DNA of 35,670 bases, from the NCBI GenBank assembly GCA_003225335.1, contig QHZE01000247.1, positions 1-35,670 on the forward strand, given 5' to 3'. The translations under genes and the position numbers were made by a program. Shown here piece after piece: positions 1 through 35,670 of this stretch (position 1 is the stretch's first letter; every line of letters starts with the position of its first letter). Below the pieces are notes generated by a model. The model did not search any database. It saw only the letters and a list, made by a program, of their open reading frames with translations, and had not been told where the DNA came from. Source of the DNA: Acidobacteriota bacterium. Lineage in GTDB: Bacteria > Acidobacteriota > UBA6911.

Positions 1-43
1 CGGGACCAGTAGGTCGAAGTAGATCGAGATTAACCATCCTCTC

Positions 44-106
44 AGACTTCAGACCTCAGGGGTCAGACCTCAGGGATCAGACCTGAAGTCTGAGGTCTGA
101 AGTCTG
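44..106. repeat. Heptanucleotide (CAGACCT/CAGACTT)n palindrome
   Basis: cagacttcagacctcaggggtcagacctcagggatcagacctgaagtctgaggtctgaagtctg. Confidence 0.85.
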
Positions 107-111
107 GATAC

Positions 112-384
112 CTATTCGCCACTCAGACCCAGGGCGACCCCGATCAGGGCGACCTCCATCCCCTGGCGCAGAACCAGGCCGAGCACGTCGCCGCGCCGGG
201 CCCCCAACGCCATCCGGATCCCCATCTCATGGGTGCGCCGAGTTACGAAGAACGACATCACGCTGAAGATCGCGCTGTTCGCGCCGATCCCGAGCGCCAG
301 GGCGATGACGGCCACGGTTGTAAACGCCGGAGTTTTCGCGAGCATTCGCAATCCATAGCGCAAATCCTGCCACATCGTGTCCAT
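112..384 (-). pseudogene. Relict of MacB/ADOP-type ABC transporter permease (N-terminal leader fused to a late FtsX-like segment)
   Basis: [42 protein letters not shown] is the typical N-terminus of ~800 aa ADOP permeases. It runs directly into [44 protein letters not shown], which belongs far downstream. The ORF is only 90 aa. Confidence 0.8.
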
Positions 385-393
385 GTTGCCTCC

Positions 394-592
394 ACAGACC
401 TCAGACTTCAGACCTCAGACTTCAGACCCTTAGATTCTTTGCGTCTTCGCGCCTTTGTGGTAAAGCCCGCCCCCAATTCACCACGAAGACGCGAAGAATC
501 ACGAAGCGTTTTCCATCAGCCGGAAAATCCTTTCCAAAAAACGAAGGATTTATTGGGTTAGCAGGTCTGAGGTCTGAGGTCTGAGGTCTGAT
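394..592. repeat. CAGACCT heptamer inverted pair enclosing a CACGAAGACGCGAAG inverted pair and an AAAATCCTTT hairpin
   Basis: cagacctcagacttcagacctcagacttcagacc at the left; caggtctgaggtctgaggtctgaggtctga at the right; gcgtcttcgcgcctttgtggt / accacgaagacgcgaag between them. Confidence 0.8.
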
Positions 593-602
593 TCGCCCTT
601 CA

Positions 603-977
603 TCATTCGTCCTCGCTTGTATTGTGCGGTTGGTACCGCGCCCAGGTATTTGATGTTTCACTTACTCTAACGGCGACAACTTGCGGCCACAACGCGTGCG
701 CCTTTTCAAAAAGCCACCTGGCAATGTTCTCGGCCGTGGTGCGATACGGAATGACTTCGTTGAGGTGGCGGTGATCCAGGCAGGTATCGATGATCTTCTT
801 GAACGGCTCGAGGTCTCCGTAGTCCACGACAAAGTCGTTGCGATTGAGAGCCGGCGCGGACAGCACGATCTCGACCACGTAGTTATGTCCGTGCAGACGC
901 GCACACTGGTGGTCCTCAGGCAGATGATCGAGTTGATGGCTCGCCGAGAACGTAAATTGTTTGGCAATGGTGTACAT
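603..977 (-). CDS. queD: 6-carboxy-5,6,7,8-tetrahydropterin synthase / 6-pyruvoyl-tetrahydropterin synthase family (QueD)
   Basis: MYTIAKQFTFSASHQL...CARLHGHNYVVEI...VVDYGDL...DHRHLN; Cx3HGH motif typical of QueD. ATG at 977 preceded by ggagag on the minus strand; the ORF track extends to 1052. Confidence 0.87.
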   Translation of the reverse strand: MYTIAKQFTFSASHQLDHLPEDHQCARLHGHNYVVEIVLSAPALNRNDFVVDYGDLEPFKKIIDTCLDHRHLNEVIPYRTTAENIARWLFEKAHALWPQVVAVRVSETSNTWARYQPHNTSEDE

Positions 978-1064
978 TGTTACTCTCTCCGATCGGGCGT
1001 CGCGGTTCACTCCTGATCGTCCATCGCCACTTGGCCTTCTCCGGGCGGCCACGGAGGGCTGCCC

Positions 1065-2069
1065 CTACCGGGCCCGTGTCATGGCGAGGCGGCTGCCGAG
1101 ATACGCCAGCGGCACATGGAGCGCGAAGGGAACCACGACGAAAGAGGCGGGATGTGATTGGTGCGCAGGGGGAGGGATTGTCTGCGGCTGACCGCGTGTG
1201 TCCTCGCTGAACCGAAACGGCTCGTGGGCGCCGAAATCCACACTGGTGATCGTCGGGCACAAATACTTTTCCACATGTTCGATCATCAGATCGGTGCCTG
1301 CGAAGTGGCTCACATAGGGCCGCTTTCGCGAGTTGTACATCGTATCTGTGAGATCCCGCATCACCAGGACGTTTTTGCCCTGGTTCAGCATCTGGCGGAC
1401 GGAGAACGGGCGCCCGAGGACGCACATGTTGAGATGCACGCCCATGACGATCAGGTTCTCGATGCCGCGCTGCTGTAAGAGATAGTAGGCTTCGGCAGAG
1501 TCCGTAACCGCATCCCCCGGCTGGATCTGGATCGTCTTTATCTGTCTCGTCCAGGCTAATCCCGTTTTGCATTGCGGAGTGTCGTCGCAACCGCCGTCTG
1601 AGTCATCAATCGGTAGCGGCGCCTCCCGTTGAGGATCCAGATTGCACCATCGCAAAAGGGGCGTTTTGGGAGCGACCTCAGGGGCTGCCCGCGCGAGCTC
1701 CCTTTCCGGCGTCCCCTCATAGAACTTCATGGTGTCGCTGGGTGCATGGATGATGAGAACTCCACGTTTGCGCGCCTCCTGGACCACCTGGTTTATCCGC
1801 GGAGCCATCTCGGCTACACGGCGCGACGCTCCCTTGCACCAGTGCTGGTCCCACATGTCGCAAATGACGATGGCCGTCCTTTTGGCGTCCCAGCCTCGTG
1901 TTTCCTCAACCACGCGGTAGACACCGCTCCCCGGGGAGATCTCGACGCGGCGGCGCGTATGAAGACTGAGCCTGTCGCCAGGTTCCGCGACAGACGCCGT
2001 CCAGGTCGCCAGAAACAATGCCGCGATGAGAGGGTACGCGCTCTTGCAAATCATCGACTCGGGCCTCAC
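1065..2069 (-). CDS. Exported isochorismatase-fold cysteine hydrolase
   Basis: N-terminal signal-like segment; TAIVICDMWDQHWC, GVLIIHAPSDTM, NLIVMGVHLNMCVLGRPFSVRQM isochorismatase-family pattern with candidate catalytic Cys. Confidence 0.75.
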   Translation of the reverse strand: MRPESMICKSAYPLIAALFLATWTASVAEPGDRLSLHTRRRVEISPGSGVYRVVEETRGWDAKRTAIVICDMWDQHWCKGASRRVAEMAPRINQVVQEARKRGVLIIHAPSDTMKFYEGTPERELARAAPEVAPKTPLLRWCNLDPQREAPLPIDDSDGGCDDTPQCKTGLAWTRQIKTIQIQPGDAVTDSAEAYYLLQQRGIENLIVMGVHLNMCVLGRPFSVRQMLNQGKNVLVMRDLTDTMYNSRKRPYVSHFAGTDLMIEHVEKYLCPTITSVDFGAHEPFRFSEDTRGQPQTIPPPAHQSHPASFVVVPFALHVPLAYLGSRLAMTRAR

Positions 2070-2204
2070 AAAGGCTTTTGCCGCACGGAACCTACCATGG
2101 AATCTGGCACAGACCGCGCCGAGCTGTCAATCGAGTTTGGACCAACAAGAAATATGCAGTCCTCTCTGTGTCTCGGTGTCTCTGTGGCTAAAGATTGGAT
2201 GCCT

Positions 2205-3395
2205 CTAGGTTTTTCCCCGTTTGGAAGCTGGAGGGACAAGGGAGGCGCGGGTGATGGCGCTGTCTCCGAATCTCCCGGTAATGTCGTCCATGGCCGCGGC
2301 GAGATCGCGATCTTTGCTTCGTTCCGGGCCGAATAGAGGAAGCTGCCCGGTTTGATCCTCTACAAGATTGCTGCCGTAGATTCCGATCAGGCGAACCAAT
2401 TTTCCCTTTCGCACCAAGGGGCGCATCAAGCGCTGCGCCACCGGGAAGATCCTCTCGGCTGTGTCCGCGGGAACCTGGAGGGTCGTCCTCCGCGTGTACG
2501 TCGTGAAATCGGCTTCGCGAAATTTCACCGCGATGGTGCGGGCCCGCACTTGATGAGATCTCAACCGCTGGGCCACCTTCTCCGTGAGCTCCAGAAGGGT
2601 GTCATGCAGCACATCGGGATCTGCGGTGTCCTTTTCAAAAGTTGTTTCATGCCCGATCGACTTGTATCCTTCCTCAGGCGAAACTGTGCGATCATCTATT
2701 CCCTGAGAGAGGCGCCAGAGGTCCTCTCCGCCCTTCCCCAGCGTGCGGATAAGCTTGGCGCGATCCGTATCCGCCAGCTGCCCGATCCGCTCGATTCCCA
2801 TCTTTGTGAAGTACGTTGCGGTCTTCGCGCCCACTCCCCACAGGCGCGTCATGGGGAGCGGACTCAGAAACTCTTTCTCCTTGCCCGGCGGCACTATGAC
2901 GAGTCCATCGGGCTTCTCGAGGTCCGATGCGACCTTGGCCACAAACTTGTTGCCGGCAACGCCGACGGACGCAGTCAACCTCTGATCTCCATAGATACGG
3001 GACTTGATCTTCCGGGCAATCTCCTCGCCGGAACCGTAAAGCTCCCGGCTTCCCGTAACATCCAGGAAAGCCTCATCGATGCTGACCTGCTCGACCAGAT
3101 CGCTGAACTCCATCAAGAGAGACATTATGCGTTCGGAGACACGCGCGTATTTGGCCATGTCGGGACGCACGTAAATCCCTTGCGGGCAGAGGCGCCAGGC
3201 CTTGGAGATCGGCTGCGCGGAATGCACGCCGAATCTGCGCGCTTCGTAAGAGCAGGTCGAAACGATCCCGCGCCCCCGGCCGTTCTTGGGATCCGCTCCC
3301 ACGATGACGGGCTTGCCGCGGAGTTGTATACGGTCCCGCTGCTCTATCGCGGCGTAGAAAGCATCCATGTCCACGTGCAAGATCGTCCGGCCCAT
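2205..3395 (-). CDS. dinB: DNA polymerase IV (Y-family)
   Basis: MGRTILHVDMDAFYAAIEQRD, CSYEARRFGVHSAQPISKAWRLCP, VSIDEAFLDVTGS, TASVGVAGNKFVAKVASDLEKPDGL. Confidence 0.96.
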   Translation of the reverse strand: MGRTILHVDMDAFYAAIEQRDRIQLRGKPVIVGADPKNGRGRGIVSTCSYEARRFGVHSAQPISKAWRLCPQGIYVRPDMAKYARVSERIMSLLMEFSDLVEQVSIDEAFLDVTGSRELYGSGEEIARKIKSRIYGDQRLTASVGVAGNKFVAKVASDLEKPDGLVIVPPGKEKEFLSPLPMTRLWGVGAKTATYFTKMGIERIGQLADTDRAKLIRTLGKGGEDLWRLSQGIDDRTVSPEEGYKSIGHETTFEKDTADPDVLHDTLLELTEKVAQRLRSHQVRARTIAVKFREADFTTYTRRTTLQVPADTAERIFPVAQRLMRPLVRKGKLVRLIGIYGSNLVEDQTGQLPLFGPERSKDRDLAAAMDDITGRFGDSAITRASLVPPASKRGKT

Positions 3396-3644
3396 TTCGA
3401 ATTGACAATTGACGATTGGCGATTGACGATGGAACGGCCCTGGCAGGGGTCTCCAAAGGAATTATGCATGGCCGTGCCACGTGGCATGGCCGTCCCGGCC
3501 ATGATGAGGCTTTTGGTCAACTTTACACCCACCGGAAGAACCTGCCGAGCAAGCCTCTTAGCGCCAACTCCGCCACGGGTGAGACGCCCGTGCCGCATGC
3601 ATGGCCACAGACCCTAATGGTCAGTTGTTTAAGGGTCCTTGTCA

Positions 3645-4100
3645 ATGTTTCGGTTTCTTCTGTTGCTCCACCTCGTGGGGCTGGCCTTGGGCTTGGGAGG
3701 GTTGTTGTGTCAGTTGATCCTGCTGGCGAAGTTCCGGCGGGCCAATGACATCACGGAGAGGGCCGGTTCGGAGCGCATGGCGGGATCGGTTATTTCCCTG
3801 ATCCAGGCGCCGGGAGTCTATCTTCTGCTGGTCTCGGGGGCCGGATTGTCATGGCTGGCCCGCTGGGCGCCCCTGCATCAGGGATGGCTGCACTTCAAGT
3901 TGCTGTTTTTCTTCTGGATCTTCCTCGCAACACGTCTGATGGTACGCAATGCAAAAAACATCCACATCCTGCGACAACAATGCGGCGAAGAGGACAGCCA
4001 ACGTCTGCTCTCCTTGAAAGACAACCACAGCGTGATTGGTTACGTAACCATTCTCAGCTTTCTGTTCGTCCTCATCTTCTCCCTCTGGAAACCGATTTAG
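3645..4100 (+). CDS. Small polytopic integral membrane protein (DUF2269/CopD-like)
   Basis: Four hydrophobic segments; ATG at 3645 with aaggg about 9 nt upstream. Confidence 0.65.
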   Translation: MFRFLLLLHLVGLALGLGGLLCQLILLAKFRRANDITERAGSERMAGSVISLIQAPGVYLLLVSGAGLSWLARWAPLHQGWLHFKLLFFFWIFLATRLMVRNAKNIHILRQQCGEEDSQRLLSLKDNHSVIGYVTILSFLFVLIFSLWKPI

Positions 4101-4229
4101 CCACAGAGACACAGAGCCACGGAGGATCGAGGATGGAGGACAATCTTTGTGTTGTTTGTCTTCAATCTTCGATCTTCAATCCTCGATATTCAATCTCTGT
4201 GTCTCCGTGTCTCTGTGGCTGAAGATTGG
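4100..4229. repeat. Octanucleotide (CACAGAGA)n inverted pair
   Basis: gccacagagacacagagccacggagg ... ctctgtgtctccgtgtctctgtggctgaag; one-armed copy at 2163-2198. Confidence 0.82.
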
Positions 4230-4281
4230 TTGCTGCTGAAGCCTCGGATGACTTGGTACCATAGTAGCGCAGGAGGCAGTA

Positions 4282-5088
4282 ATGGGATCCGGAAACCTGG
4301 CAGTCGTAACGGGAGCGTCCTCCGGCATTGGATGGGAGATGTCAAAGCAGCTTGCCGCCCGCGGCTACGACCTCCTTCTTGTAGCCCGGCGCGAGGACAG
4401 GCTCCGCGCGCTCGCCTCGGAAGTTTCACACCAAACGGGCCGAAACACCGACGTCCTGGGCGCCGATCTGACGCAGCCGTCGGAGAGGAGGAAGCTGGTT
4501 TCGGCGCTCGAGTCCCGCAAGGAGGCTCTGCAGCTCCTGGTCAACAGTGCGGGGGTCGGCATGGTCGGACCGACCGTGGCGCCACCGCTGGAGCGCATCA
4601 TGAAGCTGATCGAGCTCAACATCACGGCAGTGACAGAGCTCTCGTATGAAACGGCGAAGATCATGATACCCAGGCGGGCGGGCGGTTTGATTAACGTAGC
4701 GTCCACGGCGTCCTTCCAGGCTGTTCCGTATATGAACGTTTATTCGGCCGCCAAGGCCTACGTGCTGAGCTTTACCGAAGCCCTGGGGGAAGAACTACGC
4801 GAGTACGGGATCCGGGTCATGGCGCTTTGTCCCGGGTATACGAAAACGGAATTTCAGGCGGTTGCGGGAGTGAAATATGACGACACCAGATTTCGCTCTG
4901 TCATGAGCGCCGCCGCATGCGCGCGCGCCGGGCTGGACGACTTTGACAAGGGAAAGAGAATCAGTGTCACCGGACTCGGCAACAAGCTGCTTGTCCTCAG
5001 CAGCTGGATAGCGCCCCGGAGCATCACTCTCAAAATCGGCTCCAGATTGATGAAGAACCGCGCCGGTCAGCCACTGAATGACGAGTGA
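4282..5088 (+). CDS. Short-chain dehydrogenase/reductase (SDR family)
   Basis: LAVVTGASSGIGWEMSKQLAARGYDLLLVARRE, LVNSAGVGMVG, YSAAKAYVLSFTEAL; aggagg RBS before ATG. Confidence 0.93.
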   Translation: MGSGNLAVVTGASSGIGWEMSKQLAARGYDLLLVARREDRLRALASEVSHQTGRNTDVLGADLTQPSERRKLVSALESRKEALQLLVNSAGVGMVGPTVAPPLERIMKLIELNITAVTELSYETAKIMIPRRAGGLINVASTASFQAVPYMNVYSAAKAYVLSFTEALGEELREYGIRVMALCPGYTKTEFQAVAGVKYDDTRFRSVMSAAACARAGLDDFDKGKRISVTGLGNKLLVLSSWIAPRSITLKIGSRLMKNRAGQPLNDE

Positions 5089-5142
5089 CGAATGATCTCT
5101 CCGACCGGCTCTTCCGGTTCCATCGCCAATCGTCATTCGTCA

Positions 5143-5445
5143 CTAGGTCCACTTGGTGGTCGCCAAGTTCACAAACTGGTCAAATTTCGTCCGGGAGGCA
5201 TGGTTGATTGATAAAAGAAAAGAGAGAGAAATGGAACAAGCGCAGTTGTTTTGAAACCGCCGATGAACGCGGATGCACGCCGATGTTCGGTGCCGCACAT
5301 CGGCGTGAATCGGCGGTTCCCCTCGTACCTCCCAGTCACTCACGGGCGAGACGCCCGTGCCACGATGGCTTCGTGGCATGGCCGTCCCGGCCATGATACA
5401 AAACTTGACCGATTTGTGAACTTTGTGTCCACCAAGTGGACCTAG
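5143..5445. mobile_element. MITE-like CTAG-ended inverted-repeat element, copy 1 (composite, 303 bp)
   Basis: ctaggtccacttggtggtcgccaagttcacaaactggtcaaattt ... aaaacttgaccgatttgtgaactttgtgtccaccaagtggacctag, with nested GCCGATGAAC arms and three inner hairpins. Confidence 0.77.
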
Positions 5446-5455
5446 TCAATCGGGA

Positions 5456-6490
5456 TCAGGGCTTCCAGTCGGCGATGAAGACGTTGGTTTCGCCGGGCCG
5501 CTTTCCGTGGCGATTGGAGGAGAAAACCAGCCTCGATCCGTCTCGAGAAAACATGGGGAACCCATCGAAGGTTTCGTTGAAGGTCACCCGCTCCAATCCC
5601 GTGCCGTCCAGATTGATCAGATAAAGATCGAAATTCCGCCCGCGGGGATCATGCATGTTGGACGCAAAGATGATCCTCTTGCCGTCGGGATGAAAATAAG
5701 GAGCGAAGTTCGCCTTTCCGTTGCTCGTCACCTGCCGCTTGTTGGAGCCGTCCGCATCCATCACCATGATCTCCAGCGCGCGCGGCTCGATCAGGCCCTG
5801 GGCCAGAAGTTTCTCATAACGTTCCACGTCACCGGGCTCCGTGGGGTGGTGAGCCCGGTAGACGATTTTCTTGCTGTCGGGGGAATAGTAAGCGCCCCCG
5901 TCGTACCCCTTTTCATGCGTAAGCCTCCGGACGTCGCTGCCGTCCAGGTTCATGGAATACAGCTCCAGGTCCCCGTCGCGCACCGAAGTAAATACGATGC
6001 GCTTGCCGTCGGGCGAAACGGTGGCCTCGGCGTCGTAGCCGGGCGTTCGCGTCAGCGGCTTCACGTCGAGGCCGTCAGCTCGCGCCGTGTAGATGTCATA
6101 GTCCTTGTAAAGAGCCCACACATACCCCTGGCTCATGTCGGGCCTTGCGGGACACAGCGGACTTCCTTCGTGGGTGGAAGCGTAGAGAATACGCGTGTCT
6201 CCGGGAAGAAAATACCCGCAGGTCGTCCTTCCCTTGCCCGTGCTCACCATGCGAAGGCCTGTGCCGTCGAGATTCATCGTGAAGATCCGGTCACACTCGT
6301 AGGGAGAACGGGTCGATTGAAAGATGAGCTTCTTTTGATCGAAGGAAAAGTACGCTTCTGCGTTCTCTCCTCCCGAGGTCAGTTGCTGAAGGTTCGCAAG
6401 GTGTTTCTCCCCCGGAAGCGGCGCGATCGTGTTGTTTTCAAAACCTGCTAACACGAGAACCGCAAGAATTCCGACAACAAAAAACTTCAT
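5456..6490 (-). CDS. Exported TolB-like/PD40 beta-propeller protein
   Basis: MKFFVVGILAVLVLAGF signal; repeated VSPDGKRIVFTSVRDGDLELYSMNLDGSDVRRLT units. The track ORF start (6610) lies inside repeat DNA; ATG at 6490 is more plausible. Confidence 0.87.
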   Translation of the reverse strand: MKFFVVGILAVLVLAGFENNTIAPLPGEKHLANLQQLTSGGENAEAYFSFDQKKLIFQSTRSPYECDRIFTMNLDGTGLRMVSTGKGRTTCGYFLPGDTRILYASTHEGSPLCPARPDMSQGYVWALYKDYDIYTARADGLDVKPLTRTPGYDAEATVSPDGKRIVFTSVRDGDLELYSMNLDGSDVRRLTHEKGYDGGAYYSPDSKKIVYRAHHPTEPGDVERYEKLLAQGLIEPRALEIMVMDADGSNKRQVTSNGKANFAPYFHPDGKRIIFASNMHDPRGRNFDLYLINLDGTGLERVTFNETFDGFPMFSRDGSRLVFSSNRHGKRPGETNVFIADWKP

Positions 6491-6502
6491 AGGGCCTCCC
6501 GC

Positions 6503-6586
6503 AACGAAAACCTTCGCGTTTCTTAGCGTCTTCGCGTCTTGGTGGTAAAGGCTGTGCCCAATCCACCACGAAGACACAAAGACGCG
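6503..6586. repeat. CACGAAGACGCGAAG-family inverted pair
   Basis: ttcgcgtttcttagcgtcttcgcgtcttggtggt ... ccaccacgaagacacaaagacgcg. Confidence 0.82.
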
Positions 6587-6702
6587 GGACAACGAACTGC
6601 GATTTGTCATTTTTCATTGGTCATTGGTCATTTGTCATTTTATTTTTCTGCGGGCTCTGCGTCTCTGCGATGAGATCCGTTTCGGTTGCGGCTGGGCTGA
6701 TC

Positions 6703-6905
6703 CGTACTACTAAGGCGAAAATCCTTTGCGATCCGGCAAGGATTTTTGTGCGTACTCCTGGGAGCGCACCCATCCTGTCTTCAGCACAAAGACACGAAGA
6801 ACACAAAGATCCACCACGTCCTTGCCCGTGTGAATCTTCGTGGCTTCGTGTCTTTGTGGTGAGATTTTTTTGGATTGCGGCTGGGCTGCTCCGTCTACTC
6901 CGTGG
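6703..6905. repeat. Hairpin repeat followed by CACGAAG-family inverted pair
   Basis: cgtactactaaggcgaaaatcctttgcgatccggcaaggattttt; cacaaagacacgaagaacacaaagat ... atcttcgtggcttcgtgtctttgtggtgag. Confidence 0.77.
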
Positions 6906-7027
6906 TGAACACTGAGGAGTTTCGCTCAGAGTCATTGACTGCCCCGGCGCTGATAATACAGGATTGGGCGTTCGATGGTCCAAGTTCTTGAGCCCCCGAG
7001 CTAACCGCTTTCCAGGGATCGCGTCTA

Positions 7028-7612
7028 ATGATATCGATGGAAGAGAGCGACGCTGCAGCCGTCTTGCGGGCGCGCTCCGGCGACAGCCAAGCGTTTCGAT
7101 TACTGGTCGAGCACCACAGCCGCAACATCTTCCGTCTGGCTTACAGGATGACGGGTAACGAGCAAGACGCGGAAGACGTGGTTCAGGAGACCTTCTTCAA
7201 GGCCTTCAGACAGCTGAACGGCTTCGAGGAGCGCTCGAACTTCAGCACCTGGCTGTACCGCATCGGGGTCAATTGCGCGCTGGATTTGCTGCGCAAACGC
7301 AGGCGGCACGATGAGTTCCAGGAACCTTTGGAACCCGATCACGGCAGGGGTGTGTTCGAAGCGGACCCCCACGAATCCACGCCTGACAGGCTGGTTTTCA
7401 GCATTGAGGTAAAAAGACAAGTCACGCAGGCGTTGGAAAGACTGAGCCCGATGGAGAGATCCGCCTTTGTGCTGCGTCACTTTGAAGGGATGTCCATAGA
7501 AGAGGTCGGACAGGTCCTGGGGCTCCAGACCAGCGCGGCAAAACACAGTATCTTTCGCGCGGTCCGGAAGATGCGCGTCGCGCTCGAGCCCCTGATGAGT
7601 TCTCTGCGATGA
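7028..7612 (+). CDS. ECF-type RNA polymerase sigma factor
   Basis: FRLLVEHHSRNIFRLAYRMTGNEQDAEDVVQETFFKAFRQL (region 2) and LSPMERSAFVLRHFEGMSIEEVGQVLGLQTSAAKHSIFRAVRKMR (region 4). Confidence 0.95.
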   Translation: MISMEESDAAAVLRARSGDSQAFRLLVEHHSRNIFRLAYRMTGNEQDAEDVVQETFFKAFRQLNGFEERSNFSTWLYRIGVNCALDLLRKRRRHDEFQEPLEPDHGRGVFEADPHESTPDRLVFSIEVKRQVTQALERLSPMERSAFVLRHFEGMSIEEVGQVLGLQTSAAKHSIFRAVRKMRVALEPLMSSLR

Positions 7613-8364
7613 AACACTTGAACGAAGATCAGCTCATCCTTCACTACTACGGCGAGGCCCCCGATCCCGCAGCGATCGAATCCCATCTCTTCTCCTGCGC
7701 AGACTGCCGCGCCGGCTTCGAAGGCTTGCGCCGTGTCCTGGCCGCCGCGAATGCGTTGCAGGTCCCTGAGCGCCGGGAGAGCTACGGAAGCGAGGTCTGG
7801 CAGCGCCTGCGGCCTCGCCTGAGCGAGCGACGGAGATGGGACTGGAAGCCCACGTTCCATGTTTCCCGTTGGGCATGGGCCAGCCTCATTACGGCGATGC
7901 TGGTTGCCGCGTTTTTTTTAGGCCGGTTCTGGCCGCGAGCCGAGATTCCTGTGGCGAAGCTCCCGCCGGGGCAGGTGCGCGAACGCATCCTCTTGGCGTC
8001 TGTTGCGGATCATCTGGAAAGCTCCCAGAGGGTCTTGATGGAAGTTGTAAATGCTTCAGGAAACGGCAGCGTGGATATTTCGCAGCAGCAGGCCTCGGCA
8101 GAGGACCTTGTCGCGGCAAACCGCCTCTACCGGCAGAGCGCCGAGCGTGCCGGCGAGGCGGGGATGGAAGGCGTGCTCGAAGAGCTCGAGCGCATCCTGC
8201 TGGAGATCGCCCACAGCTCCTCGCAGCTTACTTCGGGCGAACTCAATGAAATTCGCCGGCGCATCGATACGCAGGGGATACTGTTCAAAGTCCGGGTGAT
8301 CGGTGACCGGGTGCGCGAGCGACAGAAGGCAGCCGCGCGCGAGCTGGCCCGGAGAAACTTATAG
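7609..8364 (+). CDS. Membrane-anchored anti-sigma factor with zinc-finger motif
   Basis: IESHLFSCADCRAGFE (HxxxCxxC); one TM segment WAWASLITAMLVAAFFLGRFW; start overlaps the sigma stop codon (ATGA). Confidence 0.88.
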   Translation: MKHLNEDQLILHYYGEAPDPAAIESHLFSCADCRAGFEGLRRVLAAANALQVPERRESYGSEVWQRLRPRLSERRRWDWKPTFHVSRWAWASLITAMLVAAFFLGRFWPRAEIPVAKLPPGQVRERILLASVADHLESSQRVLMEVVNASGNGSVDISQQQASAEDLVAANRLYRQSAERAGEAGMEGVLEELERILLEIAHSSSQLTSGELNEIRRRIDTQGILFKVRVIGDRVRERQKAAARELARRNL

Positions 8365-8376
8365 TTTGGAGACGCA

Positions 8377-9588
8377 ATGATTAGAATCCAGAAAGCATTC
8401 TTGTTTTCCTTACTTCTTCTGGTCCTGGCGGCAGGCGCCCCCATTTCCGGGGTTCGCGCCGACGACTCGAAAGAAGACAGCCTCTACCAACGCGCTTCCA
8501 AGGCTCTGGATGAACGGCGCTGGGACCAGGCGATCGAAGCCTTCAATGAAGTTGTGAGACAGGGAGGCAGCCGAAAGGACGGGGCACTCTACTGGAAGGC
8601 CTACGCGCAGAACAAGCTGGGGCAGAGATCTGAAGCCCTCGAAACACTTCAGGAGCTGAGCAAGAGTTTCCCGAGCAGCCGCTGGTCGAACGACGCCAAA
8701 GCCCTGGAACTGGAGGTCCGCCAGGGTGCAGGCCAGCAGGTTGCTCCCGAGGGCGCGGCCGACGAAGAGCTCAAGCTGATGGCGCTAAACAGTCTGGTCA
8801 ACACCGATTCCGAGCGTGCCATTCCCATGCTGGAGAAGTTCCTCCAGGGAAACCAATCCCCCAAGCTGAAGGAAAAGGCGCTCTTTGTGCTGAGCCAGAG
8901 CGGATCTCCGCGTGCGCGCGAGGTTCTTGCCAAGATCGCGCGGGGCGAGTCGAATCCGGATCTGCAGATGAAAGCGTTGCGGAATCTGGCAATCTTCGGA
9001 GGCCGGGAGAGCCGTCAGGTGATGGCCGACATATATGCTTCGTCCTCGGACACGGCGGTCAAGCGGAGCATCCTTCAGGGTTTTATGATCGCCGGCGACC
9101 GCGAACGCCTGCTGGCCGCGGCGAAGTCGGAGAAAGCGCCGGAACTGCGCATGGATGCCATTCACCAGCTCGGCGTCATGGGTGCGCAGAATGAGCTGTG
9201 GGACCTCTACCGGCCGGAATCCTCGGTAGAGGTCAAGGAGAAGATCCTCCATGCGATGTTTGTGAGCGGCAATGCGGAGAGGTTGATCGAGGTGGCGCGC
9301 AACGAGAAGGATCCCAGGCTGCGCAGGGCGGCCATCCATTCTCTGGGGGTCATGGGATCCAAGGCTTCCGGCGAGGCGTTGGTTTCGATCTATGAGAGCG
9401 ACAAGGACCCGGACATACGGAAACAGGTGATTCAGGGGCTCTTCGTCCAGGGCAATGCGAAAGCCCTGGTTGACCTGGCGCGCAGGGAAACCGACCCATC
9501 TGTCAAAAAGGAGATTGTCGGCAAACTGTCCGTGATGGGGTCCAAAGAGGCCACCGACTACCTGATGGAGATCCTGAACAAAAACTGA
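8377..9588 (+). CDS. Exported TPR plus HEAT-repeat protein
   Basis: Signal peptide; TPR-like N-terminal segment; about nine HEAT-like units (e.g. DPRLRRAAIHSLGVMGSKASGEALVSIYESDKDPDIRKQVIQGLF). Confidence 0.87.
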   Translation: MIRIQKAFLFSLLLLVLAAGAPISGVRADDSKEDSLYQRASKALDERRWDQAIEAFNEVVRQGGSRKDGALYWKAYAQNKLGQRSEALETLQELSKSFPSSRWSNDAKALELEVRQGAGQQVAPEGAADEELKLMALNSLVNTDSERAIPMLEKFLQGNQSPKLKEKALFVLSQSGSPRAREVLAKIARGESNPDLQMKALRNLAIFGGRESRQVMADIYASSSDTAVKRSILQGFMIAGDRERLLAAAKSEKAPELRMDAIHQLGVMGAQNELWDLYRPESSVEVKEKILHAMFVSGNAERLIEVARNEKDPRLRRAAIHSLGVMGSKASGEALVSIYESDKDPDIRKQVIQGLFVQGNAKALVDLARRETDPSVKKEIVGKLSVMGSKEATDYLMEILNKN

Positions 9589-9660
9589 ATTCACCACAAA
9601 GACGCGAAGGACACGAAGGACACGAAGAAATCACTAGGAACACTTCGAAGGAACCATGCC

Positions 9661-10737
9661 ATGAAGGTAATCCGATCAATCCCAGCCGTGCTGGTCTTGA
9701 TGTGCTCCGGAACTTATGCCCAGCAGCCACGGATCGTCAACGCGAACGTGCAAACCCGCTCCGCCGCCGGCGGCCTGGAAAGGGAGTTTCGCTCGCTGCT
9801 GAGCGGCCAGGCGGAACCGGCCTGGCTTGGCTATGGGGCGCCGATGATACCCGGTGAGCACAACATGTGCTGTTACGAGTCGGCTCACTGCTGCAGCGGA
9901 TGCCAGCTCGAGGGGAAACAATCCGGGGGCATACAGTCCGGCAAAGGGGAGCGCGTCCGCCTGGAAGGCCCACGGTATTTGTTTGTTCTGCTGCGCCTGG
10001 AGCAAAAACGCGTGGAAAAGATTCGCACATTTACCGAAGACTGCGAGCTGGATGCGGGCGGGCTGCCCTTCTTCTGGTTGACGGACGTGCGTCCCTCCGA
10101 AAGCATTGCCTTGCTTTCAAGTTTTGCTACGGCCGCCGAGGGAGACGCTAAAGAGGGCCGGCGCCTGGCGGATTCGGCCGTGGCAGCCATTGCCTTCCAT
10201 AACGACGCCGCAGCAGATCGGGCCCTGGAAGGATTCATCGCGGCAACCCAGCCGGAGTCCCTGCGCGAGCGCGCTTCTTTCTGGTTGGGCAACGCGCGCG
10301 GGCGCCGCGGGTATGAGGTGCTCCGGCGCATGCTCCGGGAGGACCCGAGCCCGAAAGTCAGGGAAAAGGTCGTGTTTGCGCTTACGCAGAGCCGGGAACC
10401 CGAGGCTGTTGCGGCGATCATCGAAACGGCTCGCAACGACGCGAGCGCTCACGTTCGCGGCCAGGCGCTTTTCTGGCTGGCCCAGAAGGCAGGAGCGAAA
10501 GCGGCGGACGCCATCACGGACGCCATCGATAGGGATCCGGAAACCGAAGTGAAAAAGAAGGCGGTCTTCGCCTTGAGCCAGCTTCCCGCGGACGAGGGGG
10601 TGCCTAAGCTCATCCAGGTAGCAAGGTCCAACCGTAATCCGGAAGTGCGCAAGCAGGCTATCTTCTGGCTCGGCCAGTCCAGAGACCCGCGCGCCCTGGC
10701 TTTTTTCGAAGAGGTGCTGCTTCGCAGCCCTCGGTAG
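9661..10737 (+). CDS. Exported HEAT-repeat protein with N-terminal cysteine cluster
   Basis: Signal MKVIRSIPAVLVLMCSGTYAQQ; CCYESAHCCSGC; C-terminal HEAT units SPKVREKVVFALTQSREPEAVAAIIE. Confidence 0.87.
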   Translation: MKVIRSIPAVLVLMCSGTYAQQPRIVNANVQTRSAAGGLEREFRSLLSGQAEPAWLGYGAPMIPGEHNMCCYESAHCCSGCQLEGKQSGGIQSGKGERVRLEGPRYLFVLLRLEQKRVEKIRTFTEDCELDAGGLPFFWLTDVRPSESIALLSSFATAAEGDAKEGRRLADSAVAAIAFHNDAAADRALEGFIAATQPESLRERASFWLGNARGRRGYEVLRRMLREDPSPKVREKVVFALTQSREPEAVAAIIETARNDASAHVRGQALFWLAQKAGAKAADAITDAIDRDPETEVKKKAVFALSQLPADEGVPKLIQVARSNRNPEVRKQAIFWLGQSRDPRALAFFEEVLLRSPR

Positions 10738-10866
10738 AACGTTTTAGTGACGAGTGACGAATTCAAAATCCTTGCCCCGAATTTGCCTCGTGTTTTCGTG
10801 TAATTCGTGGCCGCGCTTTTTGGGTGCGTGAAATCATTCGGGATCGGGAGAGTTTATGGGGGGAAT

Positions 10867-11301
10867 ATGAAGAAGATGCCGGTGTTCTCCAGTACGACGT
10901 TCTGTCTCGGGTTAGGGTGTGTGATGCTGGCCGCCGCTGCGGTCGTTTCGGAGTTCGTGCCGCCTGGCCAGGAGAGAATTTCCCGAATTGCAGAGATGGT
11001 GCGGGCGAGTGAAGACCGGCTTCGGGCGCTCGAAGATCAAATGCGCGCGGTCGAAGACCAGGCTCAGGCTGCCGAAGACCAGGCTCGGGCCTTCGACGAT
11101 CAGGTGCAGGCAGCGGAAGATCAAGCACGAGCCGCAGAGGACCAAGTGCGCGCGGCCGAGGATCAGGTGCAGGCCGCAGAAGATCAGGTAAGAGCGGCGG
11201 AAGATCAGGTCCGCTCTATGGAAGACCAGATGCGCTCTGCGCAGGATCAAATCGGCTCCGCCGAAGTTCCACCCAGTGCCCCGCCTGAGCAGCGCCGGTG
11301 A
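10867..11301 (+). CDS. Membrane-anchored or exported heptad-repeat coiled-coil protein
   Basis: ATG at 10867; hydrophobic N-terminus then 12 heptads of type (E/D)DQVRAA, e.g. AEDQARAAEDQVRAAEDQVQAAEDQV. Confidence 0.72.
   Translation: MKKMPVFSSTTFCLGLGCVMLAAAAVVSEFVPPGQERISRIAEMVRASEDRLRALEDQMRAVEDQAQAAEDQARAFDDQVQAAEDQARAAEDQVRAAEDQVQAAEDQVRAAEDQVRSMEDQMRSAQDQIGSAEVPPSAPPEQRR
11011..11262 (+). repeat. 12 x 21-nt in-frame tandem repeat (gaagatcaggtgcgngcngcn)
   Basis: Direct reading: successive 21-nt units starting gaagaccggcttcgggcgctc and ending caggatcaaatcggctccgcc. Confidence 0.92.
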
Positions 11302-11317
11302 CGAAAGCAGGCGCGCC

Positions 11318-11535
11318 CATTCACCCAAGACGCAAAAACGTGAAGAATCACTAAGAAGATTTTTTAAAACGTGCCATCCGTACTACTACTCGAAAATCCC
11401 TCGTAATCTGGAAAAGATTTTCTTTCCCTGCCATTCTTGGCGCTCTCTTTGCGGACTTCGCGTCTTCGGGGTGAATTCTTCGCCTCGATCGTTCACCGCC
11501 CAGGCGCGAAGTACGCGAAGAAAACGCGAATAGAG
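11318..11535. repeat. Composite CACGAAG-family / TACTACT hairpin repeat block
   Basis: cacccaagacgcaaaaacgtgaagaatcac..., cgtactactactcgaaaatccctcgtaatctggaaaagatttt, tttgcggacttcgcgtcttcggggtgaa, gcgcgaagtacgcgaagaaaacgcgaa. Confidence 0.72.
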
Positions 11536-11580
11536 AAGAGCAGAAAAATTAAATTTTCAAGACCTGACCCCAAATCGATT

Positions 11581-11586
11581 TATAAT
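11581..11586 (+). promoter_or_regulatory. Possible -10 box (TATAAT) 6 nt before ATG (leaderless-start candidate)
   Basis: gattTATAATacaagcATG; no good Shine-Dalgarno between the box and the start. Confidence 0.35.
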
Positions 11587-11592
11587 ACAAGC

Positions 11593-11985
11593 ATGTCAGG
11601 CCGACCCGTATCAGAACAGATCGCGCAACAAACACGACTGCCTCGCCCTCTGGTTCTCGTTCTGGAACATATCGATCCCATTGCCCTGGGAGTGGCCTTG
11701 GGGTTGGTGAGCGGAGCCTGGGTTTTCCTCATGACCGCGACACTGGTAATACGCGGAGGCGAGGATGTAGGGGTGAACCTCTCCCTCTTGTCCCAGTACT
11801 TCTTCGACTACAGTGTCACGATGCCGGGTGCATTCCTGGGACTTCTCTACGGAGCGGTGGCTGGCTTCATTGCCGGTTATGTTTTCGCTCGGATGCGGAA
11901 TTTGCTGGTTCATTCCTACGTGAGATATATCCGGCGCCGGGCGGAACAGGAACTGCTGGACGACCTGCTGGATCGCATGATCTAG
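11593..11985 (+). CDS. Small integral membrane protein (paralog A of a tandem pair)
   Basis: ATG at 11593 (MSGRPVSEQIAQQ); motif LLSQYFFDYSVTMPGAFLGLLYGAVAGFIAGYVF shared with the next gene. Confidence 0.7.
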   Translation: MSGRPVSEQIAQQTRLPRPLVLVLEHIDPIALGVALGLVSGAWVFLMTATLVIRGGEDVGVNLSLLSQYFFDYSVTMPGAFLGLLYGAVAGFIAGYVFARMRNLLVHSYVRYIRRRAEQELLDDLLDRMI

Positions 11986-11997
11986 GGAGAAAAACCC

Positions 11998-12297
11998 GTG
12001 GAAGAAAACCTGATTCCGGAGGAAGAGCTAATCGAGCGAGTGGCCGTGCGTTTGAACGCCGCGACGGTCGGCCTCGTTCTTGGATTCCTCTTCGGAGTCG
12101 GGCTTTTTGTGGCGACTATCTGGCTGGTGATCAAGGGTGGACCCCACCCCGGAGCGCACCTGGCTCTGCTCAGCCAGTTCTTTCCCGGCTATTCCGTTAC
12201 CTTTCTGGGCAGCATCTTGGGTTTCGTCTACGGCTTCCTGGTGGGCTTCGTGACCGGAGCCGTTCTGGGCGCGGTCTACAACAAGCTCGCCCGCTAA
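11998..12297 (+). CDS. Small integral membrane protein (paralog B of a tandem pair)
   Basis: GTG start; LALLSQFFPGYSVTFLGSILGFVYGFLVGFVTGAVLG aligns with the same region of the preceding ORF. Confidence 0.7.
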   Translation: MEENLIPEEELIERVAVRLNAATVGLVLGFLFGVGLFVATIWLVIKGGPHPGAHLALLSQFFPGYSVTFLGSILGFVYGFLVGFVTGAVLGAVYNKLAR

Positions 12298-12493
12298 CTT
12301 CACCACCCTATTCTTTCTCTGCGTCTTCGCGTCTTGGCGGTAAGGACTGCGCCGGATTCACCACGAAGTTGTCATGTCCTGCGGCTCGCCACCGCGAATG
12401 AAAAGTACGCCCAGATCCTAGCGAGCAACCTCCGGGTCATTCGCGGGTCAGACGGGTCTTCGTGGCATGGCCGTCTCGGCCATGACCAGGTTA

Positions 12494-12685
12494 GGGCCCG
12501 TCAGAAAATAAGGTGTGCATTTTGGCGCGAGCGCCGGGCGGGCAGATGCAAGGCGCCGCGACGCAGGCGATGTGGTGACATCGTCGAGGAGCGGCAACGC
12601 CGCAGATGCCCGCCCGCCGCCGCGCCCCTCCGGGCTGCGGCCCGCAGCCAGCAGCAAAATGTACACCTTATTTCCTGACGGGCCC
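12494..12685. mobile_element. MITE-like 192 bp terminal-inverted-repeat element
   Basis: Left gggcccgtcagaaaataaggtgtgcatttt and right aaaatgtacaccttatttcctgacgggccc are inverse complements with 2 mismatches in 30 nt; flanked by TTA on both sides; no coding capacity. Confidence 0.65.
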
Positions 12686-12775
12686 TTAATGCCCACTTCC
12701 CACGGTTTGGCACGGGTGGGACGCCCGTGCCACGAAAGTCCATTTTCAGGAGAGACACGAAGACGCGAAGAATAA

Positions 12776-13846
12776 TCATCGATGCCGGGAAGATGAGGCG
12801 GGAAAGGAATTCTGGCGGACAACCTTGAACCTGAGATAGGCAAAGACGAAGCCTGCCACGCTGTAGAGGTAATAGAACCAGTGCATACCCATCGCCCGGA
12901 GCGCGAACCAAGGTCCGCCGCGCCGCCAGTAGAAACCATAGAGTTGCCGGTTCCAATAAGTAACCAGGGCCAGGCAAAAGGCGGTCCCGAGCAGAAACGC
13001 GGGCCTCTTCAGCGCCACAAGCACAAGGAGCAGCGCCAGGCAAACAAAGAACGCCGCAGCTCGCTGGAGTCTCGTCACGTTGAGGTCATCCAGGATCTGG
13101 CCGTGCGAAAGCTGAAGGGCTGTCCAGGGAATCGCGCGGTCCATCAAGTCGCTGCGCAGAAGGCTCAGGAAACTCCAACGCTTGGCATGTTTCACCACCA
13201 GGTGCTTGCACAAACGTATTCTTCCGCCACGGGCTCGCAACCGGTATCCCAGCTCGATGTCTTCGATGCTCGGCCGCCGATAGGATTCGTCAAAACCCTT
13301 CAATTCCTGGAACACCGACTTCTGAATGGCGCCGCATCCGGTCCAGAACGTGGAGCCTTCCGGAGAGGCGAGCTGATGCACGAAGTGGTGTGTCAGGTTT
13401 TTGTAACGCGAAAGGAAATTGTGTTCGGGTGGGTCGTCGTCGTAGGATCCGATAACCGCAGCTATGTCCGGCTCCTCCTTGAATGCCCGCTCGATCGTCT
13501 CCAGAGTATCCGGGAAACAAAATACATCCGCATCCATGAAGAAGAGAATGGCTCCGCGGGCCTCCTCGGCCCCGCGGTTTCTAGCGACCGCCGGGCCCTG
13601 GCAAGACGAGAGCGTGACAATCCGGTCCGTGAATTGCCGGGCGATTTCCGGCGAGCGATCGGTGGAGCCGTCATCCACCAGGACGAGCTCAAAGTTCCTA
13701 TGGCTGGAGCTCGCAAGCGCCTTCAGGCAGCGCTCCAGGTAAACTGAGGCATTATAAAACGGGATGATTACCGAAATCGACGGTGTGGGAGGTTCACTCA
13801 CTGCCTGGAATCTTTCACAATACGCGCCCCCCTTCAAGAGAGGCAC
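12776..13846 (-). CDS. Family 2 glycosyltransferase with C-terminal membrane segments
   Basis: ISVIIPFYNASVYLERCLKALASSSHRNFELVLVDDGSTDRSPEIA; DAD motif; ED motif in RPSIEDIELGYRL. Confidence 0.93.
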   Translation of the reverse strand: MPLLKGGAYCERFQAVSEPPTPSISVIIPFYNASVYLERCLKALASSSHRNFELVLVDDGSTDRSPEIARQFTDRIVTLSSCQGPAVARNRGAEEARGAILFFMDADVFCFPDTLETIERAFKEEPDIAAVIGSYDDDPPEHNFLSRYKNLTHHFVHQLASPEGSTFWTGCGAIQKSVFQELKGFDESYRRPSIEDIELGYRLRARGGRIRLCKHLVVKHAKRWSFLSLLRSDLMDRAIPWTALQLSHGQILDDLNVTRLQRAAAFFVCLALLLVLVALKRPAFLLGTAFCLALVTYWNRQLYGFYWRRGGPWFALRAMGMHWFYYLYSVAGFVFAYLRFKVVRQNSFPASSSRHR

Positions 13847-13916
13847 CAGCAGTATAGGGATGGGAGAGTGACATGTAAAGCCCGAGGTGTAATCGCGCCT
13901 CGAGCAAGCCCGATTT

Positions 13917-13985
13917 AGCCCCAGAGATACGGAGGCACCGAGAAAATCTTTTTCTCTGTGTCTCCGTGGCTCTGTGGCTGAAGAA
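13917..13985. repeat. CACAGAGA-family inverted pair
   Basis: agccccagagatacggaggcaccgagaaaatctttttctctgtgtctccgtggctctgtggct. Confidence 0.82.
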
Positions 13986-14035
13986 ACCGCGAAAGAATTT
14001 AACTGGAGAAAGGGGGGTTGGGCTGGGGAGGAGGG

Positions 14036-15598
14036 TCAGGAATTCTTGAAGCGGGCCTCGACAAAGCGGATAGTGCCTATCGCAAAGCTGCGGTAGGCCT
14101 GTAACTCGATCTTGCTGGCACCCATACCGAGATAGCTCACCACGTACACCAACACGCCCAGACCTGCTATCACCAGGACAAGGGGCAAGGACGACGGGTC
14201 GATTACGTTCCGAAGGACATAGAGCACGATCACCATGGGAACCGCTGGCAGCAGTACCGGTGAAAGGATCTGCTTGAAGACCTCAGAGATGCGGGCTCCA
14301 ATGACCCGCATGGCATACGGCAGGACGAGCCCAAGGCATTCGGCAGCCGTCGGGATCAGGGTGCCGAGGGCGACGCCGGTGAGCCCGAACCGGTGCACGA
14401 GGGCGATTGACAGGACGAGGTTTGCCAATCCCGAGCCGAGCGACATTGCTGCCACTGGCCGATGCCGTGCCATGCTCTGAAGGATCGAGGCAGCGGGCCA
14501 CATGCTCGTGTTGATGAGACTGGCGAGAGTCAGGATGATAACGAGATGGGCATAGTCCGCATATGCCGTGCCGACCCAGAGGCTGAGAATTGGCCGAGTC
14601 AAAACGGCGAGTATGCAGCCAACCGGGATGAAGATGGCGAGCGTCAAGCGGCTGCTGGTGAAGTAGAGTGAGCGCAGACGGCCCCGATCACCTTCGGCAT
14701 GGAGCTCTGACGCGAGCGGCAGGAGTACCTTCACGAGTTGATCGGTCAGAAGCTGAGCCAATTCGCTCAGCCGCCTGGCAATGGCATAGGGCGCGACCGC
14801 GCTGATCGGCAGAGATGCCGCAATCACAAACTCGTCAGTCTTTGTCTGCAGGCAACCCGAGACTTCCGTCACGAAGAGCGGCGAACTGAACGAGATGACT
14901 GTCCGCACCAGCCGGCGCCTCGCGCCTCGCCACCCGAAATGCAGCTCCGGCATGATGCTGTGGATGGACCCAATAGCCCATGCTTGCATTGCGAGCGTAA
15001 CGGCGATACTGACTCCCACCAGGCCAAGTACGCCTCCGCCAAGCAGCAAGACGACGACCGTCGCCGCAGCGGAGAGGATCGTACCGGCGGTATTGATGAG
15101 GTTGATGGTGTCGTAGCGCTGCAAACCCCGCAGGACGGCCGGGGCCGTCGTGCACGGGATCGCTATCCCAATCCTCAAACCCACCAATAGCGCCAACCAA
15201 ATGGCCGTGATACGCTCGCCGGGCAGCAGATTGAAGAGGGCCGGGACGAGCGGCGCGAAAGCCGCGCTCACGACGATGACGATCAGACCGAGGGCAGAAT
15301 AAAGGCACAGCGCAGTCGCGACGAGGCTCCGCGCCTGCTCGGTCTCCCCTCTGGCCCGGTGCTCGGCGACATACTTGATAACGGCGCCCGCGATGCCAAG
15401 GTCGAGGAGTGAGCCGTACATTACCACCGAGCCCACGATCATCCATAGACCAAACCCCGAGGCCCCAAGCTGGCGCAGGATGAACGGCGTGAGGAAGAAC
15501 CCGATGCCAAGCGTGATGAACGCGCCGAAGTAGTTACTGACAACATTGCGCAGGGCGCGCTGCCAGATCAACGCGTCCTTGGCTGCGTCAATAGCCAT
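14036..15598 (-). CDS. Polysaccharide flippase (Wzx/MATE-like)
   Basis: About 12-14 hydrophobic helices; NVVSNYFGAFITLGIGFFLTPFILRQLGASGFGLWMIVGS typical Wzx N-terminus; start MAIDAAKDALIW. Confidence 0.87.
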   Translation of the reverse strand: MAIDAAKDALIWQRALRNVVSNYFGAFITLGIGFFLTPFILRQLGASGFGLWMIVGSVVMYGSLLDLGIAGAVIKYVAEHRARGETEQARSLVATALCLYSALGLIVIVVSAAFAPLVPALFNLLPGERITAIWLALLVGLRIGIAIPCTTAPAVLRGLQRYDTINLINTAGTILSAAATVVVLLLGGGVLGLVGVSIAVTLAMQAWAIGSIHSIMPELHFGWRGARRRLVRTVISFSSPLFVTEVSGCLQTKTDEFVIAASLPISAVAPYAIARRLSELAQLLTDQLVKVLLPLASELHAEGDRGRLRSLYFTSSRLTLAIFIPVGCILAVLTRPILSLWVGTAYADYAHLVIILTLASLINTSMWPAASILQSMARHRPVAAMSLGSGLANLVLSIALVHRFGLTGVALGTLIPTAAECLGLVLPYAMRVIGARISEVFKQILSPVLLPAVPMVIVLYVLRNVIDPSSLPLVLVIAGLGVLVYVVSYLGMGASKIELQAYRSFAIGTIRFVEARFKNS

Positions 15599-16515
15599 TC
15601 GAAGGCTCCAGAGACAAGCGCAAAAACATAGACGGCATCGCCGCACGCCCGATGGGGCTCACGCCACACCCGGCGAGGGAACAGAAGGACGTGACGTATG
15701 ATGTCCGAAATCATGCGCCGCAGCATATAGGGGTCTCTCACGCTCAGGTACTTGGCGTAATACGCGCCCTGACCGCGGCCGTAGCTCCAGCCTATTGAGA
15801 CATGGTCTTGTTTAGTCCGCCAGGCACGATGGTAGAGCACTGCCTCCGGCGCGTAGATGATACGAGATCCGGCCTCGAGAAGGCGGAATCCAAAGTCGTT
15901 GTCTTCGGACGAAGGGAAACGCGATCCTACGCCGAGGCGTTCGTCGAAGGCGCCAATGCCGGCGATGACGGTGCGGTACATCGCCATATTGCCGGCCCAG
16001 AGCACATCTTTGCCGACGCGACCCTCGTAGACTTCGCGGACCTCTTCGATTTTGGTTGATGGCGCGAAGGCTCCAGGCGTTTCCGGTGCGGTCGGCAGGA
16101 CCCGGCCTGTCACGATACTGCGCCGCCCTGCGTCGACGAGAGCCCGGATGAGGGAGCCAAACCAGGTGGCCGGCACCACCATGTCGTCATCGGTGAAGGC
16201 AAGAATGTCATGCCGAGCTGCGGCAATGCCGGCGTTTCTGGCTCTGCCTAACCCGACGGACTGCGTCCATAAGTAGCGAATCTCACAGGCGCGATCGGTT
16301 TTCAGGGCTGTCAGGCTCGGATGTTCGACATCACTCTGGTCGATGATGCACAGTTCGGTTGGAAGCTCCGCGCCCTGAAGGATGGACTGGACGCACTCGA
16401 ACAAGAGTTTCGGCCTATTCCGCGAACAGATGACGAGGGAGGTCGCGGGAAGATTTCCCGGCGTGGATGACGCCCCCTGGTGTCCTGGCGCAGATTCCTG
16501 CGTGTTAAATACCAT
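15568..16515 (-). CDS. Family 2 glycosyltransferase
   Basis: TSLVICSRNRPKLLFECVQSIL, LAFTDDDMVVP, GFDERLGVGSRFPSSEDNDFGFRLLEAG; ATG at 16515 with aaggaag RBS; the track start at 16569 lies in repeat DNA. Confidence 0.91.
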   Translation of the reverse strand: MVFNTQESAPGHQGASSTPGNLPATSLVICSRNRPKLLFECVQSILQGAELPTELCIIDQSDVEHPSLTALKTDRACEIRYLWTQSVGLGRARNAGIAAARHDILAFTDDDMVVPATWFGSLIRALVDAGRRSIVTGRVLPTAPETPGAFAPSTKIEEVREVYEGRVGKDVLWAGNMAMYRTVIAGIGAFDERLGVGSRFPSSEDNDFGFRLLEAGSRIIYAPEAVLYHRAWRTKQDHVSIGWSYGRGQGAYYAKYLSVRDPYMLRRMISDIIRHVLLFPRRVWREPHRACGDAVYVFALVSGAFEWLLTQPRTR

Positions 16516-16562
16516 CGCTTCCTTATTTCGCCCCGCTGGGGCGGATCGCCGAGTCTTCGGTT

Positions 16563-16618
16563 TAGCCACAGAGACAAGACTATCTCTGTGCCTCCGTGGC
16601 TCCGTGGCTAATCTTTAG
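16563..16618. repeat. CACAGAGA-family inverted pair between two paralogous GT genes
   Basis: tagccacagagacaagactatctctgtgcctccgtggctccgtggctaatctt. Confidence 0.82.
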
Positions 16619-17521
16619 CTGTGTCCATGCCCAACGAGTTGTCCCGGAGAGAATTCCAGCAATATATACAAGGTCGCCGCAAGCCCTCCGGGGATCCAGC
16701 CATACCAGGCATGGAAAGCGAAAGACACGATGCAGAATATCCCAGGCCATGCGGCGCAGCATGTAGCGGTCCTTGTAGCTGAGGTACTTGCTATAGTACC
16801 CGCCTTTGCCGCGGCCATAACTCCAGCGCGCCGCCATATACTCCCCTTTGCCGCGCCAGGCACGATGATAGAGCACGGCTTCCGGAGCGTAGATGATGCG
16901 ATACCCAGCCTCGAGCAGGCGGAAACCAAGGTCGTTGTCATCGGCGGCGGGAAAATCCGCCCCTGCCCCGAGGCGTTCGTCGAAACCGCCGACGGCGTCG
17001 AGGATGGATCGATACGCAGCCATGTGTCCCCCTGCCAGCACATCAGTGCCGATGCGACCTTCGTAGACCGCCCGAACCTCGCTGGGCATAAATGTCGGCA
17101 CAAAGCCGCCGGGCACTTCCGGTGCGGTTGGCAGCACCCTACCGGTCACGACGGCGCGCTCTCCAGAGTTGAGAAGCGCTCGGATGAGCGAGCCGAACCA
17201 GGCGGGCTCCACGAACATGTCATCGTCTATGATGGCGAGAATGGCGTGCCGCGCCGCGCCGATACCAGTATTCCTGGCCCGGCTCAGCCCGGCCGAGTGC
17301 GTCCACAGGTAGCGAATTTCGCAGGAGCGGCCGCTTTTCAAGCTCGCCAGGGCCGGATGCGGGACACCACTCTGGTCGATGATGATGAGCTCGGTTGGAA
17401 CCTCATCTCCCCGGAGCACCGACTCGATGGTCTCGGCCAGGAGTTTCGGCCTGTCACGCGAGCAGATGATCAGCGATGCCGGCGGGAGGCTCGCCTCCGT
17501 AAGAGAATTGATGTCGGTCAT
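16580..17521 (-). CDS. Family 2 glycosyltransferase (close paralog of the 15568..16515 gene)
   Basis: ASLIICSRDRPKLLAETIESVL, LAIIDDDMFVEPAWFGSLIRAL, DNDLGFRLLEAGYRIIYAPEAVLYHRAWRG; last residues encoded by intergenic repeat. Confidence 0.92.
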   Translation of the reverse strand: MTDINSLTEASLPPASLIICSRDRPKLLAETIESVLRGDEVPTELIIIDQSGVPHPALASLKSGRSCEIRYLWTHSAGLSRARNTGIGAARHAILAIIDDDMFVEPAWFGSLIRALLNSGERAVVTGRVLPTAPEVPGGFVPTFMPSEVRAVYEGRIGTDVLAGGHMAAYRSILDAVGGFDERLGAGADFPAADDNDLGFRLLEAGYRIIYAPEAVLYHRAWRGKGEYMAARWSYGRGKGGYYSKYLSYKDRYMLRRMAWDILHRVFRFPCLVWLDPRRACGDLVYIAGILSGTTRWAWTQLKISHGATEAQR

Positions 17522-17525
17522 TGGT

Positions 17526-18257
17526 CTATCGCTTGATTGCACGAACCCCGAGGATGACCGGGAAGTTCTCGTCATTCGCATCGAGCTCCCGGCGTGACAG
17601 CTCCTCGTACGCCATGCCGGTCAGGAATGCGATGGCCGTCAGCACATTGCCGTACGACCGGACAGTGATGCGCTCTGCGCCAAACACTTCCCCAAAGAGC
17701 GACGAGCACGAGGTGGCTGTGAACCGCCAGTAATCGAGGCTCGGCTTGTCCTCAGGAGACATTCGGCCCGCCGCGGGGACAGTGACCAAAAGAACTCCAT
17801 GCGGGCGAAGAACACGATGGGCATGAACGATGGCGGCACGCACGTTGTAGATGAACTGAAGCGTCTGGGTCAGCACGAAGCAATCAAATTGGTCCGCCGC
17901 GATCCCATCTGCCGCGGCCAAATCACCGACGATCGTCGCGCGCCGGTTTGCAGCGTCGATGTCGAGCACATCACGCCGGTCGACGTCCGCGCCGAATCGA
18001 TCAGTGTAGACGCTATCTTTGATTTCGAGCGCACGGCCGCGGATGTCCCGCCGGTGCTCCTCGAGGAAGCGTTCGATGTAATAGCGATCAACCGGCGTGC
18101 CGCGGTCATAGCCATGACGTTCGCTCAAGGGCGTGGTTCGGCGGATCGTCCCGAGCCATGCCGGACGCACGAGACGGCGGAGGCGTTTCCGCTGGTCGGG
18201 GCGAATCCTTTCCAGAATTTTCTCCAAGAGGGGCGATCGCATCAAAATTGAAACCAC
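17526..18257 (-). CDS. SAM-dependent methyltransferase (class I) in glycan cluster
   Basis: ALEIKDSVYTDRFG...DVLDIDAAN...FDCFVLTQTLQFIYNVRAAIVHAHRVLRPHGVLLVTVPA. Confidence 0.8.
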   Translation of the reverse strand: MVSILMRSPLLEKILERIRPDQRKRLRRLVRPAWLGTIRRTTPLSERHGYDRGTPVDRYYIERFLEEHRRDIRGRALEIKDSVYTDRFGADVDRRDVLDIDAANRRATIVGDLAAADGIAADQFDCFVLTQTLQFIYNVRAAIVHAHRVLRPHGVLLVTVPAAGRMSPEDKPSLDYWRFTATSCSSLFGEVFGAERITVRSYGNVLTAIAFLTGMAYEELSRRELDANDENFPVILGVRAIKR

Positions 18258-18264
18258 CGATGAA

Positions 18265-18345
18265 ACAGATCAGACCTCAGACCTCAGGGATCAGACCTCA
18301 GACCTGGAGCCGGAAGTCTGAGGTCTGAAGTCTGAGGTCTGACCT
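18265..18345. repeat. CAGACCT heptamer palindrome
   Basis: cagacctcagacctcagggatcagacctcagacctggagccggaagtctgaggtctgaagtctgaggtctgacctg. Confidence 0.87.
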
Positions 18346-18361
18346 GTTCATACCTTTGCCG

Positions 18362-19255
18362 CTATGCCGCCGCCACGCGCAAACCGTATATCAAGCCGCT
18401 CAGGGTCCCTCGCAGGATCAGCCACCTTTGATACGCCTCCAGCCATTGCCAACGTCCAGTGGCGACCGCGAGGTCCTTGCACTGCCAGCACAGCCAGTGG
18501 CCGAAAACGCGCAGTGCGTAGAGATCTCCCCGGCGCAGCCATAGGATGCAGAAGGCGCCAATGCCGTGGCCGTAGCTATAGCGGGTTGTCATGCGCTTGG
18601 CTTTGCTATGACGCTGATGATAGACAAGTGATTCGGGCTCGTAGCGCACACGCGCCCCGGCGCGAAGAAGGCGATAGAAAAGGTCTATATCCTCCGCTGC
18701 TTTGCCTGGGGATCCCACGCCGAGGCGTTCGTCGAAGCCGCCGATGCGGGCGAACCAATCCCGCCTCACGGCGAAGTTGTTCCCGCTCCCGACGAGCCAC
18801 GGCAAGACCCTGCCGCTGAAATCCGCGCGTACGCGGCTCTGCCGTAACGCAATGCCATACGTCCCGGGTACGTGTGGCCCCAGAGGCAGTATTCTTCCGG
18901 TGACCGCATCTGGCGCGGCCGGCGAGGCGAACGCCCGCTCAATAGCGGCGATCCATCCTGGGTCCGGCACACAGTCGTCGTCGGTCACGGCGACAACAGG
19001 ACAACTCACTTGCCCCAGGGCGGCGTTGCGCGAAGCCGAGAGACCGCGCCGTTGCTGGCGTGTATACAGGATCGGCACAGCGCCTGCCCGACGTTGTTCG
19101 ATCATCGCCTTGGTCGCATCATTCGCGCTTTGATCGACCACGATGACCTCGGCCGGCAAGACAGCGCCTGACAGCAGCGCATCCAGGCAACGCGCCAGGG
19201 CCTCCGGCCGGTCAAGAGTGGCGATGGCCGCGCTGACATGTGCAATTCTCGTCAC
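18362..19255 (-). CDS. Family 2 glycosyltransferase
   Basis: ATLDRPEALARCLDALLSGAVLPAEVIVVDQS, VTDDDCVPDPGWI, GGFDERLGVGSPGKAAEDIDLFYRLLRAG. Confidence 0.91.
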   Translation of the reverse strand: MTRIAHVSAAIATLDRPEALARCLDALLSGAVLPAEVIVVDQSANDATKAMIEQRRAGAVPILYTRQQRRGLSASRNAALGQVSCPVVAVTDDDCVPDPGWIAAIERAFASPAAPDAVTGRILPLGPHVPGTYGIALRQSRVRADFSGRVLPWLVGSGNNFAVRRDWFARIGGFDERLGVGSPGKAAEDIDLFYRLLRAGARVRYEPESLVYHQRHSKAKRMTTRYSYGHGIGAFCILWLRRGDLYALRVFGHWLCWQCKDLAVATGRWQWLEAYQRWLILRGTLSGLIYGLRVAAA

Positions 19256-19267
19256 GACCTCCTCCTA

Positions 19268-20878
19268 TCACGGCTGGTTCCCATCGGTCGCTTCCTTGTC
19301 CAGAGCACCACGAACCCTTGGTCCGGCTTGGGCCTGACCGCCGTTTCGTCTATAGAATTGAGATTGCCCCGGGATCCCCAGCCAAAGAGCCAGGGCGAAG
19401 CGGATAAACGAACCGGCGCCACGCACCTCGACGCGCCGCAGAGCGTGGCTGGGTACAATGGGGTCGTTCACGCCGGTGTGACAGGAACAGGCGCCCAGGA
19501 AGCCTGCGTCCTCTACCGCCGCCTGAACGGCCGCATCGAGCTCTCCGTGCGGATAGGCGAAGGTGAAAATTGGAACGCCAAGTGCGCGCTCGAGTTCCGC
19601 CCGTGACCCTTCGACTTCGTCCTTCATCCGGTCTGGACTGACGGCAGTGAGTGCGACGTGGCTCTGTGTGTGCGCTCCAAAGCGAACGCCCCCGTGCAGC
19701 AGCGCACGTACATCCGACCAGGAAAGGAGGGGCCGGCCGGCTAACTCACCGTCGCTGTCCCACCGGTTGACGTCTCCTACCCCCCCGCTCACCAGAAAGA
19801 TCGTGGCTGGAAAGCCATACCTGCGGAGAATGGGATAGGCGACGGCCCGGTTATCGGCATAGCCGTCGTCAAAGGTCAGGATGACCGAGCGAGCGAGTGG
19901 CAGGCGATATTCGCAGCGATCGCGCAAGAATTCCTCGAGGCCGAGGACGTGGTAGCCCCGCCATTTGAGCCATGCCATCTGCCGGGCGAAGCGGCGTCCA
20001 GGGATCGCGTAGCGACTGGAAGGCTCGCCCGGTTTTCCGAACGCGTGATACATTAAGATGACCGGGCTGCGGGTCAGTCGCTGCCAGGTGTCACGATCGG
20101 GCACACCGAGGGTCAACAGAAGACGGCGGAGAAGGATTGCCTTGCGGCTCATGTCGTAGAACGCCCCCAGTTGCAGATATGGGAGCATGTGCGGCTGGTG
20201 CGCGTACAATTCGACGCTGGCCGCCCCCGCTCTTTCCGCATCAGTCGCAACCTCGCGAAAGCCCTTGCGATAGTCCCGGTGTCCAATCGCCTCAGGGATA
20301 TGGACGAAGGATAGTCCCTGACGCTCGAGGCGATAGCCTAACTCGGCGCCCGACGAATCCACGAAGCCGCCCGCCTTCAAGAGCGCTAACCGTGGCACCG
20401 ACAGATTGGCGCTGGAGCAATCCGCACACGAGGGGGCCTGGGCGCCCTCTTGCAGCCGTGTGTGGTGATCCCACTCCTGCGCGACATAACGCGCAAAGCC
20501 GTCGGCGCTGGGCGGTAGCCTGGCGATGAGCTGCCCCAGGCCGGCGACGCCCGGCCCCTGGCGCTGCACGCGCAGATGTTCGGCCACCAGCCGGGAGTCG
20601 GCGATGACATCATCGTCGAGGAAGAGACAATAGTGCGCGGCTGTGGCTTCCACGGCGCGGTTCCGGGCCGCGCCAGGGCTGCTACCGATCTGCCAGATGA
20701 CGCGCAACCTGAAGCGGGAAACAAAGCTGTCCAGCATCGCGCGCGTCGCGTCGGAGGCGCCGCACACCACAACGATCACCTCAGACGCCTGCACTGTCTG
20801 ATGGCGGAGCGCCTCCAGGCAGGCGCGCAGCAGTTCGGCCTTTCCATAGCTCAGGACAACGACGCACAGTTCGATCAA
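19268..20878 (-). CDS. Bifunctional GT2 glycosyltransferase - NodB-like polysaccharide deacetylase
   Basis: LCVVVLSYGKAELLRACLEAL and LDDDVIADSRLV (GT2); VILTFDDGYADNRAVAYPILRRYGFPATIFLVSGG (NodB). TTG start at 20878 behind GGAGG; the track start at 20995 is inside a repeat. Confidence 0.87.
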   Translation of the reverse strand: MIELCVVVLSYGKAELLRACLEALRHQTVQASEVIVVVCGASDATRAMLDSFVSRFRLRVIWQIGSSPGAARNRAVEATAAHYCLFLDDDVIADSRLVAEHLRVQRQGPGVAGLGQLIARLPPSADGFARYVAQEWDHHTRLQEGAQAPSCADCSSANLSVPRLALLKAGGFVDSSGAELGYRLERQGLSFVHIPEAIGHRDYRKGFREVATDAERAGAASVELYAHQPHMLPYLQLGAFYDMSRKAILLRRLLLTLGVPDRDTWQRLTRSPVILMYHAFGKPGEPSSRYAIPGRRFARQMAWLKWRGYHVLGLEEFLRDRCEYRLPLARSVILTFDDGYADNRAVAYPILRRYGFPATIFLVSGGVGDVNRWDSDGELAGRPLLSWSDVRALLHGGVRFGAHTQSHVALTAVSPDRMKDEVEGSRAELERALGVPIFTFAYPHGELDAAVQAAVEDAGFLGACSCHTGVNDPIVPSHALRRVEVRGAGSFIRFALALWLGIPGQSQFYRRNGGQAQAGPRVRGALDKEATDGNQP

Positions 20879-20899
20879 CGTGTTATTCCTCCAGTAAGG

Positions 20900-21019
20900 T
20901 GTGAAAAAAAATCGGTATCCGCGTAGGGGCGACCCCATGGGGTCGCCCGACCGGCCAAAAATAGCGCGGACTTGCGGGCGGCCACGCAGGGCCACCCCTA
21001 CGAGATCAGGATTTTTTCA
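20900..21019. repeat. Palindromic element with outer gtgaaaaaaaatc / gattttttcac and inner cgtaggggcgacc / ggccacccctacg arms
   Basis: Direct inspection; inverse-complement arms with internal GGGGTCGCCC hairpin; related one-sided copy near 1034-1080. Confidence 0.72.
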
Positions 21020-21087
21020 CAGGTTGTAATCGATTATTCGAGCTGTTTGGAGTTCAGCCTTCACGCTGCCCTCAGAGTTGGTCTCCT

Positions 21088-21132
21088 GTACTACTAACCC
21101 GAAAATCCTTTGCTGGCAGGAAAGGATTCTTC
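21088..21132. repeat. TACTACT-AAAATCCTTT...AAAGGATT hairpin repeat (copy 3)
   Basis: tgtactactaacccgaaaatcctttgctggcaggaaaggattctt; related to 6703-6753, 11379-11423 and, more loosely, 509-552. Confidence 0.68.
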
Positions 21133-21205
21133 TTCGCGAAGAAAACGCGAAGGGCTTTAGTTTGGTTGCGGCTTTACTGCTCTGTGTAATTACCGTTCGT
21201 ATAGG

Positions 21206-21379
21206 TCAGACATCTTGGCTTCTCTGGACGATCTTGACTACTTTGTACCGGGCCTTACGCTTAGCCCGGATCGCATCAGCCTCGTTGGTTCCAGTGTACA
21301 GGATGGATCCTGATCTGTCCGGACAGAGACAGTTAGGATCGGTACAAAATTCCACCGTAGTGTATTTGACTATTTTCAT
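21206..21379 (-). CDS. Predicted 57 aa Cys-containing small protein (not in supplied ORF track)
   Basis: Hand translation: MKIVKYTTVEFCTDPNCLCPDRSGSILYTGTNEADAIRAKRKARYKVVKIVQRSQDV*. aggaaaa about 6 nt upstream of ATG. Lies 75 nt downstream of the GT-C-like gene on the same strand. Confidence 0.55.
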   Translation of the reverse strand: MKIVKYTTVEFCTDPNCLCPDRSGSILYTGTNEADAIRAKRKARYKVVKIVQRSQDV

Positions 21380-21454
21380 AGAGTTTTCCTATTCAACTCC
21401 TTCAATAGTTTTGATGATCCTAAGGTCCCCAGACCAGAGCCTGAACTCCGAATT

Positions 21455-23575
21455 TCACTTCAAGCGGTAGAGATAGCGCCGGATGGCGCCGTTGCCGGTC
21501 GCATTCGCAACCGGTCGGTAGAGGTAGCGCCGCGCCCCGCTCGGCTCACCTCTTTCGATACTCGACATGTGTACGAGCTGGAATTGCGCTCCATCATAGA
21601 TCGCCTCGACGGTCGCCCGTGACTCGGGCAAGGCCGAGACATACGCATAGCGCAGGCCCGCGTGGCGCATGCCGGTTACGATCGAGTCCGTCGTGGCTTC
21701 GGTATCCGCGGGGATCACGACCCGGCTGAGCGAGGGACCGAGGAGAGGATAGTACGCGGCATAGTCGCTCGAGGGTGGGCCATAACCGGTGTGATGCAGG
21801 AGCCCCTCGTGCTCCGGCAACGAAGTGACCAGCGGGTCCACACCCCACACGCGGTCGTAAAACTCCGCCCGCGCGCCCGGTTGGCGGGCCAAAGGCAGCA
21901 AGCCTTGATCGAACGTCACCAGGGCCGAGAAGACAGCCGCCCCTGCGAGGAGCGCGCTTCCCATCCGCCGTTGCGGCCGCGGCACAGCCAGCAGTGACCA
22001 GGGGAGAAAGGCGCAGCCGAGGCCGAAGAACGCCAGCAGGAATCGCGGTTCGTGCATCGTCAGCATCCACCAGGCCGGGAGCATGAACGCCGCCACCAAC
22101 CCATAGAGGAAGATCGGCTGCCGCCGCCCGCGCCGGGCCGCGAGCACAAGGCCAGGCACGACCCCAACTGCGAAAAGCATGCCGAACCCCGATCGGTCGT
22201 CGTGTGGCTCGATCAGAGGATAGAGTGGCCATGCTGCCGGGCCGGGCACGAACTCTCTATCGATCCGGCCGAAGTCGCTGACGAAGATGCCCCGGCCGAT
22301 CAGGGGAACCCCGGCAGGGTAGACGGGATTACCGTAGCGCGCCACATTACGGATCCACCACGGGGCCGTTACGAGGAGGAACATGAGCGCGGCGAGCGCG
22401 AGCCCCTTGGCTACAGCGTGAGCCTTCCCGTGGTGACGAGCGGACCAAAGCGTGGCGGCGATCACAAAGAGTGTCACGCCGGCCACACAGGGGAGCAGGG
22501 CTAGTTTGGTGGTGGCAGTCAGGCCCAGGCCGAGGCCGAGCCAGCCGAGACGGCCGGCCGTCCAAGTCGCCCCAGGGGCGCACGCCAGCGCAATCGTCGC
22601 CATTAAGAGACCTCCTCCGGCGACGTCGTTGGCCTGCGTCGTGCTCTGCATGACAACCATGGGCGCCAGCAGAAAGGCGCCGGCGGCAAGCCCTGCGGCG
22701 CCGCGGCCCAGGCCTGACCGCCGCGTGAAGGCGCCGGCGGCCATGCCACCGAGGAAGGCAAACGGCAATTGTCCGAGGTCGGCAAGACGCTCCCCGCCGG
22801 CGACCCGCATTAGTCCGTACCAGAGCTCCGACGTCCCCGGGTTCGCCAGCGCCCACGCGATCGGCGCCCGATCGAGGAAAGCGCCGAGATTCCCATCGTG
22901 CCAGAGAAAGACGGCGAGGGGTGCATGGTAGCTTATCGCGTCCCCCCCACCCGGAGGGTGCAGCAGGCTGAGTGCGGTGGAGACCAGAAGCAAGCTTGCG
23001 GCCAAACCCCCGGCCAGCAAGACCAAGCGGCCATGCCGCCCCGATATGACGTGCGGCTGATGCGGCCGCCAGCCCCGCCGCAGGCCAGCGCCAACTACGG
23101 CGGCCGCCGGAAGGGCAGACAGCAAAGGACCGAGCGGAGGGCGCAGCAGAGCCGTGCCGGTCCACGTGGCGATACCGCCGATTGCCGCGGCAGGCACGAC
23201 GATGAACGCAAGCGCGCTCAGGCCGAAGACGAGCGGCCGCTCATAGGGGGCGCCGGCGAACGAATCGCTCACTACCCAGGCGGCGAGCGACGCGGCGGCG
23301 ATCAGCGCGCACGCAGCCGCCGAATCGGCGCCACTCAGAGCCGTCCAATCGCCGCAGACAAAGTAACACGCCCGGGATTTCAGTCCGAGCAGGGCCGCGA
23401 CCGCATCCCGAAGGGGCGAGTGCATGGCAACGTACACGCCAAACGCTCCGGCCATCGCCGGAAGAGCAAGCCGGCGCGAGCGAGCGAAGGGGTGGCGAAT
23501 GACGGTGCGATGGCCTGAGTGCAGGCCGGTTGGAACGCCCGATATGCGATTCACGGTCTTCGCGTCGTTGCCCAT
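21455..23575 (-). CDS. Large polytopic membrane protein, GT-C/ArnT-like glycosyltransferase fold (predicted)
   Basis: About 12 hydrophobic segments; LVTAPWWIRNVARYGNPVYP and NPGTSELWY resemble GT39/ArnT-like proteins; ATG at 23575 with GGAG upstream. Confidence 0.72.
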   Translation of the reverse strand: MGNDAKTVNRISGVPTGLHSGHRTVIRHPFARSRRLALPAMAGAFGVYVAMHSPLRDAVAALLGLKSRACYFVCGDWTALSGADSAAACALIAAASLAAWVVSDSFAGAPYERPLVFGLSALAFIVVPAAAIGGIATWTGTALLRPPLGPLLSALPAAAVVGAGLRRGWRPHQPHVISGRHGRLVLLAGGLAASLLLVSTALSLLHPPGGGDAISYHAPLAVFLWHDGNLGAFLDRAPIAWALANPGTSELWYGLMRVAGGERLADLGQLPFAFLGGMAAGAFTRRSGLGRGAAGLAAGAFLLAPMVVMQSTTQANDVAGGGLLMATIALACAPGATWTAGRLGWLGLGLGLTATTKLALLPCVAGVTLFVIAATLWSARHHGKAHAVAKGLALAALMFLLVTAPWWIRNVARYGNPVYPAGVPLIGRGIFVSDFGRIDREFVPGPAAWPLYPLIEPHDDRSGFGMLFAVGVVPGLVLAARRGRRQPIFLYGLVAAFMLPAWWMLTMHEPRFLLAFFGLGCAFLPWSLLAVPRPQRRMGSALLAGAAVFSALVTFDQGLLPLARQPGARAEFYDRVWGVDPLVTSLPEHEGLLHHTGYGPPSSDYAAYYPLLGPSLSRVVIPADTEATTDSIVTGMRHAGLRYAYVSALPESRATVEAIYDGAQFQLVHMSSIERGEPSGARRYLYRPVANATGNGAIRRYLYRLK

Positions 23576-23748
23576 GAAAGCTCCATCAGACTTTCTGAAT
23601 CGCGGATAGTAGCGATGGACCTGGCGCCGATGCGCGCTGGCCCCGCATAGCCGCAATCAAAAAATCTCGCCGCAGTCTCACATGTGCGGCGCACACCCAA
23701 AGCACATGAAAATGTGTCCCGCTGGGGAATGGTGAAGCAATGGTGCAG

Positions 23749-23968
23749 CTAGGCCCTCTTGGTGGACACAAAGTTCACAAAATGGTCAAATTTTTGCGTC
23801 ATCGCGGGCGCAGGTTCGGAGTTCAGCCTTCAGGCTGCACTGGCGCCGGGCAGGCTAAAGCCTGAACTCCAAACGGGCCGTGCCACGATGGCTTCGTGGC
23901 ATGGCCGTCCCGGCCATGATACAAAACTTGACCGATTTGTGAACCTTGCGTCCAGCAAGTGGACCTAG
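23749..23968. mobile_element. MITE-like CTAG-ended inverted-repeat element, copy 2
   Basis: ctaggccctcttggtggacacaaagttcacaaaatggtcaaattt ... aaaacttgaccgatttgtgaaccttgcgtccagcaagtggacctag. Confidence 0.75.
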
Positions 23969-24034
23969 TTGCCCCACTCGGTATTCTCGGAACAGAGACG
24001 CGGAGGCCGTCCCTGGAAGCGTGCACTCCCAGGT

Positions 24035-25885
24035 TTACTGCGCGTTCGCCCGATTCTTGGCAGCCCTTAAGATTGGGATGAGATCACCCCGGATAATGAG
24101 GTCCGAGATTTCAAGCTGTTCGAGGGCGCCGCGTCTCCGTTCCTCCAGCTGCCCGCAGTCTAGCGTTCGGCCCGTTTCAGCCTCGTAACAGGCGGAAGCT
24201 GAGATTCCGCCGAAGTGATTGATAAAGTAGTGGAGTCCATCCGCGAAGCTGCCGTCCCTGAATACGACCAAAGAGTCTTTCCCCTGGGTTAAATCCCTGC
24301 CGAACATCACGCTACTATCGTCGACGATACCAAGAAGACTGAGCAAGGTCGGAGCAATGTCGAGGTGCCCGCCAGTGACATTTCTGACTCCGGCGCCTTG
24401 CGCGTAGGGAAGCCGGATAAACAGCGGCACTCTTTTTCTGAAACAAAAGGAGTCGTACTCGCTCGACTCTGCGAATCCAAAGAGGCGGGCAAGTTCGGGT
24501 CCCTTCATGAAAGCCTGATGATCGCCGTACAGCACGAGAAGAGACTTCTCCAGCAGACCACTCTCTCGCAACTGATCGACGAACTCACCGAACGCGCGAT
24601 CGAAGTAGTGAACCGAATGCAGATAGTTACCAAGCAGGCTCCCCTCCAACTCGCCCAGATTCAGGGTGCGGTGTTTCTCCGGCACTTCGAAAGGGTCGTG
24701 GTTTGAGGAGGTGAGAAGATAAGCCAGGAAGGGTTCTGTCTGTGCCTTCAGGATGGGAATTGTCTGGGCAAAGAACTCTCTATCTGCCAACCATGGCCCA
24801 ATGCGGTCAAGAATTTTGTAGTCTTCTTCGAAGAAAGACCGCTGAAAACCAAGCCGCGGGTGCATTTGATTCATGTACCACATGGCACCGGACTCTCCGC
24901 AGGCAGACAACGTCGAGTAACCATCGTGGGACAAGGTCGCCGGGAGTCCGTAATAGTGATTCCCGGAATAGCGGCTTTCTGCAACCGCCCCCGTGGGCAG
25001 CGGATGCAAGGATTGAAATGAAATGAACTCACCGTCAGACGTCGTTGCCAAATGAGTCTGATCGTAGAAGTTCACAAAGTAGAGACTCTCTTTTGCAAAC
25101 GCGGAAAGTCTGGGCGTGATGAGCTGTCCCCTGATTTCGAGCCCGATCGGAAAGGTCTGCAGGGACTCTGCCATAATCACAATCACGTTTCGACCGCGCG
25201 CACTTCCAAATAGATTTGAGGAAGAGGCATCGCTCCTCTCGCGTTTGCCGCCAACGAAACGGAGGACGCGTTGGTGTTCGGACTCTCCAATGCCACGGCT
25301 GCGCGAGGCTACGTGAATCATGGCATCGCCGAAATAGTAGGCCGGCAAACCTACCGTCGCAGCAACTTCGCGTTGGAGGTTCGTATACGCAGATACCAGA
25401 TTCTTATCCTGCCATACCAGGCGCACAGTGGGCGCAGCGAAGACAATACCCAAAACCAGCAATCCCCAGCAGAGACGTTTTCTATAGCTGCGATCGAGAA
25501 GAGCAACGCTTCGGCAGAACGCCAGGTAGTAAGGTAAGATCAGAATCCCAACAACGATGATCGGCATGATATTGCCATAGAAACGAAAATGCACGGCATT
25601 GACGAGGACCAGCATACTCAGGGCGAGATTAAGCAAAAGTAAGATCATGAAGCGCGAGACTCGAGGAAATAAGAGAAGCGGCGCAAACAATAACACCAGG
25701 CTCGCGAGTGTCGCGGTAAACATGTCGGGGTGAGCAAGAAGCCACCGCCCGAGTGGTTCTTCCGGGGCCCACGAAAGACTGCGCAGCGACGCGCCGAAGC
25801 AGACCAGCTTGGCCCACAGAGACGTTATTCCCCAGACCAAAGGGCCGATTTCAACCAGCCAAACACGAGGAGAATTTATACGCAT
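24035..25885 (-). CDS. LtaS/OpgB-like phosphoglycerol (or related) transferase, alkaline-phosphatase-superfamily domain
   Basis: N-terminal TM helices; NVIVIMAESLQTFPI, TTSDGEF (nucleophile Thr context), LTSSNHDPF, LLVLYGDHQAF. Confidence 0.85.
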   Translation of the reverse strand: MRINSPRVWLVEIGPLVWGITSLWAKLVCFGASLRSLSWAPEEPLGRWLLAHPDMFTATLASLVLLFAPLLLFPRVSRFMILLLLNLALSMLVLVNAVHFRFYGNIMPIIVVGILILPYYLAFCRSVALLDRSYRKRLCWGLLVLGIVFAAPTVRLVWQDKNLVSAYTNLQREVAATVGLPAYYFGDAMIHVASRSRGIGESEHQRVLRFVGGKRERSDASSSNLFGSARGRNVIVIMAESLQTFPIGLEIRGQLITPRLSAFAKESLYFVNFYDQTHLATTSDGEFISFQSLHPLPTGAVAESRYSGNHYYGLPATLSHDGYSTLSACGESGAMWYMNQMHPRLGFQRSFFEEDYKILDRIGPWLADREFFAQTIPILKAQTEPFLAYLLTSSNHDPFEVPEKHRTLNLGELEGSLLGNYLHSVHYFDRAFGEFVDQLRESGLLEKSLLVLYGDHQAFMKGPELARLFGFAESSEYDSFCFRKRVPLFIRLPYAQGAGVRNVTGGHLDIAPTLLSLLGIVDDSSVMFGRDLTQGKDSLVVFRDGSFADGLHYFINHFGGISASACYEAETGRTLDCGQLEERRRGALEQLEISDLIIRGDLIPILRAAKNRANAQ

Positions 25886-25911
25886 GCGTACCGGTCTCAT
25901 GGGGTTGTTTT

Positions 25912-26000
25912 ATTTTCTTCGCGTCCTTCGCGGCTTCGCGGTGAATGCCGGGCTGGACTTTCACCGCGAAGGACACGAAGAAAACGCGAAGGACTTTTCA
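25912..26000. repeat. CACGAAG-family inverted pair between the LtaS-like and GT4 genes
   Basis: ttttcttcgcgtccttcgcggcttcgcggtgaa ... ttcaccgcgaaggacacgaagaaaacgcgaaggac. Confidence 0.84.
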
Positions 26001-26001
26001 G

Positions 26002-27267
26002 TTAGGGGATTCTAACGAGTCCGCGTGGTTGCCCGTGACCCGTCAGATTCTGATAAAGCGTCTCGTACGCCACGATCGACCTTTCCCAACTGAGATTAGC
26101 GTGTGCCCAGGCGCGGGCACGCGCCGCCAGCGCGGTGCGTTGTTCCGGGTGGGCCAGAAGCTGAGCGATTGCGTCGCAGAACTGCGGGTCAGACTCGGCA
26201 ACGAAAACGTGCTCACCATCGACAACATCGAGGCCCTCGACGGCAAGCGGCGACGCGATTACAGCTTTGCCGGCAGCAAGCGCCTCCAGCACTTTAACGC
26301 GCATCCCGCCGCCGAGACGGAGTGGCACGACCACAAGGGCGGCGCGATCGAGATAGGGCGTCACATCCGGAACAGGTCCGGTCACGATAACGTTAGCGTT
26401 GGCCATCTGGCGTACCCGGGGCGCCGGCTGTTCTCCGACGATGTGCAGGACTAGTTCCGGAAAGCGCGCCTGCACTCGCGGAAAGATCGCGCTGATGAGA
26501 CGCACGGCGGCGTCCGCGTTCGGCGGATGCCCGAAGTTTCCGACGAAGAGCAGGCTCGGCGGCGAGTGCCCAAGGGGGTTGAGCGGGTGTTCCGGAAGCG
26601 CCATCCCGAGCGGGATCCGCACAATTGGCGTGTGTGGCGCGAAAGGCGCAAGCACCAGCCGGTCACGCTCGGTGAGCGCGACGACGGCTTGGACCTGCCC
26701 GATGACCGCTCCTTCAAACCGCTCCCAGGCACGCCAACTAAGCCAATAAGGCAGCCGCGCGAGGCCGCGGCGTGAATCCAGCAGGTCGCGAGCCACTTGC
26801 GCTCCCGGTTCATACTCGGTGAGCACGCGTGGCGCAGGGCAGCCGTCAAGAGCGGAAAGATACTGCCCCATCACGTGGTATTCGATCTGCACGATATCAG
26901 GCCGCCACGTTCGGGCGAGCGCGCGGAGTCGCGGGCCGTATGCCGCAACCGAGGAACCGGCGGCCCATAAGGGTCTGGCCCGGAGCAACGAGTTGAGACG
27001 TGACCATCCCTCGGCCAGGGAAAAGCCGGGATCGGGCCGCATGACCTCTTCCACCAGCTCGCACCGCTCCTGCAAGGTGGTGTCCAGAGGCGGATCTGAC
27101 GGGGCGCGCAGATACAGCAGGGCGACGCGATGCCGGGTAGCCAGTTTTACCAACAGCTGCGCCGTCGCTCGACCGCCTCCATGTCGCGCGTCCAGCCGTG
27201 GAGGAAACGGGAGCAGAAAGAGCAGCCGTTTCGGGCGGAGCCCAGGCCGCGTCAACTGCGCATCCAC
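26002..27267 (-). CDS. Family 4 glycosyltransferase
   Basis: KRLLFLLPFPPRLDARHGGGRATAQLLVKLA; LLFVGNFGHPPNADAAVRLI; PLRLGGGMRVKVLEALAAGKAVIASPLAVEGLDV. Suggested GTG start at 27267, overlapping the upstream gene. Confidence 0.9.
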   Translation of the reverse strand: MDAQLTRPGLRPKRLLFLLPFPPRLDARHGGGRATAQLLVKLATRHRVALLYLRAPSDPPLDTTLQERCELVEEVMRPDPGFSLAEGWSRLNSLLRARPLWAAGSSVAAYGPRLRALARTWRPDIVQIEYHVMGQYLSALDGCPAPRVLTEYEPGAQVARDLLDSRRGLARLPYWLSWRAWERFEGAVIGQVQAVVALTERDRLVLAPFAPHTPIVRIPLGMALPEHPLNPLGHSPPSLLFVGNFGHPPNADAAVRLISAIFPRVQARFPELVLHIVGEQPAPRVRQMANANVIVTGPVPDVTPYLDRAALVVVPLRLGGGMRVKVLEALAAGKAVIASPLAVEGLDVVDGEHVFVAESDPQFCDAIAQLLAHPEQRTALAARARAWAHANLSWERSIVAYETLYQNLTGHGQPRGLVRIP

Positions 27268-28790
27268 GTCTTGAAACGGCGCCGGTGCAGCTGTTGAACT
27301 ATCGCGAAAAACGGTCCTAAGCCGCAGGCCCTCCCCAACCGATGCTCGTTGGCCGCATGGTGTAACCAGCACGCATGAAAACACAACTCGGCAACCTCAT
27401 CCGGGATTTCGACGGCGCATCTGAGGCGCCCCAGGAATCGCGTCACCGCTTTAGCGTAGACGCCACCCGGGACAAAGCACGCCTCGAAAGCCTTCGGCCT
27501 GTCAACGTAGCCCCGTGCCGCGGCGGCAGCGTCGGTCATGGCATAGAGGAAGTCGACGAGCGGGAAGCCTTCCTCGCGAGCTCCGTCCCAATCGATGACG
27601 CCCAGGCGCCCCTGCTCCATCAGGAAGACGTTGCGCATCGTCAGGTCATTGTGTGTGGCGACGAGCGGGACCGGCATGCCTGCGACTGCGGCACAACGCT
27701 CGGTGAGCCAATCCCGGTATTCCCTGCCCCGCTCGAGGAGCGGCGCAAGAAGGGTCGCCGGCGCGAGGAGCTCCCGATCCAGCAGCCCGAGATCCAGAGG
27801 CCGGATCGAGACAGTGGACCGGTTCCAGCGCTCGAGCCAGGCGACCAGGAGGTCCATGTGCTCAAGCAGCCGCTTTGGCCGCGCGGCGAGCAGTGAGGCC
27901 ATGGGCCGACCGCAAACTACGGTTTGGAGCAACACGGGATGATCGTTAATTTGCCCCAGGAGCAGAGGCTCTGGGACCTCGGCGCCGGCACTCCGCGCAC
28001 TCGGCCCGAGGCGGGCGAGGGTTGCGGCCTCGGCGACGCGGTCGCCAGCCATTGTCGCCGTGAGATTCATCTTGGCGATCGCCGAGGGCTGGGCGTCCCT
28101 TCCCGGAAAGCGGTGGAGGACGACTGCGCCGTCCTGCCCCCGCCAGCTGGAGCTGATGACAGCGCTGCCAGGCTGCTGGCCTCCATGGTCCAGCTGGAAC
28201 AGCCAATCGAAGAGAGGGCGAGCCCCTGGACGGTGCGCGACGAATCCGGCCGAAGGGAGCAGGTCCCCAAGGAGTTTTTGGACAGCAGGGAGGCGAAGCC
28301 CTATCATGGCCAGGCGACGTCCCCAGGGCGGCAGCGGCAGCAACTTCGAGAAGGCATATTGGGCCGGTACGGCAGTGAGGGGTACGAGATAACGGCTCGA
28401 CGCCCGGTTGGGGAGGTGAAGGATCGGTGGTCCGATCGCCAGGCCATGGCGGCGCAGCAGGCTCTTGACTCTTGACCGCCACCGTGGCGGGGCGAGCACA
28501 TATGCCACTCCATCCGTCTCAAGCTTCTGAGCCAATGATTGTGCGGCCTCTTCGAGCCAGCCGGACGTACGGCACTCCGTTACAGTCGGGGCCAGAATGA
28601 CGAGATCTGCGTACTTGTCATCCTGCGCCCGAGGCACAGGAAGCAATACGGCCGGAGAGTTGCTCCCTATCACAAGGGACTGGTTGCTGTTGCCATCCGG
28701 GTGGAGCAGTTCAAGCAGAGAAGTGCGCGTTGTCTCCCCCCTTTCATCCGCTGTCGCGGAGTTCAGCGTTGGCGTTGCGTGTTGAACCAT
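27252..28790 (-). CDS. APH-like phosphotransferase with N-terminal methyltransferase-like domain
   Basis: Kinase core: VATHNDLTMRNVFLMEQGRLGVIDWDGAREEGFPLVDFLY. N-term: ADLVILAPTV...LAQKLETDGVAYVLAPPRWRSRVKSLLRRHGL. Confidence 0.75.
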   Translation of the reverse strand: MVQHATPTLNSATADERGETTRTSLLELLHPDGNSNQSLVIGSNSPAVLLPVPRAQDDKYADLVILAPTVTECRTSGWLEEAAQSLAQKLETDGVAYVLAPPRWRSRVKSLLRRHGLAIGPPILHLPNRASSRYLVPLTAVPAQYAFSKLLPLPPWGRRLAMIGLRLPAVQKLLGDLLPSAGFVAHRPGARPLFDWLFQLDHGGQQPGSAVISSSWRGQDGAVVLHRFPGRDAQPSAIAKMNLTATMAGDRVAEAATLARLGPSARSAGAEVPEPLLLGQINDHPVLLQTVVCGRPMASLLAARPKRLLEHMDLLVAWLERWNRSTVSIRPLDLGLLDRELLAPATLLAPLLERGREYRDWLTERCAAVAGMPVPLVATHNDLTMRNVFLMEQGRLGVIDWDGAREEGFPLVDFLYAMTDAAAAARGYVDRPKAFEACFVPGGVYAKAVTRFLGRLRCAVEIPDEVAELCFHACWLHHAANEHRLGRACGLGPFFAIVQQLHRRRFKTWMRS

Positions 28791-28890
28791 GGGTGAGACG
28801 TCCTCACACTGGCTTCGCCAGCGATGGGCACGACCTCAGTCGTGCCGGAAGAAAGGGGGCGATAAGGGAGGGCACGGCTTCAGCCGTGCC

Positions 28891-29007
28891 GTTAGGTTTT
28901 CTTGGTGGACACAAAGTTCACAATTCGGTCAAGTTTTGTATCATGGCCGGGACGGCCGTGCCACGAAACCATCGTGGCACGGGCGTCTCGCCCGTGACTC
29001 ACTTGGC
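28891..29007. mobile_element. CTAG-family element, half copy 3 (left arm plus inner hairpins only)
   Basis: gttaggttttcttggtggacacaaagttcacaattcggtcaagttttgtatcatggccgggacggccgtgccacgaaaccatcgtggcacgggcgtctcgcccgtgac; no right terminal arm found. Confidence 0.65.
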
Positions 29008-29210
29008 GGTATGAGGCTGCTCGCCATAGATTGGCGATTTGCCGCAGAGGCCCAAAAGGGCGACAGTGACCAGGACACCGCGGAGTGTGCGACTGGATTG
29101 TCGAGAAGATGACTGAGCGCCGAAGGTGCGGCAGACGCGGATTGTCGGTCCTTCGCGCCTCAGATTACGGGTCCTGGCGGCCCCGGCCCTCACGGCCCTG
29201 ACGGGCGGGG

Positions 29211-30431
29211 CTATTCACTGGCGGGCTTCGGCTCTGGCTCAGGCATGGCGTCAGCGGTGCCGAAACACTGGCTTCGCCAGCGAGCAACATACCGCTGCCA
29301 TATCCGGTCAATCACGTCGGCGCGGACAGCATCCTTGGGCTGCGTCGTATCCAGAATTTCAAGCTGCGGAATGCGCCCTTCCAGAGCCAGAAAGTGCTGC
29401 CGCCATTCCTCCAATTGCCGCGGGTTGTACTCGCCCTTCCGCGCATGCATCACTTCGCCAGGCGCATTCAACACCAGTACCATGTCGGGGCCAGGGCAGG
29501 CGTGGCGATCCAACCGGCGAGATGCCCGCCTCAGCCAGTTGAGGCGTTCAGGATGCGGTAACACCAACAGGCGGCCTAGAAAGACCAGCCCCGGCACGTG
29601 GAGGCGGGCAATGTGCCGGAGCAGGCCACCGGTCAGCCCCATGTAGACCAGGCGCACAGGAAAAATAAACGAGTGCTGGATCCCCATCGCCAACGTCGAT
29701 TTACCCGCGCCATCCGGGCCCAGGAGCGCGATGCTCAGCCCGCGGCGGCGGCGCAGGTCCCACAGTTTGTCCATCAGGCGTGACCTGCGGAGGACGAACA
29801 TCTGCCACGGCCCGATGGAGTCCTGCCGCATCCACGCCGTCGTCAGAGGAGGCGCCAATTGCTCCAAGGTGATCCAATCGCCGCGGGAGACGGACTCCGT
29901 CATACGCGCCGGCGTCCATCCGGCGGGGCAGACCGCTTCGACGACCCGGGCCAGGGGGCTATCCGCGCGCACCGCCGCCACCAGTTCCTCCAAACGCTTC
30001 CTGTGACGAGGTGCGATGGCCCCTTTGTCCAAGAGGCAGTGCAACAGCAGCACCCAAAAAGCGTCGTCGAGGGCCAGGACGACCGCACCGTCGCGCTGAC
30101 GCCTCGCCAAACATCCTCTCTCGGCCCGTGTCCGAAGAGCAGAGTGGGGGCCGAAGGACAATTCGGTGACCAGATCGAGCCAGATCCAGCAGTCTGTGGG
30201 CCGATGATAGCTGAGAAAGCAGGTATGTACGCCATGGTTTCGCGTCGGAAGCGGCGCAAACCCGCACGCCTCCATAACCCGCCGCACGCTTTCAATATGA
30301 GCAGGGTCGACGAGCAGATCGACATCACCACCCGAGGGCGTGCCGAAATCGGCCGGAGTGCGCAGCAGGCACCAGCGCACACCCGCCTCCTCGAAAGCGA
30401 GAAACACGGCTTCCAGCACCGGGTGCAGCAT
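29211..30431 (-). CDS. Nucleotidyltransferase-like domain fused to P-loop (thymidylate-kinase-like) kinase
   Basis: SGGDVDLLVDPAHIESVRRVMEACGF (NTase-like); LSIALLGPDGAGKSTLAMGI (Walker A). Confidence 0.8.
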   Translation of the reverse strand: MLHPVLEAVFLAFEEAGVRWCLLRTPADFGTPSGGDVDLLVDPAHIESVRRVMEACGFAPLPTRNHGVHTCFLSYHRPTDCWIWLDLVTELSFGPHSALRTRAERGCLARRQRDGAVVLALDDAFWVLLLHCLLDKGAIAPRHRKRLEELVAAVRADSPLARVVEAVCPAGWTPARMTESVSRGDWITLEQLAPPLTTAWMRQDSIGPWQMFVLRRSRLMDKLWDLRRRRGLSIALLGPDGAGKSTLAMGIQHSFIFPVRLVYMGLTGGLLRHIARLHVPGLVFLGRLLVLPHPERLNWLRRASRRLDRHACPGPDMVLVLNAPGEVMHARKGEYNPRQLEEWRQHFLALEGRIPQLEILDTTQPKDAVRADVIDRIWQRYVARWRSQCFGTADAMPEPEPKPASE

Positions 30432-30507
30432 CGGCTAGCCTTTCACGTTCGGCAACCGCACAACCGTTTGATAAAAAATCGGGGCGAGGCGGCATAATCC
30501 AATAGGC

Positions 30508-30663
30508 TCAAAGGGGCAAAGGGGCAAGAGGACCCCTTCCGATGGCCGAACCCTGGCAAAAAGCGTCATGAATGAATGCGTCTCCTGGAAGATTCGCCGG
30601 ATTTATTTTGCGACGAAAGATACGGTCTCACTGCGGAAAAGCGGTTCCCCTTTGCCCCTTTGA
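30508..30663. repeat. Inverted pair of (AAAGGGGC)n arms
   Basis: tcaaaggggcaaagggg at 30508-30524 and cccctttgcccctttga at 30647-30663; perfect 17-bp complementarity. Confidence 0.83.
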
Positions 30664-30752
30664 CTCCTAAAAGTTGGCGGGCGAAGCGAGCCAAGGGCTA
30701 TCGGAGTGGCGTCTTCGGAAGGATCAACCCACCGCAGCGCAGGGTCTGGTGT

Positions 30753-31718
30753 TCAGCTGCAAGTCGCCAGGTTTCTCCAGTTACCCAAGACAACAACGCG
30801 ACATGCTCCCATCTCCGCAGCGATTTCGGCGCGCTTGCAGGCGTTCCGCGTGAGACATAGACGGATGCCGCCGCTGATCCACCTGGCCAGCATGAGGCTT
30901 TTTACGATCAGGACCACCTCGGCTATGCGCAGGCCAGATGCGTGTTGTCGGTAGAACTGTATGGTGCTGGCGAGGAGTCGTACGCCCATCTCAGGGCCCC
31001 ATTGCCTGGTGCTGGCTCCCCCGATATGCACCACGGTCGTGACCGGCGCGAAGTGAACCTGCCAGTCCGCGGCGTTTAATCGGTAGCAGAGATCGGCATC
31101 CTCGAAGTACATGAAATATGATTCGTCGAAGCCGCCAACGGCGTCAAAGGCTTCGCGGCGGACCGCCATCGCCGCCCCCTTTACCCATGGGACCACTCGG
31201 GCAGAGCGATGGGGCCAGGTGCGCAGGTACGAGTTCCCGACGATGGGGATATAACGGCGAATCAGCCGTCCCAAGACAACAGCCGTCGTGCTGTTCTCGA
31301 GGAGGGTGTTGAGCGGCGTTGGAAATGGATAGCACGAGGCTTGCAGCGTCCCATCCGGGTCCACCAGACGTGGGCCAACGATAGCGGCGCGCCGATGCCG
31401 AGCCAGATACCCACTGAGGGCCGCGAGGGCTCCCGGTTGCAGGAGCGTATCGCCGTTGAGAAGTAATACATGCTGGGCAGTGCAGCTGACGAATGCCTGG
31501 TTTGCCGCAGCCCCGTAGCCGAGATTCTTCTTGTTGGCTCGGAGCGTTACCGATGGGTACTGTGCCCGCACCATTTCAGCGCTGCCGTCCCACGAGGCGT
31601 TGTCGACAACCACGACCTCGGGCGGCGCTTCCAACTGAACTGTTGCCAGGCATTCGCGCAGGTGGTCGCGCGTGTTATGGTTCACAATGGCTACAGCGAT
31701 CGGCGTCATTGGGGACAT
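30753..31718 (-). CDS. Family 2 glycosyltransferase (WbbL/rhamnosyltransferase-like)
   Basis: IAVAIVNHNTRDHLRECLATV, VVVDNASWDGSAEMVRAQYP, NLGYGAAANQAF, MYFEDADLCYRLNAADW. Confidence 0.92.
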   Translation of the reverse strand: MSPMTPIAVAIVNHNTRDHLRECLATVQLEAPPEVVVVDNASWDGSAEMVRAQYPSVTLRANKKNLGYGAAANQAFVSCTAQHVLLLNGDTLLQPGALAALSGYLARHRRAAIVGPRLVDPDGTLQASCYPFPTPLNTLLENSTTAVVLGRLIRRYIPIVGNSYLRTWPHRSARVVPWVKGAAMAVRREAFDAVGGFDESYFMYFEDADLCYRLNAADWQVHFAPVTTVVHIGGASTRQWGPEMGVRLLASTIQFYRQHASGLRIAEVVLIVKSLMLARWISGGIRLCLTRNACKRAEIAAEMGACRVVVLGNWRNLATCS

Positions 31719-32049
31719 ACGTGCACCTCATTCAACAGGAGGATAGCTGTCAACCGTGACCAGTTCGATGCCGCACCCTGGTCTTAAGGGCCGCTAATCA
31801 AACACGCGTCTGATCCAGATCACCGTGTCAAGCGATGGCAGTTTTTCGCTCCGATCGCCTATCCGATGATTTCTATTTGTAACGGGATTGGGTTTGAGAT
31901 AAGAAAACGGTACTATAGTTGACCGCTGAAGTAAAGGAAGAAACAACAGAAGGGTGCAATTAAAAGTGGAGTCAAGCACCGCCGCCAGAGAGTGTGGAGA
32001 ATTGTATTTCAGACCAATGACATCCAAATGACAGCGATCGTTTTCGTGA

Positions 32050-32098
32050 AATTCGTGGAATTCGTGGCCAGTAAAAACCACCACGAATTCCACGAATT
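32050..32098. repeat. Perfect 18-bp inverted repeat with (CCACGAATT)2 arms
   Basis: aattcgtggaattcgtgg (32050-32067) / ccacgaattccacgaatt (32081-32098). Confidence 0.9.
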
Positions 32099-32840
32099 AA
32101 ATTCTCTCCAACTCTTCTCAGGAGTTCACGACAGTGTCCATTGACTCCCACTTCTAATTGCAGCCAAACCAGAAGAACAACGCAAATAATCCGTCCGTCC
32201 GTTCGGCTCAGAAGGTGTGCAAAGCGCACGGGTGTGGATGCCGGCTCCTGCGCGATTTTTCGCGGCTCGTATCTCTCTGATCTCAGGAGTCTTAAAACTT
32301 ACACATAAGAGAAATTTAAGTTGCCAGGGGCATAGAAACTTTGATATTGTTCACGCTACGATATAAAAAGTGTTTTACTTTTTAGAGCGTAACTTGAACC
32401 CAGACGGAATCCCTTCTCGTGGACAGAGACTGAATCACTCCCGGGGAATCCTCGTATTGCACATGATCCAGCGGCCCTCCGAAGCACGAGTTCTTGAAGC
32501 GAGGCTGGGTTAGACGGATATTGCCCCGTTTTCTTTTCCTGCAAGCCCCGCCCCTCTTTCAGGGAAGAGCGCTCACAAAAGAGCAAAGGCAGAAAGCGTA
32601 GAGCGCCTGACCGAAGCTGCGCGTAACAACGCTGTGTTGTTGTTTGCGCGCCGGAAGACCTCAGCCCTCCCCGGTTCTCCTCGCTGTTTGTCCTGCTAGC
32701 CAATTTCCATCCTCGCGGTGTGTGAACGCAGGGAGTTTCCTGCGATCCATGCCGGCGTTTCAACCAACTGGGCGGGAGCCTGCCTGCTACGTTCTTGGTG
32801 TGCAGGCTTCCGCGCCGCGTCTTGGGGAAGGTGTGTTCCG

Positions 32841-35627
32841 ATGCAAGCATGGATTGGACAGGCTCGATTTCTACAATTACTCAGGCTCCTCGTACTGCTT
32901 TATCTGGCTGGAAACACTCGCGCTTTCGCTGTCGATGTCACTTTGTCCTGGGACCCGAACAGCGAGCCCGCCGTTGCCGGATACAACCTTTATTACGGCA
33001 CGGCGGCGCGGACCTACAGCGAAACAATCGTGGTTGGCGACAAGACGAGTTACACCGTGACCGGACTCGGAGGAGGAACGTACTTTTTTGCCGTTACCGC
33101 GTACGACATCTTGGGAAACGAAAGCAGCTATTCCAACGAGGTCTCACAGACGGCGTCTCCTGCCGGTTGCACATACTCGATTTCTCCCCTCAGCCAGTCC
33201 TTTGCGAGCGCCGGGGGAACAGGGAGCGCGGCCGTATCGTCATCAACCGGCTGCAGCTGGCCGGCGGCAAGCAACGCCGGCTGGATCACGATCACTTCGG
33301 GCGGCAGTGGAGGGGGCAACGGCACGGTGACGTACACCGTTGAGACCAACAGCTCAACCAGCTCCCGAACGGGGACCATGACTATTGCGGGCCGGACCTT
33401 CACGGTGACCCAAGCCGGCTCAGTCCCGCCCACGACGTCATCCTTCGACCTGCGCGTCACGAGCGCCTCGGTCGGGAGTGTGTCGCTCGCATGGAACAAG
33501 GCGACCGACCCGGCTGCCGTAAACTACAACTTGTACCGGGGCACCGCGTCCGGGAACTACGAGACCTACGCCGATCTGAACGTTGCCACCACGAGCTACA
33601 CGTTCACGGGGCTCACGCCCGGCGTTACCTACTACTTCGCGATTAGCTACGACACCTGGACCGCCGGGGAAAGCGACTATTCCGACGAGGTGTCGCAAAC
33701 GGTGCCTGCCGTGGTCTCGCAGACGATGTCTGCCGAGGTCTCGCAAACGGCGCCTGCCGCCTGCCTATACTCGATTTCTTCCCTCGGCCGTTCCTATGGG
33801 AGCGCCGGTGGAACTGGGAGAGCGACCGTAGCCTCATCAACCGGCTGCGGCTGGGGGGCAGCAAGCGATGCCAGTTGGATGACGATCACCGCGGGCGGCA
33901 GTGAGAGGGGAAACGGCACGGTGGCGTACACCGTGGAGGCCAACAAATCAGCCAGCTCCCGAACGGCCGCACTGACCATTGCGGGGCAGAGCTTCCGGGT
34001 GACCCAGGCAAGCTCACAGTCGGAGATCTGCACTTACAACATTTCGCCGGCCAGTCACTCCTTCCCTAATACCGGCGGCTCAGGCACCCTCTCCATATCG
34101 TGCCGGAGTGGTTACGCATGGACCGTCTCAGGCGCTCCAGAGTGGATAAACATAAACTCCGCCGGCAGCGGCACGGGCGATGGCGCCGTGACGTTCTCGC
34201 TTGAGCGTAACAGCGGCAAACACCGCCGGCGGGGGGAACTGACCGTCGCAGGGCAGACTCTCGTTGTCGAGCAGGCAGGGAGAAACAAGACCGCATTCCC
34301 CCAGGTGGCCAACGGCGCGCAATGGGTTTCTTCCATCGTCCTGACCAATCCGTCGGCGACGGAAACCGTGACCGGTTCCATGAACTTGCTGAATGATGGC
34401 GGCCAACCGCTGCTTGTCTCTCTTAACAATCAACCGCCTGCCGAAACGGTCTCTTTCGCGATATCGCCTTTGGGCGGCGCGACATTCACTACCGACGGAG
34501 CCGGGGACCTCGTGTCCGGATCGGCGCAAGTCAGCTCCGATAACCCCGTATCAGGGGTCGTCAAATACTCCCACCCGGCCTTCGGAATGGCGGGTGTTGG
34601 AGAAAGCCATCCGCTTCGAAGTCTTATGACGCCCGTGCTGTGCGATAGAAACCGGGGGCTGAATACCGCGGTGGCGCTGCACAATACATCGGACAGCCCG
34701 GTCGAGATGAGACTGTCGCTGCGCGGCCTCGACGGTCGCGAGGTAGCCCGAGGATCAAGCTCCGCGGTGCTTCCCGCAGGCGGCCATGTCGCCAAATTCA
34801 TTGACGAGCTATTTCCGGGCGTCGATGCCTCCAGCTTTCAGGGCACCCTGGTTGTCAGGTCATCCGGGCTGGAACAAAGTGTGACCGCGACCACGATTCA
34901 GACCGGAGGCTCCGTTGGAGAATTCACCACCCTCCCTGTGATACCTCTCGATCCCGCACCGGCACCGAGGGAGTTGTTCTTCGCTCAACTTGCCGCCGGC
35001 GCGGACTGGACTTCGGTTCTGTTCCTGACCAACCCCAAGGGCACGGCCAGCAACAATCAACTCGCTTTTTATGACGATGAGGGCCGCCCCTTGCCAATAT
35101 CGGTTAACGCCCATCCGGCCGCCCCCGGCGTCTCGTCAAACATCCAGCCTCAGGGCGCGGTTACTCTTTCCGCTGGCGGAAACGGGAGCCTCGTGTCGGG
35201 TTCCGCCAGGGTACATGCCAGCGGCGCCGTGGGAGGCGTATTGAGTTTGACTTCTCCCGGCTTGGGCGTGGCGGGAGTCGGCGCGAGCATCCCAAGCGAC
35301 GGCTTTATCGCGCCTGTGACACGAAGCGCAACAGAAAGTTCGAGCACGGGAGTCGCGATTGCCTCTACGGGTTTACCCGTGAAGGTGACTTTGACGCTGA
35401 GGGACGAAAAGGGAAAGCCAGTTTCAGGCGGAGGCGCCACGTTGGAATTGTCGGCAAATGGACACCTGGCCCGTTACCTCGAACAGCTATTCCCGGATGC
35501 GGACACGCGCGAATTCCGTGGGGCCGTTACCGCGACCGCGGAGGGGGGCAGCATTGTGGGAGCTGTGCTTGAGTTTCACAGCAAGGCGCGCCAGATTACA
35601 GCGCTCCCTGTGATACCGCTGCAGTGA
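32841..35627 (+). CDS. Large secreted FN3/BACON multidomain protein with duplicated C-terminal module
   Basis: ATG at 32841 with gggaagg upstream; signal LRLLVLLYLAGNTRAFA; two FN3-like units, three BACON-like units (ISPLSQSFASAGGTGSAAVSSSTGCSW...), and two ~220 aa C-terminal repeats each ending LPVIPL. Confidence 0.87.
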   Translation: MQAWIGQARFLQLLRLLVLLYLAGNTRAFAVDVTLSWDPNSEPAVAGYNLYYGTAARTYSETIVVGDKTSYTVTGLGGGTYFFAVTAYDILGNESSYSNEVSQTASPAGCTYSISPLSQSFASAGGTGSAAVSSSTGCSWPAASNAGWITITSGGSGGGNGTVTYTVETNSSTSSRTGTMTIAGRTFTVTQAGSVPPTTSSFDLRVTSASVGSVSLAWNKATDPAAVNYNLYRGTASGNYETYADLNVATTSYTFTGLTPGVTYYFAISYDTWTAGESDYSDEVSQTVPAVVSQTMSAEVSQTAPAACLYSISSLGRSYGSAGGTGRATVASSTGCGWGAASDASWMTITAGGSERGNGTVAYTVEANKSASSRTAALTIAGQSFRVTQASSQSEICTYNISPASHSFPNTGGSGTLSISCRSGYAWTVSGAPEWININSAGSGTGDGAVTFSLERNSGKHRRRGELTVAGQTLVVEQAGRNKTAFPQVANGAQWVSSIVLTNPSATETVTGSMNLLNDGGQPLLVSLNNQPPAETVSFAISPLGGATFTTDGAGDLVSGSAQVSSDNPVSGVVKYSHPAFGMAGVGESHPLRSLMTPVLCDRNRGLNTAVALHNTSDSPVEMRLSLRGLDGREVARGSSSAVLPAGGHVAKFIDELFPGVDASSFQGTLVVRSSGLEQSVTATTIQTGGSVGEFTTLPVIPLDPAPAPRELFFAQLAAGADWTSVLFLTNPKGTASNNQLAFYDDEGRPLPISVNAHPAAPGVSSNIQPQGAVTLSAGGNGSLVSGSARVHASGAVGGVLSLTSPGLGVAGVGASIPSDGFIAPVTRSATESSSTGVAIASTGLPVKVTLTLRDEKGKPVSGGGATLELSANGHLARYLEQLFPDADTREFRGAVTATAEGGSIVGAVLEFHSKARQITALPVIPLQ
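33687..33758 (+). repeat. 3 x 24-nt in-frame tandem repeat (VSQT linker)
   Basis: gaggtgtcgcaaacggtgcctgcc / gtggtctcgcagacgatgtctgcc / gaggtctcgcaaacggcgcctgcc. Confidence 0.9.
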
Positions 35628-35670
35628 TCCGCCGGAAAAAATTTGACACGCCTGGGGGCGGCCCTGCGGG

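Follow-up and report, generated by a model that had tools for sequence, protein, structure and literature searches.

A composite element between convergent genes

Copy 1 of the element, at positions 5143–5445 of the window (the whole 35,670-nt stretch of DNA analysed here), fills the space between two genes that converge on it, those for a short-chain dehydrogenase (4282–5088, +) and a TolB-like β-propeller protein (5456–6610, −), the stops of which lie at 5088 and 5456–5458. Its ends (5143–5159 and 5429–5445) are exact 17-nt inverted complements, as a previous sequence-only reading had stated, and the similarity that this reading saw continuing inwards extends the arms to 49 nt at 86%. The second inverted pair (~5259–5316) and the three hairpins (5341–5359, 5360–5376 and 5377–5395) that it described are also present, and its term 'composite' is borne out, in that two units with different passengers are joined.

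Unit 1 (+) carries a type A passenger and unit 2 (−) a type B passenger; they are placed tail to tail, with the central tails mostly deleted. Unit 1 starts with CTAG and an arm (variant TCCACTTGGTGGTCGCCAAGTTCACAAACTGGTCAAATTTCGT; 5143–5190, +), followed by its passenger (5191–5320, +; compared with other type A copies), which holds the inverted pair (5259–5285 and 5298–5316). At 5321–5339 (−) lies what is left of the unit 2 right tail, CCTCGTACCTCCCAGTCAC (compare CCTCATACCGCCCAGTCAC). Comparison with the intact tail-to-tail pairs L002, L003 and L007 reveals that the CTCGCTAT-NN-ATAGCGAG centre, retained in intact pairs such as L002, is lost from copy 1. The type B passenger consists of three adjoining hairpins, CACGGGCGAGACGCCCGTG, CCACGATGGCTTCGTGG and CATGGCCGTCCCGGCCATG (5341–5395, −), and the left end of unit 2, arm plus CTAG in minus-strand reading, completes the element (5398–5445, −). 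The inverted ends of copy 1 thus reflect the tail-to-tail arrangement of two directional units, each contributing its left end. Folded as single-stranded DNA, the 303 nt of copy 1 reach −85.7 kcal/mol compared with −45.7 kcal/mol for shuffles (z −11). No match was found in Rfam.

All three other copies previously proposed in the window, at 23749, at about 28892 and near 3480, exist, but the one at 28892 has a single arm and is therefore not a second composite. It is one complete type B unit (28892–29027, +), running from a TTAG left flank to CTCGCCAT and then AG-ATTG, and it obeys the right-flank rule described below. The copy near 3480 is a type B fragment (3466–3540, −), degenerate and with its arm decayed. 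Composite copy 2 (23749–23968) is composed of a type C unit (+) and a type B unit (−), with their tails deleted. Its host repeat, CTGCACCATTGC, carries a single B unit at several other loci; in the window, a C unit adjoins the B unit in reverse. This reversed C unit beside a resident B unit is a direct picture of composite formation.

A directional unit with two unlike ends

The host genome is a 7.5-Mb draft of 795 contigs, and some copies lie at contig ends; counts from the genome sample refer to ~1.1 Mb of contiguous DNA, not to the whole assembly. The relatives of its proteins give no more than a loose indication of uncultured, Acidobacteriota-like lineages. Searching the genome with a 27-nt arm (≤3 mismatches) yields 91 copies, compared with none for the pattern read backwards, and BLAST yields 102 matches to the element. 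The dispersed family suggested by the copies in the window is thus clearly present genome-wide, and the description of a non-coding, CTAG-bounded mobile family of gene-free units is supported. Only 13 of 63 arms lie inside long open reading frames, although such frames cover 85% of the sample, so that the copies are mostly intergenic. CTAG itself is strongly avoided in the sample: it occurs 428 times, whereas a Markov model predicts ~1025 occurrences and base composition 4044.

The unit is a directional half-element, and the sequence-only reading of a MITE with terminal inverted repeats is not supported: most of the 100 copies read with their flanks have one arm only, and the right end is different and equally sharp. 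Each unit starts with CTAG|GTCCACTTGGTGGACACAAAGTTCACAAATCGGTCAAG, continues with an exchangeable palindromic passenger and ends in GGCGGTATGAGGCTCACTCGCTA. The left end comprises CTAG, a short hairpin (GTCCAC-TTG-GTGGAC) and a conserved arm of 46 nt. Across 121 aligned left ends, information content per position is ~0.0–0.15 bit before CTAG and ~1–1.9 bits inside; the tetranucleotide is exactly CTAG in 68 of the 121 and GTAG in 5. The right end, GGCGGTATGAGGCTCACTCGCTA(T), has 69 matches (≤3 mismatches) and is as sharp as the left.

Of the 84 right ends that we read, 57 are those of single units, 19 are placed tail to tail and 8 head to tail. Head-to-tail tandems have one CTA(G) in common, and tail-to-tail pairs are separated by a 2-nt spacer. 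At the right junction, ...CTCGCTA is followed by N (mostly T), NN and then NTWG, a CTA-NNN-NTAG rule. T..G at the fixed right offset is found in 37 of the 57 singles, compared with 5.9% of random windows (p ~4e-32), and CTAG at this offset in 8 of 57 versus 0 of 814. CTAG delimits only the left side of the unit, and no precise CTAG...CTAG target duplication was found. Young copies that are nearly identical combine a left-hand CTAG with ATTG, CTTG or CTAG on the other side, which makes plain target duplication unlikely. We found no target-site duplication of fixed length, left and right flanks being no more identical than in shuffles, and the spacer NNN does not copy the left flank by the same measure. 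A 6-bp duplication (NNCTAG) fits a few copies (L033 and L093) and was rejected overall. The right end has no stable hairpin, its folding being no better than that of shuffles, and the left hairpin shows no excess of covariation over shuffles within this genome. Traits of the REP type are present, namely intergenic location, high copy number and inverted dimers.

The passengers define discrete end-to-end lengths: 136 nt for B, 187 for A′, 205 for A, 171 or 201 for C and ~209–217 for D. Within a composite, the passengers of the halves usually differ. The core of the C passenger is an independent repeat, with 104 occurrences in the 1.1-Mb sample, 25 of them near an element end, and the long form of C includes the B hairpins. 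The constant part is therefore the ends, whereas the contents undergo exchange.

A second genome, empty sites and candidate movers

Searching the DNA of relatives with composite L058 as the query revealed a second carrier, G018, of the same class and another family, so a family confined to one genome is ruled out. It holds 108 arms, in units of the form CTAG-GGCCACTAGGTGGCCAACAAGTTCACAC...CTCGGCGGTATGAGGCTGCTCGCTA that are 98 nt long almost without exception, a stripped form of the family. Those examined are only single or in tandem (spaced 95 nt), and all complete units examined have unlike ends. The left consensus sequences of the two genomes agree at 36 of 46 positions, and the right flank is again CTA-NNN-NTAG. 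The left hairpin GTCCAC/GTGGAC becomes GGCCAC/GTGGCC in G018, a compensatory change of a single stem pair (T-A to G-C) that lends support to this hairpin. No copy with the G018 spelling was found in the sister species G028, the exact arm spelling of the first genome has no match in 84,980 genomes or in viral contigs, and plasmid and phage records gave no match. We also considered the CTAG of stop codons as a special target and rejected it: the frequency in the host genome (6 of 45) equals the 13% background of all CTAGs, and that in G018 is 10 of 29.

Uninterrupted copies of host repeats exist for L033 (compared with L174 and L165) and for L134 and L136 (compared with the TTAGTAGTAC repeat), and this sequence comparison supports insertion of the element. 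The precise empty junctions anticipated by the sequence-only reading were obtained in approximate form only: there are two within-genome empty sites, but each leaves 2–3 nt unexplained, L134, L136 and L033 having extra nucleotides (AAG, CG) at the right junction relative to the repeat consensus. A pre-existing TTAGAAGTAGTAC target for L134 and L136 was discarded, as it occurs 0 times in the genome. At orthologous sites in the sister species of G018, the flanks are too diverged for a clean junction. In copy L354 of G018, we read the right-hand ATAG as part of a Tyr codon of a conserved gene; it would therefore have been there before insertion.

An autonomous transposase with matching ends was sought but not found; no copy found encodes one, and of the 91 arms genome-wide none surrounds a transposase in the spans examined. 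Long arm-to-arm spans with open reading frames were dismissed as autonomous copies, their translations being ordinary host genes. The host genome encodes two Y1 proteins, RAYT-like (L062) and IS200-like (L061); C191:4444 and C674:8702 are the candidate Y1 proteins. The RAYT-like gene (L062, 1171–1881) is flanked by GGGGACAGGCTACTCAAYTCCCGA inverted and direct repeats (GGGGACAGGCTAC repeats), and these flanks fit the published subclass of TIR-flanked RAYTs, or TIRYTs (PMC6006769). The IS200-like gene (L061, 1489–1944) encodes a solitary 151-aa Y1 transposase, just under the NCBIfam cut-off, with hairpins AGCCCTGAAAGGGC and CCCAGGGC in its flanks. Both were rejected as movers, since their own flanking repeats differ from the element ends. 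An apparently intact ISNCY-family insertion sequence (L228 on G000:C364, 137–2240) encodes a 473-aa transposase (NCBIfam E 5e-126) and has a TIR, CTAGTTTCTGTCGCAAAAC, within CTAG flanks. It too was excluded, as its TIR (CTAGTTTCTGTCGC) is unrelated to the element ends. It probably mobilizes a different MITE family, of ~283 nt (TIR CTAGTTTCTGGCGCGAAAC, 91 arm matches, IS200-like hairpin core), the TIRs of which are closely similar to its own.

Mode of movement and relation to known systems

We give an even chance to the interpretation that 5143–5445 consists of two copies of a non-autonomous directional cassette moved in trans by an HUH-type enzyme; mobilization of an IS200- or REP-like kind is our best guess. 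A trans-acting enzyme, with an IS200/IS605-REP type of single-strand HUH nuclease as the likeliest candidate, would recognize the hairpin and CTAG, excise the unit and re-insert it 3′ of a CTAG. Both the right end of the element itself (CTAT/CTAG) and the adjacent NTAG would offer new targets, giving rise to tandems, and the palindromic CTAG on the other strand could serve as a target to produce tail-to-tail pairs such as copy 1. Exchange of passengers may proceed by capturing other hairpin repeats of intergenic regions or by recombining with them. Against an HUH enzyme stand the lack of a transposase linked to any copy examined, the different flanks of the Y1 genes, the right end without a stable hairpin and a hairpin covariation within the genome that does not surpass that of shuffles. 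The 2–3 nt left over at the empty sites also fit poorly with simple insertion 3′ of CTAG.

A classical DDE MITE, in which the composite with its ~48-bp inverted arms would be the transposing form, CTAG a 4-bp target duplication and the one-armed copies broken derivatives, strikes us as rather unlikely. Composites are indeed flanked by CTAG on both sides, CTAG is over-represented at the fixed right offset, and the ISNCY-family element of the same genome has TIRs starting with CTAG inside CTAG flanks. However, that TIR sequence is unrelated, singles outnumber composites and have a precise end (...CTCGCTA), composite halves usually differ in passenger, young near-identical copies pair a left CTAG with ATTG or CTTG on the right, and the G018 units examined are only single or tandem 98-nt units. 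Site-specific recombination, in which a tyrosine or serine recombinase would integrate a circular cassette at a palindromic CTA...TAG core and leave a 2–3-nt coupling sequence (NNN), would account for the asymmetric ends, the lack of target duplication, the core-sharing tandems, the exchangeable contents and the 2–3 extra nucleotides of L134, L136 and L033. We nonetheless regard it as unlikely: near-identical copies have not inherited a common NNN, which is no closer to the left flank than shuffles are, tail-to-tail junctions always measure 2 nt and never ≥4, and no recombinase was found adjoining the copies.

It is very improbable that a host function, as a bidirectional terminator or in mRNA end protection, rather than transposition, keeps and spreads these repeats. 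Copy 1 does fill a gap between convergent genes and its hairpins are very stable, but the element in its own spelling is absent from 198 of the 199 genomes searched, uninterrupted target repeats exist and a U tract is lacking; any such function would be secondary and compatible with mobility. We see a modest chance, well short of even, that the element belongs to a separate class of cassette transposition, transposase-less, with two unlike ends conserved across species, unduplicated CTAG and CTA-NNN-NTAG junctions, repeats captured as passengers and an enzyme of no known family.

By its anatomy (a tetranucleotide plus hairpin, no TIR or target duplication, and inverted dimers), the cassette appears closest to REP/IS200 single-strand transposition (PMC8266576, PMC3733652). 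Like REP/BIME (REPIN) sequences with their TnpA-REP (RAYT), it is intergenic and of high copy number, has a tetranucleotide beside a hairpin, occurs singly or in inverted pairs with the tags outside (HH dimers) and has no TIR or target duplication at the unit level. However, the REP tag is GT[AG]G instead of CTAG, REP units measure 20–50 nt compared with 98–217 nt and a second conserved end here, and RAYT genes are flanked by the same repeat, whereas the RAYT of the host genome (L062) is flanked by others. In Stenotrophomonas maltophilia, a CTAG tag mutant is reported to lower cleavage by the enzyme (PMC8266576). With non-autonomous IS200/IS605 (PATE-like) elements, the cassette shares sharp asymmetric ends without TIR or target duplication, a left tetranucleotide, a probable left hairpin and freedom of passenger; it differs in having no stable right-end hairpin and a fixed NTAG beyond the right end, and no Y1 gene with the element's ends was found. 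The tag, size, second end and missing enzyme lead us to keep it outside the REP/IS200 families. The ~283-nt DDE MITEs with their ISNCY-type parent are likewise small, non-coding, dispersed and bounded by CTAG, but they possess genuine TIRs and a transposase-bearing element that matches them closely; the cassette has neither. Acidobacterial class 3 TnpA-Y1 systems are associated with atypical secondary structures in high copy number, ~600 in Solibacter usitatus (PMC6006769). The cassette resembles them in this respect; the foot reported at those Y1 genes is CnGA, and our comparison covers tag and flanks only.

Two genomes of different families thus carry >90 and >100 near-uniform copies with a common junction grammar, and the mover can therefore be searched for by comparing carrier with non-carrier genomes. 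Directional units can build up long composite palindromes of a sort often classified as MITEs, and the family illustrates how one family of repeats comes to be the passenger of another.

The window contains further repeats. A dispersed repeat, AAAATCCTTTGC...GGATTTTCGSSTTAGTAGTAC, is located at 6704–6752 and 21088–21136, and the 1.1-Mb sample has 34 of them; its terminal TTAG serves the element as a target. A 47-nt inverted repeat (83%), AGGGCCCGTCAGAAAATAAGGTGTGCATTTTGGCGCGAGCGCCGGGC, lies at 12493–12686; an identical sequence abuts copy L027, and next to L024 there is a similar one. Repeats of 14 nt and of the TCAGACCTCAGACCTGA type, both direct and inverted, form arrays at 28–120, 381–442, 565–602 and 18256–18348. 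Two adjoining 333-aa open reading frames (15568–17581), with DNA 73–76% identical over long stretches, represent a tandem gene duplication, and a 269-nt direct repeat (80%) at 33154–34016 falls within a 969-aa open reading frame with BACON and fibronectin type III domains.
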